DNA of 64,000 nt. Source: Microvenator marinus. Its GTDB lineage: Bacteria; Myxococcota_A; Bradymonadia; Bradymonadales; Bradymonadaceae. The stretch covers positions 1,588,001 to 1,652,000 of the forward strand of contig NZ_CP042467.1 of NCBI RefSeq assembly GCF_007993755.1, given 5' to 3'. Below the pieces are notes generated by a model. It was not told where the DNA came from. It ran no database searches and was given only the letters and a program-made list of their open reading frames with translations. Made by a program: the position numbers and the translations under genes. Shown in pieces: positions 1 through 64,000 of the stretch. Every line of letters begins with the position of its first letter. Positions within the stretch are counted from its first letter, which is position 1.

Positions 1-147
1 GACGGTGTGGTTTCGAACCTTTATGGGGTCGAGCGCATCCCGACTCTGGTGGTGATCGACCCCAACGGACTTGTGAGTTACGGGGGTTCAGGCGTGCTAA
101 GTGAAGGCAAATTACGGAAGTTGATTCGAGAAGCAAAAGGCCAATGA
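1..147 (+). CDS. Thioredoxin-like (TlpA/ResA type) protein, C-terminal fragment
   Basis: The window opens inside this gene; the last 48 codons are readable up to the TGA at 145-147. The visible peptide has the motif RIPTLVVIDPNG, which is the cis-proline strand of the thioredoxin fold as found in TlpA/ResA-type redox proteins, followed by a short helix. The catalytic CxxC would lie upstream and is not visible. Its stop overlaps the ATG of the RND adaptor gene by four bases, so it is probably the first visible gene of a translationally coupled operon. It could equally be a peroxiredoxin-like protein. Confidence 0.7.
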   Translation, partial: DGVVSNLYGVERIPTLVVIDPNGLVSYGGSGVLSEGKLRKLIREAKGQ

Positions 148-1205
148 TGAAATGGAATGGAATTTGGGTCTTGCTCGTAGGCTTGAGTGTTGTACTCGCG
201 AGTGGTTGTAAGGACGAAGAAGACGCGGAGGCTGACGCACCGAGCGCGCCCCGCTCTGTCCCTGTTGAAACCGTAAGCGCCACGGCTCGCACACTCAGAG
301 AGTCGATCATCTCGACAGCCACGGTGGACTCAAAATCGGCCGTTGATGTGGTCGCAGAGGTTCCAGGCGTGGTGATCACCCTGGACACCGAACAGGGTGA
401 AACGGTCAAGAAGGGGCAGCGCATCGCGCAGATCCAAAGAGAAGAAGTCAATTTTGGCGTCAGCTCGGCCAAAACAGCTGTGCAACGACTGGAGTCTGAG
501 GTTGAGCGCCTTCGCCCCCTCTACGACAAGGGCGTGATTAGCAGGCAGGTTTTTGATGAAGCCCAATGGAGGCTCCAAGAGGCTCGCTCCGAACAAAAGC
601 GGGCATCCATGGCTGCTTCCGATTTGAGAGCGGTAGCGCCCATGTCTGGAGTCGTGGCCATGCGCTACGTAAACCTTGGACAGCAAGTCGCAACGGGAAC
701 GCCTCTCTTCCGAATTGTCGACCCTGAAGAGCTCATCGTGGCAGTGAATCTCCCCGAGAACTCCCTCGGAAAGATTTTTGAAGGACAGGAAGCCTACGTT
801 GAATCTGACGCCCTTCCAGACCAAACCTTCAACGGCAAAGTCGAGCGCATCAGCCCAGTTGTAGACCCGAGAACCGGCACCCTCAGAGTTCAGCTAAGTC
901 TGGATGAAGCAGCGGCCAAGACCTTAAAGCCCGGTATGTTTGTGAAGGCGCATATCGTGGTGTCTCAGCGGCCCGACGCCGTGGCGATCCCAAGACGCGC
1001 TGTGGTCTTCACCGACGACCAATCCAACGTCTTTGTGGTCGAAGATAAAACTGCCCTCAGAAAGCCCGTTAAACTGGGTGTGAACGACGGGACGTGGGTT
1101 GAGATCCTAAGTGGTATCAACATGGGAGACAAAGTCGTGGTGCTCGGCCAAGAAGGGCTTAAATCGGGCACACCTGTGGATGCCGTGGAGCGTGAAGGCG
1201 GATGA
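144..1205 (+). CDS. RND efflux periplasmic adaptor (HlyD/MFP family) lipoprotein
   Basis: A 353-residue membrane fusion protein that links an inner-membrane RND pump to an outer-membrane channel. The N-terminus is a lipoprotein signal with the box ASGC at residues 19-22. A first lipoyl half-motif is seen near residues 66-95 (DVVAEVPGVV and the following GETVKKGQ), then a charged alpha-hairpin to about residue 160, the second lipoyl half (APMSGVVAMRYVNLGQQV), and a beta-barrel and membrane-proximal region. The length is normal for the family. The ATG overlaps the preceding stop by four bases, and its own stop overlaps the pump ATG by four bases, so the three genes are translationally coupled. 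The substrate cannot be told from sequence. Confidence 0.92.
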   Translation: MMKWNGIWVLLVGLSVVLASGCKDEEDAEADAPSAPRSVPVETVSATARTLRESIISTATVDSKSAVDVVAEVPGVVITLDTEQGETVKKGQRIAQIQREEVNFGVSSAKTAVQRLESEVERLRPLYDKGVISRQVFDEAQWRLQEARSEQKRASMAASDLRAVAPMSGVVAMRYVNLGQQVATGTPLFRIVDPEELIVAVNLPENSLGKIFEGQEAYVESDALPDQTFNGKVERISPVVDPRTGTLRVQLSLDEAAAKTLKPGMFVKAHIVVSQRPDAVAIPRRAVVFTDDQSNVFVVEDKTALRKPVKLGVNDGTWVEILSGINMGDKVVVLGQEGLKSGTPVDAVEREGG

Positions 1206-4200
1206 CCCAACGTTTCTCCAAGATTGCAACATGGTCGGTGCAACGGCCAGTGGCCACTATCATGATCGTGGTAGCCGTGGCCGTCTTTGGGTACATCTCG
1301 TACCAACTCCTACCCGTAAATCTGCTTCCAGAACTCTCGTATCCAACGCTGACGGTCCGAACAGAACTCATGGGCGCAGCGCCCGAAGAGGTTGAGGACA
1401 GTGTCACACGACCGCTCGAAGAGATCGTCAGAACGGTTGAAGGCGTGGTTGGAGTGCGCTCGGCAAGCCGAGCTGGCCAATCGGACGTGGTGCTTCAATT
1501 TACGTGGAACACCGACATGGACTTCGCCACCCAGAAGGTGCGAGAACGCATCGAGTTGGTGCCACTTCCTGACGAAGCGGGCACACCACTCCTCTTGCGG
1601 TACGACCCAGACCTCGACCCGTTTATGCGTCTCGGAGTCGCCGGGCCTCAGTCCTTGGCCGAACTAAGGCGCGTGACAGAGGAAGAAGTTCAGCGTGAAC
1701 TCGAGAAGCTCGAGGGCGTAGCTATGGTGAGGGTTCGCGGTGGTCTCGAAGAGATTTTCCGCGTGGATTTGGACCCTGGAAAGATGTCCATGCTCGGCGT
1801 CACGCCCGCAAATGTGGCTCAGCGGCTCGCGTCCGAAAATATCAACGTGGCCGGAGGCGCGTTGGCCGAAGGTGATGTCACTTACCTCGTCAGAACTTTG
1901 AACGCGTTTGAAGGCCAAGACGAGATCGAAAACCTCATCGTGGCCTATCCGGAAGGAACGCCGGTCCGCCTATCCCAGGTGGCCAAAATTTGGCGAGATG
2001 TGCGCGAACGCGAAGTCATGACGCGGATCGGACGCACCTCAACGATCGATGAAAGTATCGTCATCGAGGTCTTCAAAGAGGCTGATGCCAATATGGTGGA
2101 TGTCTCACAACGCGTCAAAGCCACCCTCTTTGGCTCTCCGTCAGACCAGGCCGAGCGCGCGCGGAAGCTCTCCCAAGAATTCGCAGATTCTGTACGCGAG
2201 AGAGCCCGAATTCAGGCGAGCGGTGAGCGAAGCCTGGTGGCGACCAAACCCTCTACGCGGCCCAAACTAGTTTTCGACAGGCTACCCGAATCCACGTCGC
2301 TCACGGTCTTGAGCGACCAGGCAACCTTCATTGAGAAGAGCATCGCTGAAGTCACACAAACCGCGCTGATGGGCGGACTTTTTGCGGTGCTCGTGCTCTT
2401 TCTTTTCTTACGCAACGCGTGGACCACGCTGATTATCGCGTTTTCGATCCCTCTCTCGGTCATCGCTGCGTTCGGCGCGCTGCGGCTTTCGGACGTAACC
2501 CTGAACGTCATGAGCCTTGGCGGAATCGCGCTTGGAATCGGCATGTTGGTGGATAACTCCATCGTGGTCTTGGAGTCGATTTTCAGGTGCCGTGAAGAAG
2601 GTGACTCCATCATGGACGCCGCGTTCCGTGGTACTTCCGAGGTTGCGGGCGCCGTGGTCGCCTCCACCACCACAACCATCGCCGTCTTCTTGCCCATCGT
2701 CTTTGTCGACGGCATCGCAGGCCAGATTTTCGGGGACCTCGCGCTTTCAGTGGTCTACGCGCTTTTAGCCAGTCTAGTGGTTGCCATCTACTTCGTGCCG
2801 ATGTTGGCTGCCCGTGAACCGCGGGGTCTAACGCTTCCTACAATTGCTTCAATCAAAACTGAGCTCCTAGGTCCTTCGCATAGCCTCGAGCTTATGCGTC
2901 GGGACTGGGCCAAGATGAACGGGGTGCTCAAAAGCCTGGCGCCGCTTTTGATCGCGAGGACTATAGTGCTCTTCGCGCTGGAGGTCTTAGCGCGGGCCTT
3001 GATGACGCTGCTCTTCACCGTCGTAGCTATCGTCGGAGCAGTCTTGATGGCGATTCGAAAGGTCTTGCAAGTCACGCTCGGCGTGGGCTTCAACGGCTTC
3101 GACCGTGCCTATGCAGTCGTCGATTCCGCCTACAAATCCGCCCTGAGAGGTGCCCTAGCCTCTCGATTCACAATCATCTTGGTGGCCATCGCACTCTTTG
3201 GCTGGAGTATCCAAGCCTTTCAAAACCTTGGAACGGAACTCTTGCCACCCATGCACCAAGGCGAGTTCAACGTGGAGCTCGCAATGCCCGTGGGAACAAG
3301 GCTTGAGGAAACGTCACGTGTGACGCGATTGCTTGAGGACAAGATCCTCAACGTCCCCGGCATAGAACGTTTTGCGACAACTGTTGGCGTGGAGCGCACA
3401 GATATACAGGCCAGCGACGAAGGTGAACATACGGCGAGAATCACCGTTTCGCTCAAGGATAGCGAGAACCCTGAGGTCTTAGAGCGTGAGGTCATGAGCG
3501 CCATTCGCGAACAAGCGCGCACCATTCCGGGTGCCGCAATCGAACTCACTCGCCCTTCCCTTTTTTCAACACAAACTCCTCTTGAAGTTGAGATTATCGG
3601 GGACGATCTTAGGCTCTTGAGGCTAGTTTCAGACGAGATCGCGAGCGAACTCGGACAACTCGATGAGCTCGCGGATGTTCGATCAAACCTTGGACGTGGA
3701 TTCCCAGAAGTACAGATTAGGTTTAACCGAGACCGGCTATCTGCCTACGGACTAACCGCTTTGGATGTTGGCGAAATCGTTCGCGACCAGGTCCGTGGTG
3801 TTGAACCAACGAAGATTCGTCAGGGTGAGATCGAGTACGGAATCGTGGTTCGGGCAGCGCGTGACGAAGTCCCGGATGTAGACGCTCTAAGGCGACTGGT
3901 GATCAGGCCAGCCGGCCCTGATATGCCAGAGATTCGCCTAGGTTCGCTTGCGGAGTTGGACCTCGCCATCGGGCCGAGTGAGATCCGCCGCATTCAAGGC
4001 TCGCGTGCCGCCGTGGTGCAAGCCGATGTACCTCTGACCTCTGTGAGTGCGGCGGGGGCCAAGGTCGACCAAGTCCTGAGCAGAATTCAGCCACCCGCGG
4101 GCATCAGCGTATCTGTTGGGGGGCAGCGTACTGAAATGGAGAACGCACAACGCTCCATGCTCTTTGCCCTCCTGCTCGCTGTTTTCCTGGTCTACGTCGT

Positions 4201-4654
4201 GCTCGCGAGCACCTTCGAAAGTTTGCGCGGACCACTCGTGATTCTACTCAGCATTCCGCTTGCCCTGGTGGGTGTGACAGCTGCCCTGATGGCCACAGGA
4301 GTTCACGTGAGTGTATTGGTCTTCATCGGCATGATCATGTTGACGGGAATCGTGGTGAACAACGCGATCGTCTTGGTGGACTACATCAATCAGCTTCGCG
4401 AACGAGGACTTGAACTCAATGAGGCCATCCAAGAGGCCTGCCACGTGCGACTCAGACCCGTGTTGATCACCACGATGACCACCGTGCTTGGACTCCTGCC
4501 CATGGCACTCGGGCTCGGGGAAGGGGCTGAGCTGAGAAAGCCATTGGCGATTACGGTTATCGCAGGGCTCGGAAGCGCAACGTTACTTACGCTTTTTGTG
4601 ATCCCGTCCCTCTATTCAATCGCGATGCAGAAACTCAGGCGCGAGACAGCCTGA
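1202..4654 (+). CDS. RND family efflux transporter permease
   Basis: A 1150-residue inner-membrane proton-driven pump of the AcrB/MdtB/CusA superfamily. TM1 lies near residues 15-32. TM4 carries GIGMLVDNSIVVLE, with the proton-relay Asp followed by Asn as in many HAE and HME members. The C-terminal half repeats this with GMIMLTGIVVNNAIVLVDY. The protein is about 100 residues longer than typical members. The extra length sits mainly between TM6 and TM7 (about residues 540-640), where at least one more hydrophobic stretch is visible (IARTIVLFALEVLARALMTL and onwards). It is coupled to the adaptor through an ATGA overlap. Its last 20 bases overlap the convergent glnE. Drug versus metal specificity is undecided. 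Confidence 0.93.
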   Translation: MTQRFSKIATWSVQRPVATIMIVVAVAVFGYISYQLLPVNLLPELSYPTLTVRTELMGAAPEEVEDSVTRPLEEIVRTVEGVVGVRSASRAGQSDVVLQFTWNTDMDFATQKVRERIELVPLPDEAGTPLLLRYDPDLDPFMRLGVAGPQSLAELRRVTEEEVQRELEKLEGVAMVRVRGGLEEIFRVDLDPGKMSMLGVTPANVAQRLASENINVAGGALAEGDVTYLVRTLNAFEGQDEIENLIVAYPEGTPVRLSQVAKIWRDVREREVMTRIGRTSTIDESIVIEVFKEADANMVDVSQRVKATLFGSPSDQAERARKLSQEFADSVRERARIQASGERSLVATKPSTRPKLVFDRLPESTSLTVLSDQATFIEKSIAEVTQTALMGGLFAVLVLFLFLRNAWTTLIIAFSIPLSVIAAFGALRLSDVTLNVMSLGGIALGIGMLVDNSIVVLESIFRCREEGDSIMDAAFRGTSEVAGAVVASTTTTIAVFLPIVFVDGIAGQIFGDLALSVVYALLASLVVAIYFVPMLAAREPRGLTLPTIASIKTELLGPSHSLELMRRDWAKMNGVLKSLAPLLIARTIVLFALEVLARALMTLLFTVVAIVGAVLMAIRKVLQVTLGVGFNGFDRAYAVVDSAYKSALRGALASRFTIILVAIALFGWSIQAFQNLGTELLPPMHQGEFNVELAMPVGTRLEETSRVTRLLEDKILNVPGIERFATTVGVERTDIQASDEGEHTARITVSLKDSENPEVLEREVMSAIREQARTIPGAAIELTRPSLFSTQTPLEVEIIGDDLRLLRLVSDEIASELGQLDELADVRSNLGRGFPEVQIRFNRDRLSAYGLTALDVGEIVRDQVRGVEPTKIRQGEIEYGIVVRAARDEVPDVDALRRLVIRPAGPDMPEIRLGSLAELDLAIGPSEIRRIQGSRAAVVQADVPLTSVSAAGAKVDQVLSRIQPPAGISVSVGGQRTEMENAQRSMLFALLLAVFLVYVVLASTFESLRGPLVILLSIPLALVGVTAALMATGVHVSVLVFIGMIMLTGIVVNNAIVLVDYINQLRERGLELNEAIQEACHVRLRPVLITTMTTVLGLLPMALGLGEGAELRKPLAITVIAGLGSATLLTLFVIPSLYSIAMQKLRRETA

Positions 4655-7601
4655 AGATTTCCTCGGTCATTTGGCGCGCTCTTCTCGCGGTATCCTGCAA
4701 ATCTTGGAACATATTTTCCGTGGCTTCGTCACCGTCATAGCCCAAATGTTTCGCCAGAATACGCGCGTGTGCGGGGTCTGAGGGCAAGGTGCTCACGCCA
4801 CGGTTCCCACTCATTCTGAGACGTGTCTCCACCACACGAAACTTTTGATAGTCCTTTCGAAGCTGCCTGAAATCGAGGTCGAGGATCTCGAGCTCTTCCA
4901 AGGCCCTGAGCGCCTCAACGGTCGAGGGGGTCCTAAGGCTAAGCTCGCTCGCTCCGAATTTGAGCTGCAGCCACTGCACAGCAAATTCGATTTCTACCAG
5001 TGCTCCTGGACTCAGCTTGATATCAAACGATGACGCCCGGTGGTGTTCCTGAAGTCGAGTCACCATTTCCCAGATCTCTTGGCCGCCTGAATCCTTCAAA
5101 GGCCGTTTGAAGACCAATTCCTCTCTCAAGGTGTTGAATGCTTCCAACAAATGTGGCGCCCCTACGAGCGGTCTAGCGCGAACGAGAGCCTGTCTCTCCC
5201 AAAAGGCAGCCTTCGTGTCGTGGTACGACTCAAACGCTTCCAGGCTCACGATAAGCGCGCCCTGCTGCCCAGATGGTCTCAGTCGTGTGTCCACGTCGTA
5301 CATCTTCCCGTCTGCGCCTGCTGACGAGAGCGTTCGAATGATGCGTTGAGTGAGTTTAGAAAAGAACGTGTGCTCAAGCTTCCACTGGCGGTCGGTCTGG
5401 TAGAGGAAGAGGAGATCGAGGTCGCTGCCGAACCCCAATTCCCGCCCTCCCAGCTTACCCATAGCGACCACAACAAAGGGGATTTCATCAAGGGGCGGTA
5501 AGACCGAGCCTTCGCGCCTTCGGTAGGTTCGCATTGGCTCGTAGACCTCGCGAAGAACCGAAGAAATCACGGACTCGGCGAGCAAAGATAGCTGTTCGAG
5601 TGTCTGTGAAATCCCGATGGCACCCCCTGCGTCATGGAGCCCGATCCGCAAGGTTTCTTCTTGGTGAAAGCGCCGAATCACTCCGATACGATGCTCGGGA
5701 TCGACCACGCGACTGAGCCTCGACTCAAGGTCGGATTGCATGTCCGAGGCTGAGCGAACCATGGCGACCGAGCCTGCCCCGAGCAGACGTTCAACGATCG
5801 CAGGCTCCTTGAGGAGTGCCCCCGAAAGATAGGGACTCGAGCCAAAGACGTGGATCAAGAGTCGGCACGCATGGGGATTGTCCGCCAGCATCTTGAAGTA
5901 GCCTGGCCGATCACCGATTGACGTGATGAATCTAGTCAGGTGGCTAAAGGCTTGGTCCGCCTGAGGTGTGGCGCCGGCAGTCTCCAAGAGATAGGCGGCC
6001 AGGTTTGACTCCCCACGAAGCGCCCTGTCAGCGAAGGGCCCATAATTCTTCTCACGCAAGACCAGAACTTGGCCCGCGACCTGCTTTGGCCGCTCGAAGC
6101 CGAGCGACTCCAAGGCCTTAAGGATAGACGCCTCGGGATTCAGCACACCATCCCGAGCAAAGCTTTCCGGACTTGCGCCTAGAATTGTATCCAAAGCGTC
6201 CGGCTCTTCGGGTTGCAATGTGGGTTGAGTCTCAGATCGAACTTCATCGGACTCGAAGAGGCGAGCAAACATGGCGTGAACACCCGAACGATGCTCGAGC
6301 ACACGAGCACGGAATTCGTCCACCTCAAAGCCCATGCGCCGAGCTAAATCGCGCAGCAATTCGCGGTCTTCAGGCAGTCTATGCCCTTGCCGGTCACTCC
6401 CCATCTGAATCCTATGCTCAACGCGTCGCAAGAACGCATAGGCTTCGGCCAGAACATCGTGGTCATCGTGAGTAATCAACCCTGAGAAAAGCAATCGGTC
6501 CAACGCATCGAGTGTATTTTTTACCCGGAGGTTCGGGCGGGTGCCGCAATGCACGAGCTGCAGCGCCTGCACAAAGAACTCGATTTCACGAATGCCGCCG
6601 AGCCCGATCTTGACGTCCCAACCTAGAAGTCCAGACTTCGTGGCAGGTTGTGGCTCGGGCTGGCGCACGATGGGCCGGCGCCCACTTCGCACACCGGCCA
6701 GTTTGTGGTGCAGCCTTTGTTTCAAAGGCGTATCTGGCGTGTCGGTCTTTGCCGTTGCTTCTTCTTCGGCACCAACGATATCTGAGGCCCGCGCCTGAAG
6801 GTTGATCTTTTCCTTCATACCACGGAGTTCTTCAATCGCCTGAAAATCCAGATATTTCCGAAAGATAAACCCATCTAGCCGTTGTAAGAGTTCGTCGCCG
6901 AGAGCAATGTTCCCGGCAACAGGTCTAGCCTTCAGAAGTGCACCACGCTCCCATGTTCGCCCCCATGAAGCGTAGTATTCAATGGCGGATGAAGCAGGCG
7001 GCACGAGCGGCCCCTGGGTCCCGTGCGGCCGCAGGCGCAGATCAACACGAAAGACGTAGCCATCCTCTGTGATCTGGCTCATCATCGAGGTACACACGCG
7101 TGCGACCTGGTCCACCTCATCAAGCCGGTCGCGTACGTCATCAGTACACACAAAAATCAGGTCGATATCGGAGCTAAAGTTAAGCTCATGGCCGCCAAGC
7201 TTTCCCATCCCCAAAACACAGATATGGTCTGCAAGGCCGGGGTTCGAAAGCTCAGACGCTGCGCGCCGCAGTGCGGCATCCAAACAAACTTGCGCGATAT
7301 CGGCAATCTCAGCGGTAGTCTCTCGGATAGACGCCGTCCCCTCAACTTCTCGCCAAAAAACCCTGAGACATTCGCGCCGCTTGAATAGGCGCAGCGCCCG
7401 CTCAAACTCAGCCACAGTCGGGGTGCGAGCCAAATCCTCGGCCAATCGCTCCTCGAGCTCCGCCACGTCAAGCGGACGCATCCCGATCTCCACAAACTCT
7501 TCCACCCACTCGGGATGTCGTTGAATCAAGAAACGCGGAAATTCGCCCTGACTCTCCAGGAGTCTTGCCACGTCATCGCACACCAGTGGTGCATCATCCA
7601 T
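4635..7601 (-). CDS. glnE: Bifunctional glutamine synthetase adenylyltransferase/deadenylase
   Basis: A 988-residue protein (E. coli GlnE is about 945) that adenylylates and deadenylylates glutamine synthetase in response to nitrogen signals carried by PII. Both nucleotidyltransferase domains are visible: GMGKLGGHELNFSSDIDLIF at residues 131-150 and, near residue 710, a second copy with MGKLGGRELGFGSDLDLLF. Each is followed by its linker motif (GGIREIEF and GALVEIEF). The N-terminal half carries an insertion of about 40 basic/polar residues before GGIREIEF. The gene lies four bases after a lipoprotein gene and converges with the RND pump gene with a 20-base overlap. No glutamine synthetase or PII gene is in the window. 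Confidence 0.95.
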   Translation of the reverse strand: MDDAPLVCDDVARLLESQGEFPRFLIQRHPEWVEEFVEIGMRPLDVAELEERLAEDLARTPTVAEFERALRLFKRRECLRVFWREVEGTASIRETTAEIADIAQVCLDAALRRAASELSNPGLADHICVLGMGKLGGHELNFSSDIDLIFVCTDDVRDRLDEVDQVARVCTSMMSQITEDGYVFRVDLRLRPHGTQGPLVPPASSAIEYYASWGRTWERGALLKARPVAGNIALGDELLQRLDGFIFRKYLDFQAIEELRGMKEKINLQARASDIVGAEEEATAKTDTPDTPLKQRLHHKLAGVRSGRRPIVRQPEPQPATKSGLLGWDVKIGLGGIREIEFFVQALQLVHCGTRPNLRVKNTLDALDRLLFSGLITHDDHDVLAEAYAFLRRVEHRIQMGSDRQGHRLPEDRELLRDLARRMGFEVDEFRARVLEHRSGVHAMFARLFESDEVRSETQPTLQPEEPDALDTILGASPESFARDGVLNPEASILKALESLGFERPKQVAGQVLVLREKNYGPFADRALRGESNLAAYLLETAGATPQADQAFSHLTRFITSIGDRPGYFKMLADNPHACRLLIHVFGSSPYLSGALLKEPAIVERLLGAGSVAMVRSASDMQSDLESRLSRVVDPEHRIGVIRRFHQEETLRIGLHDAGGAIGISQTLEQLSLLAESVISSVLREVYEPMRTYRRREGSVLPPLDEIPFVVVAMGKLGGRELGFGSDLDLLFLYQTDRQWKLEHTFFSKLTQRIIRTLSSAGADGKMYDVDTRLRPSGQQGALIVSLEAFESYHDTKAAFWERQALVRARPLVGAPHLLEAFNTLREELVFKRPLKDSGGQEIWEMVTRLQEHHRASSFDIKLSPGALVEIEFAVQWLQLKFGASELSLRTPSTVEALRALEELEILDLDFRQLRKDYQKFRVVETRLRMSGNRGVSTLPSDPAHARILAKHLGYDGDEATENMFQDLQDTARRARQMTEEIFRLSRA

Positions 7602-7605
7602 AGGA

Positions 7606-10600
7606 CTAATTCTCTACGATAGAGACTTTTGCGGCGCCCTCAGCGCTACCTTGCGCAAACTCTACAAAATAGGTTCCGTGAGTGGCGAAGAAGTAGCTAA
7701 GTCCACTAGAAGCCGCCAACTCTTGGCCGGTGCTATCAAGAATTCGCAAGTCCTGTCCAGACGCACCTTCAAAGAGATTGACCGTCAGCGTAGAGTTGCC
7801 GCGCACATCGAGCGCGTAAACATCCAGTGGATCGGTAGCGTCCGTGGCTGCTAGCACTCGAATCACATCCGATGCAGGCAAGCCCTGCGCGGTCGCGATG
7901 GTGTCGTTCGGCTCAAGCTCGCTCACTTCTGTGGCTCGCAGAACTTCTGCAAAGAACACGTAGTCGCCGTTGAACGTCGTGCTCGAGTGCCCAACTCGTA
8001 TCGTCCACGTTCCGGAGGTTGGAGCCACCCACCCCGCGACGCCTGAGTAGAACCCCTCTCCGCCCGAGAAGAATCGGCCTTCAATGGTGCCGTCGGGTGC
8101 CTCGAACTCAAGCCACCCATTCCATGAATAGATCGACAAACTTGAGGTAGGCCGCATGGTTAGTGCCCAAAGTCTGTCTCCTGCTTCGAGGTCCACCTTG
8201 AAGTTATCGGCAACATCAGTTGGGCTCAAGCCGCCGCGAATTGCAGCTAGATCACCAAGAACTTCGGCGTCTGCAACTAAATCATTCGGCTCGGTCTCTG
8301 CCAAGGCCGTGCTTCCCCGAGTCAGGTTAATGGCTATCTCTACATCGCCCCCTGCGTTATCGGGAGCTTTGACTCCGAGAACATAGGTATCTGTTTCCCC
8401 ACGTGCCAAGCGTAGCTCTTTACCCTTGTACGAGACACCACCGAGCGTACCGAAAGAAGTCGTTAAGAGCGTCAAATCTGGTCGAATCGTCGCTGAATCC
8501 GCACGAACGTCGATCAAACCCGCCGCAGCGGTAAATCGGTAGAGGCGCTCCTCTCCAGGTTGAAGCGTGATGTTAACAACACTTCCCATAGCCAGAGCTG
8601 TGGGCGAAATCTCTTTGATGTCGAGCTCAAAATCATACGCAGCGTCACCGCGATTCTGGCTATCGTAAACGAAAACCAAAACATGGCCGTCGATATCCGA
8701 CGTCCAACGAACGCGATTAGAGCCGTTTCTGACATAGCTCATATCTTCGTCATCATAGATGTAGACCCTCGGCACGAAGTCTTCTGATTGTGTCTCAAGG
8801 TCAACTTGATACGACTTGCCGGACTCTACGGGCACTCGGACCCAACGACCAAAGGGCTGATCGTTGATAGCGCCTGCCTCAGAGTGAGGGAGCGTCACGT
8901 CGACGGGGTCCAGGACCCGCACACCTAGCTCCCAGGTTTTCCCTGCCTCAAACTCCAAGTTGTACGGCTCCAGAGAGACCACAATTGAGGTGTCCTGAAG
9001 CACATCGACCACGGTTCCGAGCGAAAGTGTACTCGTAATGGTGTTGAAGTTTGAATCGTAGACCTTCAGTTCGCTGAGATAGCCGCTTGTCCAAGCGCGA
9101 ATATCGAGGCGTTGCCCGGCAAGTACCGGAATCTCATAATAGACCACAGAATCAGGCAATTCGTGCTCACCAGAAGTCTTGAAGTCCAAGGTTTGAGGGG
9201 TCAATTCAATACGGTTCACACTCAAGGTCACTGGTTCTGACTCGTTGGAGCCTCGCCCGATAAAGTCCTGAGCCGTCACAAAGTAGGTACCCGCCTCGGG
9301 CGCCCTAAATACAAACTCCTCAGAGCTCTGCAGCACCTCAAAGGTCTCTGAATGAATGACCCGAGCATCCAGAAAGAGTCCAGGCGCATCCACCACCCCG
9401 GTCAGCACTTCGTCCTGAGCGGCGTCGAAGCTAAAGAACGCAAAGTCTCCGTTCTGCATTTCGGAGGTCGCCAAACCGATCGCGTCCACGGGAATAGGCG
9501 TGGGTTCGAAGAGCTCTAGGCTCGCGAAATAGCCATACGATTCCCCGCCCACAGGCTCTCCAAATCGGTTCGGCTGGTGTTGAATCCGCACAGCGACTTC
9601 CCCATCGTCTAGCGCCGAGAAGAAGTAAGACGTCGCGGCCGAACCATCTGGATTAGGCTCTGAATTGTAGTGTGATGAGACAAAAAAGCTCTCGCCAGCT
9701 TCGTCGAGAAAATGGCCCAATTCGACCCGTGGTTCAAGCAGCGCACCCGGGTCGGGCGTCACCACAAACCTGTAGGTCTCGCCGCGTTTCACGCTAAAAA
9801 GCGCATAGTCCACGTCGGCCTCGGTGGTCGGACTTTGAATCTGCCCGTTAAACTGGGAACCCGGCACAAGCCAGGGGATATCGGAGGTTCGCAGATTCGG
9901 CATGACGCCGGCAGCTTCCACGTCAGACGTGATGTTGGTGGCGGTGAATTCCATGGATGAAGACGCCCCGCCGACCCTTTGAATATGGTCCTCCACGACC
10001 ACCACACTTTGGCGTCCACCAAGGTCGAGACTTAGACCCACTCGATTGGTTGCGCTAACTTGGCCGACAGCCGTGGCCGCGAGCGCCCGAGAAAAGTCGG
10101 CCTCGACGATCGAAAACGCCGGGGCATGGAACTCCGCCTCGGAAATCTCGACGCCCGTAGCGTTGATCCTGAGCGCGTCTAGCCCTGAGGTATCGACCTC
10201 ATAAACTCTCAATTCGCCGTTATAAGGATTAGCGAGCGGCTGCGTGGGCAGACTGACCTCGGTGGCGTCGGGCAATGGAATTTGGCTCACCTCCAACCGA
10301 TACTCAAACCCGGCACCACCGACATCAGGCTGATCGATGAGATTTCGGAAATCCGATACCGCGAATGTATATCGTCCAGGATAGGGGAAGAACACCTCGC
10401 GGACCGCGGCCTCACCGGCCTGGCCTCCAAATCCGATCCTGGAGATATTCGCGTTTCTCAGGTCGTATCCGGCAGCAATGACGGCTGGCCAGAAGGTCGC
10501 CGGACCGCTTACATGGATCAGCAACGCCGTAGGTTCCACGATCTCAATGCTGAAAAAGTCGATATCGCCCCCACCCGCGCGAGGTAGCGCGATTTGCCCC

Positions 10601-11025
10601 TCAGCCGCAAAGCCGGGCAATTCCAAGCCGTACACCTCACCGTCTGTCGGCGTCTCTCCGTCTTCGTCCTCACCCTCTTGCACAAGCGGCGGAACCGCAT
10701 CTAGAGCGCTTGAATCATGGTAGAAAGGGGTCTGATCGCAGACATCTCCAAAGCCATCTCGGTCTCGATCTTCCTGCTCCGGATTGGCGACCTCTGGGCA
10801 ATTATCATCTTCATCCAGAATGCCGTCTTCATCAGTGTCCGTGGGACCGTCTGGCATATCCGAAGGCTGATCGACCTCGTCCATATCGGCCTCAGTCGGC
10901 GAGTCGGGCGCCGCATCCTCTTCGATCATATCAGGCGCCATATCCGGCGTGATTTCCGGGGGAGCCGTGGTTTCATCACCACACGCACTAAGTGCGAAGA
11001 TCAGAACGAGGATGAGATGGCGCAT
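7606..11025 (-). CDS. Large lipoprotein with TSP3-like repeats and PPC-like beta domains
   Basis: A secreted lipoprotein of 1139 residues. I start it at the ATG of 11025 because MRHLILVLIFALSACG is a lipoprotein signal with box LSAC, and an AAGGG sits nine bases upstream; a longer upstream reading adds 24 unlikely residues. After the Cys comes an acidic Asp/Met/Pro linker and a thrombospondin type 3-like calcium repeat (DTDEDGILDEDDNC, then DRDRDGFGDVCD). The rest is a long series of beta-rich segments resembling bacterial pre-peptidase C-terminal (PPC) domains, with recurring patterns such as ETEPNDLVADA and SELEPNDTIATA. No catalytic motif is seen, so a surface binding or structural role is likely. 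glnE follows four bases downstream. Confidence 0.8.
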   Translation of the reverse strand: MRHLILVLIFALSACGDETTAPPEITPDMAPDMIEEDAAPDSPTEADMDEVDQPSDMPDGPTDTDEDGILDEDDNCPEVANPEQEDRDRDGFGDVCDQTPFYHDSSALDAVPPLVQEGEDEDGETPTDGEVYGLELPGFAAEGQIALPRAGGGDIDFFSIEIVEPTALLIHVSGPATFWPAVIAAGYDLRNANISRIGFGGQAGEAAVREVFFPYPGRYTFAVSDFRNLIDQPDVGGAGFEYRLEVSQIPLPDATEVSLPTQPLANPYNGELRVYEVDTSGLDALRINATGVEISEAEFHAPAFSIVEADFSRALAATAVGQVSATNRVGLSLDLGGRQSVVVVEDHIQRVGGASSSMEFTATNITSDVEAAGVMPNLRTSDIPWLVPGSQFNGQIQSPTTEADVDYALFSVKRGETYRFVVTPDPGALLEPRVELGHFLDEAGESFFVSSHYNSEPNPDGSAATSYFFSALDDGEVAVRIQHQPNRFGEPVGGESYGYFASLELFEPTPIPVDAIGLATSEMQNGDFAFFSFDAAQDEVLTGVVDAPGLFLDARVIHSETFEVLQSSEEFVFRAPEAGTYFVTAQDFIGRGSNESEPVTLSVNRIELTPQTLDFKTSGEHELPDSVVYYEIPVLAGQRLDIRAWTSGYLSELKVYDSNFNTITSTLSLGTVVDVLQDTSIVVSLEPYNLEFEAGKTWELGVRVLDPVDVTLPHSEAGAINDQPFGRWVRVPVESGKSYQVDLETQSEDFVPRVYIYDDEDMSYVRNGSNRVRWTSDIDGHVLVFVYDSQNRGDAAYDFELDIKEISPTALAMGSVVNITLQPGEERLYRFTAAAGLIDVRADSATIRPDLTLLTTSFGTLGGVSYKGKELRLARGETDTYVLGVKAPDNAGGDVEIAINLTRGSTALAETEPNDLVADAEVLGDLAAIRGGLSPTDVADNFKVDLEAGDRLWALTMRPTSSLSIYSWNGWLEFEAPDGTIEGRFFSGGEGFYSGVAGWVAPTSGTWTIRVGHSSTTFNGDYVFFAEVLRATEVSELEPNDTIATAQGLPASDVIRVLAATDATDPLDVYALDVRGNSTLTVNLFEGASGQDLRILDSTGQELAASSGLSYFFATHGTYFVEFAQGSAEGAAKVSIVEN

Positions 11026-11068
11026 TCGAATAGCCCTTGAGTCGCGTTGAATTGGAACCAGATGCCGC

Positions 11069-11097
11069 ACTATGTGCAATTCCACCCTATTTTTCAA
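11069..11097 (-). promoter_or_regulatory. Candidate sigma70-type promoter for the PPC lipoprotein gene
   Basis: On the minus strand TTGAAA (11092-11097) is followed 17 bases later by CATAGT (11069-11074), which matches the -35 box in five of six bases and the -10 box in four of six. The start site would lie near 11062, about 37 bases before the ATG. The site lies in the 90-base gap after rlpA, so it would give the large lipoprotein and glnE transcription of their own. Confidence 0.4.
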
Positions 11098-11115
11098 GCG
11101 GATGCATTCCCTGAA

Positions 11116-11505
11116 TCAGGGCCAGTCAAGAACTTCGACGTGCACGTCGATCACTCCGGCACGAATCATACCGATATCCTCGGCGGCGGCCTTCGATAAA
11201 TCGATCACGCGCCCAGCAGAAAAAGGCCCGCGGTCATTGATTCGAACCACCACCGACTTTCGGTCTTTCGAGGCCACCACGCGGACAATTGTCCCAAATG
11301 GCAAGGTCTTGTGAGCCGCAGTCATCTCTCGAGGATCAAAAATCTCCCCGGATGCGGTTTTTCGTCCTTCAAAACCCGGCCCGTACCAACTGGCCTTGCC
11401 TAAGAGCTCATGCTCTTTGCCATTAGGGCCTACAATCCATGAGTCTGGTCGCGTCGGCCCGCAACCGACCAAGACCAACGCGCCAAGAAAGAGGAGCACA
11501 CGCAT
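11116..11505 (-). CDS. rlpA: RlpA-like double-psi beta-barrel lipoprotein
   Basis: A lipoprotein of 129 residues (signal [15 protein letters not shown]) with the RlpA double-psi beta-barrel: GKASWYGPGFEGRKTASGE, the central MTAAHKTLPFGT, and the ending RINDRGPFSAGRVIDLS. RlpA proteins are outer-membrane lipoproteins that cleave naked glycan strands at division septa in some species. The SPOR domain found in full-length RlpA is absent, so this is the short form. I chose the ATG at 11505, which shares one base with the stop of the upstream gene (TGATG coupling). A GTG nine bases earlier would add three residues. Confidence 0.88.
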   Translation of the reverse strand: MRVLLFLGALVLVGCGPTRPDSWIVGPNGKEHELLGKASWYGPGFEGRKTASGEIFDPREMTAAHKTLPFGTIVRVVASKDRKSVVVRINDRGPFSAGRVIDLSKAAAEDIGMIRAGVIDVHVEVLDWP

Positions 11506-12938
11506 CAGGGGCACATAGCGCGGAAAGCGAACACGCGCTCGCGTTCAAAGCCAATAAGGTCACCGGCGAGCGCTTCGGTCAGAGGAGCAAACGCGAAACC
11601 TAGAGGCTGAGCGAGCTGTGCTTCGATCTGAACTCGCCCACCAGCGTACGTATTCTCGGTGAAACTATGCTGCCAGAAGTAAGTGCCAACCAGAATCGCC
11701 GCGTGTCCAGTGAACGAGATATCCTCAAAATAGAGCGCAGTCGCATCCACGCCGATTGTCTCGTTGTAATAGGCCGAGAGATTTCCTGCACCATCATTGG
11801 CCAGTACCCAAATTTCTCCGGGTACATCACTGCCATTCTCTTCTTTCTTGCTCGCGAGGAGAGCCAAGTCCGTAATGCCGTTCTGATTGATTGAACCGGC
11901 GGCGATCATGTCAAACGTTTGCGACGCATTCTCTGGAGTAGCAGTGATCACGCGCTGAGACGCACCTTCTGGAGTGATGCCGTGGACCATGTAGAGCCCG
12001 TTCTCTTCGGCCAAGGCCACGAGGTCGTCTCCTGGCGCATCGTCAAACTGTCCAACTACAAGCTGGAGTTGGTCCGCTGAGTTGTCGGGAGTAATATCGA
12101 GGGGCTCGAAGCCACCGGCTCCGTCGCCAAAGAGTACCGTGATCGTCACAGGCACGTTCTGCAGAACCGCGATATCCGCGTTGCCGTCATTATCAAAATC
12201 TCCACTCACCAAATCCACCGGAAGACCCGTCATCGAAATCACATCTGTGGACGGATCGTGAATCAGATCACGGCGATTGCCATCGGCAACATTTCGAATC
12301 ATCGAGATATCGCCAAAGTTTGAGGTAGCTGCCTCCCAGAATCCATCTCCGTCTGCGTCAAACGCGACGAGCTTTTGCGGTCCCACACCGGGCTGAGCCG
12401 TATCAAATTGTTGAAGATAAGGATTGTCACCCTGTGGGTTCGGGTTCGACTTGAAGAACACTGCGCGATCGGCAAGGAAGTTCAGCGCTGCTACATCAAA
12501 AATGCCATCACCATCAAAATCCCCAACCGCGAGATCTCTCAGGCGAATCTGGTCGTTCGCCGTATTCTCTTCCCAGTACACGGCATCAAAATTGACCTGA
12601 CTTCGGCCCTCTCCGCCCGGAATACACGAGTCACACGCGTCCCCGGTGCCGTCACCGTCTGTATCCAACTGGTCCGGGTTCGGAACCGGCAAACAGTTAT
12701 CACACGCGTCGCCGACGCCATCTTCGTCTGTGTCGAGGGTTTCCTCGACATCCGGGCAGAGGCTATCCGTCGGCGTTGTGTTGTTCGAGTTATTCGATTG
12801 ATTGGTGTTATTCGAGTTGTTCGAATTATTCGACTGGTTGGTGTTGTTCTGATTATTCGCATTATTGCTTGGAGAGTCGTCTCCACCGCATGCGCCCAAT
12901 AGACCGACCAATCCAACAATGATTAAGATTCTATTCAT
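11505..12938 (-). CDS. FG-GAP/VCBS-repeat lipoprotein with Asn-rich linker
   Basis: A secreted lipoprotein of 477 residues. The ATG at 12938 is preceded by a GGAG and starts [19 protein letters not shown], a clear lipoprotein signal; the longer reading lacks support. Residues about 22-55 are an Asn/Ser/Thr tether. Two thrombospondin type 3-like calcium repeats follow ([14 protein letters not shown] and [14 protein letters not shown]). The rest carries FG-GAP/VCBS-like blade motifs ([34 protein letters not shown]), which suggests a beta-propeller adhesin-like fold. There is no visible active site. It is the first gene of the envelope run that continues to rlpA. Confidence 0.8.
12781..12846. 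repeat. Imperfect 36-bp tandem repeat coding the Asn-rich tether
   Basis: Two near-identical 30-base copies start at 12781 and 12817, 36 bases apart and in frame. Each encodes Asn-rich text of the NQSNNSNN type in the FG-GAP lipoprotein. Such a repeat can gain or lose units without breaking the frame and so change the length of the tether between the lipid anchor and the folded domain. Confidence 0.6.
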
Positions 12939-13028
12939 GATTTGAGCTCCAAAAGAAAGCGGTTGGATTATGGCGAGTGCCTCATCCCGATGCAAGGGGA
13001 GACCGCCACTCTTCTTGCCAAGCTTTAT

Positions 13029-13068
13029 CGACGCAAATCGACGCAAATCGACGCAAATCGACGCAAAT
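13029..13068. repeat. Four exact copies of a 10-bp tandem repeat
   Basis: The unit CGACGCAAAT occurs four times head to tail in the 168-base gap between the divergent FG-GAP lipoprotein gene and the gene at 13107. The period is close to one helical turn, so each copy faces the same side of the DNA. It may be a set of protein-binding sites or simply slipped-strand expansion. No other copy was noticed in the window. Confidence 0.85.
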
Positions 13069-13106
13069 TTTGACTCATTGATGGTTCCGAAGCAGTGTGA
13101 TTCTCG

Positions 13107-14675
13107 ATGAATAAGAAGAACCTCATAGCAATTGTAGCAATAATCACGGCGCTAGCCGGTCTACTCTATTGGGCTCTAAACCGTGACGAGGTGCGCCCTA
13201 AAGGGGACACTGAAGGGGCCAATGACGTACTGGTTGCGTGGCCAGAAACCAATGGAAACACTGCGAAACTGTCTTCGAACGGCACTCAAGTACTTCTGAC
13301 AAGTTTCGAAAAAGCCATCGAGCTCAGCCCCAAATTTCCAGACCTGACTATTCTCGAAACCCGACAAGACGGTCTGACCTGGGAAGCGGACATCGAGCTC
13401 TACGGAGCAAAGGGGCTGATGAATTGGCGCACGGCGCCAGGTAACCCCCAGGCCATCTTCGAACTAGAAATTACCGACGTCCCCAGAAAAGAGCTCATTT
13501 CTCCTTTTGCCGGGACCATCGAACTTGAGCGCGGTGATATCACCTACGTGGACGCCACCCTAAACCCCGCACCATTTGTGGGCGAGACGGTTGGCATTGA
13601 AAATCACACGCCCGGATGGCTGCAATGGCAGGGGCCGGCGACCGTGACGTTTTCGCAATGGTGGGCAGACCGCATGGAGATATCGAACCATGCAGACGGA
13701 CAGCGACTCACGTTCCTCGTGTGGCACCCGGACGTTCATCCAGACATCACCACCTGCGACGGCGCCCCGTCAGTAGACCTCAAGTTCCGGCTCGTAGTCA
13801 CGCTCGCCTCACCTCCTCCAGTTCACCTTCATCGATTCCGCAGAGGCACAGAAGCTGCGATCGTTCCAGTGTTTACGAACCCTTCGGGCGAAGGCGGTGC
13901 GCGCGACGCGGCCGATTTTGCGGCGCGCGTTCGCACTCTGAGCTTTGGTCACTCGAATCCCGAGGATCCAAGGCATGGAAACGGCGGGATTGTCGGAGGA
14001 AAACACGGCGGAACTTTTCTCGTGCCAGGCCTTTGGAAAGACGAGCTCAGTGCACTCAGCGAATCGGTCGAGGCAACCGATGTAGAGTTTGCATGGACCG
14101 GTGATCCGGCCGAAATCGTTCGAGCGGAAGACCCATGCACGTTGATGGAATCCAAAATTTGGGTGCAACAAGGCCCACTCTATCCAGGAACATTTGCGAA
14201 CTCGTTGACGTCGGACACTCCGATCGGCCCGGCGATGGTCTCGCCCGTACTCCTCAACACGTACGTGGCTCAGTCGAGAGCCACGCTCTATGATCAAACC
14301 CTGTCTAAACTCTATATCGACAGGCTCGTGCGCGAGCGCGGCTCGGTTCTTATTGAGGCTCCACTCGTGGCCACACGCAACCCGCTGATCGATGCGGCAC
14401 ATCAGGCCCTACTCGCCCCCGAACGAAATGGCGAATGGACCATCGATCCAACCATTGAGTCGATGTTCGCTGGGCTCGACCTGCTTCGAGAAGACACGCC
14501 ATTCAAGCTGATGTCGCTGAGCACCTGGCTTCGGGAGATATCCGACCACCGTCAGCATTTGGTTTTGCTGAGCCCCGAAGGGCAATGGACGATTCAGCCG
14601 GCAAACCCAGAGTTGCGGCTCGTCAACGAGGCCACGTTCACGACCACCCCAATCTCTTGGACTTGGGCACCCTGA
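13107..14675 (+). CDS. Uncharacterised membrane-anchored protein
   Basis: A protein of 522 residues that I do not recognise. Residues 5-25 form one hydrophobic segment ([19 protein letters not shown]) without a lipobox or clear cleavage site, so the protein is probably anchored in the inner membrane with a large periplasmic part. The rest is rich in Trp, Pro and beta-type text, with a Gly-rich patch at about residues 290-310 ([13 protein letters not shown]) and few Cys. There is no obvious Shine-Dalgarno before the ATG. Its stop directly abuts the stop of trmD on the other strand with no gap. It takes the place where rplS often follows trmD but is on the opposite strand and unrelated. Confidence 0.75.
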
Positions 14676-15368
14676 TTATTCGTCGTCACGCTTGAGCAAA
14701 TCCGGACGCCGCTCGAGAGTGCGTTTCAAACTTTGCTCGCGCCGGAACTCTTCGATCTTTTGGTGGTGGCCACTCAGAAGCACCTCTGGCACACCGAGTC
14801 CTCGGAAATCGCGCGGCCTGGTGTAGTGTGGATACTCAAGTCCACCACACGAGAAGCTTTCATCCATCAAGGATTCGCGATTGCCCACCACTCCTGGAAT
14901 CAGACGAACCACACTATCAAGTAGGACCAACGCGGCTGGCTCTCCACCAGTTAGCACGTAGTCGCCAATGGACACTTCGAGGTCGATCCAACCCTCGCGA
15001 ACACGCTCATCGATTCCCTCATAGTGTCCGCAGAGCAGAATCATTCCTGGGCCTTCTGAAAGTGACCAGGCGAGCTCTTGGGAAAGCGGCGTTCCCTGAG
15101 GTGTGAGTAGAACTCGCGGAATCTCTCCGAGCCTTGCTCGAGCGTCCTCAAGCGCCCCAACCAAGGGCTCCGGCTTCATCACCATACCGGCGCCGCCTCC
15201 ATAAGGCACGTCGTCAACGGTACGGTGTTTGTCGGTGGAGAAATCCCGGATATTTGTGGCTTTGAAGTCAAAGAGACCGGCTTCAATTGCGCGTCTTAAG
15301 AGACTTTGCTGGAGCGGAGAATCAAAGAATTCGGGGAAAAGTGTAAGGACTTCGACGCTGAAACTCAT
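14676..15368 (-). CDS. trmD: tRNA (guanine37-N1)-methyltransferase
   Basis: A SPOUT-class methyltransferase of 230 residues that makes m1G37 in tRNAs reading CNN codons and so prevents frameshifting. The N-terminus VEVLTLFPEFF, the motif DDVPYGGGAGMVMKPEP, the knot region LLCGHYEGIDERV and IGDYVLTGGEPAALVLLD are all classical TrmD. I start at the ATG of 15368, which overlaps the rimM stop by four bases; the longer reading would add nine residues inside rimM. It is the last gene of the rpsP operon here, and no rplS follows. Confidence 0.96.
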   Translation of the reverse strand: MSFSVEVLTLFPEFFDSPLQQSLLRRAIEAGLFDFKATNIRDFSTDKHRTVDDVPYGGGAGMVMKPEPLVGALEDARARLGEIPRVLLTPQGTPLSQELAWSLSEGPGMILLCGHYEGIDERVREGWIDLEVSIGDYVLTGGEPAALVLLDSVVRLIPGVVGNRESLMDESFSCGGLEYPHYTRPRDFRGLGVPEVLLSGHHQKIEEFRREQSLKRTLERRPDLLKRDDE

Positions 15369-15928
15369 TTCAGTTCTTCGCCTTCGGGCGCCCATGAGGC
15401 AAATTCCGCAAGCACGATTCCAGTCTGCAAATTCACGTCCTTGACGATTTCGTCGCGCCAGAGGACGAGCACACGACCATTGAGTCGTGGACCCTCAACA
15501 GCCATGACTTCGAATGGCCCAGGAGTATCGATAAACCCGGCTACACGCCCAATCTCCTCTCGGCCATGAGCCTCATCGGTAAAGACTGGCAGACCGATAA
15601 GATCGCTCTGGTACCACTCGTCCGGGTCCGTTTTGGGTAGGACCTCACGGGAGATGGAGCAGGTCAAATTGGTCAGAAGTGCAGCGTCTTCGCGGCTTGC
15701 GACGTATTTGAGCCTCAAGATGAAGTGGCGATCACTGCCGCGCACGGACTCCACCTTGAGCTCTTGCGCAAGCAGAGGCTCGCCCTTCGGGTCTCTAGGG
15801 ATCTCGTCCAAGACGAGAACTAAGCCCTTCTTCAGAGCTTCGGTTTCAGCGTTATAGGGCCAAAACCGGACCTCACCCTGAGTTCCGTGGGTTTTCCCAA
15901 ATTTTCCGAAAGGAATGAGCCCGTTCAC
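15365..15928 (-). CDS. rimM: Ribosome maturation factor RimM
   Basis: A 187-residue 16S rRNA processing factor that binds ribosomal protein S19 during maturation of the 30S head. The N-terminal barrel motif FGKFGKTHGTQGEVRFWPYN and the PRC-barrel part (YQSDLIGLPVFTD, then VAGFIDTPGPFEVMAV and VLVLWRDEIVKDVNL) are typical. It starts with GTG at 15928, five bases after khpA, and its stop overlaps the trmD start. It is somewhat longer than most RimM proteins, mainly by a loop with acidic and basic residues around position 40. Confidence 0.95.
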   Translation of the reverse strand: MNGLIPFGKFGKTHGTQGEVRFWPYNAETEALKKGLVLVLDEIPRDPKGEPLLAQELKVESVRGSDRHFILRLKYVASREDAALLTNLTCSISREVLPKTDPDEWYQSDLIGLPVFTDEAHGREEIGRVAGFIDTPGPFEVMAVEGPRLNGRVLVLWRDEIVKDVNLQTGIVLAEFASWAPEGEELK

Positions 15929-15933
15929 GGTGC

Positions 15934-16185
15934 TTAATCGACGATGTCGAAAGACACCTGAAGTTCGGTTTCGATCGCAGCAGCTTGCACGATGGTTCGA
16001 AGTGATCGTGCGATCTTTCCGCCGCGCCCGATGAGACGTCCACGAGCCGAAGGCTCTGCGTCTACGAGAATATCGAGCTTGCCGTCTTTGATTCGTGTCT
16101 TGACCTCGTACTTTGCGTCACCAAGCAGGGGCTTGACGAGTGTGTGTGCGAGGTTTTCGTACGCTTGTGTAACGGCGTCGCTCAT
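15934..16185 (-). CDS. khpA: KH-domain RNA-binding protein KhpA
   Basis: A small RNA-binding protein of 83 residues, the YlqC/KhpA family member found next to rpsP in many bacteria. The single type II KH domain is visible with its GxxG loop in LIGRGGKIARSLRTIVQAAA. It usually works with a second KH protein (KhpB/Jag) in RNA metabolism and cell-shape control. The ATG shares one base with the rpsP stop (TAATG), so translation is coupled. Two further bases of context confirm that no other start is better placed. Confidence 0.93.
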   Translation of the reverse strand: MSDAVTQAYENLAHTLVKPLLGDAKYEVKTRIKDGKLDILVDAEPSARGRLIGRGGKIARSLRTIVQAAAIETELQVSFDIVD

Positions 16186-16718
16186 TATTCTGCCTCTTCT
16201 GCAGGTGCGTCAGTGGTCTCGGCTGCTTCTGCGGCCTCGCCTTCAGCGGCTTCGGCAGGAGCTTCTTCAGCAGGAGCGGCTGCAGCTGCTGCTGCAGCGG
16301 CTGCCTCTGCTTCAGCTGCTTTTGCAGCTTCTTCAGCTGCTTTCGCGCTAGCTTGAGCGGCTTCTTCGTGTGCCTTGAGAGTTGCCAGTCGCAATTCCTC
16401 AAGCTTGGCTGCCTTCTCTGCTTTACGTGCCTCAAGAGCTGCCTTCTCGGCATCAGCTTTAGCGAGGTCAACACCTTCGCCGTTCGCTACCTTCTTGATC
16501 AGCGCGTTCACGGTCTCGCTCGGAGAAGCACCTGTGCCAATCCAGTAATCAACGCGCTCGGTGTTGAGACGAATGATCGGAGGATTGTGGTTAGGATCGT
16601 AGGTTCCGAGCATTTCGATATAGCGTCCATCACGTGGTGAACGCTTGTCTGCTACTACTACTCGGTAAAATGGACGCTTTTTTGCGCCGCCACGCTGAAG
16701 TCGAAGTCGAACCGCCAT
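16185..16718 (-). CDS. rpsP: Ribosomal protein bS16 with Ala/Glu-rich tail
   Basis: The small-subunit protein bS16 with 177 residues, about twice the usual 80-90. The globular part covers about residues 1-85 (MAVRLRLQRGGAKKRPFYRV, then DGRYIEMLGTYDPNHNPP and ERVDYWIGTGASPSETV). From about residue 85 the chain continues as a charged alpha-helical stretch and then a low-complexity Ala/Glu/Pro tail. Extended S16 tails are known in some bacteria. It is first in rpsP-khpA-rimM-trmD, behind a good promoter at 16857-16885 and a leader of about 130 bases. Confidence 0.96.
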   Translation of the reverse strand: MAVRLRLQRGGAKKRPFYRVVVADKRSPRDGRYIEMLGTYDPNHNPPIIRLNTERVDYWIGTGASPSETVNALIKKVANGEGVDLAKADAEKAALEARKAEKAAKLEELRLATLKAHEEAAQASAKAAEEAAKAAEAEAAAAAAAAAAPAEEAPAEAAEGEAAEAAETTDAPAEEAE

Positions 16719-16787
16719 CGTAAACTCTTTTGCTGTCCTGTTGGCTTTATGCCAGTGGCCTTATGCCTGTTTCCAAAAAATAAAAAA

Positions 16788-16799
16788 CCGTCTTCACGG
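16788..16799 (-). terminator. Short hairpin plus U-tracts in the rpsP leader (possible attenuator)
   Basis: On the minus strand CCGT-GAAG-ACGG is followed at once by T6-A-T6 (complement of 16775-16787). The stem is only four pairs with a stable-looking tetraloop, so termination would be weak, but the U-tract is very strong. It lies between the promoter and the rpsP start, so it may attenuate the operon. It could also be a simple A/T-rich spacer. Confidence 0.35.
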
Positions 16800-16856
16800 C
16801 GTATTTACTAGTCTTCCGAGTACTCTGGGCATGGCCCGGGCGCTCGAAGGTGCCGC

Positions 16857-16885
16857 ACATTAGGGGCGAGTCACCCTTCTGTCAA
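16857..16885 (-). promoter_or_regulatory. Sigma70-type promoter of the rpsP operon
   Basis: On the minus strand a perfect TTGACA (16880-16885) is followed after 17 bases by TAATGT (16857-16862). The predicted start is near 16850, which leaves a leader of about 130 bases before rpsP. This is the best -35/-10 pair I saw in the window and fits a highly expressed ribosomal operon. The leader also holds two 11-base near-copies of GGCNTTATGCC-type sequence at 16743-16753 and 16757-16767. Confidence 0.7.
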
Positions 16886-16906
16886 GTCCTAGTTCCTGTC
16901 TAAGCG

Positions 16907-17302
16907 TTAGTTTGCAAAGACAGTTTTCAAAAGCTCTTCGAGGTCACCCGTCTCATACATCTGAGTCAGGATGTCCGAGCCACCCACGAACTCGCCGTTG
17001 ACGTAGACCTGCGGGATGGTTGGCCAGTCTGAGAACTCCTTGATGGCCTGCCGCTTTTCAGGATCGGCCAGGATGTTCACGGCGTACACTGGTACCCCGT
17101 AGGAGCCGAGAATCGCCGATGCGCGCGCACTAAAGCCGCACATGGGCTGATCGGGTGTACCCTTCATATAGAGGACAACCGGATTCTCGCTCACCTCTTT
17201 GCGAATCTCGCTCATGATATCGCCACCTTCTTCGCGGCTTTTCGCGGCTTCGGCGGTCTCTTCTGCTCCGAGAATCGGCAATGAAATCTTCTTTTCACTC
17301 AT
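16907..17302 (-). CDS. grxD: Grx4-type monothiol glutaredoxin
   Basis: A CGFS-type monothiol glutaredoxin that carries [2Fe-2S] clusters and delivers or senses iron-sulfur clusters, usually with BolA. The active site CGFS is in [14 protein letters not shown], followed by the cis-Pro segment [21 protein letters not shown] start at the ATG of 17302, preceded by GAAGGA at a good distance, which gives 131 residues. The first 35 or so precede the normal Grx4 start and are charged. It lies directly after bolA, with the two partners in one transcript. Confidence 0.92.
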
Positions 17303-17316
17303 AGCTCTATCGTCCT

Positions 17317-17571
17317 TCAGTGGTTGATCGTTTCCCACTGTTTTGGGGTGTAGGTATTCAGTTGGAGCGCGTGAATCTCACCGCTGGCCAAAGGCTCCGA
17401 GAGAGCGGAGTTGACCTTGCGGTGCTGTTTGAGTGGCAAAAGCCCTTCAAATTCAGGACTGACGACGGTGACCGAAAAATGGTCGCGTGTGCCCGTGAGA
17501 TCCTTCACGAGCACCGTCGCGTCCGGTAGCGCCGCTCTAATCATTTCTTCGATACGATCTGGTTCCATCAT
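17317..17571 (-). CDS. bolA: BolA family protein
   Basis: An 84-residue BolA/IbaG-like protein that binds monothiol glutaredoxins and shares an iron-sulfur cluster with them. The family pattern is visible in [26 protein letters not shown], with the His and the VxSxxFEGxxxxxxHR arrangement, and in the ending [13 protein letters not shown]. The ATG at 17571 has a GGAG seven bases upstream. It is followed by the Grx4 gene after about 14 bases, which supports a joint role in cluster trafficking. Confidence 0.93.
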
Positions 17572-17612
17572 GGCACTACTCCTAAAAAATGATTCGTTCC
17601 ATCACGGCCGAA

Positions 17613-17641
17613 GTTCTAGACCGCTTGTGTTGGCTTTTCAA
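17613..17641 (-). promoter_or_regulatory. Candidate promoter of bolA-grx4
   Basis: On the minus strand TTGAAA (17636-17641) and TAGAAC (17613-17618) are separated by 17 bases. The predicted start lies about 35 bases before the bolA ATG. The boxes match five and four of six consensus bases. Confidence 0.45.
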
Positions 17642-17683
17642 GACTAGCCGTACAAGTGAAGAGGAAATTGCACGATGCCTCTT

Positions 17684-18223
17684 TCAGTTTGAGGCCGGAC
17701 AACGAGTGGCGTTGAACTCGCCGGAGACCAAAACGCCGTTGGACTCGTATCTCACAACGCCACCAACGGTACTCTCATCCGAAGAAGTTACCGTTACCTT
17801 ACCCCACGAATCTCGTGGGTCGGCTTGGTCAGGTGAGCCAGGCACAAAGCCGGGAATGCCTGAGTATCCCCAGTTCGGGCTATCGTACTCGCCCACAGGC
17901 ACCCCAGGCTCGGAGGCAAACGCCGCAAAGAACCTTGGAATTTCCAAATCAGTTCGGGCTTCGCAGCCGACTTCAGCCTCAAAGAAAGTGAGCTGTGGGA
18001 CCGCAGATCCCGCCATCATCTCCTCGGTTATGAAGATGCTCTTAAATGCCTTGACCTCATCATTATGGGTCAGCGTCACCTCTACAACTTCTTTCAGAGC
18101 CGGCGGGCTCGGGTCCTTGTAGATCGAATCAGGATTGCCTCCCGCCTCAATTTGATTTGGGTTTTTCGTGTCACAGCCCCATGTGACAAGTCCGATTGTT
18201 AGTATTGCAATTGCTTTTTTCAT
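17684..18223 (-). CDS. Small uncharacterised lipoprotein
   Basis: A lipoprotein of 179 residues that I cannot assign to a family. The ATG at 18223 starts MKKAIAILTIGLVTWGC, a lipoprotein signal with box TWGC; the longer reading has no such start. A 30-residue Asn/Pro/Gly linker follows, then a beta-type domain with two further Cys (EVGCEART and NATRCPAS) that could form a disulfide. It is transcribed away from the AlbA_2-type gene and toward bolA, from which it is separated by about 110 bases with a separate promoter. Confidence 0.72.
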   Translation of the reverse strand: MKKAIAILTIGLVTWGCDTKNPNQIEAGGNPDSIYKDPSPPALKEVVEVTLTHNDEVKAFKSIFITEEMMAGSAVPQLTFFEAEVGCEARTDLEIPRFFAAFASEPGVPVGEYDSPNWGYSGIPGFVPGSPDQADPRDSWGKVTVTSSDESTVGGVVRYESNGVLVSGEFNATRCPASN

Positions 18224-18301
18224 GTTTTTGAACTCGGTAAGACATTGCTGGGCCCCAACTTTGATATGCGGTATGATCCAGACGCGCAATCTGGAGTTGA
18301 T

Positions 18302-19477
18302 ATGAATTTGGGAGCCATTCTAAAAGCTATACATGAGGGTGAGTCAGATTCGGTTGAATTCAAGCGAGACGCCGACCTGAAGAAGATTGGTAAGGCTATC
18401 TCCGCGTTTGCCAACAGTGATGGAGGTATCTTAATACTAGGCGTCAGCGATGATGGCAAAGTTGTAGGAATTCAAGACAATTCAGAGTCGCTAACAGAGC
18501 GAATCACTTCGTTTCTTCAGAATGGCCTAAGCGCACCTGTCCAAGCCAGACTAGGGCGCGAAGTTCTTCCGGAAGGCCGTATTCATTGGATCGAGGTGCC
18601 ACGTCAGCGTGGGTTTGAGCCACTTCGCTACGCAGGAAACGTTTACGTGCGTCGCGCACGTTCCAGCGTCGAGCCAGGGCCCTCGGAGTTGGCAGAACTC
18701 TACAACATGTTTGGCTACATTGTGACCGAAGAACGAACGGTTGCGGGAGTTGGATTGGACGAACTCGACCTGCCCTCCTTTCAGAGATACCTGAAGCGAC
18801 TTGGTCTAGACCTCGAAGCTGAGCCTCAGATTGCCATTGAAAATGACCTGATCTCCCGAGGTGTACTAGCCGAACTGGGCGAATCCGCATGTGCGACAAT
18901 CTATGGCCTGCTGGCATTTGGAAAGTCTCCCCAAGCGTATTCTCAAACCCAGAATTTCTTCGTTCAGTGCGTAAGTTATGCGGGTAAGGACCGAGCAGCT
19001 GAAGTAATCGAGGTGTTGGACGCGAAAGGCCAGCTTGATGAACAAGTTAGGAAAACCCTCGGCTGGCTCACAGCTCAACCGCGACGCGAGGTGTATCGCG
19101 GAATCGAGCGCATCGACATCCCTCTCCTGCCGCCCAAAGCGGCGCGCGAAGTCGTCGTCAATGCAGTCGCACACCGCGACTATGCTATTATCGGCTCAAA
19201 GATCCTGGTCGAGCGATTCTCGGACCGAGTTGAGTTCACGAGCCCTGGCCGGCTGACCAACGGGTTGACACCTGATTCTGTGCGACGCGGAGGAAATCCT
19301 CGAGCCCGAAACCAATCGATCACAAATTTCCTTCTCGCGTCGGGATTGATGGAGCAACGTGGACGCGGCTGGCCCATCATTGAGGCGGCTCTTCGCGAGC
19401 AAGGACTAGCAGCACCGATATTGGAAGAGGATCGCGAGGCCCGGTGGGTTCGAGTCACCATGAGCACAGTCGTCTAA
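18302..19477 (+). CDS. AlbA_2/Schlafen-type ATP-binding putative transcriptional regulator
   Basis: A protein of 391 residues. I start at the ATG of 18302, preceded by GGAG, rather than the upstream reading at 18245. The N-terminal AlbA_2 (Schlafen-like) domain is clear: ESDSVEFKRD then ISAFANSDGGILILGVSDDG. The C-terminal part has the ATP-binding regulator pattern NAVAHRDYAI, FTSPGRLTNGLTPDSVRRGG and MEQRGRGWPIIEAALREQG, seen in the family annotated as RNA-binding domain/ATP-dependent DNA helicase-like regulators. These proteins are common in accessory and defence-rich regions, but cellular roles are mostly unknown. It may form a loose unit with the next two genes on the same strand. Confidence 0.85.
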   Translation: MNLGAILKAIHEGESDSVEFKRDADLKKIGKAISAFANSDGGILILGVSDDGKVVGIQDNSESLTERITSFLQNGLSAPVQARLGREVLPEGRIHWIEVPRQRGFEPLRYAGNVYVRRARSSVEPGPSELAELYNMFGYIVTEERTVAGVGLDELDLPSFQRYLKRLGLDLEAEPQIAIENDLISRGVLAELGESACATIYGLLAFGKSPQAYSQTQNFFVQCVSYAGKDRAAEVIEVLDAKGQLDEQVRKTLGWLTAQPRREVYRGIERIDIPLLPPKAAREVVVNAVAHRDYAIIGSKILVERFSDRVEFTSPGRLTNGLTPDSVRRGGNPRARNQSITNFLLASGLMEQRGRGWPIIEAALREQGLAAPILEEDREARWVRVTMSTVV

Positions 19478-19531
19478 CCAGTACGGCGTCGGTGACAGTC
19501 TCCGAAAGCCTCCTAGAAGATATCGAAGCTC

Positions 19532-20416
19532 ATGTGGATTAGCATTGAACACAGAATCGAGGGTGGGTTCTTGCTCTCGTGTTCGGACCATTTTCCGAGG
19601 ACCGGAGCTCTAAGTTTTGAGTTCTATCGAACCCGCCTCTCCGGAGAGTGGCTAAGGTTTCACCGCGTATTCACCCGTGGAAAGCTCGCTACGTTGATTC
19701 GACTCGATGACGGATGTGATTGGCTATATGTGGGTTTCGACACCTTCACATCGCCCCTGAGCCCATTAAAGGCGAGGCACGTGGAGTGGTGTATTTTGAA
19801 CCCAGAGACATGGCTGAAGGAACAACTGCTCGCAGCTGGTGGAATTGGACCAGGCGTGTTTTCACTCACTCGCGTCAGTGGTGGTGAGGCGAGGTGTCTG
19901 GCCAAGGAGATTGCGCTCACTCAGGAGCCTTGGTTTGTTGCAGAGGCAGCGAGCTTGATTCCTCTCAGACAGTCGTCGGATCCGGAGTACGGGAGAGTGA
20001 AATGGTACAGAAAACTAGCTCGGTCCGGCAATCTGCCGCCCGTGTTTTTGTTTCGGCATGATGGTCTTGATAGCAGACTTGTTTTTGATGGGCATGATCG
20101 GCTGCTGGCCGCCCGACTAGAAGGCGTCTTTCCACACATGTGGGAAATTTCAAGAGTGCGGGTTGAAGACCGTTCATATCCGGAGGAAGAATGCACCTCG
20201 ATCGAAGCAAACCTCGCATACGAACTTGAAAAGGAATGTCGCGGAAAAAGACGACACGAACAAGTGGAGGCCATCAACCAGCGGTTGTTGGAGTTGCATT
20301 CGCGACAAGCGCTGATTCATCGCCCGACGGTGCGCGTCATCCCGGGTGGGCTCACTACATGGTGTGACGATATAGATCGGCTCCAACTTCCGAACGTTTT
20401 TCTGCGAGACGAATAA
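19532..20416 (+). CDS. Uncharacterised protein with ParB-like-fold motif
   Basis: A soluble protein of 294 residues, function unknown. Its centre has PPVFLFRHDG and LVFDGHDRLLAARLEGV (about residues 170-200), which resembles the DGHHRLxAA core of ParB/sulfiredoxin-fold proteins; His and Arg are kept. No helix-turn-helix domain of true ParB is visible. The N-terminal half is beta-rich and unfamiliar. The gene starts 54 bases after the AlbA_2-type gene and ends 82 bases before the STAND-type NTPase, all on the plus strand. Resemblance to ParB rests on this short motif only. Confidence 0.65.
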   Translation: MWISIEHRIEGGFLLSCSDHFPRTGALSFEFYRTRLSGEWLRFHRVFTRGKLATLIRLDDGCDWLYVGFDTFTSPLSPLKARHVEWCILNPETWLKEQLLAAGGIGPGVFSLTRVSGGEARCLAKEIALTQEPWFVAEAASLIPLRQSSDPEYGRVKWYRKLARSGNLPPVFLFRHDGLDSRLVFDGHDRLLAARLEGVFPHMWEISRVRVEDRSYPEEECTSIEANLAYELEKECRGKRRHEQVEAINQRLLELHSRQALIHRPTVRVIPGGLTTWCDDIDRLQLPNVFLRDE

Positions 20417-20498
20417 ACCACACCTGCTCCCAAGGCGATTGTCGAGATTTCCAGACTATTCTTGATGCGAGCGTCCCGAAGCCTTACAACGACCGCCT

Positions 20499-21449
20499 AT
20501 GAAGGTCATCGGACGCCAAAACGAGCTCGAGCTCATCTCTCAACACCTTAAACCCTGTGAAGTGTTAGTTTTGAGCGGGCCGTCGGGCATTGGGAAGACG
20601 ACGACCGCACGTCGTTTTCTCGAGTTGCAGACTGAGCCGGTCCTCGACGTCGACTGCTTCGGAATGGATTCAACGGACATCGCGGTAGCCCTGACCCATG
20701 TACTCGATGCCGGCACTACTCAACTTCGCCCCATTGACCTCTGGATACGAGCTTCCGAAGTGTTAGCCCATCGGGGGATTCGATTTCTTCTTTTGGACGA
20801 CGTACGTTGCGAGCATGACGACTTCCGAAACCTCTTCACCCGCTGGAACGGCTCGATCCTCGTGACGTCGATACTTGCGACGGGCAATAAGGTCATTCCC
20901 CTCACGCCGCTCAACGATCACGCGTTTGAGGTCTTTGAGAGCGCCGCCCTTAGCGAAGATCTGAGCTTTAGGGTCGATGATCTTGAGTCGATCAAAGAGA
21001 TATTGGCCGAGATTCAGGGACATCCCTTAGGCCTCGCGCTCGCTGGACGATTTGCGGCGATCTCATCGCCCAAGAATGTGCTCAACGCTCTCCAACGCAA
21101 CTCGCTCACCGACCACTCGCGACCAGAGCGTCATCGAAGCACCTGGAACGCGGCGGAGTTCACGTGGAAGCAATTGACGGTTGAACAGAAGTCTCTCGTC
21201 TACGCGATGGCTCTGTTTGAGCGTCCATTGAGACTCAGCGCTATCCCTGTGACCGTTGACCAACCGAACGGGTGGTTGAGGATCTACGCGCGCTGGTCCG
21301 AGCGGGGATTGTGGCAAGAGGCGAGTTTCAGAGGCCGCTACAACTCTTCTGCGAATTCGCAAAGGAAGTTTTCCCGACCGAGTTCCGTGACATCGCAGTG
21401 CTCATCCGGGACAACATCGTCGCTGAGGCCTTTCGCGCGGCTCAGATGA
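20499..21449 (+). CDS. STAND-type P-loop NTPase, N-terminal part of a frameshifted gene
   Basis: The first part of what looks like one gene of about 770 codons. It opens MKVIGRQNELE, has Walker A GPSGIGKTT near residue 32 and a Walker B-like IRFLLLDDV near residue 95, then the GHPLGLAL segment typical of AAA/STAND (NB-ARC-like) ATPases and a winged-helix-like region ending near residue 257. After VDQPNG (about 21269) the text turns unlike protein (RYNSSANSQRKFSRPSS) to a stop at 21449. The reading continues well in the -1 frame from 21272. A lost G in the GGG at 21270-21272 is the simplest cause. Sequencing error, true inactivation and programmed slippage cannot be told apart here. Confidence 0.75.
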   Translation: MKVIGRQNELELISQHLKPCEVLVLSGPSGIGKTTTARRFLELQTEPVLDVDCFGMDSTDIAVALTHVLDAGTTQLRPIDLWIRASEVLAHRGIRFLLLDDVRCEHDDFRNLFTRWNGSILVTSILATGNKVIPLTPLNDHAFEVFESAALSEDLSFRVDDLESIKEILAEIQGHPLGLALAGRFAAISSPKNVLNALQRNSLTDHSRPERHRSTWNAAEFTWKQLTVEQKSLVYAMALFERPLRLSAIPVTVDQPNGWLRIYARWSERGLWQEASFRGRYNSSANSQRKFSRPSSVTSQCSSGTTSSLRPFARLR

Positions 21450-22816
21450 TGCCCCGCGGTCTGCACGATACGCCGGAACTCGAAGAACAACCTTCATTCT
21501 GGCGATTCGTGATTGAGAGCCGAGCCGAAGAGATGGAACCTGAATCCCTGGCCCCAATTCTCTCCGCTTGGCTCCGCTATGTCAGCGTTCGGGACCGAGC
21601 TAGTGGACGTTCGGAAGACTCTCAAATCGCCACATTGCTTGAAAAGACAAACGATTCGGACAATTGGTTGCAGGCGGCACGTGTTCATCTCTTCTTTGAC
21701 TTCAATGCGGCATGTGGATTCTTGGAGCGGGCGGTGCAAACGGCTCAAAGTCCGCAGGAACTTCACGATGCAAAAGTCTTTCAAGCATACAATGCGGTCA
21801 CTGCTCAACCGTCCGAGAGCCTGCGACTCTTTGACGAAGCCTATTGCGCCGATTTTGACTCATCGATTGTCGCGTTTTGGGAAGCCGAGATTTGCATTAT
21901 GGCGCAGGAAGAAGTGCGGGCCAAGAGTGCCTTGAGACGTTTAGACCTGGACCGCTTAAGTCCCAACAACCGTGCCGCATATGAGCACCTATTGGCGGAG
22001 TTGGAGCCCCCGACGCAAGCCGAGAAACGAACCCGGCTAGCACTTGAGGATCCTCTTATTTGTCCCTCGAAGCGGGTCTCTCTACTCCTCGCCAACGCTA
22101 CGATCCTGGCGATTGGACTTAATCGTTTCGACGATGCTTTTCAGAGGCTGGAAGAGTGCGGCAAGCTAGCCAAACAACTTAAGTCACCACGCGTAGTTTC
22201 ATGGGTTCAAACGAGAACCGCACTCGCCCTGCTGCATTCTGGCGAGTTCACGAAAGCCAGAAAGCTCGCGAGTGATATACAAGGCGATTATGGCCCCTCA
22301 AGTCCTGTGATGAAGATGATCGTCGCGACGGCGTTTTGCCAAGAGGGGCAGCTTCAACGAGCTCGAGAGAACTGGAGAGTACTCAAAGTAGAGTACCCGA
22401 AGCCACACTTCCACTTTTCGACGCTTTGGCACTTTCTTGACTTCGTCATCGAGGGAGATCGAAACACAAGTGACCCTCGACTAGACGATGTGTTTGAGGC
22501 CCTCTCAATCGTCAACTCACCCGGAGGCACGAACATTCAAGAGGTGATCGCGGCGTGGCCGTCTATACAGAAGGTCATTCAGTACGACTCGAACGATGTC
22601 GGATTCAGACAGGCTCGTCTATTCATCGACCAAAAAGTCTCTGGAGCCGCGAGCCGAATCGCCCGGCTTCAAGCGTCCAATGCCGACATCGCTGTGCTGA
22701 ACGACTTCCAGGCACGCCGGCATCGCTCCCCCACATGTCCACTGGGCAAGACAGGAGGCTACCGTCGCCACCTGGCCATCGGTGAAATCGGTGGACTGGC
22801 AGAACTCAGTCTCTAG
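21272..22816 (+). CDS. Helical-repeat (TPR-like) C-terminal part of the frameshifted STAND NTPase
   Basis: The continuation of the NTPase gene in the -1 frame, 514 codons from a GTG that is probably not a real start. It begins VVEDLRALVRAGIVARGEF, which fits directly after VDQPNG of the upstream part. The rest is helical with degenerate TPR-like pairs (for example RASGRSEDSQ..., FDDAFQRLEECGKLAKQL and QEGQLQRARENWRVL). In known STAND proteins such repeats sense a ligand and control the NTPase. The last 198 bases overlap the convergent lipoprotein gene, and the final 30 or so residues look unlike the rest, so the original end may have been lost. Confidence 0.7.
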   Translation: MVEDLRALVRAGIVARGEFQRPLQLFCEFAKEVFPTEFRDIAVLIRDNIVAEAFRAAQMMPRGLHDTPELEEQPSFWRFVIESRAEEMEPESLAPILSAWLRYVSVRDRASGRSEDSQIATLLEKTNDSDNWLQAARVHLFFDFNAACGFLERAVQTAQSPQELHDAKVFQAYNAVTAQPSESLRLFDEAYCADFDSSIVAFWEAEICIMAQEEVRAKSALRRLDLDRLSPNNRAAYEHLLAELEPPTQAEKRTRLALEDPLICPSKRVSLLLANATILAIGLNRFDDAFQRLEECGKLAKQLKSPRVVSWVQTRTALALLHSGEFTKARKLASDIQGDYGPSSPVMKMIVATAFCQEGQLQRARENWRVLKVEYPKPHFHFSTLWHFLDFVIEGDRNTSDPRLDDVFEALSIVNSPGGTNIQEVIAAWPSIQKVIQYDSNDVGFRQARLFIDQKVSGAASRIARLQASNADIAVLNDFQARRHRSPTCPLGKTGGYRRHLAIGEIGGLAELSL

Positions 22817-23047
22817 ATAGTCCCGCTCATCCGCTGTGGCCTGGCCACACCCCTCGAGTCTAACGAGTTCAGAAACACACTCAGCCCGCACGTCCCTCGG
22901 CGTTGGTGTCACGGGAGAGTCGGGCCCGGGTTGTACAGGCGTCGGATTATTGGACCCAGATCCTTTGGGGTTCGCGTTGTCACCACATCCGAATGTCAAC
23001 AACACAGAAACCATCAGTCCAGTCTTCATCACTTTCACTACATTCAT
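22619..23047 (-). CDS. Small Cys-rich lipoprotein
   Basis: A lipoprotein of 142 residues. The ATG at 23047 is preceded by a strong GGAGG; a TTG two codons earlier is not favoured. The signal ends in LLTFGCG, followed by a Pro/Asn/Gly linker and a compact domain with several Cys (RAECVSELVRLEGCGQ, EFCQST, ASCLAQWTCGG and PACLEVV) likely held by disulfides. From about residue 115 the text overlaps the 3' end of the helical-repeat gene on the other strand and is less protein-like, so the original stop may have been lost. Function unknown. Confidence 0.7.
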   Translation of the reverse strand: MNVVKVMKTGLMVSVLLTFGCGDNANPKGSGSNNPTPVQPGPDSPVTPTPRDVRAECVSELVRLEGCGQATADERDYLETEFCQSTDFTDGQVATVASCLAQWTCGGAMPACLEVVQHSDVGIGRLKPGDSARGSRDFLVDE

Positions 23048-23229
23048 TTTCAACCTCCTGGCGTGGCGAGCAGAAGTGCCCGCTCTGGTTGCGAGGAAGT
23101 TGCCGAAGTGAGCCGCCGAAGTCTTCTTAATCGTTTCTTAAATCTACCACCGTTTCTTTAGTCTCACGCGCCAACAACCACCTGTCGGAAATTCTGAATC
23201 CGATTGCTCGTTCTCGAATCTCAGAGAAA

Positions 23230-23243
23230 TGAATACTCATTCA
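23230..23243. promoter_or_regulatory. Candidate TetR/FadR-like operator upstream of fadN
   Basis: TGAAT-ACTC-ATTCA is a perfect inverted repeat 71 bases before the fadN ATG. The half-site resembles the TGAATGA/TCATTCA half-sites of TetR-family FadR repressors of fatty-acid oxidation in Bacillus, with shorter spacing. A stem-loop CCTCAG-CGTGG-CTGAGG (23253-23269) follows in the presumed leader. No convincing -35/-10 pair was found, and no regulator gene is nearby. Confidence 0.4.
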
Positions 23244-23313
23244 CTCTTCCATCCTCAGCGTGGCTGAGGTAGGGATTCACGAGTTCTTTTTTAACCCAAA
23301 ACATGGAAACAGC

Positions 23314-25698
23314 ATGGCAACCAAACACATCCGTAAAGCAGCTGTAATCGGCGGTGGTGTGATGGGTCGCGGCATCGCGGCACATCTCGCAAACGCTCGA
23401 ATCCCCGTCCTACTTCTGGACATCGTTCCCCCAAAGCCAGGCGAAGGCGATGACGTCAACTCGCCAGCATTCCGCAACAAGTTTGCGCTGAATGCGATCA
23501 CCAATATCAAGAAGGAAAAGCCTTCCGCGATCTACTCGCATTTGGATCTTGACCTGATCACCCCTGGCAACGTGGAAGACCACCTTGAACTGCTGGCTGA
23601 TGTAGACTGGATCGTAGAAGCCGTGCCCGAGAGCTTGCCTATCAAGAAGGCAACGTTCGACAAGATCGAGAAGCATGCAAACCCAGAGGCGATCATCGCG
23701 TCGAACACCTCGGGTCTTTCCATCAAGGCTATGCTCGAAGGCCGCCCTGATTCATTCAAAAAGCGCTTCCTCGTGACGCACTTCTTCAACCCCGTGCGCT
23801 ACATGAAGCTTCTCGAAATCGTAGAAGCAGAAGACACCGATCCAGAAGTCACGAAGACCGTGGTGGAGTTCGGTGAAAAAGTGCTCGGCAAAGGGATTGT
23901 GTTCGGAAAAGACACCACCAACTTCATTGCCAACAGAATTGGCGTACACGGCATGATGACCATCATGCACACCATGCCCAAGTACGAGATGACCATCGAA
24001 GACGTGGACGCGATCTTCGCAAAGCCCATGGGTCGCCCAAAATCAGCCGTGTTCCGCACCGCTGACGTGGTCGGCTTGGACACCTTCGTACACGTCGCCA
24101 CCAACTGCTACGACACCCTCACCGAGGATGACGAGCGCGATATTTTCAAGGTGCCAGAGTACATGAAGACCCTTGTGGAGCGCGGCTGGACCGGCTCCAA
24201 AGCCAAGCAAGGGTTCATGCGCAAGGGCAAGGGCGGCATCGAGGTCCTAGACCTCAACACCCTTGAGTACCGTGAGCGCAACAAGCCTGAGTACGCGAGC
24301 CTCGCCGCTGCCAAAGGCAGCCCAGCTGCACGCATCAAGAAGGTTGTGGTGGACGGCGACGACAAAGCCGCAAAGTTCGCAAAAGAGATCACACTTCGCT
24401 CGCTCGCTTATACCGCGCGTCTTCTTGGCGAGATCGCCGACGATATCCTCAATGTGGACCGCGGCATGCGCTGGGGCTTCAACTGGGATCTCGGCCCATT
24501 CCAAACATGGGACGCGATTGGCGTCAAATGGGGCGCTGAGCAGATGAAGGCCGAAGGCATCTCCTACCCAACATGGGTGGATGAGATGGTGGCCAAGGGC
24601 AATGACTCCTTCTACAAATGGGAAGGCAACAAAGAGCTCTATTACGACTACCGAGAGCACACCTACCGCCCAATCCCGCAGCACGAGATGGAGATCAGCC
24701 TCGAAGTCCTCAAGAAGACCGACAATACCAAGGTCTTTGGAAACGACGGCGCAACCCTTCACGATATGGGCGATGGCGTAGCCTTGCTCGAGTTCCACAC
24801 CAAGATGAACTCGATCGACGACGACATCATCTCCATGATGCACCGCGCGATCGACGAGGTAGAGAACAATGATTGGGAAGGCCTCGTGATCGGAAACTCT
24901 TCCGATAACTTCTCGGCAGGCGCCAACCTCCTCCTCGTTCTCATGAACGCTCGCGCTGGAAACTGGACTGATATCGAGTCCATGGTCAAGCAGTTCCAAG
25001 ATGCGAACCAGCGCATGCGCTTCTCCAGCAAGCCTGTGGTAGCAGCCCCAACCGGTCTCACACTAGGTGGCGGAGCTGAAGTCGCATTGGGCGCTAACGC
25101 CATTCAAGCAGCCGGCGAACTCTACATGGGACTCGTTGAAGTCGGTGTTGGTTTGATTCCGGGTGGTGCCGGAACACTCGGTCTCTTGAGAAACCACTTC
25201 GGACGCCACGCGACCAACACCAACCTGAACCCTGTGAGCATCATCCAAGATGTCTTCATGGCTATCGGTATGGCCAAAGTGGCAACCAGCGCCGAAGAAG
25301 CCCGTGAGCTTGGCTTCTTGAACGCAGACGACGTGGTCACCATCAACCGTGACCACCTCCTCTACCGCGCAAAGCAACGTGTGCTTGGCATGTCACGTGC
25401 CGGATTTGTGGCGCCTCGGCCGATGAAGTTCAATCTTCCTGGTCGCGATGGTGCGGCAACGATCGACACCATGCTCTACAGCATGGAGCAGAACAATCAG
25501 GTGTCAGCTCACGACCGCCTTATTGGCGCGAAGCTCGGTTCGGTTCTTACGGGTGGAAATACCACGCCTAAGATCGCTGTGAGCGAGCAATATATTTTGG
25601 ACCTTGAGCGCGAGGTCTTCCTCTCACTTTGTGGTGAAGAGAAGTCGCAAGCACGTATGGAATACATGCTCATGAATAACAAACCGCTCAGGAACTAA
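23314..25698 (+). CDS. fadN: 3-Hydroxyacyl-CoA dehydrogenase/enoyl-CoA hydratase (FadN type)
   Basis: A fused beta-oxidation enzyme of 794 residues that hydrates trans-2-enoyl-CoA and oxidises the 3-hydroxyacyl-CoA with NAD. The order is dehydrogenase first (VIGGGVMGRGIAAHLANARI near residue 10; catalytic His in THFFNPVRYMKLLEIV) and hydratase last (VVAAPTGLTLGGGAEVALGA and VEVGVGLIPGGAGTLGLL, with both Glu positions). This order is that of Bacillus FadN, opposite to FadB/FadJ. I use the ATG at 23314; a GTG at 23260 would add 18 unlikely residues. fadA follows after 39 bases, and the two end at a terminator at 26951. Confidence 0.93.
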   Translation: MATKHIRKAAVIGGGVMGRGIAAHLANARIPVLLLDIVPPKPGEGDDVNSPAFRNKFALNAITNIKKEKPSAIYSHLDLDLITPGNVEDHLELLADVDWIVEAVPESLPIKKATFDKIEKHANPEAIIASNTSGLSIKAMLEGRPDSFKKRFLVTHFFNPVRYMKLLEIVEAEDTDPEVTKTVVEFGEKVLGKGIVFGKDTTNFIANRIGVHGMMTIMHTMPKYEMTIEDVDAIFAKPMGRPKSAVFRTADVVGLDTFVHVATNCYDTLTEDDERDIFKVPEYMKTLVERGWTGSKAKQGFMRKGKGGIEVLDLNTLEYRERNKPEYASLAAAKGSPAARIKKVVVDGDDKAAKFAKEITLRSLAYTARLLGEIADDILNVDRGMRWGFNWDLGPFQTWDAIGVKWGAEQMKAEGISYPTWVDEMVAKGNDSFYKWEGNKELYYDYREHTYRPIPQHEMEISLEVLKKTDNTKVFGNDGATLHDMGDGVALLEFHTKMNSIDDDIISMMHRAIDEVENNDWEGLVIGNSSDNFSAGANLLLVLMNARAGNWTDIESMVKQFQDANQRMRFSSKPVVAAPTGLTLGGGAEVALGANAIQAAGELYMGLVEVGVGLIPGGAGTLGLLRNHFGRHATNTNLNPVSIIQDVFMAIGMAKVATSAEEARELGFLNADDVVTINRDHLLYRAKQRVLGMSRAGFVAPRPMKFNLPGRDGAATIDTMLYSMEQNNQVSAHDRLIGAKLGSVLTGGNTTPKIAVSEQYILDLEREVFLSLCGEEKSQARMEYMLMNNKPLRN

Positions 25699-25737
25699 AC
25701 TTGATTCAATGCCGCCTCGAGCGGCCTGGAGTTAGAT

Positions 25738-26913
25738 ATGCAAACAAAAGAAGCAGTCATCGTGTCCTACGCGCGAACCCCGTTCACACGCGCACACAAA
25801 GGATTCTTGAAAGATACTCGCCCCGACCATATGGCAGCACACGTCATCAAGGCCGCCTTGGAGCGCGCCCCGGGTGTGCCTTTGGACGCTATTGAAGACG
25901 TGGCCATCGGCTGTGCTATGCCAGAAGGCGAGCAAGGCATGAACGTGGCGCGTGTCGCCGCGATCCTGGCCGGTCTTCCCGATGTGGTCCCTGCCCTGAC
26001 CGTCAACCGATTTTGCTCGTCCGGCGTACAAACCGTGAGCATGATCGCTGAGCGCATTATGCTTGGCCAAATCGACATCGGCATCGCTGGTGGTACGGAA
26101 TCCATGAGCATGGTGCCGATGAGCGGCAACAAGTTCTCGTCGAGCCCGTTGGTCATGGAAGAGTACCCTGAGGTCTACACCCCTATGGGAACTACTGCCG
26201 AAAACGTGGCCACGAAGTTCAGTATCGACCGCGAAACTCAAGACGCATTTGCCGTAGCGAGCCACAAGAAGGCTGCTGCGGCATGGGAAGACGGATTCCT
26301 TGCGGGCGAAGTCGCCCCGATGGAAACCGAAGTAATCGACCAAGACGGCAAATGGCACAAAGTTGTTGCTGATAAGGACGACGGCCCACGCCCAGACACG
26401 AGCGTTGAGGCTCTTGCGCGGCTTCGCCCTGCTTTCAACCCAAAGGGTACAGTCACCGCTGGTAATGCGTCGCCGCTTACCGATGGTGCCGCTGCGCTCG
26501 TGATGATGTCCAAGGAGAAAGCCGACGAGCTCGGGCTTAAGCCTCTTGGCTACTATCGTGCATTCCAAGTCGCTGGTGTGCCACCGGAGATCATGGGAAT
26601 TGGACCGGTTCCCGCTATCCGAAAGCTTCTTGCTAAGACTGGATTGAAGATCGAGGATATCGACCTTTTCGAAATCAACGAGGCCTTCTCGAGCCAGGCA
26701 AAATATTGCGTGGACGAGCTCGGTGTGGACCCCGCGAAACTCAACATCCACGGCGGCGCGCTCGCCATTGGCCACCCACTGGGCGTCAGTGGTTCCCGTA
26801 TGACCGGAACGCTTCTGCGATCGCTTGAGAAGGTCGACGGGCGCTACGGCATCGTCAGCATGTGTATCGGTGGCGGAATGGGTGCAGCAGCACTCTTTGA
26901 GCGAGTGAAATAG
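25738..26913 (+). CDS. fadA: Acetyl-CoA C-acyltransferase (3-ketoacyl-CoA thiolase)
   Basis: A thiolase of 391 residues that cleaves 3-ketoacyl-CoA with CoA, the last step of beta-oxidation. The nucleophilic Cys is in VNRFCSSGVQTVSMIAE, the His in HGGALAIGHPLGVSGSRM, and the second Cys in CIGGGMGAAALF. The ATG has a good Shine-Dalgarno (GGAG, seven bases upstream). It forms a two-gene unit with fadN and matches the usual fadN-fadA pair. No acyl-CoA dehydrogenase gene is next to it. Confidence 0.95.
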   Translation: MQTKEAVIVSYARTPFTRAHKGFLKDTRPDHMAAHVIKAALERAPGVPLDAIEDVAIGCAMPEGEQGMNVARVAAILAGLPDVVPALTVNRFCSSGVQTVSMIAERIMLGQIDIGIAGGTESMSMVPMSGNKFSSSPLVMEEYPEVYTPMGTTAENVATKFSIDRETQDAFAVASHKKAAAAWEDGFLAGEVAPMETEVIDQDGKWHKVVADKDDGPRPDTSVEALARLRPAFNPKGTVTAGNASPLTDGAAALVMMSKEKADELGLKPLGYYRAFQVAGVPPEIMGIGPVPAIRKLLAKTGLKIEDIDLFEINEAFSSQAKYCVDELGVDPAKLNIHGGALAIGHPLGVSGSRMTGTLLRSLEKVDGRYGIVSMCIGGGMGAAALFERVK

Positions 26914-26928
26914 CGCTGGAATCCGCGG

Positions 26929-27492
26929 CTATTTTTGGTCGAAAACTCGAGGCACTACGAAGAATTTCGTAGTGCCTTCTTTTTTGCTTTTCGCCTTGAG
27001 TTTCACAGACCATTTTGGGCGTTTGAAATGCTTCGCACGGTTTTTCTTCGGAACTGAAATTTCGATTTCATCTTGGTCCGTTGGAATCTCAACAACTCGG
27101 ACGAATTGCCACTCAAGCCCCTCAGGGGCCGTTTCGATCGCCGTTCCGAGCTCCTCGCTCGAATCAAAAACACGATACTTTTCGGCGCTTCCTTTGAGGC
27201 CATCGATGGCTTTGAGCACACAAACGAACTCGTCCCCACGCTTATCGCAGCGCACCCAAGGATAGGGGGTAGCGAGGGAAAGACCTACGAGGGACTTCTT
27301 ATGGCGATACTCGATATAGACTGGACGTTTGTCTTCTACCCAAGCGCGCCTTGTGACCACCTGACCATTACATTTTTCGGGCGTGCCGTCCTTCCAGCAC
27401 TCCTTGGACTCAACCCACTTATCTTCTGCCTCTTGGGCCAAGGCTGAGCCCGCCCATAGAAACGAAAATCCCAACACGAGAACAAACTTCAT
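26929..27492 (-). CDS. Small secreted protein of unknown function
   Basis: A protein of 187 residues with a signal peptide MKFVLVLGFSFLWAGSALAQ, likely cut after ALA. The mature part is basic, with four Cys (KECW, EKCNG, VRCDKRG and FVCVL) and many Lys near the end. No family was recognised. It starts three bases after the histidine kinase gene upstream, so it is probably co-transcribed with it. Its last 30 codons contain, on the other strand, the terminator of fadN-fadA. Confidence 0.75.
   Translation of the reverse strand: MKFVLVLGFSFLWAGSALAQEAEDKWVESKECWKDGTPEKCNGQVVTRRAWVEDKRPVYIEYRHKKSLVGLSLATPYPWVRCDKRGDEFVCVLKAIDGLKGSAEKYRVFDSSEELGTAIETAPEGLEWQFVRVVEIPTDQDEIEISVPKKNRAKHFKRPKWSVKLKAKSKKEGTTKFFVVPRVFDQK
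26951..26987 (+). terminator. Intrinsic terminator of fadN-fadA, inside a convergent gene
   Basis: An 11-base perfect stem (26951-26961 with 26966-26976) closes a GAAT loop and is followed by TTCTTTTTTG on the plus strand. It starts 37 bases after the fadA stop. It lies wholly within the coding end of the 26929-27492 gene, where the minus strand reads TTKFFVVPR. The minus strand has no U-tract after the stem, so it acts in the plus direction only. Confidence 0.88.
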
Positions 27493-27495
27493 CGT

Positions 27496-29598
27496 CTACC
27501 CCAATCTCTCTTGGATCATGTCTGACACGGACGCATCACGAGCCGCCCAGACCACCTTAGAATGCAGCGAGGGGAAGTCACGCTCAATACGCTTAGCCAG
27601 CACGTACTCGGCCCCAGCAGCAGCCTCTGAGGCGATCACGAGATCAAAATCATCGTCTGCCTTCAAAATTTCCACGGCCGAGTCCACCGAATCCGTGGAA
27701 ACACAACCGTGTTTGTGCCCGATCTTCATGCCATCCTTCTTCAAATCTTGTCCGATCAGGAGCACTCGATGCCCCGAAATTGCCTCGACCTCTGCGGTTT
27801 GACCAGGCCTCGGCATCGGCTGAAATTTGAGTCTAAACGTGGTTCCTCTCGGGCTCGTTTCGAACTCGATAGCCCCTTTGGACTGCTTCATGATTTCTTT
27901 GCAGAGCCAGAGCCCGAGGCCGGTGCCTTGCTCCGGCGTCTTTGTGGTAAAAAATGGCTCAAAAATCTGATTTCGAAATTTTTCAGGGATACCTGGCCCG
28001 GTGTCTGAGACTTCTACCACGATGCAATCTTCTTTGGTGGTGGTTCTAACCTTCACCACTCGATCCGCCGTGGACTGCGAAATCGCGTGGGCGGCGTTTA
28101 CGAGCAGGTTGACCAAAACCTGAGTAATCTTTCCTTTGTGGCCAACCACCAAGGGCAGGTCTTCAAAGGCAACCACGAGCTTACCCATCGGCGCGATTTG
28201 ATTCTTGACGATGGACGAGGCCGTTTCAACTGCCGAGTTCAAATCGAAGACTTCCGCTTCCTCAGTGCCTTCTCTGGAGAATAACCTGAGTTCGCGAACG
28301 ATGTGGCTGATGCGGTCCATGCCCTCAAGGTTTGTGTCCACCATGCGGATCATGTCTTCCAGAAGATCTTGAATCTCATTTTCGTGTAAATAGTTTAGGT
28401 AGTACTCGCGGTCTTCCGCATCGAGCTTCAAGGCGAAATCTGCCAGATCTCGGTTCATCTCAATAAACTTCTCAGCGTATTCCTTGAGTACGAAGAGGTT
28501 CGTTGAGATGAACGCTGACGGGTTGTTTATCTCGTGCGCGACGCCTGCGGCAAGCTGTCCGATGGATGCCAGTTTATCAGCGCGAAGCAGGTTTTGGCGC
28601 ATTTGCTCCAGCTCGCGGCGTACCGAGATATCGCGCGCGTTCACAAAAATCAGCGTTTCGCCTTGCGCCTCGACACGTCGAATTCGCGCCTCCATCGTAG
28701 AGTAGTCGCCGTCGCGCCTCTTCACCCGAGCTTCGACAGTCTGGGGCAGATCGGAATTGAAGTTCATGTCCTCAACTTTAGTGAGGATTTCGCGAATATC
28801 GTCCGGGCCCACAAAATCTAGCAAGCTCTTGCCGACCAGCTCCTCAGCCTCGTAGCCCAGATGGTCCACGACATTCGGCGTGATGTACTGCAGCGTGAGG
28901 TCCGCGGAGTACATGCAAATGACGTCCAGCGAGTTGTGCAGGAGCGTGCGATAGCGCTCTTCGCTCTCCCTGAGTTGTTCTTGGTCGTTGACATGTTCGG
29001 TCACGTCGATCGCGACAATACACATGAACCGGCGGCCGTCTTCTTCAATCGGTACCCATTGCGCACGATAACAGCGTGTTACACCGTCACTCGCCACCAA
29101 CCATTTAGGCTCTGACTTAAATGTCTCTCCCGTCTCAAGGCAGTGTTGAAACTTCTCGGTCGCTGCTTCTTTAACTTCAGAAGGTGCAAAGTCAGAGACT
29201 GTCTTGCCTATCGCGTACTGAGTTTCTGGCCGGTTCGCCCAAACACAAACGCCCTGATCATCGAGTACCATGATATTTTCCGGCACGCTCTGGGCGAGCT
29301 TCCTAAACGCCTTGAAGAGAAGCGGACTTGGCTCCATTCGAACCAAGAAATACTCTTTCACCGGATAGACCCTAAGCCGCCCAAAATTGCAGATGTTTTC
29401 AAAACGCTCGCCGCGCTCCATCGTGTCGAAGAGGCGCGACACAACTGCGGGATCAGGGAGTTGCCTGAGGCTCTTCATGCCGCCGCTTTGAGAGTCGAAA
29501 GCCGCGTTTGTCCAGACGAGTTCGCCATCAGCGTTTGCCACAGCTCGGCCATCCGACTCATCCTCAATGGTCGAAATGATAACTTCGAGGGTTTCCAT
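27496..29598 (-). CDS. PAS-domain sensor histidine kinase with degenerate receiver-like end
   Basis: A soluble histidine kinase of 700 residues. I start at the ATG of 29598, behind a GAGG, rather than a TTG at 29616. PAS-type segments occupy about residues 1-330, with the clearest one at YRTLLHNSLDVICMYSADLTLQYITPNVV. The H-box is GVAHEINNPSAFI, the N-box NLLVNAAHAI, and the G-boxes VSDTGPGIPEKF and GTGLGLWLC. The last 100 residues look like a response-regulator receiver (HRVLLIGQDLKKDGM) but the phosphoacceptor region reads FDLVIASEAA, without the Asp. The gene lies eight bases after an amidohydrolase gene. No cognate regulator is adjacent. Confidence 0.88.
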   Translation of the reverse strand: METLEVIISTIEDESDGRAVANADGELVWTNAAFDSQSGGMKSLRQLPDPAVVSRLFDTMERGERFENICNFGRLRVYPVKEYFLVRMEPSPLLFKAFRKLAQSVPENIMVLDDQGVCVWANRPETQYAIGKTVSDFAPSEVKEAATEKFQHCLETGETFKSEPKWLVASDGVTRCYRAQWVPIEEDGRRFMCIVAIDVTEHVNDQEQLRESEERYRTLLHNSLDVICMYSADLTLQYITPNVVDHLGYEAEELVGKSLLDFVGPDDIREILTKVEDMNFNSDLPQTVEARVKRRDGDYSTMEARIRRVEAQGETLIFVNARDISVRRELEQMRQNLLRADKLASIGQLAAGVAHEINNPSAFISTNLFVLKEYAEKFIEMNRDLADFALKLDAEDREYYLNYLHENEIQDLLEDMIRMVDTNLEGMDRISHIVRELRLFSREGTEEAEVFDLNSAVETASSIVKNQIAPMGKLVVAFEDLPLVVGHKGKITQVLVNLLVNAAHAISQSTADRVVKVRTTTKEDCIVVEVSDTGPGIPEKFRNQIFEPFFTTKTPEQGTGLGLWLCKEIMKQSKGAIEFETSPRGTTFRLKFQPMPRPGQTAEVEAISGHRVLLIGQDLKKDGMKIGHKHGCVSTDSVDSAVEILKADDDFDLVIASEAAAGAEYVLAKRIERDFPSLHSKVVWAARDASVSDMIQERLG

Positions 29599-29606
29599 TT
29601 TAGGCC

Positions 29607-31214
29607 TCAGGGACAAAAGACCAGGTCTAGGATCTCATCTCCACGTCCGTATTGCTCTTCTTCAGGATACCCGATGCCTTCCATGATGTTGTACAGTGCG
29701 GTTCGGGTGCCTGGCACGTCAAAGACATTCGATATATTCGGGTCATCCACCACACAGAGGAACCGCTCTTCCCCGCAGGTGTCAAAGTTTTCACAGTAGA
29801 CATTCCGGCGAAAAATCCCACCAAACGCCCCTGGACCATAGAACGCATCACCGTCGATGAACACCATTTGCACATCAGCGGAGCGAGCCCGGACCACAGA
29901 CTCGAATGGGTCCGTATAACTCTCTCTAAAGATCACGATATCTGCGCGCTTTCCAACTTCGAGCGTGCCAATAAACTCGTCTAGACCTACCACAACTGCA
30001 CCATCCGAGGTTGCCATCTCCCAAATCTTCTTCGGTGTGACCACGTCATCGATCTCAACTTGTCTCGAGTAGTTGAGTGCGTATCGCATTTCGGCCAGCA
30101 GGTCTGGCTCGCCGGAAACGGTCCAATCTGGGCCGATTCCCGTAACGATGCCAAGCTCGATCACCCGCTCGATATCTATGGTTTGGCCGTAGAGCGAGAA
30201 ATTGCTCGATGGAGACCAAACTATCTTAGAGTTGGTGTCTCGAACTTCGAGTAACTCATCTTCGGTCACGGCGAGGGAGTGGATGAGGATTGCGGTCCCT
30301 GGATAGAGAAGTGAGAGGCCAGCGTGGCGATTGGTTCGTGTGTCGCGGCCTGCAAACGAGCTAAACTCCAAGTCGATATTGTTTCCGACGAGCCCCTCGC
30401 CCATGTGCACGGCGAAGCGTGTCACGGGATCCACAGGTTGTGTGAAGCTCGCCATATAGTTGTCGGCCTGCGCGTCATTGATATCTCGAGGGCTCGAAAT
30501 CGTAGTGCGCATGTGGTTGTATTGAAGCTCGTGCTCGTGGTCGGCATTACGAACCAACCCCTTGGTACAGTTCTGGTTCAGCGACTGACCCATCACGGTT
30601 GTCGTACCGTGTAAAATGGACCTGAATTCACCCCACCTAGCACCGGGGCAGAAGTGCGTTCCGCGGCTGCGATTGGCCGAATACGGCAGCACGTGATTCT
30701 CGTACGATGGATCATCAGCCCATTGATAGCGATTGTCGAAAATCCGCCCTTCCGCAGTCCATTCCGGCAGGAAGTTATAGGGAAGATGATTATGACCATC
30801 GATGAGGCCTGGCGAGATGATTCCGTTGGTCTTGAGAACGGTGGCTTCGGCGGCGGCGGGATGAGATTCACAGGACGCATCCACACAGACGATCAATCCG
30901 TCATCGATGAGCACTTCTCCGTCAATCGCCCCCTCGGGCCTCAACACTATTCCCTGGAAAAGCACGGTTCGGCGTTGCCCGGTCTGGGTGAGTTCGATTT
31001 CTCCACCCACCACACCAGGCCCGATATCCTCGTCCATATCCGGCTCCGGCTCTGGCCCCATATCAGGTTCAGTGTCGGAATCGGGCTGGTCATCCCCTTG
31101 GTCTGGGAAAATGAGCGGATCGTTATTGGTGCTTGGTTCCGGGGTACCACTCTCGCCACTGGCGCAACCCGCAAGACCTACAAAGAGAATCAAAAATATT
31201 GTTCGTACAACCAT
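29607..31214 (-). CDS. Amidohydrolase-family lipoprotein
   Basis: A lipoprotein of 535 residues (signal MVVRTIFLILFVGLAGC) with a linker rich in Asp, Glu, Pro and Met, then a TIM-barrel metal-dependent hydrolase. The HxH is in SPGLIDGHNHLPYN. Further candidates for metal ligands are the His in VHMGEG and ILIHSLA and the Asp in GIGPDWTVSG, followed by LLAEMRYAL, which is the order in the AtzA/TrzN/guanine deaminase-like branch. GKRADIVIFRESYTDPFESV near the end is typical of the family. A secreted amidohydrolase tied to the outer membrane is uncommon. The substrate is unknown. It heads a unit with the histidine kinase and a small secreted protein. Confidence 0.88.
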   Translation of the reverse strand: MVVRTIFLILFVGLAGCASGESGTPEPSTNNDPLIFPDQGDDQPDSDTEPDMGPEPEPDMDEDIGPGVVGGEIELTQTGQRRTVLFQGIVLRPEGAIDGEVLIDDGLIVCVDASCESHPAAAEATVLKTNGIISPGLIDGHNHLPYNFLPEWTAEGRIFDNRYQWADDPSYENHVLPYSANRSRGTHFCPGARWGEFRSILHGTTTVMGQSLNQNCTKGLVRNADHEHELQYNHMRTTISSPRDINDAQADNYMASFTQPVDPVTRFAVHMGEGLVGNNIDLEFSSFAGRDTRTNRHAGLSLLYPGTAILIHSLAVTEDELLEVRDTNSKIVWSPSSNFSLYGQTIDIERVIELGIVTGIGPDWTVSGEPDLLAEMRYALNYSRQVEIDDVVTPKKIWEMATSDGAVVVGLDEFIGTLEVGKRADIVIFRESYTDPFESVVRARSADVQMVFIDGDAFYGPGAFGGIFRRNVYCENFDTCGEERFLCVVDDPNISNVFDVPGTRTALYNIMEGIGYPEEEQYGRGDEILDLVFCP

Positions 31215-31535
31215 GCCGCTCCGATGTCCGACATTAAACTAGAGAAACACGGAGCTTGGGGCAATCGAAATCCGGAGATAATGTGATCGCCCGATGATCA
31301 CTCACAATGAAAGGTCATGTGCACAATGGTGACCAGATGTAATCCCATGTCAGATAAAGATAAAGTGTTGCATCAATTCAACTTCCACCAAGCGTCAAAT
31401 ATTTGACTCATAAACCCTCAAAAATTAACAAGAAAATCATTGCGGACCGGGGGAGACCCCCTTACCCTAGTCCTTAGGATTCTTCCTCGAATTTAAGAAA
31501 TCGTCGACCCTGTCTCTTCGGAGGCAAGCAGTAGG
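31215..31535. other. Divergent intergenic region with several palindromes
   Basis: This 321-base gap separates the amidohydrolase and the nuclease-fold genes. It holds no protein-like ORF. It contains an inverted repeat GGTCA-12-TGACC near 31313-31334, a perfect palindrome at 31394-31407, a GGGGG-AGA-CCCCC hairpin at 31449-31461 and a weak CCTA/TAGG hairpin right after it. It therefore looks like a regulatory region rather than decayed coding sequence. Confidence 0.6.
31394..31431 (+). promoter_or_regulatory. Candidate promoter and operator of the nuclease-fold gene
   Basis: The palindrome GTCAAAT|ATTTGAC (31394-31407) has its right arm inside TTGACT (31403-31408), a -35 box matching five of six bases. 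TAACAA (31426-31431) follows after 17 bases as a weak -10. A regulator bound to the palindrome would block or recruit polymerase. The start would be near 31438, leaving a leader of about 100 bases with a G5/C5 hairpin. Confidence 0.45.
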
Positions 31536-31976
31536 GTGATACGGGTGGTACGTCTTCTCTTCGCAGCCTTAATTCTCATCAGCATTCCAGCCAACGCAGC
31601 TCCTCCCGAGCTCAACGTGGATGACGGCTCCAAGTTCAAAGCGACCAAAGTCGAAAGTGGTCACGAATTCGAGGGCAAACTAGAAGATGGGAAACGTGTC
31701 AAAGTGCGGATCGTCGGTCTAGATTGTCCAGAAGGCAAACTTGGAAAAGACGCAAAGGCTGCCGTACAGAAACTGCTCAAGGGTAAGAAAGTAACCCTTG
31801 AGTCTACGTTTCCAATGTTCCCTTTGGCCCAGGACAATTTTGGACGCCTGGTGGCTTACGTTCGCCTCGATGATGGCAGGGACCTGAGCGCAGCACTTCT
31901 GGAAAGCGGACATTGTTCAGCCCAAACGTGGAGCACGCCTCACCCTCGTCAGAATCTTTACGCTGGCATCCGCTAG
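31536..31976 (+). CDS. Secreted staphylococcal-nuclease-like protein
   Basis: A protein of 146 residues with a signal peptide ending IPANA|AP and an SNase (OB-fold) domain. The catalytic pattern of thermonuclease is kept: VRIVGLDCPEG supplies Arg, Asp and Glu in the R-x4-D-x2-E spacing, and DNFGRLVAYV supplies the second Arg. These residues bind calcium and cleave DNA or RNA in known members. The start is a GTG at 31536 with GGAGG 11 bases upstream; a second GTG three codons on is possible. The C-terminus ends PHPRQNLYAGIR. It is likely periplasmic or exported and may serve in nucleic-acid scavenging. Confidence 0.85.
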   Translation: MIRVVRLLFAALILISIPANAAPPELNVDDGSKFKATKVESGHEFEGKLEDGKRVKVRIVGLDCPEGKLGKDAKAAVQKLLKGKKVTLESTFPMFPLAQDNFGRLVAYVRLDDGRDLSAALLESGHCSAQTWSTPHPRQNLYAGIR

Positions 31977-32036
31977 GTGTCTTGCGTTCGTGCGCAGTCT
32001 CGGCTTTGATGGTGGTATCGTTTAGCTGAGATAAAC

Positions 32037-34343
32037 ATGGAAAACACATTCGAGAAGCTGGGTTATTTTTACCTCGGAAATCACGAGCATGACCAAATCC
32101 TGCTCGATTCCCGAAATCTCTTGACCCACGCCGTGTGTGTGGGGATGACCGGAAGTGGGAAAACCGGACTATGTGTCGGGCTCTTGGAGGAAGCGGCCAT
32201 CGACCAGATCCCGGCGATCGCGATTGACCCAAAGGGAGATATCGCAAACTTGATGCTGATGTTTCCTGAGCTCAGCCCGGAAGAGTTTCTGCCGTGGATG
32301 GACGCGGGCGAGGCCCAACGAAAGGGTATCTCAACGCTGGAGCTCGCCAAGCAAAAAGCCGAGCTATGGAAGAATGGACTTGAAGCCTCTGGGCAAGGTG
32401 CGGAGCGGATCAAACGGCTGCGCACAAATGCTGAGGTCAGCGTCTACACTCCGGGTGCGAGTGCAGGTCTCGAGGTCTCCTTGCTGACGTCATTTGAGGC
32501 GCCCAATCCTTCGGAACGTGAGAATCGCGAACTTGTGGCTGACCGCGTCGAAAGTACCGTTTCAAGCGTCCTCGGACTCTTGGGGGTTGAAGCGGATCCG
32601 ATGCAGAGCCCAGAGCATGTCTTTTTGTCTCAGGTGTTCCTTCAGGCGTGGGCAAAAGGGCAAAATCTGAGTCTCGTGGGCTTGATTAGGGCGTTGCAAA
32701 CCCCTCCGTTCGAGACACTCGGAGTCATGAGCGTGGATGACGTACTCGCCCCGCGCTCTAGAACGGCGCTGGCCATGAAACTCAATAACCTCGTGGCATC
32801 GCCAGCATTTGCGTCATGGATGTCGGGAGAGCCACTCAACGTTGAGAAGATGCTCTACACGGCGGACGGAAAACCGCGCATCTCGATTTTTTCCATCAAT
32901 CACCTGAGTGATGCAGAGCGGATGTTCTTCGTGACGATTTTGCTCGATCGCGTATTGGGCTGGGCACGCACTCAACCGGGGACTTCGAGCCTTCGTGCCC
33001 TACTCTACATGGATGAGGTTTTTGGGTACCTGCCCCCGGTGGCAAATCCACCATCCAAGAAGCCACTTCTGACCATGTTAAAGCAGGCACGTGCGCATGG
33101 ACTGGGGCTCGTCTTAGCTACTCAAAATCCAGCCGACCTCGACTACAAGGCGCTGTCGAATGCCGGAACGTGGTTTCTTGGCCGTCTTCAAACCGACCGA
33201 GACATCGCTCGGATCACCGAAGGGCTTGAAGGTGGGGTGAATTTTGATCGCGAAGCCATTCAGACCCAATTGAGGGGTTTGGAGAGCCGCCAGTTCATCC
33301 TCCATAGCGTTCACCATGAGGCTGCTCGTCTCTTCAAAACGCGTTGGGTTTTGAGCTATCTAAAGGGACCGATGACTCGCCAGGATATCCAGGCGTTAAA
33401 TCAATCCAAGAGTGGTAAAGAGTTAGAACATGTCGCGAGCGAACCGTCGCAAAGTGTTTCGACGTCGCCAAGTGGGCATTTCCTGCCCATTAGAGTCCCT
33501 CAACCCGCCGGCTCAGAACTCGTCTGGCGCCCCATGGCCTACGGATATGGTCGCGCTCAGAACCGAATCTTCGCAGCGATTACGGGCATTGGCTCCGGCC
33601 CTCTCGCGGTTGATTGGAGCAATGCCACCGAAGTGGGTTTCACACCGGAGATTTTCAAGCCGGACCCGGACCAAGAGGGTGAGTTTCTGGAAATCGAAGA
33701 TCGCCTCTTGAATAAGACGGCATGGGCGGAGTGGGAGAAGTCTTTTGAGACTATCCTCCGCCAACGCGGCGGGACTCAAGAGTTCAAATGCCCGACTCTA
33801 AAACTCAAATCGAATGCTGGAGAATCCGCCGAGAGCTTCTATCAACGCGTGAATCTAGAGCTGCGCGAACGAAGAGATGAAGCGATGAACAAACTTCGTG
33901 CATCCTACGATAAGAAAATTGAACGAGAGCGCGACCAGGTCGAACGGGCCAAGGATGCGCTCGAGAAGCAGGAACTGATGCTTCGGGAAGCCCAGGTCAA
34001 AGGCGCGATGAGCGTCGGCGGCTCTCTGCTCAAGGCCTTCACTGGTCGCTCCATGATGAGTACGGCCAAGAAAGGGGCAAATCAGGCGATGAAAATTCAA
34101 CGCAAGTCGCGTGATGTTGAGCAGGCGAGGCATAAGCTGGAAAGCGAAATGTCGGACGTGCTCGAAGCCCAAGCTCGACTTGAGGCGGAACTTAGGGAGT
34201 TGGCTGAGAAGTGGGAGCCGAGTGAGCACCCGGTTGAATCGATTGCGATTGAGCTCAAAAAAGGCGATTCAGAGACCCACTTTGTAGGCGTTTTATGGGT
34301 CGGATATTGGGTGATGGACGGCAAGAGAATGAGGGCGTTTTGA
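32037..34343 (+). CDS. HerA/VirB4-like ATP-binding protein with coiled-coil tail
   Basis: A soluble ATPase of 768 residues. Walker A is GMTGSGKTGL near residue 36, Walker B SLRALLYMDEVFGYLPP near residue 325, followed by the sensor region LVLATQNPADLDYKALSNAGTWFLGRL. This is the FtsK/HerA superfamily of DNA- or protein-moving motors (often labelled DUF87 or DUF853). Residues about 600-750 form a strongly charged coiled coil, with EKQELMLREAQVKGA and VEQARHKLESEMSDVLEAQA. HerA proper works with the NurA nuclease; no NurA gene is adjacent, though the nuclease-fold gene lies 60 bases upstream. The molecular target is unknown. Confidence 0.85.
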   Translation: MENTFEKLGYFYLGNHEHDQILLDSRNLLTHAVCVGMTGSGKTGLCVGLLEEAAIDQIPAIAIDPKGDIANLMLMFPELSPEEFLPWMDAGEAQRKGISTLELAKQKAELWKNGLEASGQGAERIKRLRTNAEVSVYTPGASAGLEVSLLTSFEAPNPSERENRELVADRVESTVSSVLGLLGVEADPMQSPEHVFLSQVFLQAWAKGQNLSLVGLIRALQTPPFETLGVMSVDDVLAPRSRTALAMKLNNLVASPAFASWMSGEPLNVEKMLYTADGKPRISIFSINHLSDAERMFFVTILLDRVLGWARTQPGTSSLRALLYMDEVFGYLPPVANPPSKKPLLTMLKQARAHGLGLVLATQNPADLDYKALSNAGTWFLGRLQTDRDIARITEGLEGGVNFDREAIQTQLRGLESRQFILHSVHHEAARLFKTRWVLSYLKGPMTRQDIQALNQSKSGKELEHVASEPSQSVSTSPSGHFLPIRVPQPAGSELVWRPMAYGYGRAQNRIFAAITGIGSGPLAVDWSNATEVGFTPEIFKPDPDQEGEFLEIEDRLLNKTAWAEWEKSFETILRQRGGTQEFKCPTLKLKSNAGESAESFYQRVNLELRERRDEAMNKLRASYDKKIERERDQVERAKDALEKQELMLREAQVKGAMSVGGSLLKAFTGRSMMSTAKKGANQAMKIQRKSRDVEQARHKLESEMSDVLEAQARLEAELRELAEKWEPSEHPVESIAIELKKGDSETHFVGVLWVGYWVMDGKRMRAF

Positions 34344-34373
34344 AGAGCAGTATCTGTTGTGGCTTCGATGTAG

Positions 34374-34402
34374 TAGCATCCGGCCGGCGCTAACTTTTTT
34401 TT
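34374..34402 (+). terminator. Weak hairpin and T8 tract just before the pyc Shine-Dalgarno
   Basis: TAGC (34374-34377) and GCTA (34389-34392) enclose an inner CC/GG pair, followed after two bases by T8 (34395-34402). It may end transcription from the HerA-like gene. The pyc ribosome binding site starts directly after the T-tract, which means pyc would need its own start or read-through. The stem is imperfect. Confidence 0.35.
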
Positions 34403-34415
34403 CAGAGGAGGGAGA

Positions 34416-37400
34416 GTGACAAAAGCTATCCGAGACATTTTGGTCACCAACCGCGGTGAGATTGCGATTCGAATATTCAGGGCTTGTACTGAGCTTGGAA
34501 TCAAGACCACGGCCCTCTACAGCTACGAAGACCGGCTCGCCATCCACCGCTATAAGGCTGATAGGGCGTACTTGATCGGCGAGGAAGGTCGCCCGCTCGA
34601 GTCATACCTCGACCAGGATGCGATCATCGCTTTGGCGCTCGAGCACGGTATCGATGCCGTCCATCCAGGCTACGGCTTTTTGTCTGAAAATGCCGACTTT
34701 GCTCAGAAATGCATCGACGCGGGACTCGTTTGGATTGGGCCTCCTCCACATGTCATGAGAGCACTCGGAGACAAAGTTCGCGCACGCAAAGCCGCAATCA
34801 ACGCCTCCATTCCCGTCATTCCCGGCTCCGATGGGGCGATCGACGATGTTCAGGAAGTCTTCGACTTTGCCGACAAACACGGGTTCCCTCTCTTGATCAA
34901 GGCGTCACACGGCGGAGGTGGGCGCGGAATGCGTGTGGTCCACGATCGCTCCGAGATTAAGGAAGCCTTCAACTCCGCTCGCTCGGAAGCAAAATCTGCT
35001 TTCGGCTCCGACGAAGTATTCGTGGAGCGGTTCTTAGAGCGGCCTCGCCACATCGAAGTCCAGATTCTGGGCGACCAACACGGCAATTTGGTCCATCTCT
35101 TCGAGCGGGATTGCTCGATTCAAAGACGACATCAAAAGGTTGTTGAGATCGCGCCTGCGCCCAATCTGAGCCCCGAAGTCCAAAAGGCTCTTTGCGATTA
35201 CAGCCTCAAACTCATGCACTCCACGGGCTACCAAAGCGCCGGAACCGTGGAGTTTTTGGTCGAAGAGGTCGACGGAAAACAAAACATCTATTTCATCGAG
35301 GTCAACACACGCATCCAGGTCGAGCACACCGTGACTGAGATGATAACCGGCTATGACCTCATCAAGGCAATGATCCACGTCGCCGGCGGCAAGAAATTGA
35401 GCGACCCCGCGATTGGCATCGATAACCAATCGGCCATAAAGATCAACGGTCAGGCGATTCAGTGTCGAATCACCACCGAAGACCCCGAGCACGGCTTCGC
35501 GCCTGATTACGGCAAGATCGTGACCTATCGTTCTGCGGCTGGATTCGGCATTCGACTCGACGCTGGAATCGGCGGTTCTGGTACTCAAGTCGAGCCATTC
35601 TACGACTCGCTCTTGGTCAAAGTCAGCGCTTGGGGCCGCGACCTTCAGGACGCCGCCCAACGCATGGGAAGAAGCCTTGTCGAGTTCAGGATTCGAGGGG
35701 TGAAGACCAATATTCCTTTCCTGGTGAACGTGATCCGCGACCCTGTCTTCTTGAGCGGAAATACTCACACACGCTACATCGACGAAACGCCCAAACTCTT
35801 TGAGTTCCCGCCTCGACGAGACCGTGGAACCAAGGCTCTAAGGGCACTCGCAGATATCACGATCAACGGACCTCCTGGCTCGACCAAGCGCTTCAAGCGC
35901 CCAGAGCCACTGATCATCCCTAAGGCACCCAAATCCGCGGGTAAAGATGCCAAGTCGCCGGCATTCGAGGTCTTTGAGCGCGAGGGTGCAATCGGCCTCG
36001 CGAAGTGGATGCGCGGCCAAGACAAACTCTTGATCACCGACACGACCTTCAGGGATGCCCACCAATCCCTCCTGGCGACAAGGGTGCGGACCAACGACCT
36101 TTTGGCGGTCGCGAAACCTAGCGCCGAGCTGATGGAGAACGCGTTTTCGTTCGAGGTCTGGGGTGGTGCAACCTTTGATGTTTGTATGCGCTTTTTGCTC
36201 GAGGACCCCTGGCAGCGGCTCGATGAATTCAGGGCGTCTATGCCCGGCCACCTACTGCAGATGTTGCTCCGTGGCGCGAACGGTGTTGGTTACACGAACT
36301 ACCCGGACAACGTGATTCGAGCGTTTATTGAGGAAGCTGCCAAGGGCATCGATATCTTTCGAATTTTCGATGCGCTCAACTACATTCCAAACATGGAGCT
36401 AGCCATCGAAGAGGTGAACAAGCACGGCAAGATTGCCGAGGCTTCTATATGTTACACCTCCGATGTGCTCAGCCCGAAAGAAGATAAGTACACGCTCAAA
36501 TACTATGCGGATTTGGCAGTGGAGCTGGAGAAGCGGGGCGCCCATATCATCAACATCAAGGATATGGCCGGGCTTCTAAAGCCGTACTCGGCGCGCGCCC
36601 TCATTAAGGCTCTTCGAGACGTCACCGAACTCCCTATCCACCTGCATACACACGATACGTCCGGAAACGGTGTCGCGATGTATCTGATGGCCGCTGAAGC
36701 GGGCGTAGATTGCGTGGACACTGCCCTTTCGAGTATGGCCGGCCTGACTAGTCAGCCTTCGCTAAACGCGCTCATCGCAGCTATGGAACCGGATTCCAGA
36801 TGTCCCGAACTCGACCCCGAATCGCTGCAAGATTTGGCCGACTACTGGGAACATCTTCGACTGCTCTACTATCCGTTTGAGTCCGGCCTCAAGGCATCGA
36901 CTGCGGACGTGTATTATCACGAGATTCCCGGGGGTCAGTACTCAAACCTCAAGCCTCGCGCCATCGAGCTTGGAATGGGAGAGCAGTGGAACCTGGTCAC
37001 GCAGCGCTACCACGAAGTCAACCTAGCCTTCGGCAATATCATCAAGGTAACGCCGACGAGCAAAGTCGTTGCCGATATGGCCATGTTCCTTGTGCGCAAT
37101 GACCTCGCCATTGAAGATATCTTCGAGGGACATCAACGCGGCGAGACCTTCGACTTTCCGCAATCCGTGGTGGACTTCTTCATGGGCAATATCTCTCAGC
37201 CTCACGGAGGATTCCCAAAGGAGCTCCAAGATATCGTTCTGAGGGGTAAGAAGCCCCTCACGGAGCGGGCCGGAAAATTCATCCCAGATTACGACTGGAC
37301 CGCGCAAAACGAGGCGCTAGCCCTATTGCTGGAGCGCCAACCCACTCGGCGCGAAGCCATTTCTTACGCACTCTATCCAAAAGTCTATTCGGCATTGGCA

Positions 37401-37871
37401 CAGGCCATCGCCGAGTACGGCGAATACCGCGCGTTCAACACCACAGCCTATCTATACGGACTGGAATTGGGCGAAGAAACGCTGGTGGAGATGGAAGATG
37501 GCAAAACACTGGTGATCAAGCTGCTCGCTATCGGCGAAGCCAGCGACGGCACCCGTAAGGTCTACTTCGAGCTCAATGGGCAACCGCGCGAAGTCGTGGT
37601 TCTGGACAAGGCTCAGGAGAGCACCGTTCAACGCCGCCCAAAGGCCGATAAGACCGTTCCTGGCCAGATTGCAGCTTCCATGCAGGGTAAGGTCGTCTCA
37701 ATCCTTAAAAACCCCGGTGATACTGTCAGCAAAGGGGACACCATATTGACCACAGAGGCGATGAAGATGGAGACGTCGGTAACCACAAGCGTAGAAGGCG
37801 TGGTTAAATCCGTGAGCGTCGCTCCCGGTGATACCGTCGATTCTGGGGACCTCGTAGCAATTGTGGAGTAG
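34416..37871 (+). CDS. pyc: Pyruvate carboxylase
   Basis: The single-chain enzyme of 1151 residues that carboxylates pyruvate to oxaloacetate to refill the citric acid cycle. The biotin carboxylase part covers about residues 1-450 (DILVTNRGEIAIRIFRA, ASHGGGGRGMRVV, FIEVNTRIQVEHTVTE). The carboxyltransferase barrel starts near residue 530 with LLITDTTFRDAHQSLLATRV and has HTHDTSGNGVAMY. The C-terminal biotin domain has TTEAMKMETSV with the biotin Lys. The length matches the family. The start is GTG at 34416 with a strong AGGAGG four bases before. It ends about 70 bases before a small ORF. Confidence 0.97.
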   Translation: MTKAIRDILVTNRGEIAIRIFRACTELGIKTTALYSYEDRLAIHRYKADRAYLIGEEGRPLESYLDQDAIIALALEHGIDAVHPGYGFLSENADFAQKCIDAGLVWIGPPPHVMRALGDKVRARKAAINASIPVIPGSDGAIDDVQEVFDFADKHGFPLLIKASHGGGGRGMRVVHDRSEIKEAFNSARSEAKSAFGSDEVFVERFLERPRHIEVQILGDQHGNLVHLFERDCSIQRRHQKVVEIAPAPNLSPEVQKALCDYSLKLMHSTGYQSAGTVEFLVEEVDGKQNIYFIEVNTRIQVEHTVTEMITGYDLIKAMIHVAGGKKLSDPAIGIDNQSAIKINGQAIQCRITTEDPEHGFAPDYGKIVTYRSAAGFGIRLDAGIGGSGTQVEPFYDSLLVKVSAWGRDLQDAAQRMGRSLVEFRIRGVKTNIPFLVNVIRDPVFLSGNTHTRYIDETPKLFEFPPRRDRGTKALRALADITINGPPGSTKRFKRPEPLIIPKAPKSAGKDAKSPAFEVFEREGAIGLAKWMRGQDKLLITDTTFRDAHQSLLATRVRTNDLLAVAKPSAELMENAFSFEVWGGATFDVCMRFLLEDPWQRLDEFRASMPGHLLQMLLRGANGVGYTNYPDNVIRAFIEEAAKGIDIFRIFDALNYIPNMELAIEEVNKHGKIAEASICYTSDVLSPKEDKYTLKYYADLAVELEKRGAHIINIKDMAGLLKPYSARALIKALRDVTELPIHLHTHDTSGNGVAMYLMAAEAGVDCVDTALSSMAGLTSQPSLNALIAAMEPDSRCPELDPESLQDLADYWEHLRLLYYPFESGLKASTADVYYHEIPGGQYSNLKPRAIELGMGEQWNLVTQRYHEVNLAFGNIIKVTPTSKVVADMAMFLVRNDLAIEDIFEGHQRGETFDFPQSVVDFFMGNISQPHGGFPKELQDIVLRGKKPLTERAGKFIPDYDWTAQNEALALLLERQPTRREAISYALYPKVYSALAQAIAEYGEYRAFNTTAYLYGLELGEETLVEMEDGKTLVIKLLAIGEASDGTRKVYFELNGQPREVVVLDKAQESTVQRRPKADKTVPGQIAASMQGKVVSILKNPGDTVSKGDTILTTEAMKMETSVTTSVEGVVKSVSVAPGDTVDSGDLVAIVE

Positions 37872-37944
37872 CCCCTACGTTGACCCGATTCGTCTCTGCG
37901 CCTAACATAAGAGTGGTAACCGAAACCAATTCAGCTGACCGCAC

Positions 37945-38112
37945 ATGCTAGACCAAAGTGATAAATCATGCGCAGAGCGACTACTCATCGCGCTGGATCT
38001 GGCGGGTGCTGGCATCGAGATGTACAGGCAGCGATTAAGGCTCAATATCGAGTTACCTGAGCGACTTTCTGCGGATTCTGAGCGGAACCAGCACGTGGAA
38101 GTAAGCCGCTGA
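37945..38112 (+). CDS. Small protein of 55 residues, possibly genuine
   Basis: An ORF from the ATG at 37945 to the TGA at 38110-38112. The centre reads ERLLIALDLAGAGIEMYRQR and then LRLNIELPERL, an amphipathic helix pattern that resembles small conserved proteins of myxobacteria with ALxLxxxGxxxxRQ-type text. I recall such proteins but cannot search for them. The last 60 bases overlap the 3' end of the glycosyltransferase gene on the other strand. The Shine-Dalgarno is weak. It may share the pyc transcript. Confidence 0.45.
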   Translation: MLDQSDKSCAERLLIALDLAGAGIEMYRQRLRLNIELPERLSADSERNQHVEVSR

Positions 38113-39060
38113 AAGTAGAGCTGTGACGGCATCCCAAAAGACCGTATCAATGCGATGGTCCACATGTTGGTCAAAAAACTCCAAGGCTTGATTCTCAGGT
38201 TCTTCCAAGACGTATACATCCAAGGCGAGGGCAATTTGCCACGCGTTTTTTCGGATGTACCGCCCTACTTTGAACCACGTGTGCATACGCTCAGCTAAAG
38301 GCATGGCACCGGTCACCTCGTAGACGGCGTCTAGAATATTCTGAAGTTCCAGCTTTTGTGTTTCACACTGAGGTGCATAGGTCTGAAAGACATCAAAGAA
38401 CTGATGGATTCCGGTGCTATGGCACCCCATCATGACGGCCATGAGTGTGTATCGTTCGGCAAAACCTTCCTTTGCAAAACGTCTCGTAGAGGTTTCGAGA
38501 TAGCCAGGAAGCGTGATCCAGTAGGCGTGTTCTCGAATGCGTTCCGCAAGCTTTTGATCTTCCAAAAACGGTTGAGAATCGTCAAAAGGCCCGAGGCGTT
38601 CAAAAACCTCGCGGTGCATCATGAATCCCTGGTCCCCGTTGGTGGTGTTCGACCTGTTAAGACGGGTCTTTCGGCTCAGATACTGAAATCCTAGATGTGT
38701 TTCATCCGGGCCCTTAAAGACGAGTGAGAAATGCCCCGCCCCGCCTCGATGGGCCTGAATCATTTCGAGGGCATCTTCAAGCGTCTTTGAGCTGGGAATC
38801 CGAGTATCAGCGTGGAGAAAGAGAAGCCAATCATGAGCGGCTTTCTCGGCCCCCAGATTCAGTTGTCGCGCTCGATTGCGCAATTGTGTCGAGTGGACCA
38901 CTGCCCCACCCTCATGCGCCACGTCCACCGTTCGGTCTGACGAGCCGCCATCTACAACCAGAACTTCTACATCAGCAGTTTGTGAGCCAAGGTCGCTCAA
39001 AACATCGGCGATAGCATCTTCTTCGTTCAGGGTTGGAATGATGACGCTCAGCGACCTCAA
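38053..39060 (-). CDS. Family 2 glycosyltransferase (TIGR04283-like)
   Basis: A transferase of 335 residues. The GT-A fold starts LRSLSVIIPTLNEEDAIADV, followed by VEVLVVDGGSSDRTVDVA, RARQLNLGAEKAAHDWLLFLHADTRIP and NGDQGFMMHREVFERLGPF. These match the TIGR04283 group, known as selenodomain-associated transferases. About 110 extra residues at the C-terminus have no known match. I use a TTG at 39060: it overlaps the EamA stop (TTGA) and has AAAGGA upstream, while the longer reading runs deep into the EamA gene. The acceptor is unknown. Confidence 0.85.
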   Translation of the reverse strand: MRSLSVIIPTLNEEDAIADVLSDLGSQTADVEVLVVDGGSSDRTVDVAHEGGAVVHSTQLRNRARQLNLGAEKAAHDWLLFLHADTRIPSSKTLEDALEMIQAHRGGAGHFSLVFKGPDETHLGFQYLSRKTRLNRSNTTNGDQGFMMHREVFERLGPFDDSQPFLEDQKLAERIREHAYWITLPGYLETSTRRFAKEGFAERYTLMAVMMGCHSTGIHQFFDVFQTYAPQCETQKLELQNILDAVYEVTGAMPLAERMHTWFKVGRYIRKNAWQIALALDVYVLEEPENQALEFFDQHVDHRIDTVFWDAVTALLSAAYFHVLVPLRIRRKSLR

Positions 39061-39944
39061 AACATATCCTTTGAAAAGAGCAATGCCACACCCAGAACCG
39101 CAACCACCGCGCCTCCAAACGACCTCCACGAAATCTTCTCTTTGAGAATAAAGTACGCCAAAGGAAGAATGAAGATGGGGCTTGTTGAGTTCAAGGTTGT
39201 AGCTACCGCAGTCTGAGCGTATTTGAGCCCTGAATTCATAAGCCAGATCCCGAGATAGGTCCCTAGAAATGTGGCCAAAATCAAGAGACCAAAATCTCTG
39301 GTCTTCCATGACGTTTGAGGCTTGAAACTTCGGCCCTTGATGACCATGTAGGCAACCAACCCAAGAATTCCGGCCAAGAGTCGAACCATCGAAATCTCGA
39401 GCGCGCTGGCCTCGGAAGCGCCTAGTTTAGTCAGTACGTTGCCTCCGGATTGAGCCGCGACCGCGATTAGCGCGAAGCCGAGCCCCGCCTTTAGCGCCAC
39501 GTCCTCCTCGCTACCTGTGGATGAACGTTCACGAATGACCCAAACCACGCCCGCCATGGTGAGCAACATTCCCAAAATGACGCGGGCGTCGAGGCCTTCC
39601 TGCAGCACTGGAATGGCAAGTATGGCCGTGATTGCCGGTGTGAGCGCAGAGACTAGAAGGGTTCGCCTTGGGCCTAGTCTGTTTAGCGCGTTAAAAAACG
39701 CGGTGTCACCGATGCTAAGCCCCAAAAGCCCACTCAACGAAAGCCAGATCCACTCATGTGAGCTCATGTGCGGGAGCGAAACCCCAAGGAAGATCAGCTG
39801 CGTCACCAACATCATGACAAGGGCGATGACACACTTGTAGAGGTTCAGTGTCACGGGGTGCATGGACGCACCGAGCGCTGCGAAGAGTAGACTCGCACAA
39901 GCCCAGACCATGGATGAGGTCAGCGCTGAGATTTCACCAATCAT
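39057..39944 (-). CDS. EamA/DMT-family transporter
   Basis: An inner-membrane protein of 295 residues with about ten hydrophobic helices in two similar halves, the layout of drug/metabolite transporters of the EamA group. Recognisable text includes GLLGLSIGDTAFFNALNRLG in the first half and TAVATTLNSTSPIFILPLAYFILKE in the second. Possible substrates are amino acids or other small metabolites. It is coupled by overlap to the glycosyltransferase gene that follows and lies about 60 bases after a lipoprotein gene. Confidence 0.88.
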   Translation of the reverse strand: MIGEISALTSSMVWACASLLFAALGASMHPVTLNLYKCVIALVMMLVTQLIFLGVSLPHMSSHEWIWLSLSGLLGLSIGDTAFFNALNRLGPRRTLLVSALTPAITAILAIPVLQEGLDARVILGMLLTMAGVVWVIRERSSTGSEEDVALKAGLGFALIAVAAQSGGNVLTKLGASEASALEISMVRLLAGILGLVAYMVIKGRSFKPQTSWKTRDFGLLILATFLGTYLGIWLMNSGLKYAQTAVATTLNSTSPIFILPLAYFILKEKISWRSFGGAVVAVLGVALLFSKDMF

Positions 39945-40004
39945 GAATGAATCCGAAAATGGCCGGACAATAGATGCACTTACCTCAAGACCGGATTCAT
40001 GCGC

Positions 40005-40916
40005 CTATTCTTGAGGAGCTTCGGGCTCAAACGTGGCCATGACGGCCGGACGGACTGCATCCGTGATTTCGAACCAATAGAGATAAGGCTGGCCGCTCTT
40101 TTTGGCGAACTCAACCAAGGGTGCCGGCACGGCTTCTCGCAGCCCGGTATCCGCCCAACCGCTCATGGTGTAGGCGCCCCACTCACCATCCGAACACGCG
40201 TAACACGTACCTCCGAAGAAATGCGCCCTTAGAAGCCTCTCGCCGTTTTCGACTCGAACCTCAGCAGTCCCAAGCTCTAAATCGCCCTCAAACTCAGGGT
40301 CCTTCTGGATGATTTCTTCGCGTGCCGGCGCTGAGTCCACTTCCGGAACGATAGTGGCGACTGGCTTGAGCTCACCGGTCTCCAGGTCAAAGAGCTTGGC
40401 TTCGCAAGACGAGGATGGGTGGGCAGCACCGCAGGCATAGACATTCTGACACGCCTCAACGATGACGTAGTTTTCCCATTGTCCCTTCATTGCAAATTGC
40501 ATGGAAGATTCGGTTTCAGGGCTGCTCATCACCTCGAACGGATAGACAACTTCCGCGTCTCGAAGCCTTGTGAAAACCGCACGGGATTTCGTCGCGGTAC
40601 CCACACACTTGGAGGTGTCTTCGCCTTTCGTGTTGGCTTCCATATAGCAGCCACAATCCGCCTCCGGTTCCTGAGAACGCGTCTCATTGTAGAACCAGAG
40701 GTCCCCACCGCTGCTCAAGACCACATTCGAAAGCTGCCCTAAGAGCTCGCCATCTTGACCGAGAAGGCTTGTGGACACACCATCAGAGACCACCCAGCGC
40801 GCATCGTTGATGCCTGGAGCCTCAAGGCTTTGAGGCTCCGAAACGACCTGGGAAGTCGTGGAACAACCGACGAGAAATAGGAACGTCAGCGAAAGCAATG
40901 AGGCCGAGGTTTTCAT
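40005..40916 (-). CDS. Uncharacterised lipoprotein
   Basis: A lipoprotein of 303 residues (MKTSASLLSLTFLFLVGC). After the Cys there is a Ser/Gln linker, then a beta-rich region with many Cys, including a close cluster DCGCYMEANTKGEDTSKC, ACQNVYACGAA and FGGTCYACSDGEW, which may form disulfides. No family was recognised. The ATG overlaps the stop of the von Willebrand-like lipoprotein gene by four bases (ATGA), so the two are translationally coupled. Confidence 0.75.
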   Translation of the reverse strand: MKTSASLLSLTFLFLVGCSTTSQVVSEPQSLEAPGINDARWVVSDGVSTSLLGQDGELLGQLSNVVLSSGGDLWFYNETRSQEPEADCGCYMEANTKGEDTSKCVGTATKSRAVFTRLRDAEVVYPFEVMSSPETESSMQFAMKGQWENYVIVEACQNVYACGAAHPSSSCEAKLFDLETGELKPVATIVPEVDSAPAREEIIQKDPEFEGDLELGTAEVRVENGERLLRAHFFGGTCYACSDGEWGAYTMSGWADTGLREAVPAPLVEFAKKSGQPYLYWFEITDAVRPAVMATFEPEAPQE

Positions 40917-42595
40917 GGTTGTCCTACGATCGGGGGAACGATGAGAAGTAGAGGTCTAGAGGCCGTCGTCCCATCGGCTCCCTGTGTTTGAAAACTTCCG
41001 CGAATCTCCTGAAGGGAGGCATTTCTCGGTACGAGCGTGTTCGGGGCGAACTCGAGCTTCCAACATAAATTGGTTCCAGCCACCACCGCGGGGAACGTCT
41101 CGGGGTAGGTGTCGTTGTCCGAGTCTTCGGTCGCAAGGACCGCACAGCCATTGGATGTGGTGTCGGCTTCAAGCCTCACTAGGAAATCACCGATATCCCC
41201 GGCGTCTCCTCCTTGTTCAACGATAGCGCCACGCGCCTCGAATTCGTGCCTTTCCAAAACGCCGCGAATCGCCAGCGGGAGCATCGCACCGAAGCCCGAT
41301 GCCGCCCACGAATACACAAAGGGGAGACCTTGAGAATCAACACTACCTGCAGCGAGTGCCACAGCATTCAGAGTTGTTGCTGGTGTTGGATTGGAGGTTC
41401 CCGTGTCCGTGTCGTCATACAACGCTGCAAAATTAATGTTTTGACGCGCGAGCTCGGAGCCAGCAAAATTCGGCGTGAATGTTGAGCAACGCTGAAGATA
41501 GGCCGGATCGGTACTATCATCACACTGTTCACGCGCGTCAGAAATGTGCAGGTAGGTCTTGAATGCAGCTGGCCTAAAGCCGCCGCACCCCACACCACCT
41601 GCTGCACAATTCTTATCGGAGTTGGTACAGTTCACACCGTCGGCCACGCAGGCAATCGGCTGTGTGATGGATTCGTAGGCGCCACTCGCCGAGCCCGGGT
41701 CAATCGCTGCAACCGTGGCCGCAATATTGCCGTTGACTGACGACACATTTTGGAACGAATCGAGTTCAACCCAGCGGCCAAAGCCCCAATGCAAACTTCG
41801 CTCAACACACGGAAGGTTTGAGTCCACACAGAAGCCCGCTAAAGAACACATGCCCGAATTGCACTGCTCATCGGCCACGCAGTTGGTTCCGTTATCCTCG
41901 CAGAGAAGTGAGTCGTGCACGCCCTGCAAGACTTGCTCAACGACTTGGAAATCGTCGAACATCGAGCCTGAAGCGTCCATAGAGAGGTAGACATCGGCGT
42001 CTTGAATTCGCGGCTTAAGAGACACATCCACAGGGCTTAGTCGCGGCTGATCTGGAGCCATCATGACCACCACGATCCCCTGCGCCCTCAGATTCGATGA
42101 ATCATCGAGTGGGTCGGTATTCGCATTGACCTCCAACACATCCCATTCGCCGTCACCATCGGTGTCTGAGGTAAGAGGTGAGGTGCCCGCGGCGAGCTCA
42201 TCGGGATCCGAAAGTCCGTCGTTATCGCTGTCTAAGTCGAGATAGTCGGGAATCCCATCCCCGTCCGTGTCTTGGCCTGGCGCGCCCTCTTCCTCATTCG
42301 TGAGGCCGTCCGAATCCTCATCGCCAGCTGGATCGATCAAGGGTGGCAGATCGGGCTCCATGTCATCAGGCATATCGGGTTGTGCGAAGTCTACTTCCAT
42401 GTCTGGCGAATCCATGTCGTCCAAACCCATATCGTCGGGCATATCCGGAAACGCCATATCCTCCATGTCCAACTCAGACATATCCTCCGCCTGGTCCGCC
42501 TCGTTCATATCAACGTCAGGTGTACCGGGTCCCTTCTTGAGAGGAGCGTCCGAACAAGCCGCCAACAAGACAGCCAAAATCATCCAATACTTCAT
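40913..42595 (-). CDS. Lipoprotein with TSP3 repeats and VWA-like domain
   Basis: A lipoprotein of 560 residues. The ATG at 42595 has GGAG upstream; a TTG two codons earlier is less likely. The signal MKYWMILAVLLAAC is followed by an unusually long linker of Asp/Met/Pro text (DMPDDMGLDDMDSPDME and more) to about residue 95, then calcium-type repeats DTDGDGIPDYLDLDSDNDG and DTDGDGEWDV. A von Willebrand A-like domain follows with ADVYLSMDASGSMFDDF, which supplies the DxSxS metal site. Cys-rich inserts (TNCVADEQCNSGMCSLAGFC) interrupt it. It may mediate surface adhesion or signalling. It is coupled to the following lipoprotein gene. Confidence 0.82.
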   Translation of the reverse strand: MKYWMILAVLLAACSDAPLKKGPGTPDVDMNEADQAEDMSELDMEDMAFPDMPDDMGLDDMDSPDMEVDFAQPDMPDDMEPDLPPLIDPAGDEDSDGLTNEEEGAPGQDTDGDGIPDYLDLDSDNDGLSDPDELAAGTSPLTSDTDGDGEWDVLEVNANTDPLDDSSNLRAQGIVVVMMAPDQPRLSPVDVSLKPRIQDADVYLSMDASGSMFDDFQVVEQVLQGVHDSLLCEDNGTNCVADEQCNSGMCSLAGFCVDSNLPCVERSLHWGFGRWVELDSFQNVSSVNGNIAATVAAIDPGSASGAYESITQPIACVADGVNCTNSDKNCAAGGVGCGGFRPAAFKTYLHISDAREQCDDSTDPAYLQRCSTFTPNFAGSELARQNINFAALYDDTDTGTSNPTPATTLNAVALAAGSVDSQGLPFVYSWAASGFGAMLPLAIRGVLERHEFEARGAIVEQGGDAGDIGDFLVRLEADTTSNGCAVLATEDSDNDTYPETFPAVVAGTNLCWKLEFAPNTLVPRNASLQEIRGSFQTQGADGTTASRPLLLIVPPIVGQP

Positions 42596-42690
42596 AATCA
42601 ATTCTCCACACGCTCTTTGAGATCGTTAGAGATACGTCTAGTTGACTCTCAGCCTGGATTCAATCAAACAACCCCAATCATCAGCAATAT

Positions 42691-44229
42691 TCAGGTAGTC
42701 TCAGGTTCTTCGAGAAGGCCGGCTTCCTCGGCACTCAAAAACCTCTGTCGAAGCCCATCAAATTCCTTGAGGATGTTTTCTCGTTCTTCGCGAAGGCGTT
42801 TGACGAGGAGGGTCTCGGTTTGAAAGAGGGTTCTCGTCAAGATCCTGCTTCGATACCTCGAAAGCCTCGCGCGGTATCTCAGGAAGAAGAACCCGGTAAC
42901 GGGTAGCGATGCGACCCAAATCGAAGCCAAAATCGGGTCCATGCCGCCAAAGAAAAATCCGGTCCAAAACGCCGAGTACCACGCGCCGAAAATGAAGATG
43001 CCTACAAAGAAACCCCAAATCGCTCGCATTGCCTCGTCCGGGGCCAGAAGCGCAAAATGTTTGGTCATGAGGTAAGGGAGCACATTCTGCACAAATCCCC
43101 AGACCGCCGGGATCGCAAAAAGGATTGCATAGATGGTCAGCTTGACGCCTTCCCTTCTTAGGGAGAGTGTCTCTGGCGGTCTGTCCAAGAACTCGTGGCG
43201 CAGTCGGACCTGCCGCAGGTGGTCTTTATACGTCCAAATCCGGACCTTCATCACATTGAACATGGCCGGATCGGCCTTCTCAAAGTAGCGCACGGCCTCG
43301 GCAATTCTGGTTTTGACCCAAAACCGCTCGTCTAGGTTCTCTTGAGGCTTTCGAGTGGAGCGGACCTCGTCGAGTAGCCAAGAGCGCAGCGATCGTTGCT
43401 CTCCGCTTCCCGCAAGCTCCTTGACGATCGCATCGTCATCTAAGTCGAGCTCGTCCGCGCGAAGCTCATCAAATGTGATACTCATCGTGCGTTCAGCCTC
43501 GATGCGCTCCTTCTCGATCGTGTCGAGGAGATGCCGGCCGTAGATTTGGTCGATGTCCTTGACCAGATCGAGAATCCGAACTCCCTGGATATGCGTCGCC
43601 GCGTCTTGAATGCATTCCTGAATCTTCTCGGTGAGTTGCCGTACAGCTTCGCGCTCGTCCTTCTGATGAAGCTCCGCGTAGTCCAAACACTCGATAGGCT
43701 CCGAAAATCGGACCAGAACCCGAGATAAAAACATGTCTCGGTCTTCAAAATTGAGGCCGACGGGTACGATTTTGACCGGCAACGTGTAGCCGGAGCGAGC
43801 CACGGCTCCGAGAGCAATTCGGGCGGTTCCGGTTTTAATTTCGAGGACTTCGCGCTCCTTTGAGTTTTGGCCCTCGGGGAAAATCCCAATTGCGCCGCCT
43901 TCGTCCAAGACGTCAAACGCGCGCCGGAAACTATCCTCGTTATTGGCCTTGTCCTTGGGGTTTCTGAAGACCGGAATCACACCGCACTGGTTGAAGACAA
44001 ACGCCACGGCGGGATTCTTAAAGAGCCCACTCTTTGCCATGTATGAAATTTGCCGGGTGGTTCGCGAACCAAGAATCACCGTGTCCATCACGGAATTCGG
44101 GTGATTTGCCGCGAAGATAATCGGGCCTTCGGCCGGAATATGATGTCTGCCGGTGGCCTGTATATCCACATAAAAGAGGTCCACAGCAAGGCTGAGCGCC
44201 TGCCTCAAAGTCTTGTACATCCACGTCAT
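42691..44229 (-). CDS. PlsC-type 1-acyl-glycerol-3-phosphate acyltransferase with C-terminal extension
   Basis: An acyltransferase of 512 residues. The N-terminal 210 residues form a PlsC domain with the catalytic NHPNSVMD (NHx4D), the acceptor region GVIPVFRNPKD and FPEGQNSKE. Family members move acyl chains onto lysophosphatidic acid or similar lipids. The C-terminal half has no PlsC match; it contains a long charged helix region and about three hydrophobic segments (LTIYAILFAIPAVWGFVQNV, IWGFFVGIFIFGAWYSAFW, PILASIWVASLPVTGFFFL), then a charged tail. A start at 44229 is used; an ATG three codons later is also possible. It is followed toward 42600 by the VWA-like lipoprotein gene after about 90 bases. 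Confidence 0.87.
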   Translation of the reverse strand: MTWMYKTLRQALSLAVDLFYVDIQATGRHHIPAEGPIIFAANHPNSVMDTVILGSRTTRQISYMAKSGLFKNPAVAFVFNQCGVIPVFRNPKDKANNEDSFRRAFDVLDEGGAIGIFPEGQNSKEREVLEIKTGTARIALGAVARSGYTLPVKIVPVGLNFEDRDMFLSRVLVRFSEPIECLDYAELHQKDEREAVRQLTEKIQECIQDAATHIQGVRILDLVKDIDQIYGRHLLDTIEKERIEAERTMSITFDELRADELDLDDDAIVKELAGSGEQRSLRSWLLDEVRSTRKPQENLDERFWVKTRIAEAVRYFEKADPAMFNVMKVRIWTYKDHLRQVRLRHEFLDRPPETLSLRREGVKLTIYAILFAIPAVWGFVQNVLPYLMTKHFALLAPDEAMRAIWGFFVGIFIFGAWYSAFWTGFFFGGMDPILASIWVASLPVTGFFFLRYRARLSRYRSRILTRTLFQTETLLVKRLREERENILKEFDGLRQRFLSAEEAGLLEEPETT

Positions 44230-44255
44230 TCCCCAAGACTACACCGACTTGTTTC

Positions 44256-45440
44256 CTAAGTCGACGCGGGCTCTGTCCCTGCGGACTTTAAAGTCAGAAG
44301 CGTGATCTCGGAGGGCGCAACTGTTCGATTGGGCGGCCCCCAAAAGCCTGTGCCTCGGCTCACATAGATCAGTGTGTCTAAGTGTTTGCCCAGGCCCGCA
44401 TAGAACTCGTGCACAATCCCAACCACAAAATTCCACGGAAAGAATTGTCCACCGTGAGTATGGCCACTGATCTGCATCTTCCAGCCGGCCTTTGCCGCGT
44501 CATAAACGCTTCCAGGCTGGTGGGCGAGCAGCAGGCTAAAATCGTGTTGAGGCGCGTTGGCAATGGCCTTGAAGGGATCCGTTGAATGCCCAGCTGCCAT
44601 ACGCCCGGTTCTCAAGTCAGTCACACCGCCCACCAACAATCTGCCACCCTGCCGCTCGATCAAAGCGTGAGAGTTGATGAGGGCTCGAACCCCTAACGAC
44701 TCCACATGCTCCACCCATTCTGGACCGTTCCAATAATAGTCGTGGTTACCGGTCACAAAAAACGTTCCATACGTAGACTTGAGTTGCCCAAGAGACGCCA
44801 CCTCGTGACCCATATCGCTAACGCGAGCGTCCACCAAATCGCCCGTGATCGCCACGAGATCCGCGCCGAGCGAGTTCGTGCGCTCGACCACTGCTTCGAG
44901 CCATTTGCCCCGCAGGGTCGGACCAATATGTAAATCAGAAAGCTGCGCGACCCTCAGACCGTCTAGACCTGGCGCAAGCCTGGGCACCAAGACCTCCACC
45001 TCTTTAACATCCGGAACCTTGATCGCGTTGTGCAGCCCTACGCCAGTTGCCACACCGGTGGTCACAAAAGCCCCTAGATTAAAGCTCGATGTCAGAAACG
45101 CCCGTCGATCCTCGTCCACAACCTTGTGAACCCATCGCCTTGCGGCCCACGCACTCAAATCGCGCACCACGAAGAGCACGAACAAGAGCGCCACAAACCC
45201 CATCCCCGTATAAACCACAAAATTGAGCGCATGATACCAAACGCCTTGAGGCATCCCTCGACGTATCATCATCAGAATTGGCGCGAGCACACCGTGCAGC
45301 GCAATCACTCCCCACGCAATGCGCGCTGCGTGCCGAGTTCTCGTCAGAGTTCCAACGAGATGGCGCCCCAGATAGTAGTGCACGGCACCCCAAACGCCGA
45401 TTACCAAGAGTCCACCGAGAATCATTCGAATCAATTCCAT
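44256..45440 (-). CDS. Membrane-anchored metallophosphoesterase
   Basis: A protein of 394 residues. The ATG at 45440 is directly behind a GGAGG, so I prefer it to the longer reading. The N-terminal 130 residues carry four hydrophobic segments. The calcineurin-like domain follows with RVAQLSDLHIGPT, ITGDLVDARVSD, VTGNHDYYWNG and SGHTHGGQFFPWN, which give the D-x-H, GD, GNHD and GHxH metal ligands. Relatives such as YkuE/YaeI act on UDP-diacylglucosamine or other lipids. The 26-base gap to plsC downstream suggests a shared lipid-related transcript. Confidence 0.9.
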   Translation of the reverse strand: MELIRMILGGLLVIGVWGAVHYYLGRHLVGTLTRTRHAARIAWGVIALHGVLAPILMMIRRGMPQGVWYHALNFVVYTGMGFVALLFVLFVVRDLSAWAARRWVHKVVDEDRRAFLTSSFNLGAFVTTGVATGVGLHNAIKVPDVKEVEVLVPRLAPGLDGLRVAQLSDLHIGPTLRGKWLEAVVERTNSLGADLVAITGDLVDARVSDMGHEVASLGQLKSTYGTFFVTGNHDYYWNGPEWVEHVESLGVRALINSHALIERQGGRLLVGGVTDLRTGRMAAGHSTDPFKAIANAPQHDFSLLLAHQPGSVYDAAKAGWKMQISGHTHGGQFFPWNFVVGIVHEFYAGLGKHLDTLIYVSRGTGFWGPPNRTVAPSEITLLTLKSAGTEPAST

Positions 45441-45487
45441 ACAACCTCCAGTCGTCAGATGCGCGTACTCGGGCGGCGTTGCGTAAG

Positions 45488-45516
45488 TTGACGGTTTAGG
45501 CCGCTTGGCGTACGGT
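45488..45516 (+). promoter_or_regulatory. Candidate promoter for the zinc-ribbon/DUF4234 gene
   Basis: TTGACG (45488-45493) and TACGGT (45511-45516) are 17 bases apart on the plus strand. The -35 box matches five of six, the -10 box only three. The start site would be near 45523, about 35 bases before the ATG at 45558. It is placed in the divergent gap with the metallophosphoesterase gene. Confidence 0.3.
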
Positions 45517-45557
45517 TCCGCCACAACATTTTGTTCACCCTTTTGACTGAGGCTACG

Positions 45558-46574
45558 ATGATTAACTGTCCGAATTGTGGTGCTGAAAACGCCGACAACT
45601 CCAACCATTGCGGAAACTGCGGAACCAAGTTGCAGGCCGGAGGTGGAGCCAAAACCATGTTCGGTTTTGCTGCGATTTCACCCGAGGACATGAAGAAAGC
45701 TGCTGAAGAAGCCCGCGCTGCATCTGAAGCAGCGGCGGATAAGCCGAAACTTCAAAGCCCGACTCTTCCTACGCCATCAATTCCAGCACCGTCGTCACTC
45801 GGCGCCAAGCCGGCCGCGACTGAGGGAACGCCGAAATTCAACATCCCTGCTCCGTCTTCGCTAGGCGCCTCTGACGGCTCAGAGGTTCCTACGCAGATGA
45901 CACCGGCTGTGGGCGCAGATGAAGACGACTTCGGCATCGGGGATACCCATACGCCTGAGGAATTGGCGCAGGCGAGCGCACAGCTTGAAAAAGAGCTTGG
46001 GGCGTCACACACCACGCAGCCCGAACCTGCTGTCACTGCTCCCGATCCTGCAGATGCATGGGGGGCACCAGCGTCGACCGCTCCCTCGGATGGTTGGGGA
46101 GCACCAGCTTCGTCCCTTCCTTCCGCAGCACCTGAGCCCGCTCAATCCTCAATGCAACCTTCTGGCGGCTTTGGCGGCGGAGGCGGTGGCGGATTTGGAG
46201 GCGGATTCTCGGGCAATAGTGCTGGCGTTGCAGGAGAGGTACGAAACCCAATCCAAGTTCAGCTCCTCGCGATGTTTACGTGTGGCTTTTACGCGCTCTA
46301 TTTCACGTTCACCGTCATGAACGAGCTAAACGCCGCGTTGGCAGAAGAGAAGTACAATCCAATCAAAGAGTTCGCGCTCACCATGGTCACATGTGGTGCT
46401 TGGGGCATCTACCTCTGGTGGCGAATTGCCCAAGATATCGTGGAAGTTCAGAACCGTTGGGGCGTTCAACCTAAGTTCGATGCCATGATCCTCTTCATTT
46501 TGAACCTCGTCTATATTGGCCCCTGGGCAATCCAAGAGAGCCTTAACAACGCATGGGAAAACGGCCGAGGCTGA
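45558..46574 (+). CDS. Zinc-ribbon and DUF4234 membrane protein
   Basis: A protein of 338 residues. The start is the ATG at 45558 with GAGG upstream. The N-terminus is a zinc ribbon with two CxxC pairs (MINCPNCGAENAD and HCGNCGTKL). Residues about 60-205 are a low-complexity linker rich in Ala, Pro, Ser and Gly with the motif APSSLGA repeated three times, ending in a Gly run GGFGGGGGGGFGGG. The C-terminal 110 residues are a DUF4234-like membrane domain (NPIQVQLLAMFTCGFYALYF, TCGAWGIYLWWR). The role is unknown. The layout suggests a cytoplasmic metal-binding head and a membrane end. Confidence 0.82.
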   Translation: MINCPNCGAENADNSNHCGNCGTKLQAGGGAKTMFGFAAISPEDMKKAAEEARAASEAAADKPKLQSPTLPTPSIPAPSSLGAKPAATEGTPKFNIPAPSSLGASDGSEVPTQMTPAVGADEDDFGIGDTHTPEELAQASAQLEKELGASHTTQPEPAVTAPDPADAWGAPASTAPSDGWGAPASSLPSAAPEPAQSSMQPSGGFGGGGGGGFGGGFSGNSAGVAGEVRNPIQVQLLAMFTCGFYALYFTFTVMNELNAALAEEKYNPIKEFALTMVTCGAWGIYLWWRIAQDIVEVQNRWGVQPKFDAMILFILNLVYIGPWAIQESLNNAWENGRG

Positions 46575-46604
46575 TTCGGCATAGGGCGTTTGCCTTTGAC
46601 CGCC

Positions 46605-48320
46605 ATGGCAGATAAACTGCTGCCGTTGCAATGGACAAGTGGTGGCGCTTTGGGAACTCGAACCCTCCTTTTAATCATAGCATTTTCTGGTCTCGTCGCC
46701 TGCGATAGTGGGACGATGAACATGGAAGAACCACAGACTCCGATGGAGCCTGTGGAGCCCCGTATGCCGGGCTCTTTGAGCGAGTGCACTGATGATTCAG
46801 TGTTCGCGGATCAAGTGCCGATGCGGCTTCTGACGCGTTACGAGTACGACAATACCATTCGAGATCTCTTTGGTATCCAGACCACGATAGCCCGAGATAG
46901 TTTCCCAAAAGAGAACGCTGTTGCCGGATTTGAGAACAACTCGGATTCGCACAAAGTCAACCCGTTAATGATGCGCGAGCTCATGACGGCGGCAGAAACG
47001 TTGGCCCCCGAAGGCCGGCAATTCTTACTCGCAAAAGTCAGCTGCCAATCCAAGGACTCCGCGTGCGGACAAGAAGTGCTCGATCACCTTCTGCCACGCG
47101 CGTTTCGACGTCCGCTTTCTAAAGACGAGCGAGCGATTTTTGATGCGCTCTTCGAAGAACAATTCGCACTGGATGGCTTTGATTCCGCGATCGACCGTGT
47201 CATCGAAGCCACCCTGCTCTCGCCACAATTTCTCTACAGAATAGAGCTCAACGAGAATCGGGCTCCTGGCGACCTCGTTGCCGTAGATGCCTGGGAAATG
47301 GCATCGCGACTCTCATACTTCCTCTGGGGCTCCATGCCCGATGAAGAGCTGCTTCAATCTGCGTTGGACGGAAAACTCAGCGATCCAGAAGAAATTGAGT
47401 CCCAAACGCGACGTATGATCGCGGACCCCAAAGCGAGCGACCTGATCTTCGAATTCTACCGACAATGGCTCGGCCTTGGGGCGCTGGACACCATGGTGAA
47501 GGACGGCGCTCAGTACCCTGAGTGGAACGAGAGTATGAGTGCGGCGTGGAAGGCTAGCTTGCGTGCTTTCATCGACGACGTTCACCAAAATCGGCCGACC
47601 GTGGAAGCACTTTTGACTTCGACCACACTCCACCTCAATGCTGAATTGGCCCCTGTATACGGCATGCAGGCCGACGGAACGGGCATGACCGGCGTAGAGA
47701 TGCCCGACGATCAACGCGCAGGCCTTCTCACACACCCAAGTGTGATGGCGCTCTTGGCCTACCCCTCGCAAAGCTCGCCGATTCACCGCGGGATCTTCGT
47801 GCGTGAACGACTTCTTTGCCAGAAACTGCCTTCGCCGCCGGATAATCTTGAGATCGAGCCACCGGACCCTAACCCCACCGCGACGACGCGAGAAATCTTC
47901 CAGCAGCATTCGGCAGACCCCGCCTGTTCCGCATGCCATCGCCTCATCGACCCGATTGGGCTTGGCTTCGAAAACTACGACTCTTTGGGACGATTTAGGA
48001 CTACGGAACACGGCTTTGAGGTAGACGCCTCGGGCGCACTGACCAACACAGCAGACCGCTCGTTGGAGCAAGAGTTCTACGGCGCCGTTGAGCTTGCGGA
48101 CATCTTGAAAGACGCTGAAGAGGTCAACGATTGTATCGCCGACCATTGGTTTACCTTTGCCAAAGGTCATCCCGAAAAGCAGGCCGATATGTGCTCTGCA
48201 GAAGCGATTCGCGAAGAGTTTAATCGCTCGGGTGGAAATTTTGACGACCTTCTCGTTGCTATTACCACGTCCGACGCATTCCGTTTCCGCACGCTTCAGG
48301 TCCAAGGAGAAACGCCATGA
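46605..48320 (+). CDS. DUF1592-type protein with CxxCH motif
   Basis: A secreted protein of 571 residues. I start at the ATG of 46605; a TTG 15 bases earlier is weaker. The signal region LLLIIAFSGLVAC ends in a lipobox-like VAC. The body has the domain series seen in planctomycete and myxobacterial DUF1587/1592/1588/1585 proteins: LLTRYEYDNTIRDLFGI, LLPRAFRRPLSKDE, then QFLYRIELN and DPACSACHRLIDPIGLGFENYD, in which CSACH is a c-type heme-like CxxCH. It overlaps the next gene by four bases, the usual partner DUF1552. Confidence 0.87.
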   Translation: MADKLLPLQWTSGGALGTRTLLLIIAFSGLVACDSGTMNMEEPQTPMEPVEPRMPGSLSECTDDSVFADQVPMRLLTRYEYDNTIRDLFGIQTTIARDSFPKENAVAGFENNSDSHKVNPLMMRELMTAAETLAPEGRQFLLAKVSCQSKDSACGQEVLDHLLPRAFRRPLSKDERAIFDALFEEQFALDGFDSAIDRVIEATLLSPQFLYRIELNENRAPGDLVAVDAWEMASRLSYFLWGSMPDEELLQSALDGKLSDPEEIESQTRRMIADPKASDLIFEFYRQWLGLGALDTMVKDGAQYPEWNESMSAAWKASLRAFIDDVHQNRPTVEALLTSTTLHLNAELAPVYGMQADGTGMTGVEMPDDQRAGLLTHPSVMALLAYPSQSSPIHRGIFVRERLLCQKLPSPPDNLEIEPPDPNPTATTREIFQQHSADPACSACHRLIDPIGLGFENYDSLGRFRTTEHGFEVDASGALTNTADRSLEQEFYGAVELADILKDAEEVNDCIADHWFTFAKGHPEKQADMCSAEAIREEFNRSGGNFDDLLVAITTSDAFRFRTLQVQGETP

Positions 48321-49696
48321 TTCGTAACCGTGGCCTCACTAGACGCACATTCTTGAGAGGACTTGCCGGCTCAGCTCTGGCTCTGCCGCTCCTCGAAATG
48401 AACCTCGCGCGCAGTGCATTCGCTCAAGATATCATGAGCGCGGATGGGTTCCCGAAGCGCTTCATCTACTTCTTCCATCCGAACGGAACCATCCAAGACT
48501 CTTGGTGGCCGACCGCCGGCGGGTCAACTCGTGAATTCCAGATGTCTCGGATTCTCGAGCCCCTTGAGATGATGAAGCATAAGCTCATCATCCCAAAGGG
48601 AATCGAACTCAAATCGGGGTCGGGCGCAGTAGGCCCAGGCGAGCCTCATCAACGCGGCATGGGCACGCTTCTGAGCGGTTATCCGCTACAAGAAGGAAGC
48701 TTTGTCGGTGGTGATGGCTCGCTCGCCGGTTGGGGTGGCGGAGAGACTCTCGACCAGATACTCGCCGACCATATCGGGGCCCAAACCCCGTTTGGAAGCA
48801 TTCAACTCGGTGTCAGATCCGACACGACGTCGCCCACGGCTGAGGTCCGCACTCGTATCAGCTACCGCGCCGCTGGAGAGCCCTTGCCTCCCATCAACGA
48901 GCCGCGCGTCGTGTTTGACCAACTTTTCTCCGATTTTGCCACGGCTCCCGACGAACTTCAGGAGGTTCGGGCCCGCAGAAAGTCTGTGCTCGACGCGGTG
49001 CGCGACCAATTCTCCACGCTCAACACAAGGGCCGGCTACGCCGACCGATTGCGCCTTGAGCAGCACATGGAGATCATCCGAGATTTGGAGGTTCGCCTGC
49101 AAAGCGAGGGCGTGAGCGGCCAGGCCTGTTACGCGCCCGAGCGCCCCGAAGAGCTCAACGCCGACCACGAAGATACAATGCCGGAGATCTCAGAACTTCA
49201 GATCGACCTGCTTGTGATGGCCATGGCCTGTGACCTGACGCGCGTCGGCTCGATACAGTACTCAAATGCAAAGAACCACATCCGTTTCCCCTGGCTCGAA
49301 AGCTTAGGTGACGGACACCAGCTCTCTCATGCTGGACCGTCCAACACGCGAGCCCACGAAGAGTGGATCGCACGTGATCGGTGGTTCGCGTCGCAGTTCA
49401 ACTATCTCTTGACCAAACTCGACGCCATCCAAGAGGGCGACGGCACCATGTTGGACAACACGGTCATCCTCTGGATCAACGAGCTGAGCCAGGGCAATAC
49501 CCACTCGCAAAATAACATGCCCTTTGTGCTCGCGGGCTCAGGTGGTGGCTTCTTCGACGTGGGTCAGTACATCGATTTCGGAAATGTGTCGCACACCGAC
49601 CTGCTGGTGAATGTGCAACACTGTTTTGGAATTGATTCCGAGGTCTTTGGAGACCCGCGATTCTGCAACGGTCCCCTTGCGGGAATCACGCGCTAG
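48317..49696 (+). CDS. DUF1552 protein with Tat signal
   Basis: A protein of 459 residues with a twin-arginine signal (LTRRTFLRGLAGSALALPLL). It belongs to the DUF1552 family; text such as RFIYFFHPNGTIQDSWWP and ELQIDLLVMAMACDLTRVGSIQYS fits. Its function is unknown. It nearly always travels with a DUF1592 gene; here the ATG overlaps the upstream stop by four bases. The Tat signal suggests folding, perhaps with a cofactor, before export. Confidence 0.87.
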   Translation: MIRNRGLTRRTFLRGLAGSALALPLLEMNLARSAFAQDIMSADGFPKRFIYFFHPNGTIQDSWWPTAGGSTREFQMSRILEPLEMMKHKLIIPKGIELKSGSGAVGPGEPHQRGMGTLLSGYPLQEGSFVGGDGSLAGWGGGETLDQILADHIGAQTPFGSIQLGVRSDTTSPTAEVRTRISYRAAGEPLPPINEPRVVFDQLFSDFATAPDELQEVRARRKSVLDAVRDQFSTLNTRAGYADRLRLEQHMEIIRDLEVRLQSEGVSGQACYAPERPEELNADHEDTMPEISELQIDLLVMAMACDLTRVGSIQYSNAKNHIRFPWLESLGDGHQLSHAGPSNTRAHEEWIARDRWFASQFNYLLTKLDAIQEGDGTMLDNTVILWINELSQGNTHSQNNMPFVLAGSGGGFFDVGQYIDFGNVSHTDLLVNVQHCFGIDSEVFGDPRFCNGPLAGITR

Positions 49697-49723
49697 ACGC
49701 GTTAGTACTCATCTCTTTTATTC

Positions 49724-49778
49724 TACACTCAATTCGTGTAAGAACTCGCCGTGCGCAATCCCGAAATTGTTGAGTGTA
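49724..49778. repeat. Nine-base inverted repeat in the gap after DUF1552
   Basis: TACACTCAA (49724-49732) and TTGAGTGTA (49770-49778) are perfect complements with a 37-base spacer, in the 152-base gap between the DUF1552 gene and the next gene. No T-tract follows. It could be a looped regulatory site or a leader structure of the downstream gene. Confidence 0.6.
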
Positions 49779-49848
49779 AAAGTCTCGGTTTGGGATGGTT
49801 TGGAGGCTCGCGCACCGTGGTTTTTTTGGATGAGAAAGGGAGTAGCTT

Positions 49849-50556
49849 GTGGCGCACATCGACAACGAACATGATCTGGCACCTATCGTGCCACTCGATG
49901 TCATCAGGATGGAGCGGATGCTGGAAAAGCGGATCATCGAGGATTTGAATGTCGATGATTTTGAAGGCTTTATCTCAGTAAAACTCAGGTCTGTAACGGG
50001 CGAAGAGCTCTCTCCAGACGACCTTGAAATGGGCGAGGACGATGTTCAAGAGATTCTTGGAACTATTGCAGAAGCGTTGAGCGCGAGCATGTCCTCGGAT
50101 GCTGAGCTACCCCAGATTGCAGAATGCGATTTTGTGGTCGCCCGCATGCGCTGCCATAAGTGTAAACATGTCTCGAAAGAAGACATCAGTACTCAATGTG
50201 AGACCTTTTTTCGTCACGAACCTGATGGTTCTTGGCTCAAAGTTGGGGATTGGGTCGGAACCCCAAGCCTCGAAGAGCGGCTCGACTATTACACCACCAG
50301 GTGCCCTGACGATGAGGTGATCCACATTCTCGAGGGGTGGGAATGCCCGAGATGTACTCACGTCAATTGGGCCGAGATCGTGGTTGAATCGGAACGAATT
50401 AAGAGTATCTGGTCGGTGGCTCTCAACAAGGAGAGCCTTGAGCGCGCGCATTTGATTTCTTCGGAATGTGTCGAGATCGCGAGCCAAATCGCACAGACGC
50501 CACCGTGGCAGCTCACTCCCGAAGACGTCCTCGACATCCTCAAAAACAACCTCTGA
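49849..50556 (+). CDS. Uncharacterised protein with two CxxC pairs
   Basis: A protein of 235 residues, function unknown. It starts with GTG at 49849 behind GGGAG. Two zinc-ribbon-like CxxC pairs are visible (RMRCHKCKHVSKED and GWECPRCTHVNWAE), 70 residues apart, so they may bind one zinc or two separate sites. The rest is acidic. It overlaps the next gene by one base (TGATG), which suggests it is translated together with the PanE-like and TrmN6-like proteins. Confidence 0.75.
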   Translation: MAHIDNEHDLAPIVPLDVIRMERMLEKRIIEDLNVDDFEGFISVKLRSVTGEELSPDDLEMGEDDVQEILGTIAEALSASMSSDAELPQIAECDFVVARMRCHKCKHVSKEDISTQCETFFRHEPDGSWLKVGDWVGTPSLEERLDYYTTRCPDDEVIHILEGWECPRCTHVNWAEIVVESERIKSIWSVALNKESLERAHLISSECVEIASQIAQTPPWQLTPEDVLDILKNNL

Positions 50557-51635
50557 TGCTTAAGGTTCAACACCCCAAAGTGCTGGTGATCGGTGCAGGG
50601 GCCGTCGGACAGGTCTACGGATACCACATGACTCGCGGTGGAGCCGAGGTCAGTGTCCTCGTTAAGCCCAAATATCGAGACGAGGCACTCGGGGGCTGGT
50701 CACTCAAGCAGCACCGCCTCTTTGGCATGTCCCAGAAGAGTTACCGTTGGGTGCCGCATCAGGTCTTCACATCGCTACGGGAAGCCAAGGGCATCTGGCA
50801 TCAGGTATGGCTGGCCGTTCCTTCTCCAGCACTATCCGAGCCGTGGATTCAGGACCTCCAACATTGTGTGGGTGATGCTACGGTGGTGCTTTTGACCCCG
50901 GGAATCAACGACTTTCAGATTCTGGCCGAGCACTATCCGGCCAACAAAATCGTCTCGGGGATGATCTCGATGGTAAGCTACGCAGCCCCCCTACCCGGTC
51001 AAAATCTGGACAAGTGTACGGCATATTTCTTTCCGCCCTTCTCCCCTTCTCCCTTTCAAGGGCCGTCAGAAAGAGCAACCTCGGCAGCGGAGTTCTTACA
51101 ACGGGGCGGCTGTCCTGCTTCGGTGGTCAAAGACGCACGCATCCAAGGCGCCTTGGCATCGTCGATCATGATGCCCATGATTGTAGGGCTCGAGCAGGAG
51201 GGCTGGGAGCTCAAGCGCTTCTTAAATTCGGCAACTTTTGACCTCTCTTTAGCGGCTGCAACACAGGCGCTGGCCATCGTGAAACGAGAGTTTGCGCTAC
51301 AATCCACCAAAATCGAGCGCCTCATCAATCCAAAGCTCCTGAAATTCGGCCTGAGTATGGCGCCGGTCTTTGCACCGTTTCCTCTTGAGCCCTACCTTCA
51401 GGTTCATTTCACAAAGGTTCGAAGCCAAACCGACCAGATGATGCAGCGCTACATCATGCTCAGCGAAAGGCACGACTTGCCCGCGGCGAAGATTACGTCG
51501 CTCTATGCTCAGTGGCGCCGAGGCGAAGTTGCTGCGTCTCTTTCTCAGTCGTTTCCAGCCATCACGTCCGCCGACTCTTCGTTGGCGATTGGGGTTGTGA
51601 GTGCGGTAGGCCTTGATGAAGAGACAGAGCCGTGA
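50556..51635 (+). CDS. Ketopantoate reductase-like (PanE/ApbA) protein
   Basis: A protein of 359 residues, counted from the ATG at 50556, which shares one base with the stop of the upstream gene. A longer reading within that gene is unlikely. The Rossmann motif KVLVIGAGAVGQVYGYHM fits 2-dehydropantoate 2-reductase and relatives. The rest is more divergent, with PAAKITSLY near the end. It may be a general NADPH-dependent reductase and not the pantothenate enzyme. It is followed by the methyltransferase gene with a four-base overlap. Confidence 0.75.
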   Translation: MLKVQHPKVLVIGAGAVGQVYGYHMTRGGAEVSVLVKPKYRDEALGGWSLKQHRLFGMSQKSYRWVPHQVFTSLREAKGIWHQVWLAVPSPALSEPWIQDLQHCVGDATVVLLTPGINDFQILAEHYPANKIVSGMISMVSYAAPLPGQNLDKCTAYFFPPFSPSPFQGPSERATSAAEFLQRGGCPASVVKDARIQGALASSIMMPMIVGLEQEGWELKRFLNSATFDLSLAAATQALAIVKREFALQSTKIERLINPKLLKFGLSMAPVFAPFPLEPYLQVHFTKVRSQTDQMMQRYIMLSERHDLPAAKITSLYAQWRRGEVAASLSQSFPAITSADSSLAIGVVSAVGLDEETEP

Positions 51636-52480
51636 AACGCCCAGCGATTTGCAACACAAATCCAGTCTTTAGAGGGTGGACAAAGCCAGGCCCTATCCCA
51701 GAGGTCCCGGAAGTCGTTGAGCTTCTAGAGGACGAGACCATCGACGCGCTCTGTGGCCATTTTCGTATTTTCCAACTTCGAGACGGCCATCGATTTTCGG
51801 CCGACGATATCTTGGTGGCCTGGTATGGGACATCCTGTGCCCCGAGTGTAAGAAACGTTCTCGATCTAGGAAGTGGGATCGGCACCGTTGCTATGACGGC
51901 GGCCTGGAGGCTACCACACGCGCGTTTTACCACGATTGAAGCTCAGACTCGGTCTATCGAACTCGCGCGCCGCTCTGTGGCCTATAACGGCCTTGAAGGT
52001 CGATTTGATTTGAGGTGCGGCGATTTCAGAGACCCCGAAGTCTTGCCCGCTGAAGAGACCTTTGACTTGATTCTCGGAAGCCCGCCGTACTGGCCAGCTA
52101 CAGATGGCGTGGTCTCTGAACACCCGCAAAAAGCAGCGTGTCGGTTCGAGATGCGAGGAGATATCGCTGACTATGCACGAGTGGCGCACAGTCATTTGAA
52201 TCCAGGCGGGCTCTTCGCCTGTGTTTTTCCAAGCGATCAACGCCAACGAGCGCTAGAGGCCGCTCACTCGGCAGATTTCCATCCCGTCAGATACAAACCC
52301 GTCTTCTTCGACGAGCGAAAGCCGCCAAGAATCGATCTTTGGGCGATGCATCGAAAAGAAGATTTGCCGGGTGATTTTCCACCACCGTGGGAAGAAGAGC
52401 CGATCATCATTCGCGCTGCTGACGGGAGCATTCACCCCATGTACAGCGCGCTTAAGCTGAGTTTCGGCTTTCCTCCCTAA
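51632..52480 (+). CDS. TrmN6-like SAM-dependent methyltransferase
   Basis: A methyltransferase of 282 residues starting with GTG at 51632, overlapping the upstream stop by four bases. It has the SAM motif VLDLGSGIGTVAMTAAW and the catalytic LILGSPPYW, where N of the usual NPPY is replaced by S. The family includes tRNA1(Val) adenine37 N6-methyltransferase. The N-terminus LLEDETIDALCGHFRIFQLRDGHRFSADDIL is typical of YfiC/TrmN6 proteins (HRFsxDsxLL). The last 29 bases overlap the convergent radical SAM gene. Confidence 0.82.
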   Translation: MKRPAICNTNPVFRGWTKPGPIPEVPEVVELLEDETIDALCGHFRIFQLRDGHRFSADDILVAWYGTSCAPSVRNVLDLGSGIGTVAMTAAWRLPHARFTTIEAQTRSIELARRSVAYNGLEGRFDLRCGDFRDPEVLPAEETFDLILGSPPYWPATDGVVSEHPQKAACRFEMRGDIADYARVAHSHLNPGGLFACVFPSDQRQRALEAAHSADFHPVRYKPVFFDERKPPRIDLWAMHRKEDLPGDFPPPWEEEPIIIRAADGSIHPMYSALKLSFGFPP

Positions 52481-53984
52481 CGTGTCGGCTTTGCCGTTCT
52501 GGAAGCTCGGTGCGGGTCTTCTCAACGAGGTCTACCTGTTCGTCCCACGGTCTCAAAGGGTTGAGCATATCGCGGCGCCCTCCCCCTCTCCAATCGCGCA
52601 AAAGCGAGAGACCGACCTCGTCCACATCCGAATGGCGCTCGGATAAATAGTCCCAAAGAAACTCAAAGAGGCGCTTGAGAGCAATCTTGTGAGTCTGGCC
52701 GGTGGTTTCCCAAAGCCATGCTGCAAAAGTCCAAAAGTTTTCGAAAGGTTTCTCGCCGAGTAGCAGCGGTAGAGTATTTGGGAAATTGCCGGAATTCCCC
52801 ACCAAATCCCAATACCGAGCAAAACGTTTGATATCCTGCAAGTCGGCAAAAGAGAGCTCAGAAGTTTTTAAGATCTCGTAAGGAATGACCGAGTCGTAGA
52901 CCATGCCAAATTCTTCGGTATGTCGCGAAATTGGCGTTCCTCGAAGCCTCTTCAAAATGCCTACCTGAACCTCTTGAGGCCCCAGCGCGACAAGGCGTTC
53001 AAACCCCTTCCCGAACGACTCCAAACTCTCGCCCGGAAGACCTGCGATGAGGTCGGCGTGAACATGCACCCCGGTGCTCCTGAGCCAGTTCAAATTGTCC
53101 TCAAGCCTATCCAAGTTCTGCCGCCTCGAGATCAACTTGGAAACCTCTGGATTGAAGGTTTGGATACCAACTTCAAACTGCAAGACGCCTTCCGGGAACT
53201 GAGCGATGACCTCTCTCAACTGATCTGGAAGTCGGTCTGGTACCATTTCAAAGTGCACAAAAATGCCGGGTTTCCAGCGCTCCAAAAAGAAGCTCAGAAT
53301 GCGCTGGCTGGTATCAATCTTCAGATTGAACGTGCGATCCACGAACTTAAACTGAGTCGCGCCGCGGGCCAAAAGTTGGTCCATCTCTGCCAGAAACTGG
53401 TCGAGGTCGAACGCACGAACAGATTTGTCGAGCGAAGAGAGGCAATACTCGCATTTGAAGGGGCAACCCCTCGACGCCTCAACATATAGAACTCGGTTGG
53501 CCAAGTCTTCGTCGCTATAGAGCCGATAAGGAGAGGCGAGTTGGTCTACCTCGAGAACTGGCGCGCTGAACACGGAGGCGGATACTTCTCCTCGTTTCAG
53601 ATAATCCTCGCAAACCTCTCTGAAGAGAACCTCGCCCTCGCCCTTGATCAGTACATCCGCCGCCTCAACGATCGACTGCTCCTCCCACTCGTAGCTAACC
53701 TCAGGGCCACCGATAACGATCAAAATCTCTGGAGCAACGAGCTTCAGGATTCGGATCACGGCCTCTGTTTGAGTGGAGTTCCAGATGTAGACCCCAAAGC
53801 CCACGATTTTTGGTTGCTCCGCAAGAATCTGCTCCACGATATCCACGGGGCGTTCCTGAATCGTGAATTCCTTGAGAGCGCATTCCGACTCAAGGTCTCC
53901 GAGATTCGCCTTCAGATAGCGAAGTCCAAAAGACGCGTGAATATACTTGGAGTTTAGAGTGGCAAGAACGATTGGGTGGGTCAC
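52452..53984 (-). CDS. B12-binding radical SAM protein (DUF4080-like)
   Basis: A protein of 510 residues starting with GTG at 53984. The N-terminal B12-binding-type domain runs to about residue 140 (VGFGVYIWNSTQTEAV, IVIGGPEVSYEW). The radical SAM core has the cluster motif ASRGCPFKCEYCLSS (CxxxCxxC) and later VDRTFNLK and LIAGLPGE. The C-terminal DUF4080-like part starts near residue 375. The substrate is unknown; relatives include methyltransferases and methylthiotransferases. The GTG overlaps the stop of the DUF4340 gene by four bases. It is the last gene of the Gld-like run. Confidence 0.87.
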   Translation of the reverse strand: MTHPIVLATLNSKYIHASFGLRYLKANLGDLESECALKEFTIQERPVDIVEQILAEQPKIVGFGVYIWNSTQTEAVIRILKLVAPEILIVIGGPEVSYEWEEQSIVEAADVLIKGEGEVLFREVCEDYLKRGEVSASVFSAPVLEVDQLASPYRLYSDEDLANRVLYVEASRGCPFKCEYCLSSLDKSVRAFDLDQFLAEMDQLLARGATQFKFVDRTFNLKIDTSQRILSFFLERWKPGIFVHFEMVPDRLPDQLREVIAQFPEGVLQFEVGIQTFNPEVSKLISRRQNLDRLEDNLNWLRSTGVHVHADLIAGLPGESLESFGKGFERLVALGPQEVQVGILKRLRGTPISRHTEEFGMVYDSVIPYEILKTSELSFADLQDIKRFARYWDLVGNSGNFPNTLPLLLGEKPFENFWTFAAWLWETTGQTHKIALKRLFEFLWDYLSERHSDVDEVGLSLLRDWRGGGRRDMLNPLRPWDEQVDLVEKTRTELPERQSRHVREESRNSA

Positions 53985-54925
53985 TGAACTGGCTCTTCAA
54001 GAGTCTTGAGGTCTTGTACCAGATCGCTGGCCAAAGCCATAGGAAGCTCGACAAGACCTCGAGTCAACGTGCTCTTAGCATACCAACTCTCCTTTTCACC
54101 TGCGTGCCGAAAGAGCTCAATATCGGAGACTTTCTTGCCCGCGTGAACGCGAACTTTGAGCGCGGTTTCCATGCCTTGAGGGGCCTTGGCGATGGAGCTC
54201 GTAGAGCGCATTCTTAAGAACTTATCGATCCACGCTTGTGCACTCGTCTCACGCTCTTCCGAGCCAGCACGCGCCCAGAAGGAAGCGGTTCTGTCCTCGC
54301 GATTTCGGTGCTCGAAGACTTTCGCAGGCTCTCCGATTTCAATCTTTTCAATGTCCCAGCTCTCGGTCTCAACGAGACGTCTCTCAGGAAGTCGCTCCTC
54401 CGCGCGCACCAACGGCCTGAGGGCGGCTCCAGACACTAGATAGACCTTGGAAGTACCCACGTCGCGCACGTAGTAATCACGATGCCCATAACCTTCTTTT
54501 CCAACCTCAAACTCGTAGGTTTTGCTGCCCTTCAATACGAGTTTTGCTTGAGCAGGTTTAAGACCGAATTCCTCAAGAAGCTCGTCGCTAGCCTCGATCT
54601 CTCGAGAGGCCATAAACGGAGCCAGATTAGAAACCACGGGCTCTACCGATGTTCCGGCCGTAAATGAAAGCGACTTTGACTCTTCTCCCTCAGTTTCCCT
54701 GAGAGACTCGACCCAAACATACTCACCGGCATCGTCATTTTTTCGGGTCAACACGACCCGATAGTCCTTCTCCTCATAGCGGATTTCCTGCCAAGACTTT
54801 TCGTCAAGATCGGCAAGGAGCACGCCGGTCTGCCGCGACTCATCATCTTCCCAAGTCCAACTGACCCAGGCGGCTGAGAGCGCGGCCACAAGCAATATCG
54901 AATAAATAATGGCCGTTCGTTTCAT
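53981..54925 (-). CDS. DUF4340-type membrane-anchored protein
   Basis: A protein of 314 residues with one N-terminal hydrophobic segment (IIYSILLVAALSAAWVSW) and a large periplasmic part. The beta-type repeats (ETEGEESKSLSFTAG, GLKPAQAKLVLKGSKTYEFEV and SKVYLVSGAALRPLV) fit the DUF4340 group, often found next to GldG-like genes. The ATG is behind GGAGG and overlaps the GldG stop by four bases. It is likely a periplasmic partner of the ABC-type system upstream. Confidence 0.85.
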   Translation of the reverse strand: MKRTAIIYSILLVAALSAAWVSWTWEDDESRQTGVLLADLDEKSWQEIRYEEKDYRVVLTRKNDDAGEYVWVESLRETEGEESKSLSFTAGTSVEPVVSNLAPFMASREIEASDELLEEFGLKPAQAKLVLKGSKTYEFEVGKEGYGHRDYYVRDVGTSKVYLVSGAALRPLVRAEERLPERRLVETESWDIEKIEIGEPAKVFEHRNREDRTASFWARAGSEERETSAQAWIDKFLRMRSTSSIAKAPQGMETALKVRVHAGKKVSDIELFRHAGEKESWYAKSTLTRGLVELPMALASDLVQDLKTLEEPVQ

Positions 54926-56733
54926 CCCCTACCTCCTCGACGTCGCACACGAATGAAGCCAACCATCAAAACGATAAGTGGAAACCCAAGCACGGTGAGA
55001 TAGAACCAGCCTGCTTGCCCTTCACGGGTGTGTTGAATCCGAACATCTTCTTCGGACTCGGTACTTCCAGAATACGCCTCCGTCTTCGAAAGCCATCCGA
55101 GCGAATCCAAAAGGAATTGCTGATTACCTCGCGCGATGATTGCAAAATCGCTGAGCATGGTCGCGTCACCGGTAATAACTGCCCGATGCCCTGAAGAAGA
55201 CTGGCTCGAAGCCATCACGAGTGGTCTTGCGAGACGCGTCTCTTTGGCGTCCGCGTTGAAGTCGAGATTGCCGTCGGACTCAAGCCATGTTTGAGCGCTG
55301 GTTCTCACGGTAGCCACGGCGTTGGCCTTGGAGTTCGGAATCGGCGCAAGGCTGCTCGCCCGAGAGAAAAGCATGCCCGAGGGTGATGTCGCGAGCACTG
55401 CGGTGGACTCGTGCGTGCTGAAAGACCCCGTGGTGATATTGAGCCGATCTAGCTTTCCTCCGGTGACCTGGACGACTTGCTGATCGCTGACCAACACCCC
55501 TTCTTCCTGCCTGATACCCAAAGTTTCGAGCAATGGTTCGAGCCCCACGCTCGTGACGAGTCCGTCCGGCTGCATCGGCTCAAGAGCCACAAACAAAGAG
55601 CCACCTCGGTCGACGTAGCGCTTCAGGGCATCGATCTCAGCCTGCAGGAAGGGTCGAGTTGGGCCGAGAATGGCCACCAGGGCCGCATCTTCAGGAACTT
55701 CCTCTCCGAGTCCGTCCTTCATGCCGAGATTCGAAACCCGAAATCCCGAGTATTCGAGGACTTGTTTGAATCCGCTGATTCGGCGGTTCTCAGGCTCAGC
55801 GCGGTCCCAACTCAGTTCGCCGTGACCTTCCGTGATGTAGGCTCGAAGCTCCCCGCGCGACAGAATCAAGAGGGCCTTGTGGACCTCTTGGTCGAGCTTT
55901 TTGAGGTTCGCCCGCGCTCTCTTGAGCTCGGTTCCAACTTCCACGAACTGGACCTTGGCGTCGGCCTCTTTCTCTTCGGCCTTGACGCTCAAGGCTATCG
56001 TTCCATTGTTCCTAACCCGCAATTCCTGTGCGAGCTTCGGATTTGCTGCCTGGTCGACCACTGAGACGCTTAGATTCGGCCCTTCCAAAGCCTCGAAGTA
56101 TCTCAATAGCTCCGGTGTCACTTCGGAACTCGTAGGTTGGAAGACCACCACTTCCACTTTGGATTTCAAAGAGTTTACAATCGACTGAGTGGCAGTGCCT
56201 GCTTGTGATGTCTTGAAATACGAGTAGTCCCACGCCTTGGTATGCCGAGACGCGACGTAGTTCACGGGGAAAACGAGGGCAAAGCCAAGAGCAGCGATAA
56301 GGCCGTTCAAAGTCGCCTGTTCAAGACGCCTCTTTGGCATCATGACCGGGCTCTGGTCCACCGCTCTATCCAACGTGATGAGAGGTAACGTGGCTCCAAG
56401 CCAGACCAGTGGCCACGCCACACCCATAACTCCGCGCCATTTGATCTCCACACTGTCTGAGAGGCCGAGCAACGACGTAAAGTCACGAGTTGAAAGCGCA
56501 TAGAGCACCAGAGACGCAATACCTACGGCGCTAAATGCCAGGAGCCTGCCATGCGCATCTCGTAGCGTGCCATTTGCTCCCTTTCTCGCGTTTGCCCGCA
56601 GGTAGAGGGCGAGCACGAGCGCGACTATGCCGAGCGCGTCTACGGCCCAGCGCGCTGGATAGGCACTCAATAGACGCTCACCCGCAAACACCGACCCCAT
56701 TCCGAAAAGATAGACTAGCAATGATGCACTCAT
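54922..56733 (-). CDS. GldG-like ABC transport auxiliary protein
   Basis: A protein of 603 residues from the ATG at 56733, which has GAGGAGG upstream and overlaps the permease stop by four bases. The N-terminal 130 residues hold several hydrophobic segments. A large periplasmic part follows with VVDQAANPKLAQELRV, LRAYITEGHGELSWDR and LVAILGPTRPFLQAEIDALKR, typical of GldG/IFT52-like domains. A last TM is at GWFYLTVLGFPLIVLMVGFI. In Bacteroidetes GldA, F and G are needed for gliding; in other phyla the role is unclear. Confidence 0.88.
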   Translation of the reverse strand: MSASLLVYLFGMGSVFAGERLLSAYPARWAVDALGIVALVLALYLRANARKGANGTLRDAHGRLLAFSAVGIASLVLYALSTRDFTSLLGLSDSVEIKWRGVMGVAWPLVWLGATLPLITLDRAVDQSPVMMPKRRLEQATLNGLIAALGFALVFPVNYVASRHTKAWDYSYFKTSQAGTATQSIVNSLKSKVEVVVFQPTSSEVTPELLRYFEALEGPNLSVSVVDQAANPKLAQELRVRNNGTIALSVKAEEKEADAKVQFVEVGTELKRARANLKKLDQEVHKALLILSRGELRAYITEGHGELSWDRAEPENRRISGFKQVLEYSGFRVSNLGMKDGLGEEVPEDAALVAILGPTRPFLQAEIDALKRYVDRGGSLFVALEPMQPDGLVTSVGLEPLLETLGIRQEEGVLVSDQQVVQVTGGKLDRLNITTGSFSTHESTAVLATSPSGMLFSRASSLAPIPNSKANAVATVRTSAQTWLESDGNLDFNADAKETRLARPLVMASSQSSSGHRAVITGDATMLSDFAIIARGNQQFLLDSLGWLSKTEAYSGSTESEEDVRIQHTREGQAGWFYLTVLGFPLIVLMVGFIRVRRRGGRG

Positions 56734-57458
56734 GCCCACCTCCTCGACTCAAACACACGAGTCGCCAGCATCAGAAAGACAAAGGTGACACTGCCAAAGA
56801 ACACCAAATCGGCGCTCTCGATCCGACCTTCCATGAACGTGGTGCGGAAGTGCCGGTCAAAGAGACTTAGATACGAGAGAATCGCATTCAGCGGGGGATC
56901 GGTTAGCTTTGCCAGCAGCCAAGACACCAGCAAGAATACAGTGATGACGCCGCCGATTACCGCCGATACCAGCTGCGATTTTGAAAGAGTTGAGGCAAAG
57001 GTTCCGATCGCCACCGTGGCCGACCCCACCATTAGAAGTCCGAGATAACCCGCGAAGATATGCCCAACCGAGACCTTTCCGTTCACGAAGATCAGCGCAG
57101 GCATGTAGGCCGTAGACACGATCAACGTTCCAAGCACGGCCATTGAGCTAAGGTACTTTCCCAATACGACTTGCCAATCGGTGATCGGAGAGCTGTCCAA
57201 AAGTACAATGGTGTTGGTTTGTTTCTCTTCTGCGATAAGCCGCATCGTGAGCAAAATAGACGCGATGACCGTGGTTCCGAATGAGAAGTAAAAGAAATCC
57301 CTGAGAACCTCAAAGCTCAGACGAGCGCGGTCCGACATCGCAAAGGCGTTGAACAAAAGCCCATTGATCACCAAGATTACCGCCACGACGATATAGCCCC
57401 ACATCGAATTCAGGTAGGTGTAGAGCTCTCGTCTGGCTACGAGCCAAATCCCTCTCAT
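56730..57458 (-). CDS. ABC-2 type permease (GldF-like)
   Basis: An inner-membrane protein of 242 residues with six hydrophobic helices. The pattern LVARRELYTYLNSMWGYIVVAV at the start, LLTMRLIAEEKQTNTIVLLD and PITDWQVVLGKYLSSMAVL is that of ABC-2 permeases of the GldF group. The ATG overlaps the ATPase stop by four bases with GGAGG before it. It probably forms a complex with the ATPase and GldG-like proteins encoded on either side. Confidence 0.9.
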   Translation of the reverse strand: MRGIWLVARRELYTYLNSMWGYIVVAVILVINGLLFNAFAMSDRARLSFEVLRDFFYFSFGTTVIASILLTMRLIAEEKQTNTIVLLDSSPITDWQVVLGKYLSSMAVLGTLIVSTAYMPALIFVNGKVSVGHIFAGYLGLLMVGSATVAIGTFASTLSKSQLVSAVIGGVITVFLLVSWLLAKLTDPPLNAILSYLSLFDRHFRTTFMEGRIESADLVFFGSVTFVFLMLATRVFESRRWA

Positions 57459-58387
57459 GCTGCCTCCTTTGTAAGTCCGAGGAAGACGCTTTCGAGCTCA
57501 GTGCTCGCCGCATCTTTGACCATTCGCACGCCGATATCCGAGGTCACGAGCGCCTTGATCACTTCTTCTCGTCTATCCTGGTCAGATCCAAGGAGCATCC
57601 GCAAAAGTCCGTCTTCCAAAACCTGACTTTCAATGACCTTCAACTCCGCAAACTCGCTCAGGACCTTGTCGACATCTTCACGGGTAGCCCGCAGGATGAC
57701 CTCAAACGATGTGTTTGCCTCCATTTTCCCACGAAGCTCAACCTCGGTGCCATCAGCCACAATCTTGCCCTGATGAAGCACCAAAATTCGGTCGCAAGTC
57801 TGAGAGATCTCAGACAAAATATGGGAGCTCACGAGCACCGTACATTCAGTTTTCAGGCTTTTTAGAACTTCGCGCATTTCCACAATTTGCACAGGGTCCA
57901 AGCCAGAAATAGGCTCGTCCAAAATCACGAGCTTTGGCTTGTGGATGATGGCTTGAGCGATACCGACCCTCTTCTTAAACCCGTGCGAAAGTTCTTGGAT
58001 CACGCGTTCTTTGACGGGTTCGAGCTGACACGTCTTGATCACGCCTGGAAGCCGCGCCATAGCGTCTGATTTCGACATGCCACGCATCTCGCCGCACCAA
58101 ATCAAGAACTCATCTACGCGCATATCTTTGTGCAGCGGAGGGTCCTCAGGTAAGTAGCCGATATGACGACGAAACCCTTCTGACTCCGTCTCAATATTTT
58201 CACCCGAGAGCTTCACACTCCCATCACTTGGTTGAACCAGGCCCGCCAACATCTTTAGCACCGTGGACTTCCCGGCCCCGTTGAGTCCGAGAAAACCAAC
58301 GATCACGTGTTCGGGGATGCTAAATTCCACATCTCGAACAGCCGCCAAGTTGCCGTAATACCTGGTGAGACCTTTGACCTCGATCAT
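57455..58387 (-). CDS. ABC transporter ATP-binding protein (GldA-like)
   Basis: An ATPase of 310 residues with Walker A GFLGLNGAGKST, signature ELSHGFKKRVGIAQ and Walker B KLVILDEPISGLDP, followed by the H-loop in VLVSSHILSEISQ. A C-terminal extension of about 85 residues after the ATPase core is normal for this group. It starts the run ATPase, permease, GldG, DUF4340 and radical SAM on the minus strand, and lies 22 bases after ribF. Confidence 0.93.
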   Translation of the reverse strand: MIEVKGLTRYYGNLAAVRDVEFSIPEHVIVGFLGLNGAGKSTVLKMLAGLVQPSDGSVKLSGENIETESEGFRRHIGYLPEDPPLHKDMRVDEFLIWCGEMRGMSKSDAMARLPGVIKTCQLEPVKERVIQELSHGFKKRVGIAQAIIHKPKLVILDEPISGLDPVQIVEMREVLKSLKTECTVLVSSHILSEISQTCDRILVLHQGKIVADGTEVELRGKMEANTSFEVILRATREDVDKVLSEFAELKVIESQVLEDGLLRMLLGSDQDRREEVIKALVTSDIGVRMVKDAASTELESVFLGLTKEAA

Positions 58388-58409
58388 GGCTTCACCTCTT
58401 GTGTTTGCT

Positions 58410-59294
58410 TCAAGTCAGGGACAATGCCCGCCTTGCGTTCTCTACATCAATCTTCATTTGTTCAACGAGCGCCTCGGCACTTTCAAATGCCTTGTCGCCA
58501 CGAATCCAATCTATCCACTCAACGATGACGTCTTCGCCATAGAGTTCCAACGAATCTTCGTCCAAAACAAAGGACTCCACGCGCATGTCTCGACCGTTGA
58601 AAGTCGGCCTCTCACCCACATAGGTCGCGGCCTTCCAAGCCCTGCCACCCTCGTAGAAATAGGTGGCGTAGATGCCTGGCGCGGGCAAGATTGCTCCCTC
58701 TACTCGCACATTGGCCGTCGGGAAACCGAGCTGATGGCCAATGCCATCTCCGTGTTCCACGCAACCCAATGTCCGGTGCGGCCTGCCCATCAACTCGGTG
58801 ACATCCTTAATCTGTCCCGCACGAAATGCCTTTCGCACCCGCGAAGAACTCACGATTTCACCGTGGAGTTCCACCGGCTCGGTGATCTCAACTTCAATGC
58901 CAAACTCGGAACAATCTCTCTTCAAAGTCGCCACGTCACCGCTTCTCTTCGACCCGTATCGAAACCCATCTCCCACAAGAACAACCTTGGCGTTCAGCTC
59001 TTTGTGGAGGACTTCCGATACAAATTCGTGCGGGCTTAACTTCGAGAATGCCTCATCAAATTTCCTGAAAACGACATCGACACCAAAATTTTGAATCGTT
59101 TCGCGCTTCTTCTCCGGAGAAACCAGCAAGAATTCGGGGAGTTCGGGCTTAAAAAACTTTACAGGATGCGGCTCAAACGTCAGCACCGACGGGAGTAAGC
59201 CGTGCTCCTCCGAAAGCTCCAAGGTACGCATGAGTACACGTTGATGCCCGAGATGTACCCCGTCAAAATTCCCTATCGCAACTGCTCTTTGCAT
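58410..59294 (-). CDS. ribF: Bifunctional riboflavin kinase/FAD synthetase
   Basis: An enzyme of 294 residues that phosphorylates riboflavin to FMN and adenylates it to FAD. The FAD synthetase part starts RAVAIGNFDGVHLGHQRVL (nucleotidyltransferase HxGH). The riboflavin kinase part starts near residue 170 with RTLGCVEHGDGIGHQLGFPTANV, which carries the GFPTAN motif, and GIYATYFYEGG. The length is slightly short but complete. It is between the Gld-like run and the lytic transglycosylase gene. Confidence 0.95.
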   Translation of the reverse strand: MQRAVAIGNFDGVHLGHQRVLMRTLELSEEHGLLPSVLTFEPHPVKFFKPELPEFLLVSPEKKRETIQNFGVDVVFRKFDEAFSKLSPHEFVSEVLHKELNAKVVLVGDGFRYGSKRSGDVATLKRDCSEFGIEVEITEPVELHGEIVSSSRVRKAFRAGQIKDVTELMGRPHRTLGCVEHGDGIGHQLGFPTANVRVEGAILPAPGIYATYFYEGGRAWKAATYVGERPTFNGRDMRVESFVLDEDSLELYGEDVIVEWIDWIRGDKAFESAEALVEQMKIDVENARRALSLT

Positions 59295-59357
59295 GAAACC
59301 CGGCGCCGTCTAAGTCAAACAAATCGTGGGCGAACACTACGCACGGATGTCTATGAG

Positions 59358-62069
59358 TCAATGAGCAAAAGAAACGAGTCGATCGATCCGCTGATTAAAT
59401 GAGACGTTCGGCGGCTTCGCTTCAGGCACCTCGCCCCATTTCCCAAGCGCCTCTGGCAAGGTTAACGGAACCTCGATCAGGCCTCCGCCATAAAGCGCAG
59501 AATACGTGATGTAGCTTGTCATCACCTTTCGAACATAGCCTCGCGCCTCCTGATACGTAATCGACTCGACAAACGCGTCGGTCTCTCGGTCGCCGTATCG
59601 CGTAAACCACGACTTCAACGCACCAGCTCCCGCGTTGTAACCAGCCAATGCCATCGGCACGTGGTCCTTCGAGTGCGCTGTATGAACGCGTATGTACATC
59701 GAACCAAGACGAACGTTTGTATCGGTGTCAAGCAGCTGCGAGCGACTGAACTTACGATCCTCCATGAACGTACGCGAGGTCCAGGCGGCAGTGCCGGGCA
59801 TCAACTGCATGAGGCCAACCGCTCCAGCCCAACTTTTGACCGTTGGGCGAAACCCAGACTCTTGACGCATGATTGCCTGCACCAGATAGGGCGAGACACC
59901 CGCATTGCCGCTGTGCTTGCGGGCGAGGTCCATATAGGCGAGTGGAAAAGCAGTGCCCCAATCTCGCAAGGTCTCCGCCGTTGGGCCCGACTCCGAGATA
60001 TGCTTCTTCATGGTCCAATGCGCCCAGCTTGCGTCGCCTCGCGCCAGATGGACAGACGAGAGCATGGTATGCGCCCCATCCGGCACCGGGAGAATGGCCG
60101 TCTGGACTTTCAACTCCGAGAGCGCATCCTTCCAGAATCCGATTCTGACAAGCTCTTGCGCCACTTCGAGGCGAGGATGGTGAGGAATCTTGAGACCGGC
60201 CAAATCTTCCAGGTCCTCAGCATTCATATTGCCACGAGGAATCCGGACCACAGGAACCCATCCCGCCTCTTCCATACGCGCGGCAGCTAGCCTTCCGTAC
60301 CAGGTCAACTTGCCGTTTTCGATCGTTTCCTGGAACGCGGTCCTAGCTTTGGCCTGATTGCCAGCGCGATAGTGATTCATCGCAATCCAGTATCGAGCCT
60401 TTAGGCCCTGGGTGAGCTCAGACTCATCGCGCTCGGAGCCATACTCGTTCTTGAGCCGCTCGAGCTGTGCGATGGAGCGCTCCCATTGCCCGGTAAGGTG
60501 GTAAGAAAAGCCACTTCGCCACAAGGCATCTGCGGTGTACTCACTCTCTGGACGCGAGAGCACAACCATGAACTTCTCCAGGGCACGCTCATGCTCATTT
60601 TGGAACTGGAGCAGGCGTCCAGCGTCGTACATCGCCTCTTCGCAGAGATAGTGTTCATTGTACTCTTTGCAGAGCCGCTCGTAGAGGGCGATGGCTTTTG
60701 AATCTTGGTTGGTTCGGCGCAACGCTCGCGCCCATCCGATATACAGGCGCACACGAACTTCTGGGTCGCGCACGAGCTTCTCTGCCTCAGCAAAAAGTTT
60801 GTTTGCCTTATCCCGCTTCTTGTCACGTTCAGCCTGTAAAGCCTCACGATAGCGCGTCCAACCTCGAATTTCGGATCCGGAGACACGGCGCAATTTTGCA
60901 TTCTCGATCGAGACCTGACGCGCATCGCGATAGCGCCCGCGCGCCACGAGGTGTCGCATACGGTCAATCCGCTCCCCATACGTCAAAAAAGTCTTTTTAT
61001 GGCGACGCTCAAGGGCTTGAATCTTGTCCTCAATTGACCCATTGACCTTCCAGCCACGGGTCTTTCGATAGAGCTCAAGGTAGGCGTTTCCAGCCTCGTC
61101 AATTCTACCGGCGGCCTCCAGAATCTCTGCTTGTGTAAGCCTCACTCGGTACTTATCCCAAGAGTTGATAAGCTCGCCGTGCAGAGTTTCAAGCTGCTTC
61201 AAGGCTCCCACAATATCTTTGCGAGCCTTACTTTTCGCGTCATTTAACTTCTCACTAAGATAAGCACCCTCTTCTTCATCAACCCGCTCAACCTTCATTC
61301 CGAGGCGTTTGCGAGCCAGGGTTCCTACGGCATCTGGACGAAGCGCGAGCGTCTTCAGCGTGGCGCGCCCTTCTGCCTCCTTCCCTCCACAAATCTGGAA
61401 GCGCGCATGCGCGTACTGGATGGCGGCAGACGGCTTCGCAACCTCTTTCAAGGCTTCCTCGGCTGACTTCAGGGCGTCCTTACACGATCCTCCCTCAAAA
61501 TGAGACATGGCGTCCTTCCACGCCGAACTCTCAAGATGTGGGGTCAAGTCCAGATAGGTGCCGTCGGGCTCGGAAGAGAAACCCAAATCCTTGAGCCGCC
61601 CCGACCGAGAACGAATCACGTCTACAACCTTGATCTCCCTAAGATGAGACAGGAATGCATCGAGCTCCGCTTTGCGCAAAACCGCGTCGGCATCCACCTC
61701 GATCTCAGTCGCGTCCGAAGTCGCGACCTCCTCGTCAAGGCGCTCCATCCCAATCTCTTCTTCAATGTCTGAGCTAGGCTCGTCGGTCACTTCAAGGCCA
61801 GCCTGCGACTCGAGGAGCTCGTCGACAGCAGGCAAAGCTTCGGTTTCGGACGGCAAAGGCTCGGTCACCTCGGAGACAAGAGTCTCCACATCACTCACAG
61901 ACTCTTCAGACGACTCAAAGGCAGCACCCATGGCTCCCGCGGCAGCCTCCAGCGCGCTAGGCTGCGCAACTTCGACGTCATCCATCTCCTTAGGCGGCGG
62001 TGCTTGCGCCCAGAGGGTCGATGAAGTCGCCAAAATCCCGAAGATTAATACAATGCCAATTCGTGTCAT
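59358..62069 (-). CDS. Soluble lytic transglycosylase with TPR-like helical domain (Slt70-like)
   Basis: A secreted protein of 903 residues with signal MTRIGIVLIFGILATSSTLWAQ, then a 170-residue acidic linker of low complexity. A long helical region with TPR-type pairs (EAEGRATLKTLALRP, EDKIQALERRHKKT, ALEKFMVVLSRPES) follows. The C-terminal SLT domain near residues 740-870 has QAIMRQESGFRPTVKSWAGA with the catalytic Glu, GLMQLMPGTA, and ALAGYNAGAGALKSWFTRYG. It cleaves peptidoglycan to 1,6-anhydro products. The N-terminal acidic stretch is not part of normal Slt70. Confidence 0.93.
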   Translation of the reverse strand: MTRIGIVLIFGILATSSTLWAQAPPPKEMDDVEVAQPSALEAAAGAMGAAFESSEESVSDVETLVSEVTEPLPSETEALPAVDELLESQAGLEVTDEPSSDIEEEIGMERLDEEVATSDATEIEVDADAVLRKAELDAFLSHLREIKVVDVIRSRSGRLKDLGFSSEPDGTYLDLTPHLESSAWKDAMSHFEGGSCKDALKSAEEALKEVAKPSAAIQYAHARFQICGGKEAEGRATLKTLALRPDAVGTLARKRLGMKVERVDEEEGAYLSEKLNDAKSKARKDIVGALKQLETLHGELINSWDKYRVRLTQAEILEAAGRIDEAGNAYLELYRKTRGWKVNGSIEDKIQALERRHKKTFLTYGERIDRMRHLVARGRYRDARQVSIENAKLRRVSGSEIRGWTRYREALQAERDKKRDKANKLFAEAEKLVRDPEVRVRLYIGWARALRRTNQDSKAIALYERLCKEYNEHYLCEEAMYDAGRLLQFQNEHERALEKFMVVLSRPESEYTADALWRSGFSYHLTGQWERSIAQLERLKNEYGSERDESELTQGLKARYWIAMNHYRAGNQAKARTAFQETIENGKLTWYGRLAAARMEEAGWVPVVRIPRGNMNAEDLEDLAGLKIPHHPRLEVAQELVRIGFWKDALSELKVQTAILPVPDGAHTMLSSVHLARGDASWAHWTMKKHISESGPTAETLRDWGTAFPLAYMDLARKHSGNAGVSPYLVQAIMRQESGFRPTVKSWAGAVGLMQLMPGTAAWTSRTFMEDRKFSRSQLLDTDTNVRLGSMYIRVHTAHSKDHVPMALAGYNAGAGALKSWFTRYGDRETDAFVESITYQEARGYVRKVMTSYITYSALYGGGLIEVPLTLPEALGKWGEVPEAKPPNVSFNQRIDRLVSFAH

Positions 62070-62091
62070 GATACCGCCTTACACCACTGAC

Positions 62092-62119
62092 ATTATACGC
62101 GCATGTCCTACATGACCAA
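62092..62119 (-). promoter_or_regulatory. Promoter of the lytic transglycosylase gene
   Basis: On the minus strand a perfect TATAAT (62092-62097) lies 16 bases after TTGGTC (62114-62119). The start site would be near 62086, giving a leader of about 16 bases. The -35 box matches only three of six bases. Confidence 0.5.
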
Positions 62120-62153
62120 TAATTTCAGGATTTTTTTGACGCTCGGCCCGATC

Positions 62154-62891
62154 TCAGGTCCCCGCGTTGTAGAGCGCATCTCGAACGGATGCCCTGAAAT
62201 CAGGTTGAAGGCTTTCAAATGAGCGCAACAATTCCTTGATATTTCGCCGCTGTGAAAGCGGGTAATCATCACACACGGGGCATGCGACAGGTGAGATGCC
62301 GGCCTCGGCAACCCAGGCTTCTACCTTTCTTTCTTCCACAAGAATCATTGGGCGAATTGTGGAAACCCCGGCTTGCGACGGGGTAAGCGCCTTTAGAGGC
62401 TCGAGCTTTCGTTGAAAGAGCAGGTTCAGAAAAAACGTCTCAACCGCGTCGTCCAGATGATGGCCCATTGCAAGTTTGTTAAAGCCATTCTCCCCGCACC
62501 ACCGATTCAATATTCCACGCCTCATACGCGAACAAATCGAACAAGGAATCTGACCGGGCTTGAGATTCGCCTGAACCACCGAATGTGTGTCCTCTCGCAC
62601 GACCTCGCAAGGAATGCCGCAACGCTCTAATATATGGTCGAAACCCGCGCGATCAAAGCCAGGCTGGGCTTGGTCAAGATGAACTCCTGTCCATTCAAAA
62701 TCAAAATCTCCGCGCTCTTGTAGTGCACGCAGGACAAGGGCGAGCAAGATGGAATCTTTTCCGCCAGAGAGACCGACGGCGATGCGGTCGCCCGGAGAAA
62801 TGAGCTCAAAATCTCGCACGGCCCGCAGCACGAGCTGCATCAGGGCCTGAGATGGCCCCGGAATTTCGATATCCAATTTCTGAGCTTCCAT
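62154..62891 (-). CDS. TtcA-family tRNA thiolation PP-loop ATPase
   Basis: An ATP-dependent enzyme of 245 residues. The PP-loop is AVGLSGGKDSILLALVLRAL. An iron-sulfur CxxC pair is seen in PCSICSRMRRG, followed by GHHLDDAVETFFLNLLFQRKL; a second pair is ACPVCDDYPLSQR. TtcA puts sulfur on C32 of some tRNAs; other members of the family act on other tRNA positions, so the target nucleotide is not certain. It is divergent from the lipoprotein gene at 62966. Confidence 0.9.
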   Translation of the reverse strand: MEAQKLDIEIPGPSQALMQLVLRAVRDFELISPGDRIAVGLSGGKDSILLALVLRALQERGDFDFEWTGVHLDQAQPGFDRAGFDHILERCGIPCEVVREDTHSVVQANLKPGQIPCSICSRMRRGILNRWCGENGFNKLAMGHHLDDAVETFFLNLLFQRKLEPLKALTPSQAGVSTIRPMILVEERKVEAWVAEAGISPVACPVCDDYPLSQRRNIKELLRSFESLQPDFRASVRDALYNAGT

Positions 62892-62965
62892 ATTTCCGTC
62901 TCGGTATTGAATCGTGCACCAATTCGCGACACTATGCGCAAGCTTTCTATTTCGTTGAGTTCACT

Positions 62966-64000
62966 ATGTACAGATCTGCCGCGATTTTATCTCTCTTCAT
63001 TCTGGCTGCTTGCTCAGATGACGCACCCCAAACAACTCCAGATATGGGGACACAGACCGATCAAGATCAGTCAGACGCTCAGCCTGACCTCGCGCCACAA
63101 GCCGGAACCCTGGTTCGATTCTCCACAGATGGTGACGCGTTCTCGCTGCCCTTTCCTTCCGACCTTCGGCAGAAAGAAGATGGATCCATGGGATTCACAG
63201 ACTTTGAAAAGCTAAGCGCAAATCGCGTCGGTGGTCTATGGACCGCGGCTGCCGACGATCTGAAAACAGGCTGGGGACTCGCGAGCGCGTTCTATTTTTG
63301 GTTCGACGCTCCGATTGATACCTCGACTTTGCCCGCGCTCACCGACTCACAAAACCTCGAGTCTTCCTCAGTTCTACTCATCAACGTGGACCGCGAGTCT
63401 CCCGAGTTCAAAAGGGTGATGCCTATCGAATGCAAGTTCATCGAAACGGAAGGTACGTATCATGCCGCAAATCAGTTGGCTTGCATCAGCCCGTTTGGCG
63501 TCCTTCGGCATGCGAACACACGTTATGCCGCCGTCCTGACCAATCGCCTCCTAGATACTGAGGGCGAGCCGATCGGAGCGGAGTCTGGGTTTCTCGAGGC
63601 AGCGCAAACCGAGCCCTACACACAGACCCTTGAAGTCCTCGACGAGATGGGCCTCGGCGACCAGGTTCGAGCAGTTTCGGTCTTCACCACACACGACCCC
63701 AGCGCTCGACACCGTCAACTCTATAAGTACTACTCAAGTCTCCCTGACCCCGAGCTCGATGAGACCAAGCCGGTCGAAGTGCTTCGCGAGTATGACAATT
63801 ACATCGTGTTGCAGGCGTATTACGACCTACCGAACATTCAACAAGGACCACTTCCTTACGATACCCAACCTGCTGGCAACATTCTTTGGGACGATGAAGG
63901 CAACCCAATCGTGCAGTTTCAAGAGTCGGTACGCGTTCTGATCACCGTTCCAAAACAGGCGATGCCAGAGGCAGGTTTCCCCACCCTTTTCTACATGCAC
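62966..64000 (+). CDS. Secreted lipoprotein, 5' part only
   Basis: The first 345 codons of a gene that continues past the window. The start is ATG 62966: MYRSAAILSLFILAACSDD is a lipoprotein signal with box LAAC. A short linker of Asp/Gln/Thr/Pro follows (PDMGTQTDQDQSD). The visible part then reads FSLPFPSDLRQKEDGSMGFT and has a mixed alpha-beta pattern like the start of large secreted myxobacterial proteins with an alpha/beta-hydrolase further on, for example TLFYMH at the edge. The function cannot be judged until the rest is seen. Confidence 0.75.
   Translation, partial: MYRSAAILSLFILAACSDDAPQTTPDMGTQTDQDQSDAQPDLAPQAGTLVRFSTDGDAFSLPFPSDLRQKEDGSMGFTDFEKLSANRVGGLWTAAADDLKTGWGLASAFYFWFDAPIDTSTLPALTDSQNLESSSVLLINVDRESPEFKRVMPIECKFIETEGTYHAANQLACISPFGVLRHANTRYAAVLTNRLLDTEGEPIGAESGFLEAAQTEPYTQTLEVLDEMGLGDQVRAVSVFTTHDPSARHRQLYKYYSSLPDPELDETKPVEVLREYDNYIVLQAYYDLPNIQQGPLPYDTQPAGNILWDDEGNPIVQFQESVRVLITVPKQAMPEAGFPTLFYMH

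Follow-up and report, generated by a model that had tools for sequence, protein, structure and literature searches.

A Split STAND Regulator Gene in Microvenator marinus Is Probably a Young Pseudogene

The DNA analyzed here (hereafter, the window) is a stretch of 64,000 nucleotides of the bacterium Microvenator marinus (class Bradymonadia), positions 1,588,001 to 1,652,000 of contig NZ_CP042467.1 in assembly GCF_007993755.1; the source genome consists of one contig of 5,847,748 bp. A reading frame starting at 20499 is open until the stop codon at 21447–21449 (316 aa). The −1 frame has no stop between 21260 and its end at 22816, its first start codon being the GTG at 21272. The two open frames share 187 nt. 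The parts of the locus are collected in Table 1. Upstream, there is an intact gene (18245–19477, + strand) with AlbA_2 and HATPase_c_4 (RecG C-terminal-like) domains, whose padloc match to pAgo probably reflects the AlbA-like part alone. A 294-aa ORF (19532–20416, + strand) with no Pfam or NCBIfam match is situated between this gene and the broken STAND gene.

Table 1. Parts of the locus and the marker domain of its relatives (positions refer to the window unless a locus is named)
Feature	Positions	Strand	Basis
NTPase part (P-loop, NB-ARC-like end), first frame	20499..21271	+	AAA_22 match; match to relative L002 (2e-13)
Interval of reading-frame change, net −1	21260..21305	+	−1 frame opens at 21260; change point at 21272
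First ORF past the frame change: 59 out-of-frame residues, then stop	21272..21449	+	Coding scores
Helical-repeat (TPR-like) part, second frame	21272..22714	+	Match to L002 residues 299–797 (2e-22)
33 codons and stop without homology, where the C-terminal winged-helix-like domain is missing	22715..22816	+	No match to relative or domain profile
Convergent lipoprotein-like ORF, end antisense to the STAND gene	22619..23047	−	Start signals; weak relatives
C-terminal winged-helix-like domain	L067:6450-6827; also L013, L065, L066		STAND-TPR family marker

The first ORF matches AAA_22 above the cut-off (7e-08; 33.3 vs. 27 bits), as well as NB-ARC (2.1e-04) and nSTAND3, both below their cut-offs. It also matches STAND-like relatives. 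A P-loop NTPase core with NB-ARC/STAND similarity is thus present. A sequence search of solved structures with this ORF retrieved other P-loop ATPases alone, at 0.05 or worse. In the second frame, TPR families were recognized weakly (best 0.0033, under the cut-off), and no family model matched the winged helix which the earlier note had placed between the NTPase and the repeats. Neither half had a match in the defence-system library, and among the papers listed by searches of the open-licence literature, none dealt with this gene and none joined Bradymonadia with STAND.

The frame break is directly visible in the coding statistics. The coding model was a 3-periodic Markov model of order 4. Its training set comprised 277 ORFs (368 kb) taken from the window and from 20 stretches of 20 kb distributed over the same genome; ORFs touching 20400–23300 were excluded. 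It places the frame change at 21272 (2-nat range, 21260–21305), the support for the switch amounting to 185 nats vs. the first frame throughout and 130 nats vs. the second frame throughout. Between 21272 and 21449, the coding score is negative in the first frame; in the −1 frame, it is positive from 21339 onward. Hence, the switch near 21269–21272 described in the earlier note is confirmed both by the open frames and by the coding model. The altered base lies somewhere within an interval of about 45 nt.

For comparison, over 464 kb of the genome, the same coding model made 114 switches between frames of one strand in the absence of a stop. Most of them (94) take place at most 30 nt from the stop of the abandoned frame, as in operon overlaps; the switch in the STAND gene, with 178 nt to this stop, is the most extreme of all. 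Eleven other switches reach at least 45 nt, six of which are gene-end artefacts (the second part being 1–5 nt long); the remaining five are flanked by long parts. A Pfam scan of four of these five (L061 was left out) returned different families on the two sides in three cases and was uninformative in one, so one family split across two frames was not found among these four long-sided switches from the 20 sampled stretches. Frame breaks of this size are therefore rare within the 464-kb sample. The break in the STAND gene is not due to chance. Long frame overlaps are also present at L047:8030-9869 (− strand), with O-antigen ligase-like and TPR parts, and at L049:12796-13577 (+ strand), where an ABC ATPase meets the end of an ABC-2 permease; either site may represent overlapping genes or a broken one. 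The O-antigen ligase-like part followed by TPRs, one of the three differing pairs, could belong to a single protein.

With one frame change and no additional stop, the gene looks like one hit by an isolated indel, as a sequencing or assembly error would produce. In this case, the true gene would be an ORF of about 770 codons devoid of the DNA-binding end, which could be a truncated gene or a natural variant operating via protein contacts. This explanation is unlikely, albeit deserving some weight. The shift interval contains no homopolymer of five or more bases and only a GGGG at its very edge, and the pairs checked from the 20 sampled stretches yielded no second split of one family, which also argues against an error. 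Moreover, M. marinus V1718 was sequenced by both Illumina HiSeq and PacBio SMRT (PMC7460792).

Programmed −1 frameshifting or phase variation, giving rise to a full-length and a short product, has room in the 187-nt overlap of the open frames, but the XXXYYYZ heptamers, the type scanned for, do not fit: three are present in the ORF, none of them in phase for a −1 shift. Only one of them resides in the frame overlap, where the longest homopolymers are of four bases. Given also that the output domain is absent in either frame and that the relative described below manages without any shift, such a mechanism is scarcely credible here.

Where the first ORF stops, an ATG in the second frame shares bases with the stop codon, giving ATGA (21446–21449, + strand). 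Such a stop/start overlap is a layout seen in coupled genes; here, it is probably a chance occurrence. It is nevertheless a point in favor of two working genes, i.e., an NTPase fragment and a separate TPR protein made by termination–reinitiation. This arrangement is very unlikely, because the first product would carry a nonsense tail of 59 residues, neither the GTG at 21272 nor the ATG at 21446 is preceded by a clear ribosome-binding site (as judged by eye), no output domain is left, and the relative is one protein.

This relative (L002) is a 907-aa single ORF in genome G011 spanning both halves of the window gene. BLASTP aligns it with the first half at 2e-13 and with the second half, over its residues 299–797, at 2e-22; the NTPase and repeat parts follow in the same order with approximately 25–27% identity. 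Thus, the NTPase and the helical-repeat sensor form one polypeptide in L002, whereas the deposited window sequence encodes them in two different frames. The joining of the frames into a STAND NTPase with a helical-repeat part, proposed in the earlier note, is supported by this single ORF; no homologs stopping around residue 257 turned up, and L002 runs through. The same locus, identical over 4491 bases, was recovered as L067 in the MAG Myxococcales bacterium CSSed162cmA_33 (SKON01000028.1).

Among 95 genomes (own included), the second half matched only two at E ≤ 0.001, namely G011 and the source genome itself, and the searches with each half gave only one relative spanning both. When the relative served as the query against 377 genomes, the source genome and G011 were found again, while G248 matched in the NTPase only. 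One of the contig searches gave no match and the other a single locus identical to L002; plasmids and phages contained no match. Overall, no relative close enough for dN/dS was found in the 95 and 377 genomes, in the 57 genomes of the class searched with a two-row profile, or in the contig searches. The predicted structure of the relative, based on a three-row alignment (mean pLDDT 53.9), is confident in the repeats but not in the NTPase or the C-terminal domain; Foldseek retrieved TPR and other helical-repeat proteins.

The comparison with the relative exposed a second lesion overlooked in the earlier note: the C-terminal winged-helix-like domain is missing. Past residue 797, L002 continues for about 105 residues comprising a conserved domain common to other STAND proteins, so the initial view of the joined pieces as a "normal" protein of about 770 residues is not supported. 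A profile of this domain found no match in any of the six frames of the 64-kb window (best E 1.5). The alignment to L002 ends near nucleotide 22714, and the last 33 codons (22715–22813) match neither the relative nor the domain profile; hence, the gene-like part ends near 22714 and not, as given in the earlier note, at 22816. In the coding model, the last 96 nt score below about 90% of 199 genes, which is low without being extreme, and the optimum for the end point spans a wide range (22695–22816), so the coding statistics by themselves do not establish the truncation.

The same 33 codons lie antisense to the end of the convergent lipoprotein-like ORF. What we take to be the start of this ORF is an ATG behind AGGAGG, a good ribosome-binding site, with a lipobox-like start. 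Its relatives are represented by two weak matches (0.005 and 0.008), too weak to place its natural end. The last 30 or so residues of the ORF are antisense to the STAND gene, and its own end may have been replaced too.

The expectation of a C-terminal output domain in the window gene stems from the architecture of its relatives. Among 13 NTPase-matching frames, the domain is present in all seven relatives whose NTPase match starts by residue 64 and in none of the six whose match starts at residue 115 or later. In a by-hand comparison of 30 other NTPase relatives from the class, the NTPase and the domain were encoded in one frame in 21 cases but not in the other nine; a control on these nine showed that the domain is absent in all of them (best E 0.53, in any frame) and that the NTPase match starts no earlier than residue 176 in each. 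As L015 is counted in both the six and the nine, the combined figures for 21 distinct relatives are 7/7 early-starting and 0/14 late-starting frames, including L073, which runs off its contig so that its end is not visible. In other words, the domain is found in the NTPase-first relatives and is absent where a long N-terminal part precedes the NTPase, and each protein of the family appears to bear one output end, either N- or C-terminal. In the window copy, the NTPase match starts at residue 2–3, i.e., the NTPase begins at once, and the output domain is therefore expected at the C terminus; the copy possesses neither a long N-terminal part nor the C-terminal domain. The simplest account would be a deletion or rearrangement near 22714 which removed the 3' end. 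The sequencing-error explanation accounts for the frameshift but leaves this missing end unexplained.

The domain profile was built from ten C-terminal ends of STAND proteins. It matches 16 of 24 fetched loci, ten of which had been used for building it, the other six (L007, L014, L017, L018, L019, and L022) being independent; all 16 matches reach within 20 residues of the frame end. In Pfam searches, Trans_reg_C was detected weakly in two of eight domain members (best 0.0055). When the profile was compared with solved structures, two response regulators were retrieved at 0.061 and 0.38, ranking below a designed protein (0.038). We therefore refer to the domain as "winged-helix-like", a putative DNA-binding domain assigned from sequence. 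The own genome harbors four copies, in open frames of 569, 872, 893, and 904 aa, and two of these paralogs match TPR_MalT just below or below the cut-off. No NTPase family was found in paralog L065 at 0.01, which counts against a uniform family, and the 569-aa copy (L066) gave no phmmer match to the window NTPase. Across the class, the domain occurs in at least 31 of 57 genomes, and several contain 5–14 copies among the candidates scored, the best 78 candidates having been scored in some large genomes.

A similar architecture is known from the STAND activators. MalT of E. coli is composed of an NTPase, a TPR sensor, and a C-terminal DNA-binding domain, the latter being a LuxR-type HTH. In activators of this type, including MalT and AfsR, contacts of the NTPase with the sensor presumably maintain the inactive state, and the inducer and nucleotide act as the switch. 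AfsR of Streptomyces is a large SARP combining an OmpR-type winged-helix output with NOD and TPR parts, which inhibit the DNA-binding domain until ATP binds (PMC10936776). The relatives of the window gene share with MalT the order of NTPase, TPR sensor, and (putative) C-terminal output domain, but they end in a winged-helix-like domain instead of the LuxR-type HTH; the window copy differs further in lacking the end domain and in its broken frame. In AfsR, the DNA-binding domain is N-terminal, whereas the putative one of the relatives is C-terminal, and the window copy would have lost its own. Unlike the window gene, L002/L067 has one frame and the additional C-terminal residues. By analogy, the intact relatives contain the parts for switching of the MalT/AfsR type, the DNA-binding-like part being C-terminal.

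Taken together, the evidence points to a STAND regulator gene of the MalT/AfsR-like kind that has become a pseudogene recently, with a probability of roughly 0.82. Its intact form would be one polypeptide in which the N-terminal NTPase and the TPR-like sensor are followed by the putative DNA-binding, winged-helix-like domain at the C terminus. If it works like MalT and AfsR, its own NTPase and sensor would keep it off until inducer binding and a change of the nucleotide state turn it on to act at promoters. Relative to L002, the window copy displays two disabling lesions, the frame change and the missing 3' domain. Due to the net −1 change after the NTPase, translation would stop 59 codons on, and the 3' end encoding the output domain would have given way to sequence antisense to the lipoprotein-like ORF. 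The copy should therefore produce only a fragment of the NTPase, ending in nonsense residues, and should have no regulatory output. Read-through of both frames would not restore an output end.

Against decay speaks the fact that neither part contains a further stop and that the coding signal is strong in both, which means that the decay is recent or that some constraint is left. In a highly improbable scenario, the locus would still make two proteins, the NTPase fragment and, by reinitiation at the ATGA overlap, a TPR fragment lacking the DNA-binding end, and these would serve as a natural decoy of the family by titrating what the intact wHTH-bearing paralogs bind, whether inducers or partners. 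From the three options offered by the earlier note, inactivation fits best, a slippage-type switch is disfavored, and a sequencing error is less likely given the combination of PacBio and Illumina data. Most likely, the gene is recently dead and does not represent a new type of genetic switch.

Overall, the split likely reflects the decay of one copy of a regulator whose family is widespread among these predatory bacteria at the class level. The more useful by-product of the analysis is the C-terminal domain, which is weakly recognized by Pfam and marks a STAND-TPR regulator family present in at least 31 of the 57 genomes of the class.
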